Of a stretch of DNA of 64,000 nt, positions 1-64,000 are shown one piece after another; positions within the stretch are counted from its first letter, which is position 1, and each line of letters starts with the position of its first letter. The position numbers and the translations under genes are program-made. Source of the DNA: Rhodobacter sp. NTK016B (GTDB lineage Bacteria; Pseudomonadota; Alphaproteobacteria; Rhodobacterales; Rhodobacteraceae); the NCBI RefSeq assembly GCF_017303295.1, contig NZ_JAFKOK010000015.1:62001-126000 (forward strand), given 5' to 3'. A model generated the notes under the pieces. It did no database searches and was not told the DNA's origin. It saw only the letters and a program-made list of their open reading frames with translations.

Positions 1-553
1 CGATGTCGTAAAGCGCGTCCGAGCGCTCGCGCAGCGTGTCGAAATCCTGCCGCTGCAGGGCCATGTTGAATTCGGCGCCGACGCGGCGGATCTCGTCGGC
101 ATCTTCGGCGTCGAGGCGAAAGAACGCAGCCAGCAACGCGATGGGCAGCGTGAACGAGAAATCGGCGCAGATATCGCCTTCGCCCTGCGCGAGATAAGGG
201 TCGAGATGCTCGGCCACCATGGTGCGTACCACGGGTTTCCATTCGGCGATCCGCGCTGGGCTAAGAAAGCGCAGGATCGCATTGCGGTAGGGGATGTTGC
301 CCGGCGGGTCCAGATGCAGCGGCGGGCGGCGCTGGGTGGTAGCGACGCGGGGGACGACGTTCTGTACCGTGGTGGTGAAGGTCTTCCAGTCCGTCAGCAC
401 GCGGCAGATATCCTCGTGCTTGGTGACCGCCCAGAACCCGCCCATCTCGTCGGCCCAGGCGACCGGGCAGCGGCCACGCAGGTCCTTGAACAGCGCGTGC
501 GGGCTGTCGAAATCCTCGGTTTCGGGGACGATGAAATCGGGGTCGTGGGTCAT
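1..553 (-). CDS. Cytochrome P450, N-terminal part (runs off the left edge)
   Basis: The minus-strand frame opens with MTHDPDFIVPETED and reads without a stop to the window edge, about 184 residues. It has the usual bacterial P450 N-terminal half: a PVAWADEMGGFWAVTKHEDI stretch, and PPLHLDPPG followed by YRNAILRFLSPARI, the C-helix region near the heme. The I-helix, ExxR and heme Cys lie outside the window. The start codon ATG overlaps the TGA stop of the preceding P450 gene (ATGA), so the two P450s are translationally coupled. They resemble each other across the N-terminal region and may have arisen by duplication. Substrate unknown. Confidence 0.85.
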   Translation of the reverse strand, partial: MTHDPDFIVPETEDFDSPHALFKDLRGRCPVAWADEMGGFWAVTKHEDICRVLTDWKTFTTTVQNVVPRVATTQRRPPLHLDPPGNIPYRNAILRFLSPARIAEWKPVVRTMVAEHLDPYLAQGEGDICADFSFTLPIALLAAFFRLDAEDADEIRRVGAEFNMALQRQDFDTLRERSDALYDI

Positions 554-1725
554 GTGAAATCCAGTCCCAGCTTGGTCACGCCATATTCCGTCCAGCGCGC
601 CCATTGCACCGGCTCGCCCAGCCGGAACGGGGGCAGGGCGGCGAGCGTGTCGAGCGCAATGCGCGCCTGCAGTTTCGCCACCGACTGCCCAATGCACATA
701 TGCGGGCCGATCCCGAAGGCGATATGGCGGTTGGGGTTGCGGGTTTCGTCGAACCGCATCGGGTCGTCGAAGACATCCGCGTCACGATTGGCCGACAGGA
801 AATTCAGCGCGACGGGGCAGCCCTCGGGGATCGCGGTGCCGCGCATCTCGGTATCTTGCGTCGCCACGCGGACCAGCGCCTGATTGGGGGCATAGCAGCG
901 CAGCATTTCCTCGATCAGCAGGCGCTGATCCAGCGCGCCTTGCCGCAGCCGGGTTTGCAGGTCATGGTCCTGCGCCAGATGCCACGCCATCGAGCACAGG
1001 AAGTTGCGCGGCACGACATGGCCGCCGATCAGCATGAGCCGCACCATGCCCGCCAGTTCCTCGAAAGAATAGGGCCCGCCCTCGGGCTGATGTGCCATCA
1101 GGCCTGAGACGATGTCGGTTTCGGGATCGCGCGGGTTGGCCATCCGGTCTTCGACCAGCCTGAGCGCGAAGCCGTCGATCTGCCGGCTGATCCCGCCCGC
1201 CGTCGGCAGGTCCTGACGCTGAACGGCGGCGACGTAATCGTGACCGAGCTGGCCCAGCTCTTCGGATTCCGACAGGTCCATTCCGGCAAGGATGCACAAA
1301 GACCCCACGGTGAAGGGCGCGGCGAAGCCTTCGCCGAATTCGGGCGCCGCGCTGGCGGTCAGCGCCTGCGCCAGATCGCCCGCCAGCGCCCGCAGCGGGC
1401 CCTCGATCGCGCGGATGCGGTTTTCCTTGAAGAACAGGTTCAACCCCTTGCGATAGCGCAGCGCCTCGGGCGGGTCCTTTTGCAGGGGCAGCCGGGGCAG
1501 CCCCGCGCGGGGCGAGGTGGGGATGACCGTTTGCTTGGTCGCGGTGAAGGTCTGGTAATCCTTCGACGCCTGCACCACGTCGTCGTATTTCGTCAGCGTG
1601 TAGAACCCGCCCCAGTTCTGCGACCCCGCGACCGGGCATTGTGCGCGCAGCCGCGCCAGCTCGGCCTGCGGATCGGCGAGCGTCTGCGCGCCATGCGGGT
1701 CCCAGTCATGCGGAATGGGGTTCAT
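550..1725 (-). CDS. Cytochrome P450 monooxygenase
   Basis: A full-length soluble bacterial P450 of 391 residues. The heme-binding motif FGIGPHMCIG is present, with its Cys near residue 344, and EEMLR supplies the K-helix ExxR. The I-helix reads LIGGHVVPRN where most P450s have (A/G)GxxT, so the usual acid-alcohol pair for oxygen activation is not recognisable. The start is taken at the ATG overlapping the dctM stop (ATGA); an upstream in-frame ATG at 1752 would overlap dctM by 31 nt. The coupling ties the P450 to the transporter and suggests it acts on the imported compound. No ferredoxin or ferredoxin reductase is encoded nearby, so electrons must come from elsewhere. Confidence 0.92.
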   Translation of the reverse strand: MNPIPHDWDPHGAQTLADPQAELARLRAQCPVAGSQNWGGFYTLTKYDDVVQASKDYQTFTATKQTVIPTSPRAGLPRLPLQKDPPEALRYRKGLNLFFKENRIRAIEGPLRALAGDLAQALTASAAPEFGEGFAAPFTVGSLCILAGMDLSESEELGQLGHDYVAAVQRQDLPTAGGISRQIDGFALRLVEDRMANPRDPETDIVSGLMAHQPEGGPYSFEELAGMVRLMLIGGHVVPRNFLCSMAWHLAQDHDLQTRLRQGALDQRLLIEEMLRCYAPNQALVRVATQDTEMRGTAIPEGCPVALNFLSANRDADVFDDPMRFDETRNPNRHIAFGIGPHMCIGQSVAKLQARIALDTLAALPPFRLGEPVQWARWTEYGVTKLGLDFT

Positions 1726-3002
1726 CGGTCGAAGACCATCGTCGGCAGCCATAGCGAGACCTCCGGGACATAGGTGACAAGGATCAGGAAGCCGAGCATC
1801 GCCGCCACGAAGGGCAGCACGCCGCGGATCGCCTCGGAAAGGGGCGCGCGGGCGATGGACGACAGAACGAAGAGATTGAGCCCGATGGGCGGCGTGAGGA
1901 ACGCGATCTCCATGTTGACGATCAGCAGGATGCCGAAATGGATCGGGTCGATGCCAAGGATCGGCAGCAGCGGCAGCACGATGGGCGTGACGATCAGCAG
2001 CACCGCGACGGCATCAAGGAACATGCCCATAACCAGCATGATGAGGTTGAGCGCGATCAGGAATTGCCACGGCTCCAGGCCTGTCGCGGTCGCCCAGCGG
2101 ACAAGCTGGGTCGGGATGCCCGAGCCGGTGATCCAATGCGCGAACAGCATCGCGAACATGACGATGAAGGTCACGGCCGAGGCCGCCTTCATCGCTTCGG
2201 CGGTCATGCTGAACACGTCTTTCCAGCCGACCTCGCGGTACACCAGCACCGCGATCAGCACCGAGGATATCGCCGCCACACCGGCGGACTCCGTGACCGT
2301 GGTGATGCCCGAATAGATGCCCACGAAGACCGAGATCGGGATGAACAGGGCGGGCAGGGCGCGCAGGTTGCGGCGCATGAATTCCTGCCGCGACAGCCGC
2401 TCGCCCGAGGCATAGCCGCGCTTGCGCGAGATGACCATCACCACCGTCGCCAGAATGACCGCCTGTATCAGGCCCGGCACCACGCCCGCCAGAAACAGGC
2501 GCGGCACGGATTCTTCTGCAATGAGGCCGAACAGGATCATCGACAATGACGGCGGGATCAGCATTCCCAGCGTCCCGGACGCGCCGACCGTGCCGAGCGC
2601 GAAAGGCCGGTGATAGCCGCGTGCGACCATGGCGGGGATCAGGAAGGTGCCCATCGCCATCGCCGTGACCACCGACGAGCCCGAGATCGCCGCGAACAGC
2701 GTCGTTGCCAGCACGCAGACCAGCCCCAGCCCACCGCGGAAATGCCCGACCCAGGCCTCGGCCGCGTCGATAATGATCCGCGCGATGCCGCCCCTTTGCA
2801 TGAAGGTCGCGGCCATCACGAAGAACGGCACGGCGAGAAACGTGGTCGAGTTGATGCCCGATACCGAGGTCATCGCCGCGTCGAAAAGGGGCCGCCCTTC
2901 AAAGGCCAGCATGACCAAAGCGGCGACGCCCAGCGCCACGAAGATCGGTGCGCCCAGAGCCATCAGGGCCAGCATGCCGCCCAGTCCGATTACCGCTTCC
3001 AT
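1722..3002 (-). CDS. dctM: TRAP transporter large permease, DctM
   Basis: This 426-residue, very hydrophobic protein is the ion-coupled permease subunit of a tripartite ATP-independent periplasmic (TRAP) transporter. Landmarks are the N-terminal GLGGMLALMALGAPIFVALG, the segment ISGSSVVTAMAMGTFLIPAM, and ITPPIGLNLFV-like sequence near the C-terminus (FLTPPIGLNLFVLSSI), all typical of DctM. It begins one base after the dctQ stop and overlaps the downstream P450 gene by 4 nt. Together with DctP and DctQ it should import an organic acid or other carboxylate using a sodium or proton gradient. The substrate cannot be told from sequence. Confidence 0.95.
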   Translation of the reverse strand: MEAVIGLGGMLALMALGAPIFVALGVAALVMLAFEGRPLFDAAMTSVSGINSTTFLAVPFFVMAATFMQRGGIARIIIDAAEAWVGHFRGGLGLVCVLATTLFAAISGSSVVTAMAMGTFLIPAMVARGYHRPFALGTVGASGTLGMLIPPSLSMILFGLIAEESVPRLFLAGVVPGLIQAVILATVVMVISRKRGYASGERLSRQEFMRRNLRALPALFIPISVFVGIYSGITTVTESAGVAAISSVLIAVLVYREVGWKDVFSMTAEAMKAASAVTFIVMFAMLFAHWITGSGIPTQLVRWATATGLEPWQFLIALNLIMLVMGMFLDAVAVLLIVTPIVLPLLPILGIDPIHFGILLIVNMEIAFLTPPIGLNLFVLSSIARAPLSEAIRGVLPFVAAMLGFLILVTYVPEVSLWLPTMVFDR

Positions 3003-3003
3003 G

Positions 3004-3534
3004 TCATTCGGCCTTCTTGGTGAATTCCGCCATCTCGGCGGGTTCCGCGCTGGTCGTGATGCCGCGTCCGGCGATGGCCAGCAGGATCATTTTCAGCACC
3101 ATCAGCCCCATGCCGGTGGGCAGGGCGAGGAACAGGAACCATGCCTGCGGCGTGCGCAGGCTCGAAGCCGAGCGGTCGTCGAGCATCCGCGAGAATTCGA
3201 ACGCCTCCCAGCCAAGCCACCCCATGACCGCGCAGAAAACCAGCGTCAGCGCGAAGGTGAAGCCTGCGGCGGCGCGGCGCTTGCGTGCAGACAGGCCGCC
3301 CACGATGATCTCGGTATTGATGTGGCGCCCCTCGGCGGCCAGCGTGGACCCGGCGATGACCGAGGCCCAGACGATGAAGTAAAGCGCCACCTCGTCGGCC
3401 CAGTCGACCGCGTGCTGCGGCGTCAGCACCCGCACCGCCGCACCCCCCATGAAGGTGAACAGCGCGCATAGCACGAGAAGGCCGATCAGCACCGTCTCGA
3501 TCCGAGACCAGATGCGCAGGATCGTGTCGATCAT
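3004..3534 (-). CDS. dctQ: TRAP transporter small permease, DctQ
   Basis: A 176-residue membrane protein with four likely transmembrane segments, the size and pattern of DctQ. The stretch FTFMGGAAVRVLTPQHAVDW followed by ADEVALYFIVWASVIAGSTL is typical of the family, as is the GRHINTEI motif. It bridges the binding protein and the large permease. It sits between dctP and dctM, one base ahead of dctM. The gap to dctP contains a strong hairpin, so its message level may be lower than that of dctP. Confidence 0.93.
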   Translation of the reverse strand: MIDTILRIWSRIETVLIGLLVLCALFTFMGGAAVRVLTPQHAVDWADEVALYFIVWASVIAGSTLAAEGRHINTEIIVGGLSARKRRAAAGFTFALTLVFCAVMGWLGWEAFEFSRMLDDRSASSLRTPQAWFLFLALPTGMGLMVLKMILLAIAGRGITTSAEPAEMAEFTKKAE

Positions 3535-3559
3535 GAACCCGTCCGTCTTGATAGTGCGA

Positions 3560-3577
3560 CGGGGGCTGGCGCCCCCG
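3560..3577 (-). promoter_or_regulatory. Intercistronic hairpin between dctP and dctQ
   Basis: CGGGGGC and GCCCCCG form a perfect 7-bp GC stem closed by a TGGC loop, with no U-run. It lies in the 76-nt gap after dctP and before dctQ. Such a hairpin would protect the 3' end of a dctP transcript or attenuate reading into the permeases, consistent with the usual need for more binding protein than permease. The function is inferred. Confidence 0.55.
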
Positions 3578-3610
3578 CCTGTCTGGTCAATTGCCCTGTC
3601 AGTCGCGCTG

Positions 3611-4630
3611 TCACGCGCCTTGCAGGGCTTCGGCGACGCGGGCCACGAAATCGGCGTTCATGCCCGAGGCCTCGACGATATCGTCCTGCACCGCCAGCAT
3701 CCGCTCGCGCATATCGGCCACCGCCTCGTCCGAGGGATCGGCATAGGTAATGCCGTTTGCCTCGTTCGTTTCGCGCGCATGGGCCAGTTCCTCGGCCGCA
3801 TAGTCGCGCGCCCAGTCCACAGTCTGCGACCACGCGTCGTCGATGATCTGGCGCTGCTCATCGGTCAGCCCGTTCATCACGCGCGCCGACATCAGCGGGA
3901 TATAGACCCCCCAGCCGGCATTGTCGTTGAACGCATAGGCGATGCCCGCTTCCCAGAGCCTGCCGCCCGAGATGGTCAGATCGGTGACCGAGCCCATGCC
4001 TTCGATCTGGCCCTGCGTGAGCTGCAGCACGATCTCGGTGCGCGGCGTGGCGACGCCGTTGATGTTCATCGCGTTCATGATCGCCACCACGACCGGGCTG
4101 GGCGGTGTGGCCAGCGTGCGGCCTTCGAGCGCGGCATAGCTGTCGGCGGGTTCGACCGTGTAAGCGGTGTTGTTGGGGGCGAATTCGAAATGCCCGCCCG
4201 AAGGCACCATGATGCCCCGGCTCTCCAGCATCGCCCAGAGCTCGTCGCCCAGATTGCCATCGAGGATCGCGCGGATATCATCGGCGCTTGCACCGAAGAA
4301 CATCGGCAGGGTGATGACGCTCAGATTGGGCTCAAGGCGGCTCAGCGTGGGCGAGGCCTGTATGGACAGGTCCAGCGCGCCCGAAGCCAGCGCCCGGATC
4401 GCATCGGCCGAGTTATAGAGCTGCCCGGCCGGGAAGATCTCGACCGCGATATCGCCGTCCGAGAGTTCGCCGATCGCGTCGGCCCAATGCTCGGCGGCAA
4501 GGTTGCGCACATGGCCCGGCGGGGTTTCCACCGACAGCCGCAGATTGACCGATTGCGCCGAAACCGCCGTCGCGGCGGCCATTACGGCGCCGATCAGCGC
4601 CGATCCCAGCAGGTTTTTCCTCATCATCAT
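3611..4630 (-). CDS. dctP: TRAP transporter solute-binding protein, DctP family
   Basis: A periplasmic binding protein of 339 residues. It opens with MMMRKNLLGSALIGAVMAA and a signal peptide cut after AVSAQ, then VNLRLSVETPPGHVRN, typical of DctP. The start chosen is the first ATG of the MMM run, 5 nt after a GGAGGAGG ribosome site; an in-frame ATG at 4657 lies upstream of that site. The middle holds QLTQGQIEGMGSVTDL, near the loop that in this family carries the substrate-binding arginine. It is the first TRAP gene after the CoA-transferase (24-nt gap), which suggests that the imported acid is the CoA-transferase substrate. Confidence 0.93.
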   Translation of the reverse strand: MMMRKNLLGSALIGAVMAAATAVSAQSVNLRLSVETPPGHVRNLAAEHWADAIGELSDGDIAVEIFPAGQLYNSADAIRALASGALDLSIQASPTLSRLEPNLSVITLPMFFGASADDIRAILDGNLGDELWAMLESRGIMVPSGGHFEFAPNNTAYTVEPADSYAALEGRTLATPPSPVVVAIMNAMNINGVATPRTEIVLQLTQGQIEGMGSVTDLTISGGRLWEAGIAYAFNDNAGWGVYIPLMSARVMNGLTDEQRQIIDDAWSQTVDWARDYAAEELAHARETNEANGITYADPSDEAVADMRERMLAVQDDIVEASGMNADFVARVAEALQGA

Positions 4631-4653
4631 GTCGCATCCTCCTCCCGATTTGT

Positions 4654-5796
4654 TCACGATGTCGCTTGTCGTCCCGCGCCCAGTTCCGGCGCCGGATACG
4701 CGGTTCCCGGCCCGCCCTCGGCGAACCGGAACCCGGCATTCAAAATGCGCTGCCGCCCGCCGTCGCGCGCGGGCAGGTCCAGAAACAGATCACGCCCGGT
4801 CAGATGCGACATCGCCACGGCATCGGCCAGATCCTGCACCCGTGCGGCGGGCACGCCCCGGGCGCGCAACGCTTCTTCCCAATGCGCGGCGGGGCGGGTC
4901 TGCAGAACCTCGGCCATCTTGTCCGCCATCGCATCGGCATTCTCGGCCCGCGCGCGCCGGTCGGCAAAGCGCGGATCGTCCAGCAGTGGCTCAAGCCCCA
5001 GAACCGCAAGGACCTTGGCCACATGCCCATCCTCGACCGCGCCGATGGTGATCGCGCTGCCCCCGGCACAGGAAAAGGTATCCGAGGTCGGCGCGCGGCT
5101 GAAGCCCCGGTTGCCGGTGCGCACAGGCGCCTCGCCCGCGATCAACAGCGGATTGACCACTGACAGCATCATCACCAGAGCCGCGTCCAGCATCGCCACG
5201 TCGATTTCCTGCCCCGCGCACAGCCCGCGCTCGCGTTGCAACAGCGCGGTCTGGATCGCAAAGGCGGCCAGCAGGCCGGTAAAGGTATCGACCACCGGAA
5301 AGCCCACGCGCATCGCCGGATCCTCGGGCAGGCCCGACAACGACATCAGGCCCGACAGGCTCTGGATGATCTGATCCATCGCTGCGACATCAGCGAGCGG
5401 GCCGGTCTGCCCGAAACCCGAGATCGCGCACCAGATCAGATGCGGATAGCGCGCGCGCATTTCGGCGGCGCCAAGCTCCAGACGTGCCATCACGCCGGGG
5501 CGGAAATTCTCGACCACCACGTCCGAGGCCGCGATGATCGCTTCGGCCTCGGCGCGCCCCGCGGGCGTCTTGAGGTCCAGAACGACCGAGCCCTTGCCCG
5601 CATTGATCCCGGCGAAAGCGGGCGACAGGCCACGCTGGGCAGGGTCGAGCGTGTAATTGCGCAGGTTGTCGCCGCGCGGGGATTCGATCTTGGTGACCTC
5701 GGCGCCGTTGAGCGCGAGGAAATGCGTCGCCAGCGGCCCGGCCACGACATGGCTGAAATCGGCGACCTTGATACCGGTCAATGCGCGCTGCGTCAT
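4654..5796 (-). CDS. Class III (CaiB/BaiF/Frc) acyl-CoA transferase
   Basis: About 380 residues, normal for family III CoA-transferases, which move CoA from a donor thioester to a carboxylic acid. The N-terminus LTGIKVADFSHVVAGPLATH and the segments IESPRGDNLR, NAGKGSVVLDLK and VVVENFRPGVM are family hallmarks. The Asp in PVVDTFTG aligns with the catalytic Asp of formyl-CoA transferase. The second ATG (5796) is chosen because a GGGAGG site lies 6 nt upstream; the first ATG touches that site. It is the first gene after an internal promoter and operator. It would activate the substrate delivered by the adjacent TRAP system. Confidence 0.92.
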   Translation of the reverse strand: MTQRALTGIKVADFSHVVAGPLATHFLALNGAEVTKIESPRGDNLRNYTLDPAQRGLSPAFAGINAGKGSVVLDLKTPAGRAEAEAIIAASDVVVENFRPGVMARLELGAAEMRARYPHLIWCAISGFGQTGPLADVAAMDQIIQSLSGLMSLSGLPEDPAMRVGFPVVDTFTGLLAAFAIQTALLQRERGLCAGQEIDVAMLDAALVMMLSVVNPLLIAGEAPVRTGNRGFSRAPTSDTFSCAGGSAITIGAVEDGHVAKVLAVLGLEPLLDDPRFADRRARAENADAMADKMAEVLQTRPAAHWEEALRARGVPAARVQDLADAVAMSHLTGRDLFLDLPARDGGRQRILNAGFRFAEGGPGTAYPAPELGAGRQATS

Positions 5797-5811
5797 CGAC
5801 ATCCTCCCTGT

Positions 5812-5846
5812 AGTTCATAGAATGAACTAAATTGGAGTTCTGTCAA
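5812..5846 (-). promoter_or_regulatory. Promoter with MarR-type operator ahead of the CoA-transferase gene
   Basis: A perfect palindrome AGTTCAT-AGA-ATGAACT (5812-5828) lies 15 nt before the CoA-transferase start. On the minus strand a consensus -35, TTGACA (5846-5841), precedes it by 12 nt, so the palindrome covers the expected -10. The -35 overlaps the stop codon of the upstream dehydratase gene. A near copy with the same 12-nt spacing occurs at 8023-8057. Binding by the neighbouring MarR protein is inferred. Confidence 0.75.
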
Positions 5847-7117
5847 CGACCTTTTGCGCGATGCCCGTCCGTGACCCGGTCGATCCCGGCCTGAACCCGC
5901 GCACGGGCCTCGGCGCCGTCCCAGCCGCGCGCATCGACCATGTCCGCGTCCAGCATGACCGTCGCCACGCCCGCCTCTTCCAGCGCCCGCGCGATGAAGC
6001 GCGTTCCGTAGCCCGAAGGGCGATCCGCCGAGGGCACGATAATCACCGCAAGGTCGATGCGGTTCGCCTGTGCCTCTTTCACATGCCACGCGCCCGCCCA
6101 GGGCGGTTGGTGCAGATGCTCGTTAATGTCGCTCACCCGCGCGGCCAGCGCCCGCACCGGGTCACCGTGATTCGCGCGGACATAGCCATCGGCGGCGAAG
6201 GGCAGGTACATCGACCATGCGAAGACCGCGCCCTGGTCCTCAAACGCGGTGTAGAAGCCGGTGTCGAACCACAGCCCCGCGCCGATCCACATCATCCGCA
6301 CCCGCTCATCCGGGCAGACCGCCGCACCCGAGGCGATGCGCGCGGCCAGCGCGTCGCGGAACCGTTGTGCATGGGCGAGCGCCCAGTCGCTGCCACGGTG
6401 CCATTGGGGGATCATCACGTTGGGGATCATCTCAGAGATCCGCACGGGCAGGCGCGGCGCCTCGGCGATCATCTGCGCGCATGCCTCGAAAATCCGCTCC
6501 TGCCGGTCGATCCGCTCCATGAGCTGCGCCAGCGCGCCATCTGGCGTGCGGCGGCCCGCCACCTGTTCGGCCATCTCGGTCAGTTCAGCGATCTCGCCCG
6601 CCATCAGATCCAGCCGGTCGGCCCCGACCGTGGCCTCCCAGTCGCGACGCAGTGGTGTCCACCAGTCGGGCTCAGGGTCCGGATGGCCCGGCGCGCTGAG
6701 GATCTTCAGTGGCGCGCCGGTCAGCCGCGCCCATTCGGCAAAGATCAGCGGGTGATCGTCTGCCGAAGCCCGCGCGCAGAGCAGCCCCGGCGCGGGCAGG
6801 CCGCCCCATGGCTGCGTTTCGGGTCGGCCATCGATCGCGGCGAAAAGCGGCAGGGCGGAATACTTGGCCAGCCGGGCGTGGAAGCCCATCGCCTCGGATG
6901 CGTCCAGATGCAGCCCGCTGAGCTTCTTGGCGGCGATGACCGAAGACCACCATTGATTGACCACGACCGGCATGTCGAGCGCGTGGAACACCTCCATCGG
7001 CGTGTCGGCATTGGCAAAGGCATAGGCCTCGCCCCCGGCCAGCCGGGCGCGCAGGCTCTTGGCCCAGTCGCGCTGATAGGCGGCGGCCTCGGCGGTGCAG
7101 GGCAAAGCGGGGGTCAT
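5843..7117 (-). CDS. 2-hydroxyacyl-CoA dehydratase / benzoyl-CoA reductase family protein, larger subunit
   Basis: A 424-residue protein I assign to the HgdB/BcrB superfamily from its fold-typical segments: AFANADTPMEVFHALDMPVV, then NQWWSSVIAAKK, then PAPGLLCARASADDHPLIFAEW, and the C-terminal DLAVIIVPSADRPSGYGTRF. Classical members hold an oxygen-sensitive Fe-S cluster and dehydrate 2-hydroxyacyl-CoA or reduce aryl-CoA with help from an ATP-driven activator. Only four Cys are present (in LPC, LLC, FEAC, AAVC) and no activator gene is near, so this is not a standard member. It overlaps its partner gene by 4 nt (ATGA), implying a heteromeric complex. The real reaction is unknown. Confidence 0.72.
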   Translation of the reverse strand: MTPALPCTAEAAAYQRDWAKSLRARLAGGEAYAFANADTPMEVFHALDMPVVVNQWWSSVIAAKKLSGLHLDASEAMGFHARLAKYSALPLFAAIDGRPETQPWGGLPAPGLLCARASADDHPLIFAEWARLTGAPLKILSAPGHPDPEPDWWTPLRRDWEATVGADRLDLMAGEIAELTEMAEQVAGRRTPDGALAQLMERIDRQERIFEACAQMIAEAPRLPVRISEMIPNVMIPQWHRGSDWALAHAQRFRDALAARIASGAAVCPDERVRMMWIGAGLWFDTGFYTAFEDQGAVFAWSMYLPFAADGYVRANHGDPVRALAARVSDINEHLHQPPWAGAWHVKEAQANRIDLAVIIVPSADRPSGYGTRFIARALEEAGVATVMLDADMVDARGWDGAEARARVQAGIDRVTDGHRAKGR

Positions 7118-8001
7118 GCGGCGGGCTCCGGCAGGGAAAGGGGCAGGTCCGAGGGGGTGGGCCAGCTGGGCACGAAGCCCAGATCGACGAACGCGACCCC
7201 CGCCGCCGCGCAGTCGCGCGCGATCTGCGGCTTGCGCCAGCCATGCAGATCGTCCTGCGGATCGACCTGCCAGACGAGCGTGTCGATCCGGTGGGTTTTC
7301 AGAAGGTCGGGCAGGAGGGGATCCTGCGGCGCGTCCGGCCCCTGCAGATCGAGCACCAGCGCGCCCTGCGCATCAAGCCAGCGATGCAGGCCGTCCCCGC
7401 CCAGCGGCGCGCCCGCCAGCGCCAGCCGGGGGCCGGGTCGTGCCGCTGTGCCGGGGGCCAGATCGTGCGCGGTGCCGGTTTCGCGCGCCGCAAGATGCCG
7501 GGCAAAGGCTTCGGCGCCCGTGATCGCGCCGTCGCGTTGCAAGGTGTGCAAGGCAGCCAGCGGCCCGGCCCGGTCCGCGACAGCGCCCCGTTGCAAGCCC
7601 GTCAGAGCCCGCGTCAACCGGCCGGTCTGTTCGGCGTCGAAGGCTTGCGCGGCGCCGCCTGTGCTGTCCGCGCGCGACCACAGGAAAAGCGGCGGTCCGT
7701 CGGGCAGAAGGCCCAGACGCCGAAGTTCGCTGGCATAGCGGAAGGCGTGCAGCGCACCGGGGCCCGCGCGCCAGACCACGATCAACGCAGCCCCGTCGAA
7801 CGCGCCCCGCTCAAGCCCGAACAGGAAGTTACGCACGAAAGGATCGAGGAACGGCTCAAGCATTGGTGCGACGGCGCTGGGCGAGGGCGGCTCATGTGCC
7901 ATGCGTGTGACATCGCGCAGTGCCAACCCGGCCAGTGCCGGATGGTCCAGCGGCGCGCCATGGCCGAATATAAGGCAATAGGGGACATTCAGATCGGACA
8001 A
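7114..8001 (-). CDS. 2-hydroxyacyl-CoA dehydratase family partner subunit, Cys-poor
   Basis: About 295 residues, assigned mainly by its coupling to the next gene and by weak resemblance to the smaller subunit of the dehydratase/reductase family (AALIVVWRAGPGALHAFRYA, and a conserved C-terminal Rossmann-like half). Only two Cys are seen (PYC and ARDC), so a canonical Cys-ligated cluster is unlikely. The start is taken as TTG at 8001, 7 nt after a GGCGGAG site; an upstream TTG at 8019 lacks such a site. It is the first gene of the leftward locus, 22 nt after the operator palindrome, and diverges from the MarR gene. It could also be a scaffold or inactive paralogue. Confidence 0.6.
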   Translation of the reverse strand: MSDLNVPYCLIFGHGAPLDHPALAGLALRDVTRMAHEPPSPSAVAPMLEPFLDPFVRNFLFGLERGAFDGAALIVVWRAGPGALHAFRYASELRRLGLLPDGPPLFLWSRADSTGGAAQAFDAEQTGRLTRALTGLQRGAVADRAGPLAALHTLQRDGAITGAEAFARHLAARETGTAHDLAPGTAARPGPRLALAGAPLGGDGLHRWLDAQGALVLDLQGPDAPQDPLLPDLLKTHRIDTLVWQVDPQDDLHGWRKPQIARDCAAAGVAFVDLGFVPSWPTPSDLPLSLPEPAA

Positions 8002-8022
8002 ATGTATTCTCCGCCGCAAGGA

Positions 8023-8057
8023 GGTTCATTTTATGAACCAATTAACGCAGCCGTCAA
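8023..8057 (-). promoter_or_regulatory. Promoter with MarR-type operator in the divergent region
   Basis: The perfect palindrome GGTTCAT-TTT-ATGAACC (8023-8039) lies between the dehydratase genes and the MarR gene. On the minus strand TTGACG (8057-8052) lies 12 nt ahead of it, and CATAAA inside it, 16 nt from that hexamer, is a fair -10. A repressor bound here would block the leftward promoter and probably its own. Its half-site GTTCAT matches the site at 5812-5828, with the same distance to the -35. Confidence 0.78.
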
Positions 8058-8100
8058 ACGAAGTCTTGCGCCTTCCAGATGCCGGGGGCAGATTGTGCCG

Positions 8101-8724
8101 ATGAGCAAGGATAGCGTTCCGGCGCCCCATAATCCCGCGCGGGAACAGGTCATCGTTCAGGCGTCTGCGCCGGGCGATACCTCTGTGTCCCCTGACCGTC
8201 TGCCCGAGGGCGCGGCGCCGGGCGACCGGGCGTTCCGGTTCAAATCCGGCTCGGTGATCCGCGCGGGCTGGCTGGCCGAGGATCTGCCGTTTCTCAACCG
8301 CTCGCTGCGCTATCTTCTGCGCGGTCAGGGCGGTGAGCTGCGGCGGGAATTCGCGCTGGAAAGCGGCGATATCGGCGTGCTGGGCGTGCTGCAATCCAAT
8401 CCGGGCGTGACACAGAACGACCTCGCGGCGTCGCTGGTGCTGAAGAAATCGGCGGTGACGCGGGTGGTTCAGCGGCTTGAGGCGCGCGGCCTGCTGACCC
8501 GCGCGCGCAGTTCCGTGGACCGCCGGGCGAATGTGCTCAACCTGACCGAGGCGGGAATGGATCTGTCGATCCGCGTGCGCGAAGCGGCGGCGGCGCGTCA
8601 TGCCGAGTGGTTCACGGGAATTAGCCCCGATGAGCGCGCGGTGTTTTTCGATGTCCTGTTCCGTCTGGTGGACCGTCTGGCTGAAACCCATTCGGGTGAT
8701 GCAACTGACGAGGACGACGATTAA
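8101..8724 (+). CDS. MarR family transcriptional regulator
   Basis: A 207-residue protein with a 55-60 residue polar N-terminal extension, then a MarR winged helix: LGVLQSNPGVTQNDLAASLV, KKSAVTRVVQRLEARGLLTR (recognition helix), then the wing RARSSVDRRANVLNLTEAG. Dimer helices flank it. MarR members near CoA-ligase or CoA-transferase genes are often repressors released by an acid or its CoA thioester. The gene diverges from the dehydratase pair, with a perfect palindrome between them, so autoregulation plus control of the leftward genes is expected. The ATG at 8101 is chosen; longer in-frame starts would include the operator. Confidence 0.9.
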   Translation: MSKDSVPAPHNPAREQVIVQASAPGDTSVSPDRLPEGAAPGDRAFRFKSGSVIRAGWLAEDLPFLNRSLRYLLRGQGGELRREFALESGDIGVLGVLQSNPGVTQNDLAASLVLKKSAVTRVVQRLEARGLLTRARSSVDRRANVLNLTEAGMDLSIRVREAAAARHAEWFTGISPDERAVFFDVLFRLVDRLAETHSGDATDEDDD

Positions 8725-8857
8725 CCACGATCTCGCATCAATGGTGTCTCGCGAGCGGTTTGTGTTCTGTCCTCGCGACCGGCATGATATTTTCCTTTGG
8801 AAATTCCCCGAGTTCAACTAAACTTGGCGGCAAGTTGACTGATGTCGGGTTGGGCCC

Positions 8858-9532
8858 ATGATTCTGCAAAATACATCTCTGGATGCGGACGTTCTGGCCG
8901 CGGTCGTGGGGCATATCGCGCGGCATGCCAATGTCTGCGCGAAGGTCATCGATACGGAGGGTCTTATCGTCGCGATAAACCGTCACGGGCTCGAATTGCT
9001 GGACAAACAGGCGCAGGATGTCTGCGGCGAAGCGTGGTCGCTGATGTGGGACGGCGACGCGGCGGAAGAGGCGGCGGGCGCGGTGGCAAGCGCTATGGAC
9101 GGGCGTCCGGCGTCGTTCACGGCGCACGCGGCAAGCGGTGGCATGCTGCGTGGCTGGCAAGTCTATGTCTATCCGCTGGAATGGCAGGACGGCGCGGTCG
9201 CCAAGGTGCTTGTCGTCTCGGCGCCCGAAACGGCAGCGCCCGAAAACTCTGCAGAGCCAGCCCTGCCGTCCCAGAGCTTCGCGGCGCAATTGAACGACGT
9301 GCTGCACACGCTGACCAATATCTCGACCATCGCGACCAGTGGCGCCAATATCCTGCGTCGCGGCGTCGGCGAGGATCGCGCGGCGGCGCTGGCCGAAGCG
9401 CTCGACGATGCGGGCACCCGCGCGGCCGAGGCGATTCAGAAACTTTCGGACCTGCTGCGGCCCCTTGACGGCGGCGCGCATCCCGGCGCGTTGCCTCAAC
9501 CGCCCTTCGGCGCCGATCTGACTTCGCATTAG
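8858..9532 (+). CDS. PAS-domain protein with a kinase-like helical pair lacking the His
   Basis: A 224-residue soluble protein. Residues about 15-115 fit a PAS fold (AKVIDTEGLIVAINRHGLEL followed by LDKQAQDVCGEAWSLMW). Residues about 145-205 form two helices, FAAQLNDVLHTLTNISTIAT onward, that resemble the dimerisation helices of some histidine kinases of the FNNLL type but lack the phospho-accepting context, and no ATPase domain follows. A small inverted repeat AACTTG-GCGG-CAAGTT (8821-8836) lies 21 nt upstream of the start. It converges on the bacteriophytochrome gene. Function unknown; it may be a sensory adaptor. Confidence 0.7.
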   Translation: MILQNTSLDADVLAAVVGHIARHANVCAKVIDTEGLIVAINRHGLELLDKQAQDVCGEAWSLMWDGDAAEEAAGAVASAMDGRPASFTAHAASGGMLRGWQVYVYPLEWQDGAVAKVLVVSAPETAAPENSAEPALPSQSFAAQLNDVLHTLTNISTIATSGANILRRGVGEDRAAALAEALDDAGTRAAEAIQKLSDLLRPLDGGAHPGALPQPPFGADLTSH

Positions 9533-9543
9533 AACGACACGAA

Positions 9544-9574
9544 AACGCCGGGACGTAGCTTGTTGCCCGGCGTT
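9544..9574. terminator. Bidirectional terminator between convergent genes
   Basis: AACGCCGGG (9544-9552) and CCCGGCGTT (9566-9574) form a perfect 9-bp stem with a 13-nt loop. It sits 12 nt after the PAS gene stop and 33 nt beyond the bphP stop on the other strand. T and A residues flank both sides. Confidence 0.75.
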
Positions 9575-9606
9575 ATCGTTTCACGGATCGGCCCCGGCGG
9601 CGCGGC

Positions 9607-12180
9607 TCAGCCGTTTTTCGCGTCGAGGTTCAGCGCGGCCAGCCCTTTCGAGAGCGACTCGATGGTGAAGGGCTTCGCGATCACCGTCGATTGCGGATAG
9701 CGCGCGAGCGAGCCGTCATTCGAGCCATAGCCACTCGCCAGCAGGAAAGGCACCTCCTGCGCGGCAAGGTATTGCGCGACCGGCAGGCTGGTCTCGGCGC
9801 CCAGATTGACGTCCAGCACCGCCAGCGACAGCGTGTTTGCCTCGGCCACGCGCAGCGCTTCGGCCACGGATCCGGCGATGTGAACCGTCTGCACGCCAAG
9901 CGTTTCGAGAATGTCGGCGGCATCCATGGCGATGATCATGTTGTCCTCGACCACCATCGCCACGCCCGACAGCGCGGGCGGTGTGAGCAGTTCTGCCGGG
10001 GCTGAGGTCGCGACCTCTGGGCTTTCGGGCAGAAGGGTGACGAACCGCTCGGGGATCGAAAAGATGGCCTCGAACCCGGTAACCGCGAAGCGGGTCTCGG
10101 CGGTGCCTTTCAGCTCGAAGGGAATCGAGCGTTCGATGATCGTCGTGCCGAACCCCCGCCGCTCGGGCGCGCGCACGGCAGGGCCGCCGGTTTCCGACCA
10201 GTGAAGCTGCGTGCGGCCATCGGGCAGCTGGGCGATGTCGAGCGACACGCGGCCCGACGGCACCGACAGCGCGCCGTATTTCACAGAGTTCGTCACCAGT
10301 TCGTGGAACACCAGCGCCACGCTGCTGAACGCTTCGGGCGCCAGCAGGATGCGCGGGCCGCTCACGATGACGCGATCATGCTCGCCTGAGATATAGGCGT
10401 CCAGTTCCTTGGTCAGCAGATCGTGGAATGCCACGGGCGACCATTCGGTGCGGGTCAACTGATCATGCGCCTGAGCCAGCGCATGGATGCGCCCGTCGAT
10501 GGCGGCGGTGAAATCCTCCATCGAGCTGGCGGTGCGGCGCGACTGGCTGACCAGCGACCGGATCAGGCCCAGCACGTTGCGCACCCGGTGATTAAGTTCG
10601 GCAATCAGCAATTCCTGCTGATCCTGCGCGCGCTTGCGCTCGGCGTTCACTTCGTCCGAGAGCTTCAGCACGACTTCAAGCAGGGTGACACGGATCGCCT
10701 CGGCGGCGCGAAGGGCGGTGACCGACCATTGTTCGGATCGGTTGCCGACATCCTGTTTCCACGTCTCGAAGCTCTTGCGCGGGGTCAGGCGCGATCCGTT
10801 GGGGCCGACTTCGACCGCCTTTTCCGGATTGCCCGCCCATTTCACCTGCCGCACCACTTCCGAGCGGAACAGCACGATGTAATCGCGTGGCGTGCGCGAG
10901 ATCGGGATCGCAAGGATCCCCGCTGCGACATCGGCATGCTCGGCCATCGAGGGCAGGCGCGCGACAAGGTTGTCAGTGGCGTAGACCCGGCTGGCCGCGG
11001 CGGTGTTGAGGAACCGCGCGATGCCTTCGAACTGCGATTGCGTCGGCACCGCGCCGCGCGTCAGATAGGTGCCGTCCGAATAGACCGCGATCCCGTCATA
11101 GCCCACGACCTTGGCGATTTCCTCGGCGATGGTGGGAAAGACCTGCTCCAGCCGTTCGCCCGAACTCAGCCGGACCATCAGCCGGTCATGCAGGCGCTGG
11201 GCGCGGCCCGATGCGTCCGACAACGCGCGCGCTTCTTGCCGTTCGATCTCATAGGCGAAGAACTGGGCCAGAAGCTCGACAGCCGTGCGGCGCTGGTAAT
11301 CGACATGGATCGGCGTGCGGTGGTGGCAGGCGAACAGGCCCCACAATTCGCCCTTTTGCAGGATCGACACCGACATCGAACCGCGCACATTCATATTGCG
11401 CAAATATTCCAGATGGATAGGCGAGACCGCGCGGCTGATCGACATCGACAGGTCGAGAGGCGTGCCTTCGGGGCTGACCTGCGGCACGATCGGCGAGACA
11501 GTATCGTCCACATCCATGATCAGCCGGATCAGGTTGCGCTTGTAAAGCTCGCGCGCCTGCCGGGGGATGTCCGAGGCCGGGAAATGCAGGCCCAGATAGG
11601 ATTCGGTATCGGCCTCGTCGCGGGCCTCGGCGATCACCGTGCCGTCGCCTTCGGGGCCAAAGCGATAGACCTTCACCCGGTCAAATCCCGTCAGCGCGCG
11701 CAATTGCTCGGCTGCGGCCTGCGCGGCGCTGAGCGTGTCGGGCTGGTTCGACACCTTGCGCAGCATGGCCGTGACCTGCGCCATCTCGTCATGGCCGTAT
11801 TCGCGTTCGGTCGGCTCGAATTCGAAGATGAAGCTGTTATCGGTCATGTGGCTGGCGATATCGAAATGCCGGCCATCGCCCAGCAGATCGATGCCAAAGG
11901 CGCGCACCACCGAGTTCTCGTGCGTGGCGGTGCCGATCATCGCGCTCAGCCGTTGCATGATGTCGCGCGGAAGCCGGTCGCCGAGGGGCCTGCCGATCAG
12001 ATCCTCGCCTTCGAGCCCCAGAATCCGGTCCACATTGGTCGAGGCATGCTGCACGATCCAGTCGGCCGAAATCGCGATCAGCGCGCCGAAGCTCTGGACA
12101 TTGCCCAGCAAGTGGATCGGCTCGCGGTCGCAATTGGTCAGGTCGACGGCGGTATCGGTGGAAATGAACCTCTCTGCCAT
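9607..12180 (-). CDS. bphP: Bacteriophytochrome HWE histidine kinase with C-terminal receiver
   Basis: An 857-residue red/far-red photoreceptor. Cys17 (TNCDREPIHLLGNVQSFG) is the expected biliverdin attachment site. The domain order is PAS (20-120), GAF with PASDIP near 201-206, PHY with PRKSF near 467-471, HWE kinase with ELNHRVRN (His531) and WSE at 661-663, and a receiver (740-855) with Asp790 as the likely phosphorylation site. HWE kinases with a fused receiver often act in stress or light responses in alphaproteobacteria. The gene starts one base after the heme oxygenase stop, so chromophore and apoprotein are made together. Bathy-type or canonical photochemistry cannot be told here. Confidence 0.96.
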   Translation of the reverse strand: MAERFISTDTAVDLTNCDREPIHLLGNVQSFGALIAISADWIVQHASTNVDRILGLEGEDLIGRPLGDRLPRDIMQRLSAMIGTATHENSVVRAFGIDLLGDGRHFDIASHMTDNSFIFEFEPTEREYGHDEMAQVTAMLRKVSNQPDTLSAAQAAAEQLRALTGFDRVKVYRFGPEGDGTVIAEARDEADTESYLGLHFPASDIPRQARELYKRNLIRLIMDVDDTVSPIVPQVSPEGTPLDLSMSISRAVSPIHLEYLRNMNVRGSMSVSILQKGELWGLFACHHRTPIHVDYQRRTAVELLAQFFAYEIERQEARALSDASGRAQRLHDRLMVRLSSGERLEQVFPTIAEEIAKVVGYDGIAVYSDGTYLTRGAVPTQSQFEGIARFLNTAAASRVYATDNLVARLPSMAEHADVAAGILAIPISRTPRDYIVLFRSEVVRQVKWAGNPEKAVEVGPNGSRLTPRKSFETWKQDVGNRSEQWSVTALRAAEAIRVTLLEVVLKLSDEVNAERKRAQDQQELLIAELNHRVRNVLGLIRSLVSQSRRTASSMEDFTAAIDGRIHALAQAHDQLTRTEWSPVAFHDLLTKELDAYISGEHDRVIVSGPRILLAPEAFSSVALVFHELVTNSVKYGALSVPSGRVSLDIAQLPDGRTQLHWSETGGPAVRAPERRGFGTTIIERSIPFELKGTAETRFAVTGFEAIFSIPERFVTLLPESPEVATSAPAELLTPPALSGVAMVVEDNMIIAMDAADILETLGVQTVHIAGSVAEALRVAEANTLSLAVLDVNLGAETSLPVAQYLAAQEVPFLLASGYGSNDGSLARYPQSTVIAKPFTIESLSKGLAALNLDAKNG

Positions 12181-12181
12181 G

Positions 12182-12763
12182 TCAGCTCGCCCGCGCCAGC
12201 GGGGACGCGTGCCCGTCCAGCATCAGGATGCTGTCTGCAGCGGCAGTGAAGATGGCAAAGGCGCGGTTGGCATCCGACAGGATGCGTTGCGCTTCGGGTG
12301 TGGTGCTGTCCATGGCCCCCATTCGGGCGCAGAACGCGCGCCACGCCGTCATGTCGGGGTCTTGTCCGAAATAGCCGGTCTGCTGATCGTCAGGCAGGCC
12401 CCGGCGCATCATCTCGGTCCCCATCTGCGAGCCGAGGACCAGATACGCAACCGCGTCGGGATGCAGAAAAGGCGCGGGCAAGGGGGCGTCGGCGGGCACA
12501 TTCGCCAGCGCCTCGTCCAGCGTGGCCATGATGCGGTGCAGGCTGGGCGTCGCCTCAGAGGCGTTGCCGTCGCAGGCGCGTCCCAGCGTGGCGAAACCGA
12601 GGCGGTGAACGCGGCAAAACGCTTTGCGACGTTCAGCGATCAGCAGGTTCAGGGGAGAGATCCGGTTGTCCAGGGCCTCATGGGCAGGCCGGGTCTGGGA
12701 TCGGAGGGCGGCACGCAGCGTCGGCGCTGCAGCATCCGCCGGTGCGGTAATAGGATCGAGCAA
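12182..12763 (-). CDS. bphO: Heme oxygenase making biliverdin for the phytochrome
   Basis: A 193-residue protein of bacterial heme-oxygenase type. LRSQTRPAHEALDNR holds the probable proximal His, and LVLGSQMGTEMMRRG is the glycine-containing distal helix. Such enzymes open heme to biliverdin IXalpha, the chromophore of bacteriophytochromes, and the bphP gene follows with a 1-nt gap. The frame has no upstream ATG; TTG at 12763 is the best start, with only a weak ribosome site. A short start of this kind may keep expression low. Confidence 0.92.
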   Translation of the reverse strand: MLDPITAPADAAAPTLRAALRSQTRPAHEALDNRISPLNLLIAERRKAFCRVHRLGFATLGRACDGNASEATPSLHRIMATLDEALANVPADAPLPAPFLHPDAVAYLVLGSQMGTEMMRRGLPDDQQTGYFGQDPDMTAWRAFCARMGAMDSTTPEAQRILSDANRAFAIFTAAADSILMLDGHASPLARAS

Positions 12764-12818
12764 ACTGTATCGCCATCGTTTCTAAAATGGTCATCAGGCA
12801 GTTCTGATAACGGTAAAG

Positions 12819-12843
12819 AACGCATAAACGCCGGTTCGGTTCC
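12819..12843 (-). promoter_or_regulatory. EcfG-type (general stress) promoter ahead of bphO-bphP
   Basis: On the minus strand GGAAC (12843-12839), a 16-nt spacer and CGTT (12822-12819) match the sigma-EcfG consensus of alphaproteobacteria (GGAAC-N16/17-CGTT). It ends 55 nt before the bphO start codon. It would place phytochrome synthesis under the general stress response. Assignment rests on the motif and position only. Confidence 0.6.
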
Positions 12844-12850
12844 CTGACGA

Positions 12851-12873
12851 AACCGAAAACTCCAAAATCGGTT
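12851..12873 (-). terminator. Weak hairpin after the mutarotase gene
   Basis: AACCGA and TCGGTT form a 6-bp stem with an 11-nt loop, 20 nt beyond the stop of the mutarotase gene. There is no U-run. It separates that gene from the bphO promoter and may act as a terminator. Confidence 0.35.
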
Positions 12874-12893
12874 AACGCGCGTATTTTCGCCAG

Positions 12894-13778
12894 TCAGCTC
12901 GCCTCGACCGCAACGCGCAGGATCTGCCGATAGGGCCGGTCCGGGCTTGCCATGATCGACGGGAAAGCGGGGATATTCACCGCGTTCGGATAGCCCGAAG
13001 GTTCAAGGCACAACCCCGCGCGCGGTGCGAACGGCGCGCCCAGCCCGTGGCCGGAATACAGCTGCGCGCCGGGCTGGTCGGACCACAGGCGCAGCCGCAA
13101 TCCATCGCCGTTCAGGTCGGCGACGGGCATGTCGGGATCGCGAGCTTCGTCGAACAGCAGGAAATCGTCGGCCTCTCGGGGCATGGCGGCACCCGTGCGC
13201 AAATCGAGTGTCCCGGCGGGTAGGATCGCGCCCGTCATGATGCCCGCGCCGTCGCGTTCCAGCCGCCGATCCGCCTGAATGCGGGCCATGGGCGCGGGGC
13301 CGAGCCGGTAATAATTGTGCTGCGCCAGCGAGATCGGCGTTTCGCAATCGGGCTGCGCCTGCATGTCATAGGTCAGCGTGGTAGCCGCGAGCGTCACGGT
13401 CACGGAAATATCGACCGTTCCGGGGAACCCCATCTCGCCTGCGGGCGAGCGATAGGACCAGCGCGCGCGCCGTTCGCCATCGGCCTCGAGCCGCCAATCC
13501 ACCGCCCACAGCCCGCCCGGCCCGCCATGCAGCTGATGCTTTCCGTCATTGGCGACCAGCCGGTGCCCGCCATAGGCCGCGTCGCCGATCCGGTTCGCCA
13601 CCCGGCCCACGATGGCGCCCAGAAAATACGGGTCGCGGCGATAGTCGTCGGGGTCGCTATGGCCAAGGATCACCGAGCGCGGACCTTTGTCGGACGGGAT
13701 CACCCAATCCTGCGTGCGCGCGCCATAGGACAGAAGCGACACGCGGGTCTCGCCATCCTGAAGCTGCACGATGTCCAT
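12894..13778 (-). CDS. Aldose 1-epimerase (mutarotase) family protein
   Basis: A 294-residue GalM-fold protein that would interconvert alpha and beta anomers of a sugar. The signatures are RVANRIGDAAYGGHRLVAND, HQLHGGPGGLWAVDW, the catalytic-His region SLAQHNYYRLG, and GLCLEPSGYPNAVN with the catalytic Glu. The start is the ATG at 13778, 6 nt after an AGGAGCAG site; the frame extends further upstream but without family similarity. It diverges from the amidohydrolase gene with a 262-nt gap. Its sugar substrate is not known. Confidence 0.92.
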   Translation of the reverse strand: MDIVQLQDGETRVSLLSYGARTQDWVIPSDKGPRSVILGHSDPDDYRRDPYFLGAIVGRVANRIGDAAYGGHRLVANDGKHQLHGGPGGLWAVDWRLEADGERRARWSYRSPAGEMGFPGTVDISVTVTLAATTLTYDMQAQPDCETPISLAQHNYYRLGPAPMARIQADRRLERDGAGIMTGAILPAGTLDLRTGAAMPREADDFLLFDEARDPDMPVADLNGDGLRLRLWSDQPGAQLYSGHGLGAPFAPRAGLCLEPSGYPNAVNIPAFPSIMASPDRPYRQILRVAVEAS

Positions 13779-13981
13779 GATCTGCTCCTGCCTTTGTCCG
13801 GGGTCGCCCGCCGCGCCTCTTGTCGCGCAGCCATGCGCGAAAGGCCAGAGGTCGGGGCGGCAGGCGGCTGACCGCCGCTCGCCCGCCCTTAGGTTTCGCC
13901 GATGCCCAATTTCGCCGCGTTCCCGCGCGGGGCTGCGCAACACGGGGGCGGGGCGCCTTGGGGCAAGACGGGATCGTTGCA

Positions 13982-13993
13982 ATTTGATCAAAT
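13982..13993. promoter_or_regulatory. Palindrome in the divergent region upstream of the amidohydrolase gene
   Basis: ATTTGATCAAAT is a perfect 12-bp palindrome, 48 nt before the amidohydrolase start and inside an AT-rich patch of otherwise GC-rich DNA. It could be an operator or lie in the promoter. No regulator gene is adjacent. Confidence 0.4.
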
Positions 13994-14040
13994 AATTGCT
14001 CAAGTGAGTCTTATCGGCACAGTTCGCAAGACGGGGAACC

Positions 14041-15702
14041 ATGGGTCTGGCAACATTGATCGTGATTAACGGGCGGGTCCTGACCATGGACGATACCCAA
14101 CCACGCGCCGAGGCCGTTGCGCTTCAGTCAGAGCGCATCCTTGCCCTGGGCGACAATGCCACGATCCAGGAGTTGGCCGGGCCGGGCTGCCGGATCATCG
14201 ACGCGCAGGGCGCCACCGTGCTGCCCGGCTTCATCGAAAGCCACCTGCATCTGTTCATGGGCGGCAACGAGCTGGCGCATTTGCAATTGCTGGGTGTGCA
14301 TGGACCCGAGGCGCTGGCCAAGGCGCTGAAAGACTATGCCGCCGCTCATCCCGATGCGCCGATGCTGCTGGGGCAGGGCTGCGATTACGGCATCTATGAC
14401 CGCTCGCTTACCCGTCAGGACATCGACGCGATCATCGCCGACCGGCCCGTCCTGTTCACGGCGCCCGACCACCACACCGCCTGGGCCAATACCAAGGCGC
14501 TGGAATTGGCGGGCATCCTGCACGGTCGCGACTTGCCCACCGGCAACGAGATCGTCATGGCCGAGGATGGCACGGCGACGGGCGAGCTGCGCGAGTTCAA
14601 GGCGTTCGAGCCGGTGCTTCAGCTGACCGGGCAGGACCGCATCAATGCGGGCATCGCCACCGGGGAAGAGCCCGTGCCGCTGCCCACGCATGACGAGCTT
14701 TTGGCCGATCTCGAACCGATGGAACGCGGGCTCCAGTATTGCGCGCGCCACGGCTTTACGTCGCTCGTGAACATGGACGGGAACCGCTACACGCTGCTGG
14801 TTCTGTCCGAACTGCGCCGTCAGGGGCGTCTGACCGCCCGCGTGCGCGTGCCCTTCCACTATCGCCCGCATCGCGAGGTCGCGGATCTGGCGGGCGCAAC
14901 CACGTTGTCGGCCGAGTTCAACGACGACTGGCTGGCCTCGGGCTTTGTCAAGCTGTTCATGGACGGCGTGATCGACAGCGAAACGGCAGTCTGTCTGGAG
15001 GATTACCCCGAGACGCCCGGCTGGAAGGGCGATCCGCTGCACAGCGCCGAGCGGTTTTCCGAGATCGCCATCGAAGCCGACCGCCGCGGACTGCAGATTG
15101 CCGTTCACGCCATCGGCGACGGCGCGGTGCGGCGCGTGCTCGATGGCTATGAGGCCGCGCGCAAGGCCAACGGTCCGCGCGATTCCCGCCACCGGATCGA
15201 GCATATCGAGCTTATTCACCGCGATGACGTGCCCCGGCTGGCCGAACTGGGCGTCGTCGCCTCGATCCAGCCCTCGCACCCGCCCGGCAGTCTGGATTTT
15301 CCGATCTTCCCGACCATGGACAAGATCCCGCGCCATCGTTGGAAAGACGCCTATCTGGCGCGTGACCTTGCCGATGCGGGCGCGCATCTGACCTTTGCCT
15401 CGGACTGGCCGGTCGCCGACATCAACCCGCTGCGCTCGATTCAGGCGGCGATCACCCGCCCGGTCTATGACGAAGGCGCAACCGACCAGTCCGTCACGCT
15501 GATGGAGGCGCTCAAAGCCTATACGATCGGTGGGGCGTGGACCGAGCATGCCGAGGACCGCAAGGGCATGCTCAAACCCGGCTATCTGGGCGATCTGGTC
15601 ATCCTGTCGGGCGATATCGAAACGACCGAGCCTGAGCGTATCGGTGCCATGAACGTCGCCACGACCATTTGCGGCGGTCGCGTCGTCTGGGAGGCCGCAT
15701 GA
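14041..15702 (+). CDS. YtcJ-type amidohydrolase
   Basis: A 553-residue metal-dependent hydrolase of amidohydrolase family 3. The N-terminal [20 protein letters not shown] and [18 protein letters not shown] (HxH metal motif), the [17 protein letters not shown] block, [30 protein letters not shown] and [13 protein letters not shown] follow the family order. These enzymes cleave amide or related C-N bonds. The stop overlaps the ATG of the next gene, an ABC ATPase (ATGA). Being first in an operon with a polyamine-type importer, it may hydrolyse an imported amide or N-acylated amine; this is inferred. Confidence 0.93.
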
Positions 15703-16784
15703 GCGTCGAGATCGAAATCACCGGATTGGGCAAGATCTTCGGTCAGGGCGCGGCTGCGTTTCGCGCGCTGTCGGACATCAATCTGAGCATTGGCACCGGG
15801 GAATTCTTTACCCTTCTGGGCCCCTCGGGCTGCGGCAAGACCACGCTTCTGCGCGTCATCGCCGGGTTCGAGTCGCCCAGCATGGGCAGCCTGAAGATCA
15901 ACGGCGACGAGGTCGCGGCAAAGGGGCCGAATGCGCGGCCCGTCAACACCGTGTTCCAGAACTACGCGCTGTTTCCGCATATGAGCGTGGCGCAGAATAT
16001 TGGCTTTGGTCTTAAGATGCTGGGGAAACCCAAGGCCGAGATCGACAGCACCGTGGCCGAGATGCTGCGTCTGGTGCGGATGGAGGCGATGGCGGATCGC
16101 AAACCCTCGGAGATCTCGGGCGGCCAGCAACAGCGCGTGGCGCTGGCCCGCGCGCTGGCGCCGCGCCCGCGCGTGTTGTTGCTTGACGAGCCGCTCAGCG
16201 CGCTGGACCTGAAGCTGCGCAAGGAGATGCAGAGCGAGCTCAAACGCCTGCAGGGCGAGACGGGGATCACATTCGTCTTCGTCACGCATGATCAGGAAGA
16301 GGCGCTGACGATGTCCGACCGCATCGCGGTGATGAGCGCCGGGCGCATCCTGCAATGCGGCACACCGCACGACATCTACCACGCACCGACCGACCGCTTC
16401 GTTGCGGATTTCATCGGCGACACCAATTTCCTGACCGTGCCCGTTGCGGCGCTCGACGATCAGGGTGCGACGGTCACGCTGCCCGGCGGCGCGCAGGCCG
16501 CGGCGCGGCTGCCCGAGGGAATGCGCCCCGTCACCGGCGAAGAGGTCACCGCCGTGATCCGCCCTGAACAGGCGACACTGGCCGAGCCGGGCGCGGGCGA
16601 TATGGATGGCGTGGTCGAGACCAGCACCTTCTTTGGCACCGATACCCATATCCATCTGAAACTGGCGGATGGTCAGGGCTTCGTGCTGCGGCGTCAGAAC
16701 ACCGCCGATCTGGCCGCGCCCGATCCCGGCAGCACGCTGGGCATCGCGCTGGGCGCGGGCACGCTGCGCATCCTGAAGGACTGA
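15699..16784 (+). CDS. potA: Polyamine-type ABC transporter ATPase (PotA/PotG-like)
   Basis: A 361-residue ABC ATPase with Walker [10 protein letters not shown], the Q-loop [11 protein letters not shown], signature SGGQQQR, Walker [13 protein letters not shown] and switch His in [10 protein letters not shown]. The C-terminal 110 residues form a TOBE-type domain ([20 protein letters not shown]). It matches PotA/PotG of spermidine-putrescine importers. It starts inside the amidohydrolase stop and is followed 4 nt later by the first permease. Confidence 0.93.
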
Positions 16785-16788
16785 CGCC

Positions 16789-17727
16789 ATGGCAACGCCC
16801 CCCGACAGCGCAACAGGACCCGAACCCGACCCGCAAAAGGAAAGCCACGGCTGGAAATGGCTGCTCAGCACGCCCGCGCTTCTGGTGCTTCTGGTCGCGG
16901 CATCGGGTCCGCTGATGATCGTCGCCGTGTATTCCTTCCTTAGCCCGGGCAATGTCGGCGGGGTGGAATGGGATTTCTCGGGCGACGGCTGGTTTCGCGT
17001 CTTCTTTTCGCGCGACATTTTCGACCCCGAGAATGTCAGCTGGAACTGGGCCAATCTCAACGTCTTCTGGCGCACGATCTCGCTGTCTTTGCAGACCACG
17101 CTGATCTGCGCGGTGCTGGGCTTTCCCACCGCGTGGTTCATCGCCACCCGTCCGCCCGAGCGGCGCGCGCTGTGGCTGTTCCTGATCACCATCCCGTTCT
17201 GGACCAACCTGTTGATCCGCACCTTTGCCATTCAGGAGCTTTTGCGCGGCAATGGCCTGATAAATACGATTCTGGTGGCGACCGGCATCGTTGATGAGCC
17301 GCTGCAATTGCTGTTCTCGAATTTCGCCATCCTCTTGGGCATGGCCTATGTCTTTCTGCCGCTGATGGTGCTGCCGCTCTACGCGGCGATGGACAAGCTG
17401 GACTTCCGGCTGGTCGAGGCGGGATACGACCTTTACGCCAGCCGCGTCCGCGTGCTGTGGCATGTCATCCTGCCGCTGGTGAAACCGGGCTTCGTCGCAG
17501 GCTCGATCCTTGTCTTCATCCCGTCGATCGGCGCCTATGTCACGCCGCGCGTGCTGGGCGGCGGGCGCACGATGATGCTGGGCAACCTGATCGCGCTGCA
17601 ATTCGGGCAAGGGCGCAACTGGCCGCTGGGCGCGGCGCTGGCGATGGTGCTTCTGATCATCGTGATGGCGGCGCTGGTCTTCTACCTGCGCGCCGTGAAC
17701 GGAGAGGAGGGCAAGCGCCGTGGCTAA
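16789..17727 (+). CDS. potB: Polyamine-type ABC transporter permease 1 (PotB/PotH-like)
   Basis: A 312-residue inner-membrane protein with six likely helices. The binding-protein-dependent permease motif occurs as VEAGYDLYASRVRVLWHVIL followed by PLVKPG (EAA loop). Its stop is 7 nt inside the next permease gene, so the two subunits are coupled. The first 30 residues are polar and cytoplasmic. Confidence 0.93.
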   Translation: MATPPDSATGPEPDPQKESHGWKWLLSTPALLVLLVAASGPLMIVAVYSFLSPGNVGGVEWDFSGDGWFRVFFSRDIFDPENVSWNWANLNVFWRTISLSLQTTLICAVLGFPTAWFIATRPPERRALWLFLITIPFWTNLLIRTFAIQELLRGNGLINTILVATGIVDEPLQLLFSNFAILLGMAYVFLPLMVLPLYAAMDKLDFRLVEAGYDLYASRVRVLWHVILPLVKPGFVAGSILVFIPSIGAYVTPRVLGGGRTMMLGNLIALQFGQGRNWPLGAALAMVLLIIVMAALVFYLRAVNGEEGKRRG

Positions 17728-18520
17728 ATCCTATGACGTGCGTCGCCTGCCGGGCTTTGGCGCCATCGCCGTTCTGACCTTCATCCTGCTCTACCTTCCG
17801 ATCCTCGTTCTGGTGGTGTTCAGCTTCAATGCCGGCCCGTCGCAATCGGAGTGGGACGGGTTTTCGCTGCAATGGTACGTCGCGGCTTTCGGCAATCAGC
17901 AGGTGCAGGACGTCTCGATCCGCTCGCTCTGGCTTGCCGCCGTGGCGGCGGGCATGGCGACCGCGCTGGCGGTGCCGGCGGCGCTGGCCACCACCCGCGT
18001 CAGCCGCTTTCCGGGGCAGACGATGATCTACGCGTTGATCAACCAGCCGCTCATGGTGCCCGAGATCGTCACTGGTATCGCGCTGCTGATCGTCGTCGCC
18101 TGGGTCAAGGTGAATACCGGCTATTCGGGCATGGCCTATCTGGTGCTGGCGCATACCGCCTTTTGCATCCCCTTCGCCTATCTGCCGATCCGGGCGCGGC
18201 TGGAAACGCTGGATCCGACGCTCGAGACCGCCGCCGCCGACCTTTATGCCAATCCGTGGCAGGCTTTTCGCTACATCACCCTGCCGCTGCTGGTGCCGGG
18301 GATCGCGGCCGGATTCATGTTGGGATTCGTGATTTCCCTCGATACCGTGGTGATCACCGAATTCGTCAAATCGGCCGGGCAGGACACGTTGCCCACCTAC
18401 ATGCTTGGCCAGTTGCGCCGCGTCATCACGCCCGAGATGAACGCCATCGCGACCCTGTTTCTGGCGCTGTCGCTGCTGTTCGTGACGGCGTTCTTCCTGA
18501 TCACCCGTAAACGCGGGTGA
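17720..18520 (+). CDS. potC: Polyamine-type ABC transporter permease 2 (PotC/PotI-like)
   Basis: A 266-residue permease with the EAA loop LETAAADLYANPWQAFRYIT before LPLLVPG, and ISLDTVVITEFV typical of PotC. It begins with GTG inside the end of potB (8-nt overlap). It forms the heterodimeric channel with PotB. Confidence 0.93.
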   Translation: MAKSYDVRRLPGFGAIAVLTFILLYLPILVLVVFSFNAGPSQSEWDGFSLQWYVAAFGNQQVQDVSIRSLWLAAVAAGMATALAVPAALATTRVSRFPGQTMIYALINQPLMVPEIVTGIALLIVVAWVKVNTGYSGMAYLVLAHTAFCIPFAYLPIRARLETLDPTLETAAADLYANPWQAFRYITLPLLVPGIAAGFMLGFVISLDTVVITEFVKSAGQDTLPTYMLGQLRRVITPEMNAIATLFLALSLLFVTAFFLITRKRG

Positions 18521-18552
18521 TCCAATAAAACCAACCAACTGGGAGCCAACAC

Positions 18553-19581
18553 ATGAAAAAGACACTGGTATCGACGCTGGCGCTGCTGGCCTCGGCGGGC
18601 ATCGCCCATGCCGACGGCGTCCTCAACATCTATAACTGGGGCAACTACACCAGCCCCGAGATGATCGAGCAATTCACCGCCGACACCGGGATCGAGGTCA
18701 CGATCACCGATTTTGACAGCAACGAGACCGCACTCGCCCGCGTGCGTCAGGGCGGCCACGGCTTCGACATTGTCGTGCCGACGCATAGCTACGTGCCGAT
18801 CTGGATCGAAGAGGGGCTGCTGCAGCCGCTCGACCCTGAGATCGTCACCGATCGCGGCAATATCGCGCCGCAATGGGTCGATGTCGATTTCGATCCGGGC
18901 CGTGAATACACCGTGCCGTGGCAATGGGGCACGACCGGGATCGCCGTGAATACCTCGGTCTATGACGGCGACATCAACACCGCCGACATCATCTTCAACC
19001 CGCCCGAGGCGCTCGATGGTCGCATCAACGTCATCCCCGAAATGTCGGACGTGATGGCCATCGCCATCTATGCGGCGGGCGGCGACGATGTGTGCACCGA
19101 TGACATGGACGTGCTGCGCGCGACCCGCGACATGCTGATGGAGGCCAAGCCGCACTGGCTGTCGCTCGATTACGGCACGATCGACAACTACGTCGCCGGC
19201 GACATTCTGGCCGGGGTTTACTGGAACGGGGCGACGATGCGCGCGCGCCTGCAGAACCCGGACGTGGCCTACGGCTATCCGGCGACCGGTTATCCTGTCT
19301 GGATGGACAACGCCGCGGTGTTGGCCGATGCCGAGAATGTCGAAAACGCGATGATCTTCATCAACTACATCCTGCAGCCCGAACACGCGGCCATGCTGTC
19401 GGATTTCGCCCGCTACGGCAACGGCATCGCCGGGTCCGAGGAATTCATGGACCCGGAAATGGCCGCCGCGCCCGAGATCTCGATCCCTGAGGAACTCGTC
19501 TCGGCCGGTCGCTTCAACCCGACCTGCCCGCAGGAGGTTCAGGATATCCGCACCCAGATCTGGACCGAGCTTCTGCAATAA
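18553..19581 (+). CDS. potD: Polyamine-type ABC transporter binding protein (PotD/PotF-like)
   Basis: A 342-residue periplasmic protein with a clear signal peptide (MKKTLVSTLALLASAGIAHA). The mature start DGVLNIYNWGNYTSPEMIEQ is the PotD/PotF hallmark, as are GFDIVVPTHSYVP and PWQWGTTGIAVN. It binds spermidine, putrescine or a related cation and hands it to PotBC. It follows potC by 32 nt with a GGGAG site, and a strong terminator follows it. Ligand choice cannot be fixed without checking the carboxylate pocket. Confidence 0.94.
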   Translation: MKKTLVSTLALLASAGIAHADGVLNIYNWGNYTSPEMIEQFTADTGIEVTITDFDSNETALARVRQGGHGFDIVVPTHSYVPIWIEEGLLQPLDPEIVTDRGNIAPQWVDVDFDPGREYTVPWQWGTTGIAVNTSVYDGDINTADIIFNPPEALDGRINVIPEMSDVMAIAIYAAGGDDVCTDDMDVLRATRDMLMEAKPHWLSLDYGTIDNYVAGDILAGVYWNGATMRARLQNPDVAYGYPATGYPVWMDNAAVLADAENVENAMIFINYILQPEHAAMLSDFARYGNGIAGSEEFMDPEMAAAPEISIPEELVSAGRFNPTCPQEVQDIRTQIWTELLQ

Positions 19582-19603
19582 CGCCTGGATCAGGCAAAAC
19601 GGG

Positions 19604-19630
19604 AAACGGGGGCCGCTGGGCCCCCGTTTT
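19604..19630. terminator. Rho-independent terminator after potD
   Basis: AAACGGGGGCC and GGCCCCCGTTT form an 11-bp stem with a GCTG loop, ending in TTTT. It follows potD by 22 nt and lies just before the end of the convergent serine hydrolase gene, so it may serve both. Confidence 0.9.
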
Positions 19631-19636
19631 CATGCG

Positions 19637-20635
19637 TCACGCCAGCGCTGCGACCGGCCCGCGCAGCAGCGCCAGCAGCGCGCCGAAATACCCGTCCGAG
19701 CGCGCGGGCCGCGTCGGGTCCGAGGTGATCGCCACCGCCAGCCCCGAGCGCGGCAGCGCCGCTATGATCTGCCCGCCATAGCCACGCGCCAAGACCCAGC
19801 CGTCCTCGGTCAGGAACCAGCCATAGCCGTAGTCCAGCCCCGAATAGGGCGAACGGGTGCGCGGCAGGCGGCTTGCCGTGACCCAGTCACCGGGTATGAC
19901 CTGTTCACCGCCCCAGCGTCCGCCATCGCGCATCGTCACGGCCAACCGCAGCATTGCGCGCGGGGTGAGGCCCATCTCGTTGCCGCCGAAGTAATAGCCC
20001 TGCGGATCGGTCAGCCAGTCGGGAATGTCGATCCCCAGCGGATCGCCCAGACGCGCGCGCGCCAGATCGCGCAGGCTTGTGCCGGTGGCCTCGGTCAGCG
20101 CGGCGCCCAGCACATGCGTGGTGCCGGTGGAATAGATCATCCGCCCGCCATTCTCGGCGATGCGCGGCTGGCGCAGAACGTAGCCCACCCAGTCGGACGA
20201 ATTGACCCATGCGCCGTAATCCGCGCCCGAGGTCCCCTGAAGGCCCATCCGCAGCGTCACCAGATCGCGCATCGTCAGGTCGCGCACGCCCTCGGTCGCG
20301 TCGTCGGGGATGAGGCGGGGCGCCACCTCGTCCAGTGTCGCGTCGATCGACGCGATCTCGCCCCGCGCAAGCGCCGTTCCCAGCAGCAGCGCCAGCAGGC
20401 TTTTCGAGCAGGACTTGATGTTCGCGACCTGATCGAGCCCCCGGTCGCGCGGGGCCTCGGCCACGACCAGATCGCCGCCGCGCTGCACCATGATGGTGTG
20501 AAGCTGGTCCATGGCGCGGGCTTCTGCGGCCACCTCTTCGGCGGCGGATTGCGCGCGCAAGAGCGCGGGCGCGGCCAGCGGCACGGCCAGTCCGGTCAGC
20601 GCAAGGGCAGCAAAGCGGCGGCGCGTCAGGGGCAT
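19637..20635 (-). CDS. Exported serine hydrolase, beta-lactamase (class C) fold
   Basis: About 332 residues. The start at 20635 gives MPLTRRRFAALALTGLAVPL, a twin-arginine-like signal with a GAGGA site 4 nt ahead; an in-frame ATG at 20698 is less likely. The active-site SxxK is SCSK in NIKSCSKSLLALLLG, and the YxT-type motif is YSTGTTHVLGAAL. The C-terminal block GYGYGWFLTEDGW is usual for the beta-lactamase-related esterase/peptidase family. It is probably not an antibiotic resistance gene. Its substrate is unknown, and it lies alone between potD and the pxp operon. Confidence 0.85.
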   Translation of the reverse strand: MPLTRRRFAALALTGLAVPLAAPALLRAQSAAEEVAAEARAMDQLHTIMVQRGGDLVVAEAPRDRGLDQVANIKSCSKSLLALLLGTALARGEIASIDATLDEVAPRLIPDDATEGVRDLTMRDLVTLRMGLQGTSGADYGAWVNSSDWVGYVLRQPRIAENGGRMIYSTGTTHVLGAALTEATGTSLRDLARARLGDPLGIDIPDWLTDPQGYYFGGNEMGLTPRAMLRLAVTMRDGGRWGGEQVIPGDWVTASRLPRTRSPYSGLDYGYGWFLTEDGWVLARGYGGQIIAALPRSGLAVAITSDPTRPARSDGYFGALLALLRGPVAALA

Positions 20636-20750
20636 GGGATCCTCGGAATCTGTCGTCTTCCGGGACAGATAGCGGCCCGTGCGAACGAGCGGCAGCACCC
20701 CTCACGCCGACGTGACGGACAGGGGCTGCACAGCGCCGTGATCGCCGGTT

Positions 20751-21698
20751 CTAGCGCCGCGCCGCCTGTTTGGCGTGCTCGAAATAATCCGCCAGCCGCG
20801 TGGCGTGAAAGCGGGCCTGTTCAACGGCCTCGTCGGGCGTGAGCCGCGTGAAATCCAGCGCATCGCCGGGCCTGAGCTGTGCGAAACCGTCCAGATCGTC
20901 ATCGAGCAGCGTGGCGATCTTGGGATAGCCGCCGGTCGTCTGGTGATCGGCCATCAGCACCGTCGCCACGCCGTCGCCCGCCACCTGAATCGAGCCGCGC
21001 AGGATCGGCTCGGACGGGATCTGCAAGGCGTCGCCCAGTTCCAGCGCCGGGCCTTTCAGCCGCACGCCCATCCGGTCGCCCTGCGGCGTGACATGCCACG
21101 GCCCCCGCAGCAGCGTTTCCAGCGCCTCGGGCCGGAAGCAGCGCATCTGCGGGCCGGGTACGACATGCAGATGCGCGCGCGGACGGGCTGTGACCGGCAG
21201 GGGCATGCGACGGTCCGGCACAAGCGCCGTGTCACGCACGCGGATTGTGCTGCCGGTCGTCACCATGCCGCCGCCCAGCCCCGAGGCCGCGATGGTCGAG
21301 GCACTGCCCAGCCAGAGCGGCGCCTCCAGATCGCCCGCAAAGGCCAGATAGGCCCACGCGCCCCAATGGCCGCGCCGCACCACCAGCCGCTGCCCGGCGC
21401 GGATCGTCAGAACGCTCCACGGCGCCACCGGCTGGCCGTCGAGCTCGATCACGAAGCCGCCCCCGGTGATGGCCAGACTGACCGCACCCTCGGTGCAATC
21501 GAGCGTCAGTCCGCCCAGCGACACCTCGATCACCGGCGCGCCCTCGGGCTTGTTCAGGGCGATATTGGCCAGCGCGAGCGAGCGGCGGTCCATCGCGCCC
21601 GACGCCGGAACGCCAAAGCGCAGATGCCCCGGGCGGCCCGAATCCTGCAGGCTGATCAGGGGACCGGCGAAAGCCACCGAAAAGTGCGCCTCAGCCAT
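20751..21698 (-). CDS. pxpC: 5-oxoprolinase subunit C (KipA/PxpC)
   Basis: About 315 residues of the biotin-dependent-carboxyltransferase-like family: VAFAGPLISLQDSGRPGHLR, GVPASGAMDRRSLALAN, and VLMADHQTTGGYPKIAT near the end. PxpC works with PxpA and PxpB to open 5-oxoproline to glutamate using ATP. The start ATG at 21698 overlaps the pxpB stop by 8 nt; an earlier in-frame ATG would overlap more. It is the last gene of a compact pxpABC operon. Confidence 0.93.
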   Translation of the reverse strand: MAEAHFSVAFAGPLISLQDSGRPGHLRFGVPASGAMDRRSLALANIALNKPEGAPVIEVSLGGLTLDCTEGAVSLAITGGGFVIELDGQPVAPWSVLTIRAGQRLVVRRGHWGAWAYLAFAGDLEAPLWLGSASTIAASGLGGGMVTTGSTIRVRDTALVPDRRMPLPVTARPRAHLHVVPGPQMRCFRPEALETLLRGPWHVTPQGDRMGVRLKGPALELGDALQIPSEPILRGSIQVAGDGVATVLMADHQTTGGYPKIATLLDDDLDGFAQLRPGDALDFTRLTPDEAVEQARFHATRLADYFEHAKQAARR

Positions 21699-22386
21699 CG
21701 TCGTGCTCCGTCTGGCGGGAATAGTCGTCAAGCGTCAGCCGCGTGAAGCGAACCCGGTCGCCCACATCGAAGAGGAACGGCGCGGCCTCGTCTCCGGTCA
21801 GGATCCTCGCGGGCGAGCGTCCCAGCCGCCACCAGCCGGTGGGCATGGTCAGCGTGGTCACAAGGCATTGCGCCCCCGCAATGATGACCGAGCCATCGGG
21901 CACGCCCCGCACCGGCGCGGTCTTGCGGTCAAGCCGCAAGGCCTTGGGGAGCTCCGCCAGATAGGCATAGCCCGGCGCGAAGCCATACATTGTCACGCGG
22001 TACTCGGCCCCCAGATGCGCGGCGATTACGGCGTCAGCGCTCAGCCCGGTCAGGCGTGCGACCTCATCCAGATCGGGGGCTAGGGGGGCTTCGTAGCAGA
22101 CACCGACCTTGTGCGTCCGGGGCTTGGCGCTGAGCGCGCGCGGGCGGTGCAACAGCCTCTCGACATGCGCGCGGATCGTCGCGTGATCGCTCACGCGCGG
22201 GTCGAAATCGACCAGCAGGTTGACGATGGCCGGCACCCATTCACGCAGGCCGGGGCAGGGGGCCTGCGACAGCGCGGCATCGAGCGCCAGCACGGCCTCA
22301 TGCGCGGCCTCATCCTGCGTTTCAGCGAATTCAACCAGCAGCGCGTGATCGGCCACGGGCGTGAAACGGGGGAAGCTGTCTGTCAC
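21691..22386 (-). CDS. pxpB: 5-oxoprolinase subunit B (KipI/PxpB)
   Basis: A 231-residue member of the allophanate-hydrolase subunit 1 family. FTPVADHALLVEFAE, NLLVDFDPRVS, MYGFAPGYAYLAELP and the C-terminal TMPTGWWRLGRSPARI are characteristic. It begins with GTG overlapping the pxpA stop (GTGA). In Bacillus the homologue KipI also inhibits a sporulation kinase, but here the pxpABC context supports the oxoprolinase role. Confidence 0.93.
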   Translation of the reverse strand: MTDSFPRFTPVADHALLVEFAETQDEAAHEAVLALDAALSQAPCPGLREWVPAIVNLLVDFDPRVSDHATIRAHVERLLHRPRALSAKPRTHKVGVCYEAPLAPDLDEVARLTGLSADAVIAAHLGAEYRVTMYGFAPGYAYLAELPKALRLDRKTAPVRGVPDGSVIIAGAQCLVTTLTMPTGWWRLGRSPARILTGDEAAPFLFDVGDRVRFTRLTLDDYSRQTEHDDG

Positions 22387-23138
22387 AGGAAGCTCGCGAT
22401 CTCGACGTTTCGCGATTCAAGGGCGGTGCGGATCTCGCGCGCCATCGCCACCGCGCCGGGGCTGTCGCCATGCACGCAAACCGACTGTGCCTTAAGCGGG
22501 ATGGGATCGCCGCCTACCACCGACATCCGCCCGCTTTCCAGGAAACCCAGCAAGCGTTCCGCCGCCGCGCCCGCATCGTGGATCATCGCGCCGGGCTGGC
22601 TGCGCGGGACAAGACGGCCATTCGGCAGATAGCCGCGATCCGCGAAAATCTCGGAAAACACGGTCAGCCCTGCCGCGCGCCCCGCCTCTTCCAGCTCGGT
22701 TCCAGAAATCGCCAGCAGGGCCAGATCGCCGGGCTGAGCCTTGATCGCCGCGACGATGGCATCGGCCATCGCGCGGTTGTCCATCGACACATTCGACAGC
22801 GCACCATGCGGCTTGACGTAGTGGATGTGGGCCCCGGCCATAGCGGCCACGCCCGCCAGCGCGCCGATCTGCGCCGCCACCATGCGCCCGGCCGCGGCCG
22901 GGGACATCGGGATGACACGGCGCCCGAAGCCTTCGCGGTCGGCATAGCCCGGATGCGCGCCGATGACCACGCCGCGCTCGGCAGCAAGCCTGAGCGTGGA
23001 GAACATCGTCTCGGGATCGCTGGCATGGCCACCGCAGGCGATATTGGCCGATGTGACGATATCCAGCATCGCCCCGTCGTCGCCCATGCTCCACGGGCCG
23101 TAGCTTTCGCCCAGATCCGAATTCAGGTCGATCTTCAT
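22383..23138 (-). CDS. pxpA: 5-oxoprolinase subunit A (LamB/YcsF, PxpA)
   Basis: A 251-residue protein with the family start MKIDLNSDLGESYGPWSMGD and the blocks ANIACGGHASDPETM, GVVIGAHPGYADREGFGRR, HIHYVKPHGALSN and AQSVCVHGDSPGAV. It carries the presumed catalytic Asp, His and Lys set. The ATG at 23138 is chosen, 4 nt after GGAGGGG. It is the first gene of pxpABC, which recycles the spontaneously formed metabolite 5-oxoproline to glutamate. Confidence 0.94.
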   Translation of the reverse strand: MKIDLNSDLGESYGPWSMGDDGAMLDIVTSANIACGGHASDPETMFSTLRLAAERGVVIGAHPGYADREGFGRRVIPMSPAAAGRMVAAQIGALAGVAAMAGAHIHYVKPHGALSNVSMDNRAMADAIVAAIKAQPGDLALLAISGTELEEAGRAAGLTVFSEIFADRGYLPNGRLVPRSQPGAMIHDAGAAAERLLGFLESGRMSVVGGDPIPLKAQSVCVHGDSPGAVAMAREIRTALESRNVEIASFL

Positions 23139-23195
23139 GGCCCCTCCGCGCTGCGCGCGCCAAGCCAACCCCGGCGCGCCCATAAGGTCAAGCCC

Positions 23196-23966
23196 TTAGA
23201 ACGCCAGCACTTTCAGGCCCATCCACAGGCCCATGGCCAGCATCATCACGCTTTCGGTCAGCGACACGAAGCCAAGCGGCACGTTCGACGAGCCGCCCAC
23301 GCAGGCGCATTTCAGCTCACGCTTGTCGATATAGACCGCCTTGAACACGCTGACCGCGCCGATCCCGCCGATGAGGATGGCGACGGGCGAGGCCAGCCAG
23401 ATCAGCGCGCCCGCCGTCATCAGGATCCCGGCCCCCGCTTCGAGGAACGGATAGACATAGCCATAGCGCACCCAGCGTTTGGCCAGCAGGTCGTAGTTCA
23501 GGAACATGGTCGAGAATTGTTCGACATCCTGCAGCTTCTGGATCGCCAGCACGACCATCGACAGCGAGATGAACCATTCAAACGCCCGCAGCGTGAAGGG
23601 CGTGCCGTATTGGTGCAGCGACAGGCCCAGCGCCAGAAGCGCGGTGCAGGCAAAAATGGCGATCACCGGCTGGTACGAGGTATCGCTTTGCTCTTCCTTG
23701 GGCGGGTCCTTGTGAAAGAATACCCGCAGATCGTCATAGCCGCCGATCCGGTCGCCGGCGATGAAGGTCTGCGGCGTGGTTTCGACGCCGTGCTTCTCCA
23801 TGAAGGCATCGGTTTCGGCGCGGGTCTTCAGGTGGTGGTCTTCGACCTCGTACCCTTCACGTTCGAGCAAGTCCTTGGATTTCAAGCCGAAGGGGCAGGT
23901 ATGCTCGGGCATGACCATGCGGTAGAGCACGGCCTGCTTGGCGGATTGGGTGGTGTCGCGTGGCAT
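23196..23966 (-). CDS. Glutaredoxin domain fused to a MauE/DoxX-like membrane domain
   Basis: A 256-residue fusion. Residues about 10-85 are a glutaredoxin-like thioredoxin fold: MPEHTCPFG in place of CPYC, the cis-Pro motif ETTPQTFIAGD, and GGYDDL. The C-terminal part has four hydrophobic helices and the MauE-like end KCACVGGSSNVPLGFVSL, with Cys pairs facing a membrane redox site. The active site keeps one Cys (CPFG), so a monothiol or Fe-S role is possible. The start at 23966 follows GGAGG by 5 nt. It diverges from a PadR repressor and shares its palindrome, so regulation by metal or redox state is likely. Confidence 0.85.
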   Translation of the reverse strand: MPRDTTQSAKQAVLYRMVMPEHTCPFGLKSKDLLEREGYEVEDHHLKTRAETDAFMEKHGVETTPQTFIAGDRIGGYDDLRVFFHKDPPKEEQSDTSYQPVIAIFACTALLALGLSLHQYGTPFTLRAFEWFISLSMVVLAIQKLQDVEQFSTMFLNYDLLAKRWVRYGYVYPFLEAGAGILMTAGALIWLASPVAILIGGIGAVSVFKAVYIDKRELKCACVGGSSNVPLGFVSLTESVMMLAMGLWMGLKVLAF

Positions 23967-24054
23967 CGCGGCCTCCGTTTCTCGTGGCGTTCGTTGCAGA
24001 TGCGTCTGCAGGGATAACGGGGCTCCAGCGCTGGAAGGTTCCACATCAGAGAGC

Positions 24055-24101
24055 AAATAAATCCCGATATATCTTGAAAGCCGATATATCGGGATTTATT
24101 T
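24055..24101. promoter_or_regulatory. Operator for the PadR regulator: perfect 19-bp inverted repeat
   Basis: The arm AAATAAATCCCGATATATC (24055-24073) and its exact reverse complement (24083-24101) are separated by 9 nt. The core GATATATC is itself a palindrome. It ends 8 nt before the padR start and is 88 nt from the divergent glutaredoxin-fusion start. It should allow the PadR protein to repress both directions. Confidence 0.85.
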
Positions 24102-24108
24102 CTCGGCC

Positions 24109-24609
24109 ATGAAAGCCCCGACCGATTCGTCCGATGCCTGCCCCGTGAGCCGCCGCAAAACGCGACGGTTGTTCGATTATGGCGAGCTTCGGCTGCTTAT
24201 CCTGTCGATGATCGCCGAGCGTCCGAGGCATGGGTATCAGATCATCAAGGCCATCGAGGATCGCTTTCACCGCAGCTACAGCCCCAGCCCCGGCGTGGTC
24301 TATCCCGCGCTGAGCTGGCTCGAAGAGCAGGGCTTCGTCGCCGTGTCGGCGGGCGAGGGGGGGCGCAAGCTGTCCACCATCACCCCGCAGGGCCGCGCGG
24401 CCCTTGCTGCCAATGCGGCCCTGATCGCCGATCTCAAGACCCGCAAGCCCCTTGGCCGCCACGGGCTTCCGGTCGAGGTCGAAGACGCCATGGACGCCAT
24501 CAAGGCCGCCTTGCGCAAAGAATTCTCCGCCAGCCCGACGCCAGAGCGGATCACCGCCATCGCCGCCAAGCTTCACGCCGCGGCCGAGAGCCTTAACGAC
24601 GTGTCGTGA
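24109..24609 (+). CDS. PadR family regulator, YqjI-like
   Basis: A 166-residue winged-helix repressor. RRKTRRLFDYGELRLLILSM, then ERPRHGYQIIKAIEDRF, and SPSPGVVYPALSWLEEQGFV, then GGRKLSTITPQGRAAL are the PadR pattern and closely follow E. coli YqjI. YqjI is metal-responsive and controls the ferric reductase gene yqjH; here the next gene is a YqjH homologue. The N-terminus is short (one Cys, no His-rich SlyD-like tail), so metal sensing may differ from E. coli. The 19-bp palindrome sits immediately upstream. Confidence 0.9.
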   Translation: MKAPTDSSDACPVSRRKTRRLFDYGELRLLILSMIAERPRHGYQIIKAIEDRFHRSYSPSPGVVYPALSWLEEQGFVAVSAGEGGRKLSTITPQGRAALAANAALIADLKTRKPLGRHGLPVEVEDAMDAIKAALRKEFSASPTPERITAIAAKLHAAAESLNDVS

Positions 24610-25391
24610 GCGTCGCCTCTCTACAGGATCCGGACATGGAACAAGTTGCCGAACAAATCATCACCCGCCACCGCCACGAGCTGAAGCGCCGCGAGCTGAC
24701 CGTGACCTCGGTCGAACGGCTGACCCCGCACATGCTGCGCCTCACCTTCACCGGCGAGGATCTGGCCGATTTCACCAGCCTTGCGCCCGACGACCACATC
24801 AAACTTCTGCTGCCGGGCGACGGCGACAAGCCCGAGATGCGCGACTACACGCCCCGCAGCTTCGACATCGCGCGGCGCGAATTGGTGGTGGATTTCGCCA
24901 TCCACGACGCCGGTCCCGCCACCGCCTGGGCGCTGGACGCCAAGAACGGCGATACGCTGATGGTCGGCGGGCCGCGCGGCTCGGCGGTCGTGGCGCCGAT
25001 CTTCGACTGGTGGATGCTCATCGCAGACGAGACCGGGCTGCCCGCCATGGGCCGCTGGGTCGAGGAACTGCCCGAAGGCACGCAGGCGATTACGCTGGGC
25101 GCGGTGCCCGGCGCCGAGGATCAGCAGGACTGGACCACCAAGGCAAGCCACGAGGCCCATTGGGTACACCGCCCGGTCGCTCAGGCCGCCGATTCCGCTC
25201 CGCTTCTGGATGCCGCGCAAGAACTCGCCCTGCCCGAAGGCCGGGGCTTCATCTGGATCGCCGCCGAAGCCAAGGTCGCCCGCGCGCTGCGTGACCATTT
25301 TGAAAGCCGGGGGCACCCGCGCACGCAGATCAAGGCCGCCGGTTATTGGATCATGGGGCAGGCCGACAGCTCGGACAAAGCGCTCGACTGA
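24606..25391 (+). CDS. Siderophore-interacting protein / NADPH ferric-chelate reductase, YqjH-like
   Basis: A 261-residue FAD-dependent reductase. DYTPRSFDIARREL holds the RxYTxR-type FAD site, FAIHDAGPATAWALDAKNGD and GGPRGSAVV the next conserved blocks, and GFIWIAAEAKVARALRDHF with AAGYWIMG the C-terminal nucleotide part. These enzymes reduce ferric siderophores or citrate to release iron. The GTG start overlaps the padR stop (GTGA); an ATG at 24636, with AGGA upstream, is the alternative. Expression should follow the PadR protein. Confidence 0.9.
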   Translation: MSVASLQDPDMEQVAEQIITRHRHELKRRELTVTSVERLTPHMLRLTFTGEDLADFTSLAPDDHIKLLLPGDGDKPEMRDYTPRSFDIARRELVVDFAIHDAGPATAWALDAKNGDTLMVGGPRGSAVVAPIFDWWMLIADETGLPAMGRWVEELPEGTQAITLGAVPGAEDQQDWTTKASHEAHWVHRPVAQAADSAPLLDAAQELALPEGRGFIWIAAEAKVARALRDHFESRGHPRTQIKAAGYWIMGQADSSDKALD

Positions 25392-25400
25392 GGCACCGGC

Positions 25401-26924
25401 TTAAACCGTCTCACCGCGCGACATCCGGTCAAGAAAGGCCTCGGCCTCGTTCAGCACCGTCGCGCGGTGGTCCTCGTCCATCCGCTCCCATGTGCGGTAC
25501 ATCTGCGCCATCCGCGGATTGCCCTCGAACCGCTCGCGGTGGCGGATCAGGAACGCCCAGTAGAGCAGGTTGAACGGACAGGCCTTGTCGCCCGTCTTCG
25601 CCTTCACGCTGTAATGGCAGTCGCCGCAATAATCCGACATCCGGTCGATGTAATTGCCGCTCGACACATAGGGTTTCGATCCGACGATCCCGCCATCGGC
25701 GAACTGGCTCATGCCCACCGTATTGGGCGCCTCGACCCATTCGAACGCATCGAGATAGACGCTCAGATACCAGTCATGCACCTCAGCCGGGTTGATCCCG
25801 GCAATCAGCGCGAAGTTCCCGGTAATCATCAGCCGCTGAATGTGATGCGCATAGGCCTCGTCGCGGGTCTGGGCGACGGCGAGGTGCAGGCAGTTCATTC
25901 GCGTCTGGGCGCCCCAATAGAGCGGTGGCAGCTTGCGTTGGTGGTTCAGCTGATTGCGGCGCGGGTAATCCGGCCCCTCGCGGAAATAGATCCCGCGCAT
26001 GAATTCGCGCCAGCCGAGGATCTGCCGGATGAACCCCTCGACCGCATTGAGCGGTGCATGCCCATCGCGATAGGCCTGTTCGACGCGTTTGCAGACCTCC
26101 AGCGGGTCCAGCAGGCCGATATTCAGATAGGCCGAGATCAGCGCGTGATAGAGGAAGCGGTTGCCCGCCAGCATCGCGTCCTGATAATCGCCGAACGACG
26201 GCAACGAGTGTTTCACGAAGTGATCCAGCACCTTACCGGCCTGTTCCGCATCGGTGGCGAAACCGAACGGCTCCAGCGTACCGAAATTCTCGCCGAACCG
26301 CTCGCTCACGAGATCCAGCACCGGCTGCACCGTGTCGTCGGGTGCGAACCAGAGGGGCTTCGGGGCGAACAGGTCGTCCGAGGCGGGCTTGCGGTTTTCA
26401 TGGTCGTAGTTCCACTGACCGCCCTCGGGCTGGTCGCCGTCCATCAACAGGCCCGTCTTGCGCCGCATCTCGCGGTAGAAATACTCCATCCGCAGCGCCT
26501 TGCGCCCCTCGGCCCAGTCGTCAAACGTCTTGTGGCTGGCGATGAAGCGGTCGTCTTCCAGCAGCGTCAGATCCAGTGGCACATCATCCAGCGCCTCGAT
26601 CAGCCGCCACTCGCCGGGCCGCGTGGCGATCACCTCGGACGCGCCGTGCTGATCCGCGCGCCGCAGCAACTCGCCGGGGATCGACCCCGCATTGTCCATA
26701 TCGTCCAGCCGGGTGTAATCGACCGTCCATCCATCAGCACGCAACGCCTCAGCGAATTTGCGCATTGCGGCGAAGATAAGCGCGATCTTCTTGGGGTGAT
26801 GGGGGACATAGCCCGCCTCGTCGGCCACCTCGGCCATGACCACCCGGTCGCGGGCTTTGTCCGCCGCCTTCAGCGCCGCGACCGAGGGCGTCAGCTGGTC
26901 GCCCAGCACCAGAACCAGCCTCAC
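25401..26924 (-). CDS. Fe-S bacterial cryptochrome/photolyase (PhrB/CryB type)
   Basis: A 507-residue flavoprotein of the FeS-BCP group. The N-terminus LVLVLGDQLTPSVAALKA is typical. The four cluster Cys are visible: one in RMNCLHLAV, two in YCGDCHY, and one in DKACPFN. HHIQRLMITGNFALIAGINP is the FAD region. PhrB of Agrobacterium repairs 6-4 photoproducts, while the related CryB regulates photosynthesis genes; either is possible. A GTG at 26924 overlaps the stop of the upstream SDR gene (GTGA), with another GTG at 26927. The pairing with the SDR suggests co-expression. Confidence 0.93.
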   Translation of the reverse strand: MRLVLVLGDQLTPSVAALKAADKARDRVVMAEVADEAGYVPHHPKKIALIFAAMRKFAEALRADGWTVDYTRLDDMDNAGSIPGELLRRADQHGASEVIATRPGEWRLIEALDDVPLDLTLLEDDRFIASHKTFDDWAEGRKALRMEYFYREMRRKTGLLMDGDQPEGGQWNYDHENRKPASDDLFAPKPLWFAPDDTVQPVLDLVSERFGENFGTLEPFGFATDAEQAGKVLDHFVKHSLPSFGDYQDAMLAGNRFLYHALISAYLNIGLLDPLEVCKRVEQAYRDGHAPLNAVEGFIRQILGWREFMRGIYFREGPDYPRRNQLNHQRKLPPLYWGAQTRMNCLHLAVAQTRDEAYAHHIQRLMITGNFALIAGINPAEVHDWYLSVYLDAFEWVEAPNTVGMSQFADGGIVGSKPYVSSGNYIDRMSDYCGDCHYSVKAKTGDKACPFNLLYWAFLIRHRERFEGNPRMAQMYRTWERMDEDHRATVLNEAEAFLDRMSRGETV

Positions 26925-27580
26925 CACGCCACCGCCTTGCCCGCCCAGTCGAAGAACCCGCCATTATCGGCAGGCCCCAGCTCCTCCAGAACCGAAAGCA
27001 GGTTCGCCGCTGCCTGATCCGGCGTGACCTTGCGGTGGCCGGGATAGCCGGCCGTGAACGCGGTTTCGACCGTGCCGGGATGCAGCGCCACGACCACGGC
27101 CTCCTTGCGCTTGCGGGCGATCTCGATAGCGGCGGTATGCACGATCTGGTTGGCTGCGGCCTTGGACGCGCGATAGGCGTACCAGCCGCCCATTGCGTTG
27201 TCGCCGATCGAACCCACCCGCGCGGTCAGAACGCCGACCTTGCAAGGGCCCTTGGCCAGCAGCCGCGGCAGGGCGCGCAGCAGCAGCGCCGGGCCGATCG
27301 CATTGACCGCCATCACCCGCGCCATGACATCGGCGTCGATCTCGGAAAGCGATTTCTCGGGCCGCGCCCCCTCGGGGGCGAGAATGCCGCTGGCCACGAT
27401 CACCGTGTCGAAACCCGGCTCCAGCGCGCCCAGCACCCGCTCGACAGACGCCGCGTCGGTGACGTCCAGCCCGTCATCGCGCCGCGACAGGCCAGTGACA
27501 GAGACGCCGCGCGCGTCCAGCGCGCGCCCCAGTGCCGCGCCGATCCCGCCCGAGGCGCCAATGATCAGGGCTTTTTCCAT
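26921..27580 (-). CDS. Short-chain dehydrogenase/reductase
   Basis: A 219-residue SDR. GASGGIGAALGRALDARG is the dinucleotide site; MAVNAIGP holds the conserved Asn; and the catalytic set is in SIGDNAMGGWYAYRASKAA (Ser, Tyr, Lys). It lacks a hydrophobic tail. It overlaps the photolyase gene and may work on a flavin or pterin cofactor or be involved in light-stress metabolism, though this is a guess. Confidence 0.9.
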   Translation of the reverse strand: MEKALIIGASGGIGAALGRALDARGVSVTGLSRRDDGLDVTDAASVERVLGALEPGFDTVIVASGILAPEGARPEKSLSEIDADVMARVMAVNAIGPALLLRALPRLLAKGPCKVGVLTARVGSIGDNAMGGWYAYRASKAAANQIVHTAAIEIARKRKEAVVVALHPGTVETAFTAGYPGHRKVTPDQAAANLLSVLEELGPADNGGFFDWAGKAVAW

Positions 27581-27629
27581 CCCCCACAGGATAGCGCGGA
27601 CCGATCAACCGCCAAGGCCGCGCGCGCGC

Positions 27630-27697
27630 ATCTTTAATCCTCAAATATCCTCGGGGGTGAATGGGCCGCAGGCCCAGAGGGGGCAGACAGCCCCCTC
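27630..27697 (-). repeat. Rhodobacterales-type intergenic repeat, copy A
   Basis: It begins ATCTTTAATCCTCAAATATC and holds TGGGCC-GCA-GGCCCA and GGGGGC-AGACA-GCCCCC stem-loops. A close copy lies at 57115-57181 and an inverted copy at 57031-57090. Here the first stem reads TGGGCC/GGCCCA, in copy B TTGGCC/GGCCAA, a compensated change. It lies 17 nt beyond the sugar dehydrogenase stop and probably ends its transcript. Confidence 0.85.
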
Positions 27698-27714
27698 ACA
27701 CCGGCACCCGGCTC

Positions 27715-28857
27715 TTACGGCGTCAGCCGCATCAGGCGACCGGGATCGCCGTCCTCGATCAGCCAGACCGCGCCGTCTGGCGCCACCGCCACGTCACGGA
27801 TCCGCGTGCCCATGTCGAAGCGCTCGGCCTCGTCGGGCTGGCCCTGATCGTCGATCTCGACCCGCACCAGCGCCATCCCCGCCAGCGCGCCGATCAGCGC
27901 CGAGCCTTCCCAGTCGGGGAACATCGCACCGGTATAGAAGGACAGGCCCGATGGCGCGATGACCGGCGTCCAGTAGAGCGGCGGCGCGATGAATTCAGGC
28001 CGCGTGTCGTGGTTGGGGATTGCCGAGCCGTCGTAATTCGTCCCTTCCGAGACATCCGACCAGCCGTAATTTCCGCCCGGCTCGATGCGGTTGAACTCGT
28101 CGCCGCCGCGCGGTCCCATCTCGTGCTCCCACAGCACGCCGTCGGGGGCAAAGGCCAGCCCGTAAGGGTTGCGGTGCCCGGTCGACCATGTGAGCGACTG
28201 CACCGGCCCTTCGCCCGCCCACGGATTGTCCACCGGTGCCGAGCCGTCGAGATTGAGCCGCAGGATTTTGCCGCGCGCCATTGCCGGGTCCTGCGCGGTC
28301 TCGGATTCCGTGCGCTCGCCCACGGTCAGGAAAATATGCTCGCCCGCCGGGTCGAAGGCGATGATCGCGCCGGGATGCCCGCCGCCGCCGCCGCCATCGG
28401 GCTGGCGCCAGATCTCGGTCAGATCCGACAGCCGGGCCGATCCGCCGCTTTGCCGCAGCACCGCGCGGGCCAGCACGATCTGGCTCCCATCCTCGCCGGG
28501 GGCGTTATAGGTCAGATAGACCACGCCGCTATCGGCATAATCGGGCGCGGGGGCGATATCGTGCAGGCCCAGCTGCCCGGAAACCTGCACGCGCGGCACA
28601 TTCGCGACCTCGGTCTTCCGGCCCTCGGGCGTGACGAGGAACAACCGCCCGTCATGCTCGGTCACCAGAAGGCGCCCCTCGGGCAACACGGCGACGGCCC
28701 ACGGGGCCTCGAAATCGGCGATCTCGGTCACCGTGAAGGGCAGGTCGGGCAAAGCGGGGCGGTCGCCTGCATTGATCCCCTGCGCGACGGCGGCGATCGT
28801 GGCAATCCCGGCTCCGGCGCCGAGCAGAGAGGCAACGAGGGTCAGGCGCGATGGCAT
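27715..28857 (-). CDS. PQQ-dependent aldose sugar dehydrogenase family protein
   Basis: A 380-residue secreted beta-propeller protein of the soluble glucose/sorbosone dehydrogenase family. The signal is MPSRLTLVASLLGAGAGIAT followed by IAAVAQG. Family blocks are GRLLVTEHDGRLFLV, GQLGLHDIAPAPDYADSG, GGGGHPGAIIAFDPAGEH, TGHRNPYGLAFAPDG, LWEHEMGPRGGDEFNRIEPG and GGNYGWSDVSEG. These bind PQQ and Ca ions in the periplasm and oxidise sugars. The start at 28857 has GGAG 6 nt upstream. No PQQ synthesis genes are in the window. Confidence 0.92.
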   Translation of the reverse strand: MPSRLTLVASLLGAGAGIATIAAVAQGINAGDRPALPDLPFTVTEIADFEAPWAVAVLPEGRLLVTEHDGRLFLVTPEGRKTEVANVPRVQVSGQLGLHDIAPAPDYADSGVVYLTYNAPGEDGSQIVLARAVLRQSGGSARLSDLTEIWRQPDGGGGGGHPGAIIAFDPAGEHIFLTVGERTESETAQDPAMARGKILRLNLDGSAPVDNPWAGEGPVQSLTWSTGHRNPYGLAFAPDGVLWEHEMGPRGGDEFNRIEPGGNYGWSDVSEGTNYDGSAIPNHDTRPEFIAPPLYWTPVIAPSGLSFYTGAMFPDWEGSALIGALAGMALVRVEIDDQGQPDEAERFDMGTRIRDVAVAPDGAVWLIEDGDPGRLMRLTP

Positions 28858-29157
28858 AGTCATCTCCAAGGTCAGGGCGTTCGGGCTGAACGGATGCGTC
28901 TGGCGCGCTTAATCTAATTCGCGACGGCGCGAATACCACCGCCCGGGGCACGCGCCCACGCGCCTGTGACCCCGCGCCGCAGGCGTCGCGACCGGTGCGA
29001 GCGCGCGGCCGATGCGTGCTGGGACAAATTTCTCACAGCGCGCAAAGCTCTGGCGCAAATGCGTAACCGGCATGGCCCCCGGGTGCGGATATGGTATTTG
29101 CCGACCCACAGCGAGGCAAAGCCCAGCCAGATCCCCCATTCGATCAGGAGGTTTTGG
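28858..29157. other. Intergenic, 300 nt, nothing clear
   Basis: It lies between the divergent sugar dehydrogenase and TonB receptor genes and should hold both promoters. I looked for cobalamin- and thiamine-type riboswitch motifs upstream of the receptor and did not see them. An in-frame extension of the receptor reading frame covers part of it but has no signal sequence. Confidence 0.6.
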
Positions 29158-31182
29158 ATGCCCCGACTGTCCCCCCAATCTTGTCCCGTGCCCCTCACTC
29201 TGCCCGTCACGGTTCCCGGCCTGAAGGCCCTGCTTCTGTCCGCCGTTTCGGTGTCCGGCCTGATGGCTGCGCCCGCCGTTGCGCAGACCTCGCCGCTGGT
29301 GCAGTTTCTGGGCACCATCGTGCTCGACCCCGCCTTTGCCCGCGCCCGCGACCCCGAAGGCACGGCGGCCGATCGCGGCAACAGCCATTACGTCGCCGAT
29401 GCCGAGCTTGAACGCGCGCGGACGGGCGATCTGCGCGATCTGTTTTCCGGCATCGCCTCGGTTTCGGTCGGGGGCGCCATTCCGATTGCGCAGAAGATCT
29501 TCGTCAACGGCATCGACATGCTCAACCTTGCCGTGGTGATGGACGGCGTGTCACAGAACAACCGGCTGTTCCACCATATCTCGGCCAATGCGTTTGATCC
29601 CGGACTGTTGCGCTTCGTGCGCGTCGATGCGGGCGCGGCACCTGCCGATCTGGGGCCCCACGCGATGGCGGGCGCGGTGGTGATGGAAACCGTGGACCCG
29701 GTCGATTTCCTCGACCCCGATGCCCGGTTCGGCGGGGATGTTCGGCTGTCTTTCGACAGTAACGGCCAGACCTGGGGCCGCGCGGCGACGCTGGCGGGGC
29801 GGATGGGCGCGCTGGAATGGCTGGCCTATGCCCGCCGCGCCACGGGCGACGATTACCGCGACGGGGCCGGCGATCTGGTCGCGGGCAGCGCGGCGGCGCT
29901 CGATACCGGGTTGGTGAAACTGGCGTTCCACGGCGATAACGGCCACCGGTTCGAACTCTCGGCCCAGAGCATGGAAGACAACGCGCTGCGTCCCTACCGG
30001 GCCAATATTGGCAGCGTCGGCCGCCCCGATCCGCTGCGCCTGTACGAAACCCGGCGGCGGACCTTTGCCTTCACCTATGAGAACACGCAGGCCTCGGGCT
30101 ACTGGGATCCGCGTCTGACCCTTGGTCTGTCGGATGTGACGGTGGCGGTCGATCAACCCTTTGATCCGGCCCTGTCGCCCAGTCTGGGCGAGAACCGCAC
30201 CTATTCGGGCAGTTTCCAGAACACCTTCCACCTGTCGCCCGACGACACCATCGTCGCGGGGATCGATTACTACGACCGCCGCAGCCAGTATTCCGACCGC
30301 GCGACGCGGCCCATCGTGGAATCGGCGCGCAACTGGGGCCTGTTCGCGCAGGCCCGGCTGGAACCCGGTCAGGCGTGGTCGCTTTCTTTCGGTGCGCGCT
30401 GGGACCGGCAGGATTTCGTCGGCACGAATGGCTGGGAAGAGAGCTTTTCGGGCCTCAGCAGCAATCTTTCGGTGTCGTATCAGGCAACGGATGCGCTGCG
30501 GCTGCGCGGCGGGATCTCGTCGGTCTTCGGCGGGGTGGCGCTTGAGGACAATTTTATCTTCAATCCGGGCTGGGATTACACCGGGATGCGCGCCTCGCGG
30601 GCCGATAACGTGACACTTGGTTTCGACTGGGAACAGCAATCGCTTCGGCTTGATGGCGAGGTCTTCATGACCCGCCTGAACGATGTGCGCCTGAGCAGCT
30701 ATGCGGCCAACGCGACCGGGGATGCCGAAAGCCGGGGCTTCAATCTGGGCATGGGCTTTGGATGGGACAACGGCTTTCTGCGCGCAAGCTACGCCTATAG
30801 CCAGATCCGCGTGAACGGCGCGCCGACCGACAGTTACTCGGCGCTGGATCTGGGCGCGCCTCTGGGCGGCGTCATCGCGCTGGAGGCGCAGCACCGGCCA
30901 TGGGGCGGCGATCTGGTGATCGGTGGCAGCGTCGAGGCGGCGCTGGCCTATGACGGTCTGGGTGTTGACTCGGATCAGAGCCTGCCGGGCTACACCGTGT
31001 TCAACCTGTTCATGGAATACGAGCCGCCCTCGATCCCCGGTATGGTTCTGCGCGCCGAAGTGAACAACGTCTTCGATACGCGCTATGCCGACCGCTCGAC
31101 CTATGGCGGGGATTACGCTTCGGTCACGCCGCTTTACGAGCCGGGGCGCAGTTTCGCGCTGACCGCCTCGATGCGGTTCTGA
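29158..31182 (+). CDS. TonB-dependent outer-membrane receptor
   Basis: A 674-residue protein. The start at 29158 follows AGGAGG by 6 nt. The signal ends at PAVAQ. The plug domain includes RTGDLRDLFSGIASVSVGGA, VVMDGVSQNNRLFHHIS, and an AGAVVMETVDPVD stretch; the C-terminal barrel ends in Phe (SFALTASMRF) and has the VLRAEVNNVFDTRYADRSTY motif near the end. Such receptors take up siderophores, heme or cobalamin using energy from TonB. No TonB/ExbBD or binding-protein genes are here, so the ligand is open. Confidence 0.93.
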   Translation: MPRLSPQSCPVPLTLPVTVPGLKALLLSAVSVSGLMAAPAVAQTSPLVQFLGTIVLDPAFARARDPEGTAADRGNSHYVADAELERARTGDLRDLFSGIASVSVGGAIPIAQKIFVNGIDMLNLAVVMDGVSQNNRLFHHISANAFDPGLLRFVRVDAGAAPADLGPHAMAGAVVMETVDPVDFLDPDARFGGDVRLSFDSNGQTWGRAATLAGRMGALEWLAYARRATGDDYRDGAGDLVAGSAAALDTGLVKLAFHGDNGHRFELSAQSMEDNALRPYRANIGSVGRPDPLRLYETRRRTFAFTYENTQASGYWDPRLTLGLSDVTVAVDQPFDPALSPSLGENRTYSGSFQNTFHLSPDDTIVAGIDYYDRRSQYSDRATRPIVESARNWGLFAQARLEPGQAWSLSFGARWDRQDFVGTNGWEESFSGLSSNLSVSYQATDALRLRGGISSVFGGVALEDNFIFNPGWDYTGMRASRADNVTLGFDWEQQSLRLDGEVFMTRLNDVRLSSYAANATGDAESRGFNLGMGFGWDNGFLRASYAYSQIRVNGAPTDSYSALDLGAPLGGVIALEAQHRPWGGDLVIGGSVEAALAYDGLGVDSDQSLPGYTVFNLFMEYEPPSIPGMVLRAEVNNVFDTRYADRSTYGGDYASVTPLYEPGRSFALTASMRF

Positions 31183-31281
31183 TCGGGGCGCGCGCGGGGC
31201 AGGGTGAGGCCTTGTTCCGCGCCCTTGGCCTTGGGGCGGAAACATGCTGAGAAGGTCCGTCCCAACGCACAAGGCCCGCCG

Positions 31282-32052
31282 ATGTCCCGTCTCTCGCCGC
31301 TGCCCCGGATCATGGTCGCCCCGAACGGCGCGCGGCGCAGCAAGGAGGATCATCCGGCGCTGCCGGTTGCCATTGCCGAAACCGCCCGCTGTGCCGCCGC
31401 CTGCCACGCCGCCGGGGCGGGCGCGATCCATGCCCATCTGCGCGATGCGGACGGGCGGCATTGGCTGGATGCCGGTGCCTATGGGGAACTGATCGCCGAG
31501 ATCGCACGCGTGGCACCCGACCTGCCGGTGCAGATCACCACCGAGGCTGCCGGGCGCTACGATCCCGCCGCGCAACGCGCGCTGTTGCGCGACATCCGGC
31601 CCGAGGGCGTCTCGATCGCGCTGACCGAGATGCTGGCCGACGGCGACCGAAAGGCCGCGCAGCGCGCCTATCATGCGCTGGCCGAGGCGGGCACCGCCGT
31701 GCAGCATATCCTCTATGATGCCGATCAGCTCGACTTGCTGGCGCGCGAACAGGCGGCGGGCACGATCCCGGCGGGCGATCTGCAGATGCTCTTCGTGCTG
31801 GGCCGCTATACGAAGGGCCAGCGCTCGGACCCCGCGATGCTGGACCCGTTCCTCGACCGGCTTGCCGCGTTGGGCCTGACCGGCGACTGGGCGCTTTGCG
31901 CCTTCGGCCCGACCGAGACCGCGTGTCTGGCCCACGGGCTGCGCCGGGGCGGCTGTGCGCGCGTGGGGTTCGAAAACAACCTGTGGATGGCCGATGGCAG
32001 CCTTGCCCCCGACAATGCCGCCCGTGTGGCCGAGATCGCGGCGCTGCTTTAG
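31282..32052 (+). CDS. BKACE (DUF849) beta-keto acid cleavage enzyme family protein
   Basis: A 256-residue TIM-barrel protein. The N-terminal RIMVAPNGARRSKEDHPALP, GAGAIHAHLRDADGRH (metal-binding HxH), LPVQITTEAAGRYDP, and the C-terminal RVGFENNLWMADGSLAPDN are the family pattern. Family members cleave beta-keto acids with acetyl-CoA; the founder is 3-keto-5-aminohexanoate cleavage enzyme (Kce) of lysine fermentation. Specificity varies widely. It overlaps the convergent LysR gene by 4 nt. It is shorter than the usual 270-310 residues. Confidence 0.88.
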   Translation: MSRLSPLPRIMVAPNGARRSKEDHPALPVAIAETARCAAACHAAGAGAIHAHLRDADGRHWLDAGAYGELIAEIARVAPDLPVQITTEAAGRYDPAAQRALLRDIRPEGVSIALTEMLADGDRKAAQRAYHALAEAGTAVQHILYDADQLDLLAREQAAGTIPAGDLQMLFVLGRYTKGQRSDPAMLDPFLDRLAALGLTGDWALCAFGPTETACLAHGLRRGGCARVGFENNLWMADGSLAPDNAARVAEIAALL

Positions 32053-32957
32053 CCCGGCGCCTCCATCGCCGCGCAGGCGCGCCGTACCGCCGCCCGCAGC
32101 CAGCGATGCCGCGTCGAGCTGTCCGAGAGCGGGCTCCAGACCATGCGGATCTGCATCCGGCTGTCGAAGGGCGCCGGGATCGCCGTCAGCGCCGGGCTGA
32201 ACATCTGGCCCAGCCGCGCGGGCGCGGTGAGCACCAGCTCGGACCCGGCCATGAGCCGCTCGACACCCCCGAAGGACGGCACCTGCAGCACCGGGTCGAA
32301 CGCGATCCCCTGCCGTGCCAGATCGGCCTGCCAGAACGGGCTCCAGCCCTCGGCATAGACGATGCCCAGATGCTGTGCGGCGGCGAAGTGCTCCAGATCC
32401 AGCCCGTCGCGCGCCACCTCAGAGCCGGGATCGACGAAACAGGCGTAATGCTCGTCAAACAGCACCTCGCTGCGCAATTTCTCGCGCCCGGCCGGCATCG
32501 GCGTCAGGGCCAGATCGCAGTCACGCTCCAGCAGCATCCGGTGCGGCGCGAAATTCGCAGGGATCACCGAAACCCGCAAGAGCGGCGCTTCGGCCCGCAG
32601 AATCTGCAACAGCGGCGGCAGGATCAGGCAGCGTTCGTAGAAATTCGCGGCGATGGTGATCGTCGCGCCGTCGCGGGCGATATCCTCGGCCTCAGGCGCA
32701 ATCGAGCGCATGGCGTCCAGAATCGGTCGCAATTGTCCGACGATATCGTCGCAGCGTGCCGTCGGGCTGAGCCCGCCGAGGCTACGGTGAAACAGCGGAT
32801 CGTCCAGCGCGCGTCGCAATCGCTCGAGCGTATGGCTGGCGGTCGATTGCGCGATGCCGCTGCGCTCAGCCGCGAGCGACAGCGACCCGGCATCGTGGAT
32901 CCGGCACAGAAGCGTGAGCGCTTTCAGGTCGAGTGACAGAATATCGAATTTCTGCAT
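32049..32957 (-). CDS. LysR family transcriptional regulator
   Basis: A 302-residue LysR protein. The N-terminal wHTH is LDLKALTLLCRIHDAGSLSL, AAERSGIAQSTASHTLERLR and RALDDPLFHRS; a substrate-binding domain follows. The start ATG at 32957 is chosen; an in-frame ATG at 33014 would reach into the divergent P450 region. It diverges from the P450 gene 73 nt away, so it probably controls the P450 and itself. The inducer is unknown. Confidence 0.9.
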   Translation of the reverse strand: MQKFDILSLDLKALTLLCRIHDAGSLSLAAERSGIAQSTASHTLERLRRALDDPLFHRSLGGLSPTARCDDIVGQLRPILDAMRSIAPEAEDIARDGATITIAANFYERCLILPPLLQILRAEAPLLRVSVIPANFAPHRMLLERDCDLALTPMPAGREKLRSEVLFDEHYACFVDPGSEVARDGLDLEHFAAAQHLGIVYAEGWSPFWQADLARQGIAFDPVLQVPSFGGVERLMAGSELVLTAPARLGQMFSPALTAIPAPFDSRMQIRMVWSPLSDSSTRHRWLRAAVRRACAAMEAPG

Positions 32958-33030
32958 GTCCGTTATCGCTGGATTTCCTCTGGTCGATACGTGATCGCTC
33001 GAAACACGAGCCATGCCAAGGGAGGATGTT

Positions 33031-34218
33031 ATGGTGGTTACGGCCAGGGAGCTGCCGGTGATCGACGATGTGGCGCTGGGCGCGATGTTCGACGACCCCT
33101 ATCCGATCTACGAGCGCCTGCGGCGCGAGGCCCCGGTCGCGTGGATCAAGCCCGCCAACATCGCGCTGATCACCACCTTTGACGACATCATCGCCATCGA
33201 GAAGGACGACATCACCTTTCCCGCCAACGACCCGCGCAGCCTGATGTTCCGGTCGATGGGGCACACGCTGATGCGCCGCGACGGCGATGACCACATGACC
33301 GAGCGCCGCGCGCTGGTGAAAACCTTCAGCCCGCCGATGATCAAAAGCCACTGGGCGCCGAAATTCCAGCTCTTCGTCGATGAACAGATCGCGCATCTGC
33401 GCACCAAGAATGGCGGCGATCTGTTCCGCGACTATTGCGCCCCCATTGCCAGCCGCGCGCTGGCCGAGGTGATCGGTATCCCTGAAGTGTCGTGGCAGGA
33501 CATGCTGTGGTGGAGTCAGGCGCTGATCGACGCCACCGGCAATTATGCCGATCTGCCCGAACCGTGGGAGCGCTGCGCACGCGCCAATGAGGGGATTGAT
33601 GCGGCCATCGACCACCATGCCGAATACTGGCGGCGTGAGCCCAACCCCTCGGCCCTTTCGGCGATGCTGCAGGCGGGGTTCCCGATGGAAAAGATCCGCG
33701 CCAATATCAAGGTGGCCATCGGCGGCGGCATGAACGAGCCGCGCGACGCCATCGGCACGCTGACCGTGGCATTGTTGGAAAACCGCGATCAGCTGGCGGC
33801 ATGGCGGGCCGATCCGGGGCTTCGGCGCAAGGCATTCGAGGAAGCGGTGCGCTGGGTCGCGCCCATCGGCATGTATCCCCGCAAGGTGGCGCGCGATACG
33901 GTTCTGTCGGATACGCTGCTGCCTGCGGGTACGGCGATCGGCCTCGTGGCCGGGTCGGCCTGCCGCGATGAAAGCAAGTTCGGTCCCGGCGCGGGCCGCT
34001 ACGACCTGCATCGCCCGCAGGCGCCGCATCTGGCCTTCGGCTCGGGTCCGCATTTCTGCCTCGGGGCGTGGATGGCGCGGATGCTGGTGGGAGATATGGC
34101 GGTACCGGCGTTGTTCGAAAACCTGCCCAACCTGCGGCTCGACCCCGACCACCCGCCGCGCTGGGGCGGCTGGGTGTTCCGCGGGCCGCTATCGGTCCCC
34201 GCTCTGTGGGAGGCGTAA
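33031..34218 (+). CDS. Cytochrome P450 monooxygenase
   Basis: A 395-residue soluble P450. The start ATG at 33031 follows GGGAGG by 5 nt. Heme site FGSGPHFCLG has its Cys near residue 343; ExxR is EEAVR. The I-helix reads AIGGGMNEPRDAIG and lacks the usual acid-Thr pair; it is similar to LIGGHVVPRN of the P450 at 550-1725. The 3' end overlaps the convergent cupin gene by 30 nt. No redox partner is near. Its substrate is unknown; control by the divergent LysR is likely. Confidence 0.93.
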   Translation: MVVTARELPVIDDVALGAMFDDPYPIYERLRREAPVAWIKPANIALITTFDDIIAIEKDDITFPANDPRSLMFRSMGHTLMRRDGDDHMTERRALVKTFSPPMIKSHWAPKFQLFVDEQIAHLRTKNGGDLFRDYCAPIASRALAEVIGIPEVSWQDMLWWSQALIDATGNYADLPEPWERCARANEGIDAAIDHHAEYWRREPNPSALSAMLQAGFPMEKIRANIKVAIGGGMNEPRDAIGTLTVALLENRDQLAAWRADPGLRRKAFEEAVRWVAPIGMYPRKVARDTVLSDTLLPAGTAIGLVAGSACRDESKFGPGAGRYDLHRPQAPHLAFGSGPHFCLGAWMARMLVGDMAVPALFENLPNLRLDPDHPPRWGGWVFRGPLSVPALWEA

Positions 34219-34662
34219 CCGTGCCCGTCGGCCGATCCTGGCGTAGCGAGCATCCTCTGGCGGATGCTGCGCGAACCAGTCGACGATCATCGGCATGTTG
34301 CCTTCGAAGGCACCGGGCGCGAACACGTTGAGCACGCCCGCGCGCCGGTCGCTTCGGTTCTCGAAATCATGCACCACCCCCGCCGGGACGAACACGAAAC
34401 TGACCGGCCCGGCATTGCGCCATTCGTCGCCGACAAGAAAACTCATCGTGCCGTCCGGAACGTAGGAAATCTCGTCCTCACGTGCGTGGGAATGCGTGCC
34501 GATCCCTTTGGTGTTTGGCTCCATCCGCCATTCCGAGATCGAGGACCGGTCCGGGGGCTCGTCGCCATCGGCTTTGAAACGGGCCTGAATGCGGCCCATG
34601 TCATAATCCCGGCCGTCGCCAGGCATCAGGAAAATCGGTGTTTTGCCTGTCTCTTGACCCAT
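34189..34662 (-). CDS. Small cupin-fold protein
   Basis: A 157-residue single cupin domain. GIGTHSHAREDEISYVPDGT holds the first metal-binding motif (His, His, Glu) and FVPAGVVHDFENRSDR the second (His). It could be a dioxygenase, isomerase or a sensor. The 3' end overlaps the P450 gene by 30 nt on the other strand. Start ATG at 34662 with GAGACGGG upstream. Confidence 0.82.
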   Translation of the reverse strand: MGQETGKTPIFLMPGDGRDYDMGRIQARFKADGDEPPDRSSISEWRMEPNTKGIGTHSHAREDEISYVPDGTMSFLVGDEWRNAGPVSFVFVPAGVVHDFENRSDRRAGVLNVFAPGAFEGNMPMIVDWFAQHPPEDARYARIGRRARLRLPQSGDR

Positions 34663-34744
34663 GTCCCGTCTCTCTGAACGCCCGTTGTCAGCCTGAGCCT
34701 AGGTGTTTGGGCGCGATCCATTCGACGGAATGGAAGGAAGCACT

Positions 34745-34915
34745 ATGGGACAAGTTCGTCATGGCAGCGCCACGTACTGTTACCCGACAGGCGATTTGCA
34801 TGGCAAATCCGCCGAGAGGGCGCGCAGGCTGTCGACTTGTGCCGCCACGCTCGAAGCGATGTCTTTCCGGAATGCCGAAAGTCGCCGGTCAGGGAATCCA
34901 TTATCGAGCCCATGA
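34745..34915 (+). pseudogene. Decayed start of an IS481-like transposase
   Basis: MGQVRHGSAT is the conserved beginning of IS481-family transposases. After it the frame is broken: TRQAI, ERARRLS and MPKVA pieces that recall the normal helix-turn-helix appear in different frames. The rest of the transposase is absent. Nothing else is seen in the 404-nt stretch 34663-35066. It marks the left side of the accessory region. Confidence 0.5.
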
Positions 34916-35066
34916 ATGGCCGCTTCGTCGAGGTCGGCGCGACAACAGTTGTTATTTGATTTGGGAATGCCTCAGTCGTTGGTTTCTCACTTTTTTCCGT
35001 CCGCCGACCCGTGGATCTGATCGTTACCGTGCTGTTTCAAATAGTCCGACGACGGACACCTCGATC

Positions 35067-35963
35067 TCATGGTCGGCGATTGACCAAAGCGATACCAAAG
35101 ACGGCGAAAGCCCCTCCGGCGACATGGGCTGATGTCAGCCGTTCACCCAGCAGCGTCACGGCGAGCACAGCACCGAAAGCCGGCATCAGGTGCAGGAACT
35201 GACCCGCGCGTTCGGGCCCGATCTGGTCGAGCCCCCAGGACCAAAGCAGAAATCCCAGAAGCGATGCGCAAACAGCGATATAGCCAATAGCCGCGATGAT
35301 CGGCGCGGTCATCGGAACGGGCTGAATGCCCTCAATGGCAAGAAGGGGCGCCATGACGCAGAGCCCGACGATGACGCTGGCCGTCAGTGTCACGTCCTGC
35401 GGCAAGCAGGCGGGTCGCCGGCGCAGCAACAGGGAATAGGCCGCCCAGACCAGGATCGCGCCCAGCATCCAGAGGGACCCTGCATCCGCGAAGCCGGCAC
35501 GAATGTCGCCGCCGCCCGAGAGCACGATGATGCCTGCACCGACGGCCGAGATCGCAAGTCCGGCCAGCTGTTTCTTTCCCGGTCGGAACCCGTTCCAAAT
35601 CGCGCCACCGATGACGGTGACGACCGGCGCGAGCGACAGGATGAGCAGGGCATTCACCGCCGGCGTCAGTGTCAGCGCCTGGTAGACCATGGTGTGGAAC
35701 GCGGCGATGCCGGTCAGCCCCAGAAGGACGATCAAACGCCAATGCACCGCCAGTTCGGCGCGGCATCGCAACAGGCCGGGCAAGGCGAGAGGCAAGAGCA
35801 GGACCAGGCAGAGCGACCAGCGGATGACGTTCAACTCCAGAGGCGGGATCATTCCGCCAAGGGCGCGTCCGGCGATGAAGTTTCCGGACCAGAAGAATGC
35901 GGCGAAGGTCAGGGCCGTCATGGCCGGGATCGCACCGCGGTCGGGTGCCTCTGTCATTTGCAT
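35067..35963 (-). CDS. EamA/RhaT family (DMT) transporter
   Basis: A 298-residue protein with ten likely transmembrane helices in two EamA repeats: ALTFAAFFWSGNFIAGRALG starts the first and SLWMLGAILVWAAYSLLLRR the second; GERLTSAHVAGGAFAVFGIALVN ends it. This family exports amino acids, nucleosides or other metabolites. The start has GGAGGAG upstream. It follows an IS remnant and may be cargo of the accessory region. Confidence 0.92.
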   Translation of the reverse strand: MQMTEAPDRGAIPAMTALTFAAFFWSGNFIAGRALGGMIPPLELNVIRWSLCLVLLLPLALPGLLRCRAELAVHWRLIVLLGLTGIAAFHTMVYQALTLTPAVNALLILSLAPVVTVIGGAIWNGFRPGKKQLAGLAISAVGAGIIVLSGGGDIRAGFADAGSLWMLGAILVWAAYSLLLRRRPACLPQDVTLTASVIVGLCVMAPLLAIEGIQPVPMTAPIIAAIGYIAVCASLLGFLLWSWGLDQIGPERAGQFLHLMPAFGAVLAVTLLGERLTSAHVAGGAFAVFGIALVNRRP

Positions 35964-36063
35964 GGTCGTCTCCTCCTTTGCTGTGAGCGAGGAGACTGCA
36001 TCGGATTGCTTGGGTCATGAGGCCTGTGTCCCGCAGCGCCCGCTTATTTCGGGCGACGTGGGG

Positions 36064-37173
36064 TCAAAAGTCCCGTTGACGTGCGGACAGAACCTGAACG
36101 ATCGCTTCGGATCGGCTCCGCGCTCCGAGTTTTCCGAGAATGGCCGAGACCTGATTGCGCACCGTCTTTTCGGATTTTCCCAGCCGTGCCGCGATTTCCG
36201 AATTGCCCAGCCCCTCGGTCAGACATCCCAGCACGTCCCGCTCCGCCGGCGAAAGATCAAAGATCGCCTGGACCGGGCGGGACGCAATATCCGGTCTTGG
36301 CGCGCCGTTGCCCAGAAATGCGTTGATCTCGCGCCACATCTGTTCCCATGCGGGCTCCTGCTCCAACAGGACGTGGCTCGCGCTCTCCAAGGCAACGAAG
36401 GAAGCGCCGGGTATCGCTGCCGCCAGTTGCCGGCCCTGCTCGAACGGAATGCGCGCATCGTGGCGGCTGTGCATGACCAGCACCGGCAGCGCCAAACGCC
36501 GCGCCTCCTCAAGGACATCGATGCGGTGCAGAGCGTCCAGCGTCCGCGCGGCGACATCGGGCGAAGCGGACAGGCGTTGCAGGTCCTCCCACCAGCCGAC
36601 CTGTTGCGCCGTTCCATTCGGGACGAAGAGCTGCGTGAACACATGCGAGAAGGCCGACCCTTGCTTGCCCCAGCCGAGCCGCATGAGGTTCGCCAGCGTC
36701 TCGGCCTCCATCCGCGTGGCCTCGTCCGTGCCGCGTGCCAGCAAACCCCGACCGTATCCGCCGATGAGGATGAGGCTGGAGACCCGGTTCGGATGACGCA
36801 AGGCATAGGCGATCGCAAGTGCGGCCCCTTGCGACATGCCCATGAGGACGAATGGTTCACTGATGGTGGATGCAACGGCCCACAGGTCCGCCAGCCATGC
36901 GTCGAACCCGATCTTGTCGACGTCACGATCGGACAGGCCGCAGCCGCGCAGATCATATCGGATCAGCCGGTTGCGCGCCGACAACCGGGACAGCCACGGG
37001 CGCCAGACCGGACTTTCGACATCCTTGGACACATGGCTCAGCCAATGCGCGGCCCGCAAAATGACCGGGCCATTGCCCATCCCGGCCACCGCAATGCGGG
37101 TGCCGTCGGCGGACGACACGAAGGAAATCTCCTGTCGCGGGAGGCGGTCAGCGTCGGTCATCTCACCAAGCAT
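36064..37173 (-). CDS. Alpha/beta hydrolase fused to a LuxR-type DNA-binding domain
   Basis: A 369-residue two-domain protein. Residues 20-270 are an alpha/beta hydrolase: nucleophile in VLMGMSQGAALA, Asp in MHSRHDARIPFEQG, His in ESASHVLLEQE. Residues 300-365 form a LuxR helix-turn-helix: LSPAERDVLGCLTEGLGNSE, IAARLGKSEKTVRNQVSAIL, then GKLGARSRSEAI. Full catalytic residues imply the hydrolase is active or binds an ester/lactone as a ligand. The start is an ATG at 37173; 37161 is the alternative. It diverges from a methyltransferase gene 155 nt away, its probable target. Confidence 0.88.
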   Translation of the reverse strand: MLGEMTDADRLPRQEISFVSSADGTRIAVAGMGNGPVILRAAHWLSHVSKDVESPVWRPWLSRLSARNRLIRYDLRGCGLSDRDVDKIGFDAWLADLWAVASTISEPFVLMGMSQGAALAIAYALRHPNRVSSLILIGGYGRGLLARGTDEATRMEAETLANLMRLGWGKQGSAFSHVFTQLFVPNGTAQQVGWWEDLQRLSASPDVAARTLDALHRIDVLEEARRLALPVLVMHSRHDARIPFEQGRQLAAAIPGASFVALESASHVLLEQEPAWEQMWREINAFLGNGAPRPDIASRPVQAIFDLSPAERDVLGCLTEGLGNSEIAARLGKSEKTVRNQVSAILGKLGARSRSEAIVQVLSARQRDF

Positions 37174-37327
37174 ATCAGCATCGAACCGATCCTGTGATCT
37201 GGAATCTGGTGTGTGCCAGTGTCGTCGGCGGAGTGTGGAAAACTGTGGTATCCTCCGATCAGGAACTCGTCGGCGCCGCACAGCAATGGGTTGGCTCCGC
37301 TTCGCGCCAGAATGGGAGGACGGGCCC

Positions 37328-38152
37328 GTGGGAGATACGAAAGCCTTCGCGGAGATGGAAAAGCGGGAATGGTCCGAACCGGATGTCGCCGGTGCCTATG
37401 CAAGCGGCTTCGCAAGAGCCTCTGACATGGTCGTACCGCACCTCGTCGCCGCCGTGGATGCGGAACCGGACACGGATGTGCTCGATCTCTGTTGCGGGCA
37501 CGGCAACGTCTCGGCGGGGCTTGTCGCGGCCGGAGCGCGGGTGACCGGTCTCGATTTCTCCGCGGCCATGCTTGCCCTTGCCCGTGCAGCGGTGCCCGGG
37601 GCGCGTTTCGTCCATGGCGATGCGATGCAGCTTGCGTTCCAGGATGCGAGCTTCGACGCGGTGACCATCGGCTTCGGCATGCCGCACATCCCCGAACCGC
37701 CCCGGGTCCTGAGGGAGGCACGCCGAGTCCTGCGACCGGGCGGGCGGATCGCCTTCTCGACCTGGTGCGGCCCCGAGGTGGATGGCGCCTTCGGCTATAT
37801 CTTCGGTGCGATCGGGACACACGGATCGCCGGATATCGTCCTGCCGCCCGGGCCCGGCGCCAACGACTATGCCGATCCGGACATCGCCTATCCGGTGCTG
37901 GAAGACGCTGGCTTTGGCGACTTCCATTGTCAGGTCGTGGCCTCCTGCTGGCAGCTAGACGATCCGGGCCTCGCCTTTGACTTCTTCCGCGACGGCACGG
38001 CCCGCGGCGGCGCCCTCCTGCGTCCGCAACCCGAGGCGCACGCCCGTGCAATCCGGACTGCGGTGGTCGAGCGAGTGCTTGAAAATCATGGTGAAGGCCC
38101 GGAGTGGACCATTCCGATGCCGGCCGTCGTCATTTCCGCCCGCGCCGCCTGA
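37328..38152 (+). CDS. SAM-dependent class I methyltransferase
   Basis: A 274-residue methyltransferase. VLDLCCGHGNVSAGLVAAGA is motif I, VTGLDFSAAMLALARA motif II, FVHGDAMQLAFQDASFDAVT post motifs, and VLREARRVLRPGGRIAFSTW motif III, of the UbiE/Methyltransf_11 type. The start is GTG at 37328, 8 nt after GGGAGG; upstream ATGs lack a site. No TM segments. The adjacent LuxR-hydrolase suggests inducible control. Methyl acceptor unknown. Confidence 0.88.
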   Translation: MGDTKAFAEMEKREWSEPDVAGAYASGFARASDMVVPHLVAAVDAEPDTDVLDLCCGHGNVSAGLVAAGARVTGLDFSAAMLALARAAVPGARFVHGDAMQLAFQDASFDAVTIGFGMPHIPEPPRVLREARRVLRPGGRIAFSTWCGPEVDGAFGYIFGAIGTHGSPDIVLPPGPGANDYADPDIAYPVLEDAGFGDFHCQVVASCWQLDDPGLAFDFFRDGTARGGALLRPQPEAHARAIRTAVVERVLENHGEGPEWTIPMPAVVISARAA

Positions 38153-38498
38153 GCCGGCGACGAATACACACGGCGAAAATCCAGAGTGGGCCGATCCTGA
38201 CGATCCGGCGAGTATCTATTGAAGCTGGGACGTGGTCGTTCTTGCCCCTCTCTTCCACGGTGTCAGGGATAAAGCTGACGCGCACGGCGCGGGGCATCCG
38301 CGGCATAGAGGACTGCAATCTCGGGTCTGACGTTATGGTCGGCCATAAGGTCGGACTTAGCACCGCCGCCGAAATCCCGTCAGACTTCCTCTGCCGGAGG
38401 GATACGTTTTTCAACACCATCAACCCGGAGCGGACAAACCGGACAGAGCGCTATAGATTAACACCAGATGGAACCTAGGGATTAGGTCACACGCTGTC
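38153..38498. other. Gene-free stretch in the accessory region
   Basis: Several short frames cross this 346-nt stretch but none has a ribosome site or familiar motif. The DNA is less GC-rich than its surroundings. A 97-codon frame on the minus strand (38130-38423) has no recognisable product. Confidence 0.5.
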
Positions 38499-39194
38499 AT
38501 GGTCGAGTTGGAATACATTGCCGGTTCGCCGTTTGCTCGCGCTGTCCGCGTCCTTCTGCACGAACTGCGGATGGACTATGTGGGACGCGAGGCAGAATTT
38601 GCGCCTACGCCAAGACAACTTGGCGCAGATACACCGACGATGCAGGTCCCGACGCTTCGGGACGGTGATCTCGTTCTGTGGGAGAGCGGCGTCATCGCCG
38701 ACTATCTCATGCGGACATCTTCGAGCCGTTTCTGCGAAGAGCCTCGTCTCGCCACAGAGTTGTGGCGTCCCAATCATGAATGGGCGGACAAGCTCCTCTT
38801 CGGGACCGTCCAAACTTTCGGAACGTCAGTCACGACGATTTCACAGCTGACCTGGACTGGCGTCACAATCCGAGACAACCCGCACCTTCGAAGGTGCGCT
38901 GAGCGCGCGAACCGGATCCTCACATAGCTCGAAAGCAGGTTGCCAGACGACAAACATGGCTTTCTGCCCGGTACGTTAGCCGCGCAGGACATCTTCCTTG
39001 CCCGCCACATCCGGTTTGTCCAGGCGAGACCAATCGGCCTGGACCTTGATATGGGACGGCTACCCAAGTGCAACTCGCTTCTGGAACGGCTGGACGAAAG
39101 AAGCAGCTTTATCGCCAACCCGATCAGGTGGTGGGACCCCGATGTCGTTGGGTATTCTGCGGACGGCGTTCCTTTCTATGAAGGCAAGAGTTAG
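38499..39194 (+). pseudogene. Glutathione S-transferase gene broken by one in-frame amber codon
   Basis: The same frame encodes the N-terminal (MVELEYIAGSPFARAVRVLL, VPTLRDGDLVLWESGVIADY: a thioredoxin-like GST domain) and, after TAG at 38925-38927, the C-terminal helical domain to VPFYEGKS. Reading through would give 231 residues, a normal GST length. Only the single stop interrupts it; there is no frameshift. It might be a recent pseudogene, a sequencing error, or rare readthrough. The 3' end overlaps the convergent GFA gene by 4 nt. Confidence 0.82.
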
Positions 39195-39715
39195 GATTTC
39201 AGATCATCCAGACGCTGTCTGCTTTCTGCCCTCAACTCATCCGTTACCAAGGTATGAGCGTCGAAAACATTCGGTTTTGCTGCGACACCTTCCGACTGCC
39301 AGAAATGAGCATCGTAGATCTTGAAACCGGTAGGGAGCACGGTGCCCTTTGGAGCGGTGCTGAGGAAGAAGTGCAGCGTGTTTTCCCTTTTGCGTTCGAA
39401 CCAATCCTTTTCGTCGAACGTCCCAGAGTAAACTCCGACGATCGTTGGAAAGCGATCAAAGGTCATATGTGTCTTCGTTCCGCACTCGGCGCAGAAGTGG
39501 ATGCGGATATTCTTTCCGCTTCCTGCGCTCGTATACCGATATATCTTCGGTTTGCCTTGTTGCAGGCGGAAGTTTTCCTGTTCAAAGATCGTTTCCACGA
39601 GGTAGGCGCTACCGGTCGCTCTCTGACAGAACTCGCAATGACAGTTGATGACATCGCGCGGTTGCCCCTCGACCACGTACTCGATTTCGCTACAAAGACA
39701 GCGCCCCAAGTGCAT
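39191..39715 (-). CDS. GFA/CENP-V family zinc protein
   Basis: A 174-residue protein. Cys pairs of the GFA fold are visible: RCLCSEIEY, CHCEFCQRATGSAY, and HFCAECGTKTH. This family (formaldehyde-activating enzyme-like, DUF636) binds zinc and may form glutathione adducts. The start ATG at 39715 is chosen, 5-7 nt after a GGGGGAC site; the same frame extends upstream without similarity. Being next to a GST remnant, a glutathione-linked role is plausible. Confidence 0.86.
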   Translation of the reverse strand: MHLGRCLCSEIEYVVEGQPRDVINCHCEFCQRATGSAYLVETIFEQENFRLQQGKPKIYRYTSAGSGKNIRIHFCAECGTKTHMTFDRFPTIVGVYSGTFDEKDWFERKRENTLHFFLSTAPKGTVLPTGFKIYDAHFWQSEGVAAKPNVFDAHTLVTDELRAESRQRLDDLKS

Positions 39716-40182
39716 CTGATGTCCCCCGCTGGTCGCTACCAGTCTAACATCCAATGTCAGGTTTGTCCGCAGAGCACACCGGCGCGTTTCGAAAATGCTG
39801 CGCTCTGCATGAACGACCGGTTTGCCGAAGCTGCGCCGCAGCGATTGGGGTCGCTCCGAAAGTCCGGTCCGGGCCGAGGCTGCCGTTCGCAGGCCTCTCA
39901 ACCAACAGAGACTGATCACGGCACTATACACCTTTCGCCGAGGCCCGGCATAGCTGGCGAATGACTTGGGGTTTGCTCTTTCTACGCATATTCCCTTGTT
40001 CTGCGCCGGGTCGTGCCCCCTCTTAAGGGGCTGCTTTTGGGGCAGTTGTGGGGCGCGCGACGGAGTGAGGGCAGGCACTTCTTGATCCCTGTTCCTTGGG
40101 GAACTGCCGGGGAAGGCGGTTCGATGCAGGATGAAGGCATCGAAAGACACACTCCAACCCCGGTCGAAAAGGAACCTAGCCC
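39716..40182. other. Gene-free stretch, 467 nt
   Basis: No gene is supported. Two small hairpins are seen: GCCCC-CTCTTAA-GGGGC near 40016-40032 and GTTCC-TTGG-GGAAC at 40091-40104. The right part should hold the promoter of the secreted-protein gene. It may be the right edge of the accessory region. Confidence 0.5.
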
Positions 40183-40464
40183 ATGATCCGCAACGCCCTG
40201 TTTACCCTCACCGCCCTCGCCACCACCGCCGCGACCGTTGCCCCGTCCGCTGCCGAAGCGCGCACGATGACCCTGCGCCAGGACGCGATGATCTATCTCA
40301 CCGCCGACTATCAGAACCCGATGCAACCGCTGCCGGCCTGCATGCAGGTCGAGATGATCGGCGAGGTCGGCAACTTCGCCGTGATCCAGGCGCCGCTTGG
40401 GGTGTTCTTTCTGGAGCGCCGCGCGATGACGCCGCATGCCCGCGTCGTCTGCGGGCGCGGTTGA
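40183..40464 (+). CDS. Small secreted protein of unknown function
   Basis: A 93-residue protein with a signal peptide (MIRNALFTLTALATTAATVA, cut near AAEA). The mature part of about 67 residues has Cys in LPACMQVEM and VVCGRG that could form one disulfide. TMTLRQDAMIYLTADYQNPM resembles nothing I can name. It lies alone, 317 nt from the convergent tRNA gene. It might bind at the cell surface. Confidence 0.7.
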   Translation: MIRNALFTLTALATTAATVAPSAAEARTMTLRQDAMIYLTADYQNPMQPLPACMQVEMIGEVGNFAVIQAPLGVFFLERRAMTPHARVVCGRG

Positions 40465-40780
40465 CCGAACCCCTGAACCCCGCCAGATCTTCGCGCAGAA
40501 TCACGGCTGTCAGCACAGTTTAGCGGCTGCACTGGCTAAAGGTTCTGATGAGGATCCCGTCCTGCGACAAGGAGCAGAATGCCGGGTGGGAAAAGGGGAA
40601 GGTTGGGGGCCGGTCTCGTGAACGCCGCGTGAAAAACGTCGGGGCTTTCTTCGGGAAACCTCGGGATTCTCTGAACAAGATCGTCCGATTTTGTCCGTTC
40701 TTTCCTTTTGGCGGAAACGCGAGAAATCTGCGGCACGCCGATCAAGCCGTTGCAAATGAATACAGATTTTTCTGAAAGAT
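40465..40780. other. Gene-free stretch between the secreted-protein gene and the tRNA
   Basis: No gene, strong hairpin or repeat was recognised in these 316 nt. Transcription of the tRNA runs into it from the right, where only a tiny CAGA/TCTG hairpin is seen. Confidence 0.55.
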
Positions 40781-40854
40781 TGGAGCGGGTAGCGGGAATC
40801 GAACCCGCGCGTTCAGCTTGGGAAGCTGACAGGCTACCATTACATCATACCCGC
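40781..40854 (-). tRNA. tRNA-Gly (anticodon CCC)
   Basis: On the minus strand GCGGGTA pairs with TACCCGC as the acceptor stem. The anticodon stem TCAGC/GCTGA encloses TTCCCAA, so the anticodon is CCC, reading GGG. The T-arm CGGG-TTCGATT-CCCG is perfect. The CCA end is encoded (40783-40781). Confidence 0.97.
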
Positions 40855-40970
40855 GCAGGCAGCGATGTATCGGTGCCGCCCGCAGCCGTCAAGAGGGCAG
40901 GGCGGGCGAGATGCGCACTGTCATTGCAGGCCGAAATCCGGGTCACGTCAAGCCTTTGAAACCGGGAACG

Positions 40971-41000
40971 AAAAAGCCCGGCGCAGAGGCTGCACCGGGC
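40971..41000 (-). terminator. Rho-independent terminator after ssb
   Basis: On the minus strand GCCCGGTGCA pairs with TGCGCCGGGC (one mismatch) around a GCCTC loop and is followed by TTTTT. It lies 26 nt after the ssb stop. Confidence 0.88.
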
Positions 41001-41025
41001 GGGAATGTCGGGGTGTCGACAGGGA

Positions 41026-41562
41026 TCAGAACGGGATTTCGTCATCCATGTCCGAGGCGCCGCCGCCGAAGCCGCCGCTACCCCCGCGCGAACCGCCGCC
41101 CGAGGCGCCGCCGCCAAAGCCGCCGGAGCCCCCGCGCGCGCCGCCACCCGATCCGCCGCCATAGCCGGGATCGTCATAGCTGCCGCCACCACCGCCCGAG
41201 CCGCTGTCGCCGCGTCCGTCGAGAAGCGTCAGCTCGCCGCGATACGGTCGCAGCACGATCTCGGTCGAGTAGCGGTCCTGACCTTGCTGGTCCTGCCATT
41301 TGCGGGTTTCCAGCTGACCCTCGATATAGACCTTCGATCCCTTGCGGAGATATTGCTCGGCGATTTTCGCCAGCGGTTCCGAGAAGATCGCCACCGAATG
41401 CCATTCGGTCCGCTCGCGCCGCTCGCCCGAATTGCGATCGCGCCAGCTTTCCGACGTGGCGATGCGCAGGTTGCACACCTTGCCGCCGTTCTGGAAACTG
41501 CGGACCTCGGGGTCGCGGCCCAGGTTGCCGACCAGAATCACCTTGTTGACCGAACCTGCCAT
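41026..41562 (-). CDS. ssb: Single-stranded DNA-binding protein
   Basis: A 178-residue SSB. The OB fold spans 1-110: [40 protein letters not shown] and [13 protein letters not shown]. The linker is unusually glycine-rich, with two near-identical units containing [10 protein letters not shown]. The C-terminal tip is MDDEIPF, which recruits repair and replication partners. The start at 41562 has GGGAG upstream. Confidence 0.96.
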
Positions 41563-41749
41563 CTTGCGCTCCCAGGACTTGCCGAATCTTTGCCGTGCAT
41601 GGGTACACCACAAGATGATGGTTAGGAAACCGATAACGATACCCGCAGCAGTCCCCGGCAGGCTGCTGCCCATGCCTGTCCACGAATCTTGGCCCGGCGT
41701 GCTTTTGCGGCTATAATCCGCAGCACTGGGGACTTTTGAGGGGTAACAG

Positions 41750-42331
41750 ATGCTCAGGGCGCTTCTTGCGGCTGGCCTTCTGGTGACATGTGGCGCGATG
41801 GATGCGCAGGCCAGCGGATTGCGGCTGGGTTCGGGCGGAGGGCAGGCGACGCGCGCCGATACCTTCCGCACGCAGACCCGCCTGATGGAGGGCCGGATGG
41901 CCCGCCAATATTCGGCCACGGCACCCGAAAGCACGGTGCCGATGGTCAGCTATACCGGCAGTTACCGGGGCGAGTACCTGGATGTGGCCCGTGCGGCCGC
42001 GCAGCGCTACGGCGTGCCCGAAGAGCTGTTCCTGCGCCTCGTCCATCAGGAAAGCCGCTGGAATCCCGGCGCGGTGTCTCATGCGGGCGCGCGCGGGCTT
42101 GCGCAGCTGATGCCGGAAACCGCGCTGCTGCTGGGCGTCGATATCAACGATCCCGGCCAGAACCTCGATGGCGGCGCGCGCTATCTGCGCATGATGTATG
42201 ATCGTTTCGGAAGCTGGCGCCTTGCGCTGGCGGCCTATAATGCGGGGCCGGGCGCGGTTGAGCGCCATGACGGCGTGCCGCCTTTCGATGAGACGACGAA
42301 TTACGTGCAGGTCATCCTCGGCGCGGGCTGA
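41750..42331 (+). CDS. Lytic transglycosylase, SLT domain
   Basis: A 193-residue exported enzyme with a signal peptide ([20 protein letters not shown], cut after QAS; the Cys is not in a typical lipobox). The SLT domain (80-190) has the catalytic Glu in [12 protein letters not shown], then [15 protein letters not shown] and [16 protein letters not shown]. It cleaves peptidoglycan strands. It diverges from ssb and is followed by a strong terminator. Confidence 0.94.
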
Positions 42332-42341
42332 CAAATCAAGA

Positions 42342-42373
42342 AAGCGGCAGGCGCCAGAGCCATGCCGCTTTTT
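42342..42373 (+). terminator. Rho-independent terminator after the transglycosylase
   Basis: AAGCGGCA (42342-42349) pairs with TGCCGCTT (42363-42370) around a 13-nt loop, followed by a T-run. It lies 10 nt after the stop. Confidence 0.93.
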
Positions 42374-42409
42374 CTTTCCTCAGAAAATCGAATTGCCGGA
42401 AGTCCCGCC

Positions 42410-43246
42410 TCAGATCCGCGGGACGGCGGGGCCCGCCGGACGTTTGCGGAAGGCCGAAGGCGTCTGGCCGGCCGATTTCTGGAACGCGCGGGTGAAATAG
42501 CCGGCCGAATTGAAGCCCAGCATCTCGGCTACGTCCTTGATCGGCATCCGCGTCTCGGCCAGCAGGCGGCGGGCCTCGAACAGGATCCGGTCTTCGAGCA
42601 ATTGATGCGCGCCCTTGCCGCAGGCGGCCTTGCAGGCGCGGGTCAGATGCGTGGGTGTCACGCCCAGAGCCTCGGCATAATCCGCAACGGCCCGGTTCGA
42701 ACGGTAATCACGCTCGAGCAGGCTGGAATACCGCGCGACCAGCCGTTGCGAGGCGCCGGGGCGCGGCTGGGCCAGCGATTCGAGCTGCTTCTCGCGCTCA
42801 AGCTGGCGGTCGAGCCACACGCCCAGCAGGCCCAGATGATGCTGCGCCGCTTTCTGCGAGCCCGAACGGTTGCTTTCCAGCTCGCGCTGGATCGCTTCGA
42901 GCGTGGCGATCAGTTCTTTCTGGCTGATCGGATCGCGCGGACGCAGGTATTGCGGCGTCTGCGGCAGATCCAGCCCGTGATTGCGGCCGAAAAACACCAC
43001 CGTTCCCTGCACGCGCGGCGCGAAGTCGAAGCCGTGCATCACGCCGGGCGGGATGAAGATCGCGTTGTTCGGACCATAGCCGCGCTGGGTTCCCGCTATG
43101 GTGATCCGGCCCTGTCCCTGGGTGAACCACAACAACACCGGCTCGCGCAGCGACCGCATCGCCTCGACCCGCCAGCGCCCGCCCGCCGCAAGACGCGAAA
43201 TCGGGGTCAGCCGTAGCTGGGACGGGGATTCGGGTATGATGGTCAT
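42410..43246 (-). CDS. AraC family transcriptional regulator
   Basis: A 278-residue regulator. Residues 20-110 fit a cupin sensor (GRITIAGTQRGYGPNNAIFI then PPGVMHGFDF). The C-terminal 100 residues are the double HTH: LERDYRSNRAVADYAEALGV, TPTHLTRACKAACGKGAHQL and MPIKDVAEMLGFNSAGYFTR followed by AFQKSAGQTPSAFR. The genes it controls are not evident: miaA is 137 nt away in the same direction upstream of it. Confidence 0.93.
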   Translation of the reverse strand: MTIIPESPSQLRLTPISRLAAGGRWRVEAMRSLREPVLLWFTQGQGRITIAGTQRGYGPNNAIFIPPGVMHGFDFAPRVQGTVVFFGRNHGLDLPQTPQYLRPRDPISQKELIATLEAIQRELESNRSGSQKAAQHHLGLLGVWLDRQLEREKQLESLAQPRPGASQRLVARYSSLLERDYRSNRAVADYAEALGVTPTHLTRACKAACGKGAHQLLEDRILFEARRLLAETRMPIKDVAEMLGFNSAGYFTRAFQKSAGQTPSAFRKRPAGPAVPRI

Positions 43247-43383
43247 GACAGCTCCGTGGCAGCGGCAACTTTCCGCTCAAGCCTAGGAAACCGGAAGGAC
43301 ACAGCGGAAGGAGAATCACCCGCGCCTGCGGGACCGGCCTCGATTCAACCGGGAAGCGTGGCCTTTGGGTGACTCTGGATAAG

Positions 43384-44292
43384 TCAGGGGATAACGACGG
43401 GATCCCATGTGGACATCCGGCTGCGAAACCAGCTGCGCTGCCGTTTCGCGTATTGCCGCGTCGCCAAGCTTGCGGAATCCTTGGCATTCTCAAGCGTGAT
43501 CTGGTGCGCGAGATAGGCCATCAGCTCGGGCGCGCCGATCGCTTTTGTCCACAGGGGGCCGGTCGCGGTGCCGCCGTCTTCGGGCCAGTGGGGATAGGCG
43601 GCGCGAGCTTCCTCCAGCGCGCCATGCTGCAGCATTGTCTCGAAACGGCGAACGATTCGCTCGTTGAGCCAGTCGATTCGCGGCTTCAGCACCAGCGCCG
43701 TCGCCGCGTCGCGCGGCAGAACGGGGGGCTGGGTTTCGGCCTGCCATGCGGCCAGTCCGCGCCCGGTTGCGCGCTGGACTTCCCATGCCCGCTGCACCCG
43801 CGCGGGGTTCTGTTTGTCGATGCGCGCGGCGGTTTCGGTGTCGAGCTCGGCCACCATAGCGGCCAGCGCCCCCTCGGCATCGCCATCCTCGGGACGCAGA
43901 CGCGCATCGGCCTCGGCGCGGATCTCGGGCGGGGTGGCGGGAATGTCGGCCAGACCCTGCGTGAGAGCGGTGAAATACAGCCCCGTACCGCCGACGATGA
44001 CCGGATTCAGCGCGACCAGCGGCGTCACATCGCGCAGCCAGTGACCGACGGAATACTCGTCCCCCATCGGCACATGACCATACAGATGATGCGGCGCCAG
44101 CCCCTCGTCGAAGGCGTCGGGACGCGCGGTCAGCACGCGCCACGGCGCATGGACCTGCAGCGCGTCGGCATTGACCACGGCGCGCCCTTGCGCCTGCGCG
44201 ATTTTCAGCGCGAGCGCGGATTTACCGCTGGCCGTCGGCCCGGCGATCAGCACCGGGCGGTCGGGATCGGGCAGGGGAAAGTCCGAAAACAT
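43384..44292 (-). CDS. miaA: tRNA dimethylallyltransferase MiaA
   Basis: A 302-residue enzyme that adds the prenyl group to A37 of tRNAs. P-loop [19 protein letters not shown], then [35 protein letters not shown] and [12 protein letters not shown] are typical. The start at 44292 gives [19 protein letters not shown]. It diverges from pyrH. Confidence 0.95.
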
Positions 44293-44455
44293 GAGGCGCG
44301 CGTCCGAGGGTGATCTAGGCGTTGATCCTGTCGGGGTTTTCCGACATTTTGCGCGCGAAAGAAACCACCCGATTGCCGCACGCCCGCCCCCCGCTTCAAG
44401 GTCCCTTTGTCGGCCTCGCCTCTGGGATGGCCGCGCGCGCCAAGGAAAGGCCACC

Positions 44456-45178
44456 ATGGACCGTACCCCCTCCGCTTATCGCCGCGTCATGCTCAAGATT
44501 TCGGGCGAAGCCCTGATGGGCGATCAGGGCTACGGTCTGCATCCGCCGACCGTGGCGCGCATCGCGCAAGAGGTGAAGGCCGTTCACGACATGGGCGCCG
44601 AGATCTGCATGGTGATCGGTGGCGGCAACATCTTCCGGGGGCTTGCCGGCTCGGCGCAGGGGATGGAGCGCACGACCGCTGATTACATGGGGATGCTGGC
44701 CACGGTGATGAACGCGCTCGGCATGCAGTCGCAGCTTGAAGCGCTGGGGATCCATACCCGCGTCATCAGCGCGATCCCGATGGATCAGGTCTGCGAGCCC
44801 TATATTCGCCGCCGCGCCGTCCGGCACCTTGAGAAAAAGCGCGTCTGCATCTTCGCGGCGGGCACCGGCAACCCGTATTTCACCACCGACACCGCCGCGA
44901 CCCTGCGCGCCAGCGAAATGGGCTGCGAGGCAGTGTTCAAGGGCACCAAGGTTGACGGCGTCTACGACAAGGATCCCAACAAGTTCGCGGACGCCAAGCG
45001 CTACGATACCGTCAGCTATGACGAGGCGCTGGAAAAGAATCTCGGCGTGATGGATGCGACCGCGATTGCACTCGCGCGCGACAACAAGCTGCCGATCATC
45101 GTCTTCTCGCTGGATGCGCCGGGCGGCTTCCGCTCGATCCTCGCGGGTGAGGGCACCTATACCCGCGTCGGCAGCTAA
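44456..45178 (+). CDS. pyrH: UMP kinase
   Basis: A 240-residue amino-acid-kinase-fold enzyme phosphorylating UMP to [54 protein letters not shown] and [20 protein letters not shown] are conserved. Start ATG at 44456. It heads the conserved envelope/translation run. Confidence 0.97.
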
Positions 45179-45192
45179 GACGCCGGCATCGG

Positions 45193-45230
45193 CCCGCACG
45201 TGGCGTCGCTCGGGCGGCGCCGCGTGCGGG
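45193..45230 (+). terminator. Long GC hairpin between pyrH and frr
   Basis: CCCGCACGTGGCG (45193-45205) pairs with CGCCGCGTGCGGG (45218-45230) with one mismatch, loop 12 nt, no U-run. It may attenuate or stabilise the pyrH message before frr. Confidence 0.55.
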
Positions 45231-45361
45231 GATGCGCCCGCTCGCCCGAACAGCGGTTCCCTTCCGCGCCCGGCGGCGGTAGAAAACCCACAGTATACAA
45301 AATCCCACGGACGCCCTAAAACGCGTGCCAGTGGATCAGAGCCTGACGGAGATTTCCGCGT

Positions 45362-45925
45362 ATGTCCGACGAGATCGACATCGATATCGATGACCTCAGC
45401 CGCCGCATGGACGGCGCGCTTGCTTCGCTGCGCACCGAATTCGCGTCGCTGCGTACCGGCCGGGCCTCGGGCTCGATGCTGGAGCCGGTGCAGGTCGAAG
45501 CCTATGGCCAGATGACCCCGATCAACCAACTGGGCACCGTCAACGTGCCCGAGCCGCGCATGGTCACGATCAACGTCTGGGACAAGGCGATGGTCGGCAA
45601 GGTCGAAAAGGCGATCCGCGAATCCGGGCTGGGCATCAACCCGCAGCTCAACGGCACGATCATCATGCTGCCGATCCCCGAACTGAACGAGGAACGCCGC
45701 CGCGAACTGACCAAGGTCGCCGGCTCGTATGCCGAGCATGCCCGTGTCGCCGTGCGCAATGTGCGCCGCGACGGGATGGACCAGATCAAGAAGGCCAAGG
45801 CGGCCGGAATGGGCGAGGATGACCAGAAGCTCTGGGAATCGGAAGTGCAGGAACTGACCGACAAGCATATCGCGATGATCGACAAAGCGCTCGAGACCAA
45901 GCAAGAAGAGATCATGCAGGTCTGA
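45362..45925 (+). CDS. frr: Ribosome recycling factor
   Basis: A 187-residue RRF that splits the post-termination ribosome with [52 protein letters not shown], and [19 protein letters not shown] are the family signatures. Length is normal for the family. Confidence 0.97.
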
Positions 45926-45968
45926 ATTCATCCTGTGCGCGAGTCCTGACACTTATTTCGGAGAGAAC

Positions 45969-46681
<713 letters not shown>

Positions 46682-46685
<4 letters not shown>

Positions 46686-47470
46686 GCAGCTTTTCCGATC
46701 TGCGCACGCGGCTGGCGTCGGCGCTTGTCATGGCCGTTGTCGGCCTTGGCGCGATCTGGCTGGGCGGACTGGCTTTCGGCGCGCTGGCGCTGGTGCTTGC
46801 GGGCCTGATGGGGTGGGAGCTTCACCGCATGCTCGACCCCGACGCGCCCGAAGGGCGGGGCGGTGCCACCGGCGTGGTCGCGGTGCTGCTGGTCACGGTC
46901 TTTACCTTCTATCAATCGGGCTGGATCGCACTGGCCGGCATGGCATTGGGCGCCGCCGTCATGGCGTGGCGCATGCCGCGCGACAAGCTGATCTTCGGTC
47001 TGTACTTCACGCTGATCCTGTGGGCCGCGCATTCGCTGATCGTGTTTCGCGGCAGCTACGGGCTGCTTTTCGTGCTGTGGATCGTGCTGATCGTGATCGC
47101 CTCGGATGTCGCGGGCTATTTCGCGGGGCGGGTCTTTGGCGGGCAGAAATTCTGGCCGCGCTTCAGCCCCAAGAAAACCTGGTCGGGCACCGTTGCGGGC
47201 TGGGTTCTGGCCGGGCTGGTGGGGGTGGGCTTCATGTCGACCTTCAACCTGTCATGGGGCCTGATCCCGATCTCGGCACTTCTGGCCTTCGCGGGGCAGC
47301 TGGGGGACATTGCTGAAAGCGCGATCAAGCGGCATGTCGGCGTCAAGGACAGCTCGAACCTGATCCCCGGTCATGGCGGCGTGCTGGACCGTTTCGACGC
47401 GATGATCGCGGTCTCGGCGCTGGCGCTGATCCTTGCCTATTTCGGGGCTTTCTCGGGGGCGCAGGGCTGA
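46682..47470 (+). CDS. cdsA: Phosphatidate cytidylyltransferase
   Basis: A 262-residue membrane enzyme making CDP-diacylglycerol. The C-terminal signature KDSSNLIPGHGGVLDRFDAM is present, plus FSPKKTWSGTVAGW and several hydrophobic helices. The ATG overlaps the uppS stop, and its own stop overlaps dxr (TGATG). Confidence 0.96.
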
Positions 47471-48642
47471 TGCGGCGGGTTGCGGTTTTCGGGTCCACCG
47501 GCTCGGTCGGGGAAAGCACGCTCGATCTTCTCGCGCGGCGCGACGATATCGAGGTCGTGGCGCTGACGGGCGGGCGCAATGTCCGGCGGCTCGCCGAACA
47601 GGCCCGGGCGCATAACGCGGCGCTGGCCGTGACCGCGTTCGATGAATGCTATCAGCCGCTGAAAGACGCGCTGGAGGGCACCGGGATCGAGGTCGCGGCG
47701 GGCAGCCATGCCGTGGTCGAGGCTGCGCATCGCCCGGCCGACTGGGTGATGTCGGCGATCGTCGGCGCGGCGGGGCTTGCGCCCGGTTTCGCGGCCTTGT
47801 CGCAAGGCCGCACGCTGGCGCTGGCGAACAAGGAATCGCTTGTCACCGCGGGCCCGCTGCTGCTGGCCGAGGCGCGCAGCCACGGTGCCACGATCCTTCC
47901 CGTCGACAGCGAGCATTCGGCGGTGTTCCAGGCGCTTGCCGGCGAGGATATCGCACAGGTCGAGACCGTGACGCTGACCGCCTCGGGTGGGGGCTTGCGC
48001 GACTGGCCGCTGGAAAAGCTGGCCCATGCCACCCCGGACGAGGCGGGCAAACATCCCAACTGGGATATGGGCCAGCGCATCACCATCGATTCGGCGTCGA
48101 TGTTCAACAAGGCGATGGAGGTGATCGAGGCGCATGAGTTCTTCGGCCTCGCGCCCGATCAGGTAAAGGTGCTGATCCACCCGCAATCGCTGGTTCATGC
48201 GCTTGTCGCCTTCAACGACGGCGCCGTCATGGCGCATCTCGGCGCGCCCGACATGCGCCACCCGATCGGTTACGCGCTGAACTGGCCGCAGCGCGATGCG
48301 CTGCCGATCCAGCGGCTCGACCTTGCCGCCGCTGGGCGGCTGGATTTCGCGGCGCCCGATCTCAACCGCTACCCGGCGCTGGCGCTGGCCTGGAAGGTGA
48401 TGGAGACGGGCGGCGCCTCGGGCTGCGTGTTCAACGCCGCCAAAGAGGTCGCTCTCGATCATTTCATTGCCCGCAATATCGGTTTTCTTGATATGGCCTC
48501 GGTCGTTGAGGATACGCTGGCCACCTTTGCCGCGCGGGCCGATATCGCTGCGACACCGCGGACGCTGGACGAGGTTCTGGCGATCGATACCATGGCGCGC
48601 GACCTTGCGGGCGAGGCTGCCGCCACCCGCCACCGCGCCTGA
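47470..48642 (+). CDS. dxr: 1-deoxy-D-xylulose 5-phosphate reductoisomerase
   Basis: A 390-residue enzyme of the MEP isoprenoid pathway. NADPH site VFGSTGSVGESTLDLLARR; metal and active-site blocks ANKESLVTAGPLLL, ILPVDSEHSAVFQ, SGGGLRDWPLEKL, and NWDMGQRITIDSASMFNKAM. It starts within the cdsA stop. It supplies isoprenoids to UppS, MiaA and quinones. Confidence 0.97.
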   Translation: MRRVAVFGSTGSVGESTLDLLARRDDIEVVALTGGRNVRRLAEQARAHNAALAVTAFDECYQPLKDALEGTGIEVAAGSHAVVEAAHRPADWVMSAIVGAAGLAPGFAALSQGRTLALANKESLVTAGPLLLAEARSHGATILPVDSEHSAVFQALAGEDIAQVETVTLTASGGGLRDWPLEKLAHATPDEAGKHPNWDMGQRITIDSASMFNKAMEVIEAHEFFGLAPDQVKVLIHPQSLVHALVAFNDGAVMAHLGAPDMRHPIGYALNWPQRDALPIQRLDLAAAGRLDFAAPDLNRYPALALAWKVMETGGASGCVFNAAKEVALDHFIARNIGFLDMASVVEDTLATFAARADIAATPRTLDEVLAIDTMARDLAGEAAATRHRA

Positions 48643-48656
48643 TCAAAGGAAGACCC

Positions 48657-49994
48657 ATGGGGATGCTGCCCGAATTCGGCAATCTGTTCTTTACCCTCGG
48701 CGCCTTCGTCGTGGCGTTGTCGATCATCGTCACGGTGCACGAATACGGCCATTACATCGTTGGCCGCTGGTCGGGCATCCATGCCGAGGTCTTCTCTGTC
48801 GGTTTCGGTCCGGTGCTGCTGAAGCGCACCGACAAGCGCGGCACGCAGTGGCAGATCGCCGCCTTGCCCTTTGGCGGCTACGTCAAGTTTCTGGGCGATG
48901 CCAATGCCGCCTCGGCGGGGGCCGATGACGAGGTGATGAGCCATCTCGACGCCGCCGAGCGCCGTCACACCATGCATGGTGCGCCGCTCTGGGCGCGGGC
49001 GGCGACGATCTTTGCCGGTCCGGCCTTCAATTTCCTTTTCTCCATCGTCGTCTTCGCGGGTTTTCTGGCCGTGCAGGGTCTTCCTGCCGACATGCCGCGC
49101 GTCGGGCCGATTTATCCGATGCCCGGCGTGGTCGAGCTGCGCGAGGGCGATCTGATCACCGCCGTCGACGGGCAGGAAACACCCGCATTGTCGGATTTCT
49201 ACAACGTCGCGGCCGAGATCGAACCCGCCCCCAGCGTGACCTACACGGTCGAGCGCGACGGGCAGGTGATGAGCGTCGAAGGCCCGCATCCGCTGCCCGC
49301 CCGCGCGGCGAGCATCGCGCTCAACTCTGCTGCCCGCGACGCCCAGTTGCAGACCGGCGACGTGATCCTCAGCGTGGATGGCGCGCCGGTTTATGCCTTC
49401 TCGCAATTGCCGCCGCTGGTGGCCGACGCGCAGGGCGCGCCCGTCGATCTGACCTATTGGCGCGCGGATGATACGGGCGGGTCCGAAGCCGAGGTCGCGC
49501 TGACCCCGCGCCGCACAGACCTGCCGCTGCCGGATGGCGGTTACGAAACCCGCTGGCTGATCGGCCTGACCAGTGGCACGTTCTTCGAGCATCCGACACG
49601 CCCGGTCGGCGTGACCGAGGCGGTGCCGATGGCGGTGGGCCAGATCGGCGACATCATCTCGAACTCGATTTCGGGCCTGTGGCACATGATCACCGGCGCG
49701 ATCAGCACCTGCAACCTGTCGGGCCCGGTCGGCATCGCGACCACGTCGGGCGAGATGGCGTCGGACGGGCTGGCGAGTTTCGTGTGGTTCATTGCCGTCC
49801 TTTCGACGGCGGTGGGGCTGTTGAACCTGTTCCCGATTCCGATCCTCGATGGCGGCCATCTGGTGTTCCACGCCTACGAGGCCGTGCGCGGGCGCCCGCC
49901 CAGCGAGCGGGTGATGGGGGCGCTGATGACGACCGGGCTGGTCCTGCTGGGCGCTTTGATGCTCTTCGCGCTCGGAAATGACCTGTTCTGCTGA
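48657..49994 (+). CDS. rseP: Site-2 protease RseP (M50 metalloprotease)
   Basis: A 445-residue intramembrane protease. VHEYGHYIVGRWSGIHAEVF has the HExxH motif; two PDZ-like regions (VELREGDLITAVDGQE and LQTGDVILSVDGAPV) follow; the second metal motif is LNLFPIPILDGGHLV. It cleaves membrane-bound regulators after a first cut. It is next in the conserved run before bamA. Confidence 0.96.
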   Translation: MGMLPEFGNLFFTLGAFVVALSIIVTVHEYGHYIVGRWSGIHAEVFSVGFGPVLLKRTDKRGTQWQIAALPFGGYVKFLGDANAASAGADDEVMSHLDAAERRHTMHGAPLWARAATIFAGPAFNFLFSIVVFAGFLAVQGLPADMPRVGPIYPMPGVVELREGDLITAVDGQETPALSDFYNVAAEIEPAPSVTYTVERDGQVMSVEGPHPLPARAASIALNSAARDAQLQTGDVILSVDGAPVYAFSQLPPLVADAQGAPVDLTYWRADDTGGSEAEVALTPRRTDLPLPDGGYETRWLIGLTSGTFFEHPTRPVGVTEAVPMAVGQIGDIISNSISGLWHMITGAISTCNLSGPVGIATTSGEMASDGLASFVWFIAVLSTAVGLLNLFPIPILDGGHLVFHAYEAVRGRPPSERVMGALMTTGLVLLGALMLFALGNDLFC

Positions 49995-50120
49995 ACAATT
50001 CTGTGGTTCGTAAGGTATTGGTTCGGCAGGGGAAACCTTGCCGCCAAGGCGCCCTGCGGATGCCTCGGTCTTGCCACATTTTTCCGGCAACCAGACGCTC
50101 TCAGACGATGGGAGCCTGCC

Positions 50121-50288
50121 ATGAATTACGTCCTTCCCGCCGCGAAAGGCCTTCGCAACCTGTACACCCTGTCCTCGGACCGCGTGTGGTTCGCGCTGGC
50201 GACGATTGGCGGGCTGCTGCTGGCGGAAAAGGCCATCGACGCGCTGATGACCCACAGCATCCAAGAGCTGCACCTGCTCGGCTACTGA
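50121..50288 (+). CDS. Small 55-residue protein with a hydrophobic centre
   Basis: A short gene between rseP and bamA. The protein MNYVLPAAKGLRNLYTLSSD then RVWFALATIGGLLLAEKAID has one probable membrane helix and ends ALMTHSIQELHLLGY. The site GGAG lies 7 nt before the ATG. A hairpin terminator-like element follows it. Codon use matches its neighbours. I do not recognise a family. It may be a small membrane protein of the envelope run. Confidence 0.62.
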   Translation: MNYVLPAAKGLRNLYTLSSDRVWFALATIGGLLLAEKAIDALMTHSIQELHLLGY

Positions 50289-50343
50289 CGCGCCCCGGCG
50301 GCCGATAAGCGCGGCACCGCCCCCCTGAAGACGCTAGCTGGAT

Positions 50344-50370
50344 GGCCGGACCGTGAGGGTTCCGGCCTTT
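50344..50370 (+). terminator. Terminator-like hairpin after the 55-residue protein gene
   Basis: GGCCGGA (50344-50350) pairs with TCCGGCC (50361-50367) around a 10-nt loop, followed by TTT. It separates the small gene and rseP from bamA. Confidence 0.7.
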
Positions 50371-50398
50371 CGCGAATCGCACGGGCCGGTTGCATGCG

Positions 50399-50420
50399 GG
50401 GCAGGGGACAACCCCTGCCC
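50399..50420. repeat. Perfect 9-bp inverted repeat in the bamA leader
   Basis: GGGCAGGGG-ACAA-CCCCTGCCC forms a perfect 9-bp stem with a 4-nt loop. There is no T-run. It lies about 180 nt before bamA and could be a second terminator or a protein-binding site. The 309-nt gap 50289-50597 also holds the hairpin at 50344-50370 and presumably the bamA promoter. Confidence 0.6.
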
Positions 50421-50597
50421 TCTGCCGTGATCCGTCCGGGCCGGGCCCCCGGTTTCCGGCCTGCAGCGGGCTAATCCGGTGCAATGAATCCCCACATGAT
50501 GCGAAAACGGGCAGGGGTGCACGCAACGCTTTGACATTCCACGTCCGCGTCGCTAGCAAGAGTCAAAACAAACGGCGGTAAAACACGGGGCTTTGGG

Positions 50598-52979
50598 ATG
50601 CGCATCTCGCACGTGGATATGCATGCGCGCGCTCTCGGGGGGGTTATGAAACCTCTGCGGGGACTTGCAGCAGTATTTCTTTTTTCTTCAGCTATTTCCA
50701 TCAGCGCCGTTTCGGGCGCCGGGGCTCAGAGCTACAGCTTCTCGTCGATTGACGTGCAGGGCAACTCGCTGATCGACGATGACCAGGTCATCTCGTATGC
50801 GCGAATCCTTCGGGGCCGGAACCTCAGCGCCGCCGATCTCAACGCCGCGTATCAGCGCGTTGCAGCGACCGGCTTCTTCCGAGAGGTGGATTTCGTGCCG
50901 CAGGGCAATCGCCTTGTGATCACGGTTCAGGAATACCCGCTGATCAACCGCGTCTCGATCGAAGGCAACCGCCGTCTCGACGATGACGAACTCAGCGCCA
51001 CGATCACGTCGCGGTCGGGCGGCGTCTATTCGCCCGCCACCGCCGAGGCCGACGCCAACGCAATCGCCGAGGCCTATGCCAATGCCGGTCGTCTGTCGGC
51101 CCGTGTGAACCCGGTGATCATCGAACGTCAGGGCGGCCGCGTCGATCTGGTTTTCGAAGTGCAGGAAGGCGCCGTGGTCGAGGTCGAGCGCGTCTCGTTC
51201 GTCGGCAACCGCAGCTATAGCGAACGCCGTCTGCGCAACGCGATCGAAACCGCGCAGGCTGGCCGTCTGTCGACCCTGTTCCGTGTCGACAACTACAACG
51301 AACAACGCGTCGCTCGCGACCGTCAGGCGCTGCACGACTTCTACCTGTCGCGCGGCTTCCTTGACGTGCAGGTGCTGTCGGGCATCACCGAGCTCAATGC
51401 CGAGCGCGATGGCGCCTATGTCACCTTCACCATCCGTGAGGGTCAGCAATACCGTCTGGGCAATGTTTCGGTGACGTCGCAGATTTCGGGCATCGATGCC
51501 GCGCCCTATCAGGCCGGTCTGGTCGAGCGTCCCGGCAGCCTGTTCACGCCGACGCTGCTTGAAAACCTGATCCAGCAGGCCGAGCGCGTGGGCTACCAGT
51601 CGGGCGAGCGCTTCGTGCGCGCCGAGCCGACACTGGTGCGCAACGAGCGTGCGGGCACGATCGATGTCGAGCTGACGCTCATCCGGGGCGAGCGCGTCTT
51701 CATCGAGCGTATCGACATTCAGGGCAACGCGACCACCGAAGACCGAGTGATCCGTCGCCAGTTCGACGTGGCCGAGGGCGATCCGCTCAACCCGCGCGAA
51801 CTGCGTGAAGCAGCGGCGCGGATCCAGCGCACCGGTTTCTTCTCGGATGTGCAGGTCAACCCGGTCGGCGGGTCGACCCCCGATCAGGCCGTGGTCGATG
51901 TGCGCGTCGAAGAAGCTACGACCGGCTCGCTGGGCTTCGGTCTGAGCTACGGCGCCGATGACGGCGTCGGCGGCAATATCAGCTATAACGAGAACAACTT
52001 CCTCGGTCGTGGTCAGCGCCTGAACGTGACGCTGTCGACGGTGGAAAGCGCGCAAAGCGTCGCTTTGTCCTTCACCGAGCCCGCGTTCCTTGGCCGGAAC
52101 GTCGCGCTGGGGCTCGATCTGGGCGTATCGTCCTCGACGGCCAGCGACACGGCGTTCTTCAGTACCGAAGTGGCGCAATTCTCGCCCTCGCTCACCTTCC
52201 CGGTCAGCGAGTACGGGGAACTCAGCGTGCGCACCTCGATCAGCCGCTATTCGCTGACGCCCGCGTCGCCGCGTCGCCAGACCGCACCGCGCATCCTGCG
52301 GGACCGTGGCTCGGCGACGACCGCGTCGATCGGCTATACCTACAGCTTCGATACCCGCGACACCGGCATCGACCCGGATCGGGGCTTCGTGTTTCGCTTC
52401 AGCCAGGATCTGGCGGGCGTTGACCGCAACTGGCTGCGCAGCACGATGATGGCGGGCTACGAGCAGGACATCATGAACGGCGATGTCACGCTGCGCGTCG
52501 AATTCGAAGCCGGTGCCATCGTTCACGGCTCGGGCGCGAGCCGGATCAACGAGCGTTTCGTCCTCTCGTCCGAGCAGTTCCGCGGCTTCAGCTCGTACGG
52601 GATCGGTCCGGTCGGCTATTCCAACATGGGTGGCCCCACCGGTGGCGGTACCCGGAACGGTCTGGGCGGCAACTTCTTCGCCGTTGCCCGTTTCGAGGCC
52701 GAGTTCCCGCTGGGTCTGCCGCAGGAGTACAACCTGCATGGCGGCGCGTTCCTTGATGTCGGCTCGATCTGGGGCATCGACAATCCGGGCACCCTGTGCG
52801 CACCGGGTGTGACGCAGAACTGCGTCATCGACGAGGCCGCTTTGCGTGCCGCCGCCGGTGTGTCGCTGTTCTGGTCCTCGCCGCTGGGTCCGCTGCGCTT
52901 CAACTTCGCGGTGCCGATCATGATCGAGGATTATGACCGCGAGCGCCGCTTCGACCTGACCGTCGCCACCCGGTTCTGA
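50598..52979 (+). CDS. bamA: Outer-membrane protein assembly factor BamA
   Basis: A 793-residue Omp85 protein. After the signal peptide come five POTRA domains (from YSFSSIDVQGNSLIDDDQV to about residue 430) and a 16-strand barrel with the FRGFSSYGIGPVG (VRGF-like) motif and end in Phe (VATRF). It inserts outer-membrane proteins. Two starts fit: 50598, or 50646 (MKPLRGLAAVFLFSSAISIS), which gives a more usual signal peptide. Its stop overlaps the skp start (TGATG). Confidence 0.95.
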   Translation: MRISHVDMHARALGGVMKPLRGLAAVFLFSSAISISAVSGAGAQSYSFSSIDVQGNSLIDDDQVISYARILRGRNLSAADLNAAYQRVAATGFFREVDFVPQGNRLVITVQEYPLINRVSIEGNRRLDDDELSATITSRSGGVYSPATAEADANAIAEAYANAGRLSARVNPVIIERQGGRVDLVFEVQEGAVVEVERVSFVGNRSYSERRLRNAIETAQAGRLSTLFRVDNYNEQRVARDRQALHDFYLSRGFLDVQVLSGITELNAERDGAYVTFTIREGQQYRLGNVSVTSQISGIDAAPYQAGLVERPGSLFTPTLLENLIQQAERVGYQSGERFVRAEPTLVRNERAGTIDVELTLIRGERVFIERIDIQGNATTEDRVIRRQFDVAEGDPLNPRELREAAARIQRTGFFSDVQVNPVGGSTPDQAVVDVRVEEATTGSLGFGLSYGADDGVGGNISYNENNFLGRGQRLNVTLSTVESAQSVALSFTEPAFLGRNVALGLDLGVSSSTASDTAFFSTEVAQFSPSLTFPVSEYGELSVRTSISRYSLTPASPRRQTAPRILRDRGSATTASIGYTYSFDTRDTGIDPDRGFVFRFSQDLAGVDRNWLRSTMMAGYEQDIMNGDVTLRVEFEAGAIVHGSGASRINERFVLSSEQFRGFSSYGIGPVGYSNMGGPTGGGTRNGLGGNFFAVARFEAEFPLGLPQEYNLHGGAFLDVGSIWGIDNPGTLCAPGVTQNCVIDEAALRAAAGVSLFWSSPLGPLRFNFAVPIMIEDYDRERRFDLTVATRF

Positions 52980-53659
52980 TGGTCCGGCTCTCAACGATCC
53001 TGCTTGCGGGGGCGCTTCTTTGCGCCCCCGTTTGCGTCGCTGCGCAGACTGCGGGGGGCGCGTCCGACAGCCTCGGCGCGCGGCTGCCGCAGGGTGTCTC
53101 GCCCGTGCCCTACCGGATTCTCGATCAGGATCGCCTGTTGCGAGAATCCGAGCTGGGGCAGGAAATCCTTGACGGCATCCGCGCCGCCGAGGCCGAGCTC
53201 GAGGCCGAGAACCAGCAATATTTCGACCAGCTCGCCACCGAAGAGCGTGCGCTCACCGACGCCCGTGCCAGCCTGACGCCCGAGGAATTCCGCGCCCGCG
53301 CCGATGAGTTCGACGCGCGGGTCGAAAGCATCCGGTCCGAGCGCGCGCGGGCCAGTCAAGCGCTGGCCCGCTGGTCGGAAGGCGAGGCGCAGCGCTTTTT
53401 CGACGCGGCGCTGCCGGTGCTGGTGCAGATGATGAACGAACGCGGCATTCTGGCACTGCTGAAGCCCGATACGCTGATCCTTGGCTCGGACATGCTGGAC
53501 GTCACCGATGATGCGATCGCGCTGCTCGATGCATCCGGCACCGGGATTGATGACGACGCGCCCGAGGCACCGCTGGAAACCCAGCCGCGGGAACCGGACG
53601 GACCGCCTGCCGAAACGCCCGCCGACAGCCCGATCGTTCCCATCGCTCCGGCCGACTGA
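52979..53659 (+). CDS. skp: Periplasmic chaperone, OmpH/Skp family
   Basis: A 226-residue protein with a signal peptide cut near VAAQ. The middle is a long coiled coil ([20 protein letters not shown] onward to about residue 125) typical of Skp prefoldin-like arms. The C-terminal 45 residues are acidic and Pro-rich ([20 protein letters not shown]), longer than in E. coli Skp. It starts inside the bamA stop and should carry outer-membrane proteins to BamA. Confidence 0.88.
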
Positions 53660-53766
53660 GCGCCGGCGGCGGCAACGGGACTTTCCCTTGTCGCCGATTG
53701 GCGGAGTTGCTAGGTCTGGCGGACCCGGCCAAGGCGCCGGTTACGTATTTCCTGCGGAGTTGCACG

Positions 53767-54252
53767 ATGTCCGAGCCCGTCGAAAGCCGCGATTGGTCCA
53801 CCACGACCACCGCCGACCTGTCGCTGATCACGCGGATCATTCCGCATCGCTATCCGTTCCTGCTGATCGACAAGGTGCGCGACATCGAAGTGAACAAGGG
53901 CGCGGTCGGCATCAAGAACGTGACCTTCAACGAGCCGCATTTTCAGGGCCATTTTCCCGGCGCGCCGATCATGCCCGGCGTGACGATCATCGAAGCGATG
54001 GCCCAGACCTCGGGCGTGCTGATTGGCCTGTCGCTTGATCTCGTCGACAAGAACCCGCTCGTTTATTTCATGTCCATCGACAAGGCCAAGTTCCGCCGCA
54101 AGGTGGTGCCGGGTGACGTTTTGGAACTCAGCGTCAAGGTGCTGCGCGGCTCGACAAAGATCTGGAAGATGGAAGGCCGCGCCACCGTCAATGGCGAGAT
54201 GGCGGCCGAGGCTGAATTCATGGCCATGATCGACCTGAGCCAGAAGGGCTGA
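53767..54252 (+). CDS. fabZ: 3-hydroxyacyl-ACP dehydratase FabZ
   Basis: A 161-residue hot-dog fold enzyme of fatty-acid elongation. [20 protein letters not shown] and [20 protein letters not shown] (active-site His and Glu) are diagnostic. Start ATG at 53767 with GGAG upstream. It sits with lpxA, which competes for the same 3-hydroxyacyl-ACP pool. The lpxD gene often found before fabZ is absent here. Confidence 0.96.
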
Positions 54253-54256
54253 GGCC

Positions 54257-55054
54257 ATGGGTATCGACCCGACAGCGCAGGTCCACCCCTCGGCCGTGGT
54301 CGAAGAGGGCGCGGTTATCGGCCCCGAATGCCAGATCGGCCCCTTCGCCGTGATTGGCGCCGAGGTGACGCTGGCGCGCGGCGTCGTGGTCAAGTCGCAC
54401 GCCGTCATCACCGGCTGGACCGAGATCGGCGACGAGTCGGTGATCTTTCCCTTCGCCAGCGTCGGTGAAATCCCGCAGGACCTGAAGTACAAGGGCGAAC
54501 GCTCACGCCTCGTGATCGGCAAGCGCACCCGCATCCGCGAGGGCGCCACGCTGAATACCGGCACCGAGGGCGGTGGCGGCGTGACCCGCGTGGGCGACGA
54601 TTGTCTGCTGATGACCGGCGCCCATGTCGGCCATGACGCTCAGGTCGGCGACCGCGTGATTTTGGTCAATCAGGTGGCCGTCGCGGGCCATTGTCATATC
54701 GGCGACGACGTGATCATCGGCGGCCTGTCGGGCGTGCATCAATGGGTCCGCATCGGCAAGGGCGCGATCATCGGTGCGGTAACCATGGTGACCAACGATG
54801 TCATGCCCTACGGTCTTGTGCAGGCTCCGCGCGGCGAGCTGGACGGGCTCAACCTCGTGGGCCTCAAGCGCAAGGGTGTCGAGCGCACCGAGATTACCGC
54901 CCTGCGCGCCGCATATCAGATGCTGGCACAGGGCGAAGGGACCTTCCTCGACCGCGCGCGGCGCCTGTCCGATGAAACCGAAAGCCGCCATGTGCGCGAG
55001 ATCACGGATTTCATCCTTGGCGCCACGGACCGCTCGTTCCTGACGCCGAAATGA
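54257..55054 (+). CDS. lpxA: UDP-N-acetylglucosamine acyltransferase LpxA
   Basis: A 265-residue left-handed beta-helix enzyme for the first step of lipid A synthesis. Hexapeptide repeats run from IDPTAQVHPSAVVEEGAVIG. TNTGTEGGGGVTRVGDDCLL-like sequence and LMTGAHVGHDAQVGDRVILV with the catalytic His follow, and the GLSGVHQWVRIGKGAIIGA stretch is conserved. Its stop overlaps lpxI (ATGA). Confidence 0.97.
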   Translation: MGIDPTAQVHPSAVVEEGAVIGPECQIGPFAVIGAEVTLARGVVVKSHAVITGWTEIGDESVIFPFASVGEIPQDLKYKGERSRLVIGKRTRIREGATLNTGTEGGGGVTRVGDDCLLMTGAHVGHDAQVGDRVILVNQVAVAGHCHIGDDVIIGGLSGVHQWVRIGKGAIIGAVTMVTNDVMPYGLVQAPRGELDGLNLVGLKRKGVERTEITALRAAYQMLAQGEGTFLDRARRLSDETESRHVREITDFILGATDRSFLTPK

Positions 55055-55854
55055 GCCCCCGCACGGCCATCATCGCCGGGGCAGGGCGTCTGCCCGCCAC
55101 GCTGGCGCGCGCGCTGCCCGAAGCGCTGATCTGTGCGCCCGCCGGTGTCGCGACCGCCGGCCTCACGATAGGCCAGAGCTTCCATTTCGAGCGGCTGGTC
55201 CCCTTTCTGCGCGATCTGGGCGACCGGGGGATCGAGACCGTCGTCATGGCGGGCGCCATCGAGCGTCCGCGCCTCGACCCCGCGTTGTTCGACCGGGACA
55301 CGGCGCAGCTTGTCCCTGATCTGCTACGGGCGATCCAGTCGGGCGATGACGGCGCACTGCGCTGGGTCATCGCGCTGATGGAAGAGTTCGATCTGAACGT
55401 CGCGGGCGTGCCCCAAATTGCGCCTGACCTGCTGATCGCCGACGGCCCCGCCACCGCGCGCGCCCCTACCGAGGCCGAGATCGCCGACGCCACACGCGGG
55501 GCGGCGATCCTTGCCGCGCTCGCGCCGGTCGATGTGGGGCAGGGCTGCGTGATCTGCGAAGGACAGGCCATCGGGCTGGAAACGCTCTATGGTACCGACG
55601 CGATGCTCGCCGATGTCGCGCGCCACCGCCCAGACCGCGCGCCGCATAACGGCGGGACTTTCGTCAAACGCGCCAAGGCGGGGCAGGATCTGCGCGTTGA
55701 TCTGCCGACCATCGGCCCGGCCACGATAGACGCCGCGCAACAGGCCGGGCTCAGCGCCATCGCGCTGCAGACCGGGCATGTCATCGTCCTTGACCGCGAG
55801 GATGTGCTTGCGCGGGCCGAGGCCGCCGATATCGCGCTCTGGGGGGCCGCGTGA
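55051..55854 (+). CDS. lpxI: UDP-2,3-diacylglucosamine pyrophosphatase LpxI
   Basis: A 267-residue protein of the DUF1009/LpxI family used by alphaproteobacteria in place of LpxH. AIIAGAGRLPATLARALPEA, then VMAGAIERPRLDPALFDRDT, VDVGQGCVICEGQAIGLETL YGTDAML, and PPHNGGTFVKRAKAGQDLRV-like sequence show it. It lies between lpxA and lpxB and overlaps both by 4 nt. Confidence 0.95.
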   Translation: MSPRTAIIAGAGRLPATLARALPEALICAPAGVATAGLTIGQSFHFERLVPFLRDLGDRGIETVVMAGAIERPRLDPALFDRDTAQLVPDLLRAIQSGDDGALRWVIALMEEFDLNVAGVPQIAPDLLIADGPATARAPTEAEIADATRGAAILAALAPVDVGQGCVICEGQAIGLETLYGTDAMLADVARHRPDRAPHNGGTFVKRAKAGQDLRVDLPTIGPATIDAAQQAGLSAIALQTGHVIVLDREDVLARAEAADIALWGAA

Positions 55855-57011
55855 AGCTCTTCGTCATCGCCGGCGAACCCTCGGGCGACGCGCTCGGCGG
55901 CGCGCTTATGGCGGGGCTGAAGACGCTGGCACCCGACACCCGCTTTACCGGCATCGGCGGACCGCAGATGGAGGCGCAGGGCCTCTCCAGCCTCTTTCCC
56001 ATGGATGACCTTTCGGTCATGGGGCTGGCCGAGATCCTGCCCAAGTATTTTCACCTCAAGCGCCGGATTCGCGAAACCGCCGACGCCATCGCCGCCGAGG
56101 CGCCCGATGCGGTTATTACAATCGACAGCCCGGATTTCTGCCTGCGCGTCCTCGCTCTGGCCCGCGCCAAGGCGCCGGGGCTGAAGACGATCCACTATGT
56201 CGCCCCCTCGGTCTGGGCGTGGCGGCCGGGACGCGCGGCGAAAATGGCACGTCATGTCGATCATGTGCTGGCGCTTCTGCCCTTTGAGCCGCCCTATATG
56301 GAAGCGGCGGGCATGACCTGCGATTTCGTGGGGCATCCGATCGCCGCCGAGCCCGTCGCTTCGGTGGCCGAGGCACAGGCGTTTCGCGCCGCCCATGACA
56401 TTGCGCCCGACGCGCCGCTCTTGCTTGCGCTGCCCGGCTCGCGGCGGGGCGAGATCGAGCGGCTGGGCCCGGTCTTTTCCGACACGCTCGCCCGGCTTTC
56501 GGTGCCGGGACTGCGGGTCGTGATCCCCACCGTGCCGGCACGCGCCGAACAAGTCCGCGCGCTGAGCCACGCATGGCCCGGCGCGCCGGTGATCCTCGAC
56601 GCTGCCAGCACGCCGCCCGATATCAAGCGCGCGGCCTTCCGCGCCGCCGATGCGGCGCTCGCGGCCTCGGGGACCGTCTCGCTTGAACTCGCAGCGGCCT
56701 CCACGCCGATGGTGATCGCGTACCGCATGAATGCACTGACGAGCGCGATCATCACCCGGATGCTGCGCATCGACACGGTGACGCTGGTCAATCTGGTCTC
56801 GGAAAGCCGCGCTGTGCCCGAATTCCTCGGCCCGGATTGCCGGCCCGACCGGATCGCGCCCGCGCTGCAGGGCCTTCTTACCGACCCCGCCGCGCGCGCA
56901 GCGCAGCTCGAGGCGATGCATCTGACGATGAGCCGGCTCGGGCGCGAGGGCCCGCCCCCCGGGCTGCGCGCCGCGCAATCGGTGCTAACGGCCTGCGCCC
57001 TTCCGGCCTGA
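55851..57011 (+). CDS. lpxB: Lipid A disaccharide synthase LpxB
   Basis: A 386-residue GT-B glycosyltransferase joining the two lipid A sugar units. KLFVIAGEPSGDALGGALM, SVMGLAEILPKYFHLKRRIR, IDSPDFCLRVL, YVAPSVWAWRPGRAAKMARH, LLALPGSRRGEIERLGPVF are conserved. It begins with GTG overlapping the lpxI stop (GTGA). Last gene of the run, followed by a pair of inverted repeat units. Confidence 0.97.
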   Translation: MKLFVIAGEPSGDALGGALMAGLKTLAPDTRFTGIGGPQMEAQGLSSLFPMDDLSVMGLAEILPKYFHLKRRIRETADAIAAEAPDAVITIDSPDFCLRVLALARAKAPGLKTIHYVAPSVWAWRPGRAAKMARHVDHVLALLPFEPPYMEAAGMTCDFVGHPIAAEPVASVAEAQAFRAAHDIAPDAPLLLALPGSRRGEIERLGPVFSDTLARLSVPGLRVVIPTVPARAEQVRALSHAWPGAPVILDAASTPPDIKRAAFRAADAALAASGTVSLELAAASTPMVIAYRMNALTSAIITRMLRIDTVTLVNLVSESRAVPEFLGPDCRPDRIAPALQGLLTDPAARAAQLEAMHLTMSRLGREGPPPGLRAAQSVLTACALPA

Positions 57012-57030
57012 GCGTTTCTGGCTGAGCGTG

Positions 57031-57090
57031 GCCAAGGGGGGCTGTCTGCCCCCCTTGGATCCCCCCGAGGATATTTGAAGATCAAAGATG
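57031..57090 (-). repeat. Intergenic repeat, copy C (inverted)
   Basis: It contains AAGGGGGG-CTGTCTG-CCCCCCTT, a perfect 8-bp stem, then the GAGGATATTTGAAGATCAAA tract. This is the same unit as 57115-57181 in the opposite orientation. It begins 20 nt after the lpxB stop and should end that operon. Confidence 0.85.
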
Positions 57091-57114
57091 CTAGGGTAAC
57101 AAAGCCTTACGCGC

Positions 57115-57181
57115 ATCTTTGATCCAAAAGTATCCTTGGGGGTGAATTGGCCGCAGGCCAAGAGGGGGCAGACAGCCCCCT
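57115..57181 (+). repeat. Intergenic repeat, copy B
   Basis: The unit runs from ATCTTTGATCCAAAAGTATC through the TTGGCC-GCA-GGCCAA hairpin to the GGGGGC-AGACA-GCCCCC hairpin. It faces copy C across 24 nt and copies A at 27630-27697. It lies 27 nt beyond the convergent mnmA stop. Confidence 0.87.
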
Positions 57182-57208
57182 GTTCCGGGCCTTCCGCCTG
57201 CGCGACGT

Positions 57209-58348
57209 TCAGTATCCGCGCCAGATCCAACCGCCGCCCATCACCCGGCTGCCCTCGGGCGCGTAGAACACGCAGGCCTGTCCGGGTGACACACCGTCTT
57301 CGGGCGTCAACAGCTCGACCTCGGCACTGGTGGGGCCGGTCGGGCGGATGATCGCTTCGCTCGGCTGCTTGGTCGAACGGATCCGAACCCGCACCGGCCA
57401 TTCCGCCGCGCTGTCAAAGGGCGTGTCGCCCAGCCAGTTGATCTCGCGCACCGGGACCAGCCGGGTGGACAGCGCCTCTTTCGGGCCGACGACCACGCGC
57501 TTGTTGTCCGCGTCCAGCCGCACCACGTAGAGCGGATCGCTCAGGCCTCCGATGCCCAGCCCGCGGCGCTGGCCGATCGTGTAATGGATCACCCCCCGGT
57601 GCTGGCCCAGCACCCGCCCCTCGATATCGACGATCTCGCCGGGATCGGCTGCGCCGGGGCGCAGCTTTTCGATCACCGCAGCATAGTCGCCATTGGGCAC
57701 GAAGCAGATATCCTGACTGTCGGGTTTGTCGGCCACGCCCAGCCCGTGTTTCGCAGCCAGCGCGCGCGTCTCGGCCTTCGAGGCCAGATGTCCCAGCGGG
57801 AAGCGCAGGTAATCGAGCTGTTCCTGCGTCGTCGAGAACAGGAAATAGGATTGATCGCGCGCGGGATCGGCGGCCATATGCAGCTCGGCGCGCGCGTCGC
57901 CCTGACGGCGCTGGATATAATGGCCCGTCGCCATGCAATCGGCGTCGAGATCGCGCGCGGTTTCCAGCAGGTCGCGGAACTTCACCCGCTCGTTGCAGCG
58001 GATGCAGGGCACGGGGGTGGCGCCGCCCAGATAGCTGTCGGCGAATTCCTCGATCACCGCGTCGCGGAAGGTGTTCTCGTAATCCAGCACGTAATGCGGG
58101 AAGCCCAGCGTCTCGGCCACCCGGCGCGCATCATGGATGTCGCGCCCGGCGCAGCAGGCGCCCTTCTTGGCGAGTGCCGCGCCGTGATCGTAAAGCTGCA
58201 GCGTCACGCCGATGACGTCATAACCTTCGGCGGCCAGTTCCGCCGCCACGACCGAGCTGTCGACCCCCCCCGACATGGCGACGACCACGCGGGTTTCCGA
58301 GGGCGGTTTGGCAAATCCCAGTGAGTTCACGCCAATGTCGCGTGCCAT
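57209..58348 (-). CDS. mnmA: tRNA-specific 2-thiouridylase MnmA
   Basis: A 379-residue enzyme adding sulfur to U34 of Glu, Gln and Lys tRNAs. PP-loop [20 protein letters not shown], active Cys in [14 protein letters not shown], the second Cys in SQDICFV, and [10 protein letters not shown] are conserved. Start ATG at 58348 is used. It diverges from sciP. Confidence 0.96.
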
Positions 58349-58502
58349 GCTGATCCCGATCGGTTGCGGAGGGTTTGAGGGCGTTCGCGCGACATATAGT
58401 AAAATGCTGCACACTCTCAAGGCCTGAGCCGGGTTCTGATCAACAGCTCCTTAAGCCTGACTTGCCACCCTTCGGGCGGGATGAAGGAAAGGGGTGATGC
58501 CT

Positions 58503-58781
58503 ATGTTCTTGAAGAAGATCGACGGACCGCGCGCGGTGACACTGCCCGACGGCAGCGTGATCAGCCGCGCAGACCTGCCGCCTGCCAGCACACGGCGCTG
58601 GGTTGCCAGCCGGAAGGCTATCGTGGTGAAGGCCGTGCTGCACGGCCTCATCGCCCGTGAAGAGGCGCTCGATCGCTACAGCCTGTCGGAAGAAGAGTTC
58701 GACGGCTGGTCGAACGCCGTTGCCACGCATGGGGTCGACGCGCTGAAAGTGACTGCTTTGCAAAAATATCGACAAATTTAG
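58503..58781 (+). CDS. sciP: CtrA inhibitor protein SciP (DUF1153)
   Basis: A 92-residue helix-turn-helix protein: MFLKKIDGPRAVTLPDGSVI then SRADLPPASTRRWVASRKAI, and ALDRYSLSEEEFDGWSNAVA; it ends LKVTALQKYRQI. In Caulobacter SciP binds CtrA and DNA to restrain CtrA activation. The start at 58503 has AGGGG 8 nt upstream; ATGs at 58497 and the GTG at 58494 are alternatives. It is directly upstream of ctrA, as in other Rhodobacterales. Confidence 0.93.
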   Translation: MFLKKIDGPRAVTLPDGSVISRADLPPASTRRWVASRKAIVVKAVLHGLIAREEALDRYSLSEEEFDGWSNAVATHGVDALKVTALQKYRQI

Positions 58782-58808
58782 ATGTAAAGGTCATCCTCAG
58801 CAGTAAGG

Positions 58809-58824
58809 GTAACTGCGCGTTAAC
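58809..58824 (+). promoter_or_regulatory. Probable CtrA box upstream of ctrA
   Basis: GTAA-CTGCGCG-TTAAC matches the CtrA consensus TTAA-N7-TTAAC at all but one position. It lies 49 nt before ctrA, in the sciP-ctrA gap, so autoregulation is likely. A weaker TTAA-N7-TTGC half-match at 58451-58465 precedes sciP. Confidence 0.65.
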
Positions 58825-58872
58825 GATTTCGGGTGATGGTTAGTTTCATGAATTAATAGTGGAGGCCGAGCC

Positions 58873-59586
58873 ATGCGAATTCTGCTTGTAGAAGACGATC
58901 CAACGACATCACGCAGCATCGAGCTGATGCTCGGCCACGCCAATTTCAACGTATATTGTACCGATCTTGGTGAAGAAGCGATCGAACTCGGCAAGCTCTA
59001 CGATTACGATCTGATCCTGCTCGACCTCAATCTGCCGGACATGGCGGGGCTCGAAGTGTTGCGCCAGATCCGTCTGGCCCGAGTCAGCACCCCGATTCTG
59101 ATCCTGACGGGCGAGGAAAGCACCGATGCCAAGCTCAAGGGCTTCGGGCAGGGGGCGGATGATTACATGACCAAGCCCTTCCACCGCGATGAACTCGTGG
59201 CACGTATTCAGGCCATTATCCGCCGCAGCAAGGGACACGCGCAGGCGATCATCCATACCGGCAGGATATCGGTCAATCTCGATGCCAAGACGGTCGAGGT
59301 GGATGGCAAATCGGTGCATCTGACCGGCAAGGAGTATCAGATGCTCGAACTTCTGAGCCTGCGAAAGGGCACCACGCTGACCAAGGAGATGTTCCTCAAC
59401 CATCTCTACGGCGGCATGGACGAACCCGAGCTGAAGATCATCGACGTGTTCATCTGCAAATTGCGCAAGAAGCTCGCAGAAGCGACCGGGGGCGAGAACT
59501 ATATCGAAACCGTTTGGGGCCGCGGTTATGTGCTGCGTGACCCGGTGGCCGGGGCGGCGCGCGCGCATCAGGCCGCCAGCGCGTAA
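58873..59586 (+). CDS. ctrA: Cell-cycle response regulator CtrA
   Basis: A 237-residue OmpR-type regulator. The receiver has Asp51 ([17 protein letters not shown]) as the phosphorylation site. The DNA-binding domain includes [40 protein letters not shown] and [20 protein letters not shown], nearly invariant in CtrA. The C-terminus ends AHQAASA, unlike the Ala-Ala tail used for ClpXP in Caulobacter, so turnover may differ. RBS TGGAGG lies 7 nt before the ATG. Confidence 0.97.

Positions 59587-64000
<4,414 letters not shown>

Follow-up and report, generated by a model that had tools for sequence, protein, structure and literature searches.

The window, the whole 64,000-nucleotide stretch of Rhodobacter sp. 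NTK016B DNA that was analysed, begins with a regulated gene set containing a TRAP importer, a CoA-transferase, a dehydratase-like alpha-beta pair, two cytochromes P450 and a divergent MarR gene. On the minus strand the operon runs from the alpha subunit (7114..8001), which is BzdN/HadC-like and lacks cluster cysteines (profile, model with Foldseek, and Cys columns), to the beta subunit (5843..7117; PF06050, 1.5e-31), which is MbdO/BzdO/HadB-like by profile, model and Foldseek and also lacks them. These are followed by a family III (CaiB-like) CoA-transferase (4654..5802; PF02515, 9.9e-106), whose CoA_transf_3 domain is full length (residues 8-376), and by all three TRAP components: the solute-binding protein DctP (3611..4657; PF03480, 3.6e-34), the small permease DctQ (3004..3534; PF04290, 4.4e-18) and the large permease DctM (1722..3002; PF06808, 1e-108). 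The last minus-strand genes are P450-1 (550..1725; PF00067, 9.4e-22), with a heme motif but no I-helix acid-alcohol pair, and the N-terminal part of P450-2 (1..553), which runs left past the window edge and is complete at 61375-62553 of contig C6. Two FAD monooxygenases come next, beyond the window (C6 60079-61344 and 58607-59932). The MarR-family regulator (8101..8724, plus strand; PF12802/PF01047) starts at the ATG at 8101 and diverges from the operon. Pfam matches at the locus are thus DctP, DctQ, DctM, CoA-transferase III, P450, MarR and HGD-D, the last on the second dehydratase-like gene.

The first-pass annotation tied these genes together by 4-nt overlaps, which is correct for three junctions, each an ATGA: alpha/beta (7114-7117), DctM/P450-1 (1722-1725) and P450-1/P450-2 (550-553). 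It fails at beta/CoA-transferase, where a 40-nt gap contains an operator, at DctP/DctQ (76 nt between) and at DctQ/DctM (1 nt), and at CoA-transferase/DctP it hinges on a GTG start at 4657 with ATGs 27-33 nt downstream. The true start of DctP may be one of these ATGs, at 4630-4624. Similarly, the alpha gene more likely starts at the TTG at 8001, behind a GGAG, than at 8019, and the CoA-transferase may start at 5796, where a GGGAGG has better spacing, instead of 5802.

Relatives were sought with two peptide patterns, and the best 80 of 98 confirmed matches were kept, a search that may miss distant members; 12 of the 80 loci were omitted from co-occurrence counts for short flanks, leaving 68. 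In an HMM scan of these 68 full-flank loci, both dehydratase-like subunits and the CoA-transferase are present in 68/68 and DctM in 64/68, superseding an earlier gene-clustering count (alpha 45/68, P450 18/68). The pair, the family III CoA-transferase and the TRAP transporter are a conserved unit, and the P450s are accessory: importer, CoA-transferase and pair occur together in 64 of the 68 loci from the best 80 of 98 matches, but a P450 lies within 8.5 kb in just 19, such that the co-occurrence of the whole set proposed initially holds for the unit but not for the P450s. Because relatives retain the set, and the 4.84 Mb genome of the window strain has a single HGD-D match and nine CoA-transferase-III matches, the gene set is not a chance grouping. 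More widely, the unit was found in 4/387 alphaproteobacterial genomes, the window's own among these, and in a distant alphaproteobacterium (L124) a single fused protein of 788 residues combines alpha and beta, with four CoA-transferases and TRAP genes as its neighbours. Purifying selection acts on alpha, beta, the CoA-transferase and P450-1 (dN/dS 0.08-0.36; the L062 beta slice overran its stop codon, which was skipped). Beta, at 0.09-0.18, is more constrained than alpha, whose gene has a broken frame in one relative (L018) and is short in another (L053). The 84 alignment rows of beta used below include two genomes twice (L016/L021 and L017/L062).

Two palindromes flank the pair, neither assigned to a strand: GGTTCAT-TTT-ATGAACC with perfect 7-bp arms at 8023..8039, and TAGTTCAT-AGA-ATGAACTA with perfect 8-bp arms at 5811..5829, before the CoA-transferase gene. 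The palindrome is probably the operator of the divergent MarR protein. With up to two mismatches allowed, the window holds 2 operator-like matches against 0.10 expected, and the genome's exact copies of the core are limited to two, both inside this operon, with three further places carrying one mismatch. A regulon extending beyond the operon was considered and set aside, as no exact core occurs elsewhere in the genome. Among relatives, 48 sites lie in 24 of the 39 type B (window-type) loci, compared with none in 42 type A loci and 0-3 in shuffles; the exact core is absent from 15/39 type B loci. The original description of a single regulated catabolic locus is borne out.

The pair is, by profile and structure prediction, of the same fold and two-subunit make-up as benzoyl-CoA reductase and 2-hydroxyacyl-CoA dehydratase, the family to which it had first been assigned. 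Beta matches the MbdO profile at 1.8e-23, and its predicted structure (pLDDT 90.4) matches MbdO in Foldseek at 4.9e-17; alpha, which alone has no Pfam or NCBIfam match, matches the BzdN profile at 4.3e-26 and, as a model (pLDDT 91.6), BzdN at 8e-11, placing it with BzdN/HadC. Structure prediction, suggested as a check in the first-pass annotation, thus puts the two models, both single chains, with BzdN and MbdO, and the HGD-D / BCR fold is found in both subunits by Pfam, profile or predicted fold. That the two paralogous subunits are co-encoded is seen in their 4-nt overlap in the window and their fusion in L124. In beta, conservation is highest in motifs whose aligned counterparts in BzdO are its CoA/acyl channel segments, as given in an excerpt of PMC11971306.

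Within this fold, the residues that hold the cofactor have changed. The cluster ligands of BzdO are Cys95, Cys128 and Cys380 (PMC11971306, in excerpt), and these align with A84, A119 and D365 of the window beta. Five canonical homologues aligned with the beta rows all keep the three cysteines; type A rows instead have a C84-x2-C87 / C119-x-C121 set (42/42), and type B rows have no Cys at 84, 87, 119 or 121 (0/42) and D at 365 (42/42). In alpha, positions 53, 80 and 249, aligned with the HadC cluster cysteines, are Cys in 0/29 rows, and no column has Cys in more than 9/29. The catalytic Glu (BzdO Glu65) aligns with Gln55 of the window beta via the HadB and MbdO alignments, the direct BzdO-beta alignment beginning only after that position, and all 83 beta rows with a letter there have Gln. 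The ATP-driven activator (TIGR00241) has no match in the window's genome and scores over cut-off in 3/32 genomes tested. For the window pair, which has neither the cluster ligands nor an activator, an anaerobic radical dehydratase/reductase was rejected, and the puzzle raised at first reading, of an anaerobe-type pair beside oxygen-using P450s, is right about the family but largely dissolves, since the cluster cysteines are lost, Gln stands at the catalytic Glu and the activator is mostly missing. These substitutions suggest that the family has been rebuilt for different, oxygen-compatible chemistry.

Through its four-Cys set, the beta subunit of some type A members could coordinate a metal or cluster, and one could extend this to the pair in general, as an oxygen-sensitive enzyme of micro-oxic niches holding a metal or iron-sulfur cluster via other residues. 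C114, conserved in 42/42 type B beta rows, and the activator in three genomes are compatible with such an enzyme, but the loss of all four type A cysteines from type B, the cysteine-poor alpha and the 29/32 genomes without an activator over cut-off make it very improbable. Loss of the known cofactors and catalytic Glu, together with a CoA-transferase in 68/68 loci (from the best 80 of 98 matches), would also fit a non-catalytic CoA-thioester-binding partner of the CoA-transferase, whether chaperone, sensor or carrier. This we consider quite unlikely, for the inherited channel retains invariant polar or charged residues (D38, N54, Q55, K64, R116, D120, H240, R241, E293, N332, E333 and H336), beta is under strong constraint, and the active-site His (BzdO His131; Ala in HadB) is matched by H122, present in 37/42 type B rows and 0/42 type A rows.

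The neighbours of the pair were considered as clues to the substrate. The earlier view that the acid is activated with CoA is probably right. As a guide to the acid the CoA-transferase was discarded, having no NCBIfam equivalog over cut-off (best, a succinate-glutarate type at 213 of 750 bits), and the nearest solved DctP matches are distant and have generic names. A link to hydroxycinnamates is weakly supported. It would have the pair act much as a functional (R)-phenyllactoyl-CoA dehydratase, an aromatic ester undergoing hydrolysis to an aryl-lactate that passes through CoA-transferase and pair to hydroxycinnamoyl-CoA and on to a hydratase/lyase. The fld/had layout, CoA-transferase III beside an HGD-type pair, agrees with this. 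A hydroxycinnamoyl-CoA hydratase/lyase gene adjoins the unit in L058 and L102, six loci (L058, L070, L073, L080, L083 and L084) carry beside it an aldehyde dehydrogenase that shares 72-80% identity with the one of L102, a tannase/feruloyl-esterase-family gene is near it in Novosphingobium ES2-1, and the window's genome has two hydratase/lyase genes over cut-off. We nevertheless think this route unlikely: the hydratase/lyase exceeds cut-off in only 10/24 genomes tested (8/11 type A, 2/13 type B), which leaves a ferulate-type product a weak candidate for type B, and the known dehydratases depend on a cluster and an activator, both absent in this case. CapA genes neighbour type A units; their sole NCBIfam match is the MslH epimerase model at 107.6 of 700 bits, far under cut-off, and a capsule role for them is doubtful.

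The window P450s have the P450 domain and the ExxR and heme-Cys motifs. The I-helix acid-alcohol pair comprises the usual oxygen-activation residues of P450s, and it is absent from 12/12 P450-1 and 22/22 P450-2 rows, with N-E-T-T of CYP125 aligned with H-V-V-P of P450-1; these proteins may not be ordinary hydroxylases. The working idea of the first-pass annotation, a CoA thioester that is afterwards oxidised by P450, may or may not hold. Their nearest solved relatives, the steroid enzymes CYP125/CYP142, are too distant to be of use for the substrate. It could be argued that the P450s are unrelated neighbours, and that importer, CoA-transferase and pair alone belong together, given the 19/68 loci (from the best 80 of 98 matches) with a P450 within 8.5 kb and a trait that needs at least nine changes on the tree, which was built rapidly, has long branches leading to the outgroup and the fused row, and should not be relied on for its root. 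Yet a P450 is present in 10/10 rows of the window's clade, the P450-2 family is again found next to the unit in distant clades, both elsewhere in type B and in type A loci, its gene follows DctM (L037, L046) or the CoA-transferase (L038, L048) on the same strand, and 4-nt overlaps join the window genes, all of which makes mere adjacency decidedly unlikely.

We consider it an evenly poised proposition that the locus is a dedicated acid-catabolic operon in which the pair works on a CoA thioester as a redox-neutral and oxygen-tolerant enzyme of an aerobic pathway not yet described; a literature search gave nothing on point, in keeping with the initial statement that no described pathway has this gene set. 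Until a metabolite of the pathway appears, the MarR protein would probably keep the operon repressed through both palindromic operators. The TRAP system would import an organic acid, the family III CoA-transferase would convert it to its CoA thioester, and the alpha-beta pair would hold this thioester in a channel that it has by descent from benzoyl-CoA reductase / 2-hydroxyacyl-CoA dehydratase. Given the lost cluster cysteines, the Gln aligned with the catalytic Glu and the lack of an activator match in the window's genome, the pair most likely relies on acid/base chemistry for a redox-neutral step, be it elimination, addition or a lyase reaction, on the thioester carbons or directly beside them. 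Accessory oxidations by the P450s, joined in Pararhodobacter by the flavin monooxygenases, could broaden the range of substrates or act on the product. We infer the direction of the pathway, the reaction type and the P450 role, and take the order of steps from gene content only. Tentatively, we go further and propose that this superfamily branch shed its clusters and activator and performs a redox-neutral, oxygen-tolerant CoA-thioester reaction (e.g., dehydration or C2/C3 cleavage) with atypical P450s, in an aerobic pathway that is scattered in its distribution and undescribed. Several points count against the main reading: family III CoA-transferases and P450s are common families, type A beta has its four cysteines, 3/32 genomes have the activator, 15/39 type B loci are without the exact operator core, and alpha is broken or short in single relatives and less constrained than beta.

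To our knowledge, the described superfamily members have iron-sulfur clusters and come from anoxic habitats. If our reading is true, a branch that keeps fold, partner and CoA-transferase without the clusters would illustrate how such an enzyme enters aerobic metabolism, and would offer a simple test of catalysis by the protein scaffold alone. An evolutionary comparison is at hand in the series of sites, with three cysteines in canonical homologues, four in type A and no such residues in type B, and the operators could lead quickly to the inducer and perhaps thereby to the substrate. The label “2-hydroxyacyl-CoA dehydratase family protein” in sphingomonad records should not imply an anaerobic radical enzyme.

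Among known systems, DCCP (6eno, 7yyl) is of the same superfamily as the window pair, with a weaker match, and works with its own ATPase. It carries an [8Fe-9S] cluster (PMC11971306, in excerpt), whereas neither such cluster equipment nor an ATPase was found for the window pair. BzdNO / MbdNO, the catalytic dimer of class I benzoyl-CoA reductase, is alike in both subunits, in their paralogous pairing and in the aligned CoA-channel segments, but in the window pair BzdO Cys95/128/380 and the catalytic Glu are replaced, the BzdN-type cysteines are not conserved and no activator was found. HadBC / FldBC / HgdAB with HadA / FldA have the fold and the adjoining family III CoA-transferase in common with the window, which differs in having no cluster ligands and no HadI/FldI-type activator and, unlike those systems, adds a TRAP importer, a MarR regulator and P450s in presumably aerobic hosts. 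Compared with acid-uptake operons that combine TRAP and a family III CoA-transferase, the window has a transferase without an equivalog and a DctP with distant solved matches, but it likewise joins three TRAP components to a CaiB-like transferase.

In the window (contig C6 62001-126000), read from right to left on the reverse strand, the operon begins with the two subunits of the dehydratase-like pair, alpha (7114-8001, BzdN/HadC-like) and beta (5843-7117, MbdO/BzdO/HadB-like), followed by a CoA-transferase III (4654-5802), the TRAP genes DctP (3611-4657), DctQ (3004-3534) and DctM (1722-3002), P450-1 (550-1725) and P450-2 (553 and leftwards, beyond the window edge). ATGA overlaps occur at the alpha/beta, DctM/P450-1 and P450-1/P450-2 junctions, and a MarR gene (8101-8724) diverges from the operon. 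Two FAD monooxygenases come next in line after P450-2, beyond the window edge, and RND-efflux-type genes, named by eye, lie further on outside the window. The operon is adjoined by a phytochrome-like sensor protein (857 aa) and a heme-oxygenase-sized neighbor (9607-12763, reverse strand; named by eye only), and another P450 match lies away from it at about 33829-34083 on the forward strand (contig C6 95829-96083). Among named relatives, Pararhodobacter marinus is the closest at this locus (beta 96% identical). Purifying selection acts on alpha, beta, the CoA-transferase and P450-1 (dN/dS 0.21-0.36, 0.09-0.18, 0.13-0.21 and 0.08-0.15, respectively).

The pair, CoA-transferase and TRAP system (the unit) are rare yet broadly scattered, since a beta homologue is present in 6 of 100 genomes (the window’s own and 99 relatives) and 4 of 387 alphaproteobacterial genomes (own genome counted), whereas scanning the GTDB species collection turned up 98 confirmed matches. 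Hosts among the best 80 of the 98, which were retained, are Rhodobacterales, Rhizobiales, sphingomonads, Caulobacterales, Steroidobacteraceae, betaproteobacteria, one Lysobacteraceae MAG and one Bacteroidota MAG. In the Bacteroidota case (L059, binned as a Saprospiraceae MAG) the contig carries a type A-like cluster, reflecting either inter-phylum transfer or a binning error. The first-pass annotation had joined the TRAP importer, the CoA-transferase, the pair and the P450s in one catabolic locus; in a six-frame HMM scan of those 68 of the best 80 loci whose flanks each reach 8.5 kb or more, the core of that grouping held (alpha 68/68, CoA-transferase 68/68, DctM 64/68) but a P450 accompanied it in 19/68 only. 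These loci divide evenly into the window’s kind of cluster, type B (n = 34; MarR 32, P450 15, CapA 4, TonB and CocE/esterase 0 by HMM scan), and type A (n = 34; CapA 34, CocE/esterase 34, TonB receptor 30, P450 4). In a distant alphaproteobacterium (L124 6757-9123, reverse strand) alpha and beta are fused into one protein of 788 residues without cluster cysteines; its neighbors are four CoA-transferases and TRAP genes, and the fusion links the two subunits as parts of a single machine. Alpha is broken in frame in a Pararhodobacter relative (L018) and short, at 175 residues, in one MAG (L019/L053), with beta intact in each.

Type A operons contain a CapA-family protein (e.g., L101 10132-11235, L088 4114-5229), which is possibly a metal-dependent epimerase and not a capsule protein because its sole NCBIfam match is the MslH epimerase model, far under cut-off. 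A gene pair, c17 with CxxCH heme motifs and c18 of 257-361 residues, recurs at type A clusters (L059, L069, L070, L077, L080, L096, L097, L100); the two proteins tested have no NCBIfam match. MmgE/PrpD-family genes near the unit in both types (L031, L049, L097, L101, L102, L103) may hint at a hydroxy- or polycarboxylic acid.

One perfect palindrome occupies the MarR-alpha gap (8023-8039) and a second one the gap from beta to the CoA-transferase (5811-5829). Exact copies of GTTCATNNNATGAAC occur only at these two sites in the 4.84 Mb genome, with three more places at one mismatch and zero occurrences of a reversed control pattern. Of 39 type B loci, 24 carry the looser core GTTCA-N5-TGAAC, at 48 sites in total, and 15 lack it; none of 42 type A loci has it, and ten single-base shuffles of the type B loci give 0-3 such sites. 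The core usually precedes a divergent CoA-transferase, sits in the MarR-alpha gap or follows beta; in L038 and L048 the CoA-transferase with the operator is followed by a P450 gene of the same orientation. From its position and shape, we infer that the palindrome is the MarR operator. In L025 (11291-17292) an opposite-strand block next to the pair comprises the TRAP genes, both P450s, and a MarR gene and operator of its own, as if a module were moving in one piece.

P450-2 is 40-57% identical to unit-adjacent P450s in Devosia, Oricola, Pseudooceanicola, Rhodobacterales HKCCE4037, Croceicoccus, Novosphingobium EMRT-2, Hyphomonadaceae and Steroidobacteraceae. On the beta tree, P450 neighborhood requires at least 9 changes, below all of 500 shuffles, and marks 10/10 rows of the window’s clade. 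The I-helix acid-alcohol pair is absent from 12/12 P450-1 and 22/22 P450-2 rows; where CYP125 has E-T-T, P450-1 has V-V-P in the alignment. Two other P450s from the same search differ at this site (AGHGTTTN and AGIESLSG), and one fragment could not be judged. Because this pair is missing, both families may activate oxygen unusually or may not be plain hydroxylases.

Alpha alone has no Pfam or NCBIfam match, and its profile with 28 relatives matches BzdN (4.3e-26) and HadC (9.1e-18); the beta profile matches MbdO (1.8e-23), BzdO (9.5e-19) and HadB (1.1e-16). Structural models agree (alpha, pLDDT 91.6, Foldseek BzdN 8e-11; beta, pLDDT 90.4, Foldseek MbdO 4.9e-17, TM 0.84). Searches of open-licence PMC papers yielded nothing on point that pairs 2-hydroxyacyl- or 2-hydroxyglutaryl-CoA dehydratase with TRAP transporters, Rhodobacteraceae, Sphingomonas, Novosphingobium or cytochrome P450.

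The most parsimonious account is that the TRAP system would import the substrate, the CoA-transferase would make the thioester, and alpha-beta would carry out a redox-neutral step on it, presumably of lyase or dehydratase type. The best-conserved motifs of beta (QWHRG, WIGAGLW, NQWW) align with or adjoin the CoA/acyl-channel helices and loop of BzdO, as described in PMC11971306; thioester binding is therefore likely retained, with electron supply lost. A hydroxycinnamate lead suits some of the type A loci, but most type B genomes do not fit it.

In BzdO the cluster is coordinated by Cys95, Cys128 and Cys380, and Glu65 and His131 are next to it (PMC11971306), whereas BzdO profile alignments put A84, A119 and D365 of the window beta in place of the three cysteines. 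Ligands were counted in 84 beta rows from 82 genomes (two genomes twice; 42 rows per type). No type B row (0/42) has cysteine at any of positions 84, 87, 119 and 121, and every type A row (42/42) has it at all four; residue 365 is D in 42/42 type B rows and N in 35/42 type A rows, and H122, aligned with His131, is present in 37/42 and 0/42. Q55 matches the catalytic Glu via HadB and MbdO alignments. Two MAGs with a type A pair also encode five canonical homologues in which all three cysteines are intact; a P-E motif stands at Q55 in four of these and a gap in the remaining one. In alpha, cysteine occupies the three HadC-cluster-aligned positions in 0/29 rows, and no column has it in more than 9 of 29. 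Of 32 distinct genomes (sets of 15 and 24, seven common to both), 3 have an ATP-driven activator gene (TIGR00241) above cut-off, two of them being the MAGs with canonical pairs. The earlier assignment to the dehydratase/reductase family thus stands in part: judged by sequence, the missing cluster ligands and activator put the pair outside that functional family, but its fold and layout place it beside BzdNO, HadABC and FldABC.
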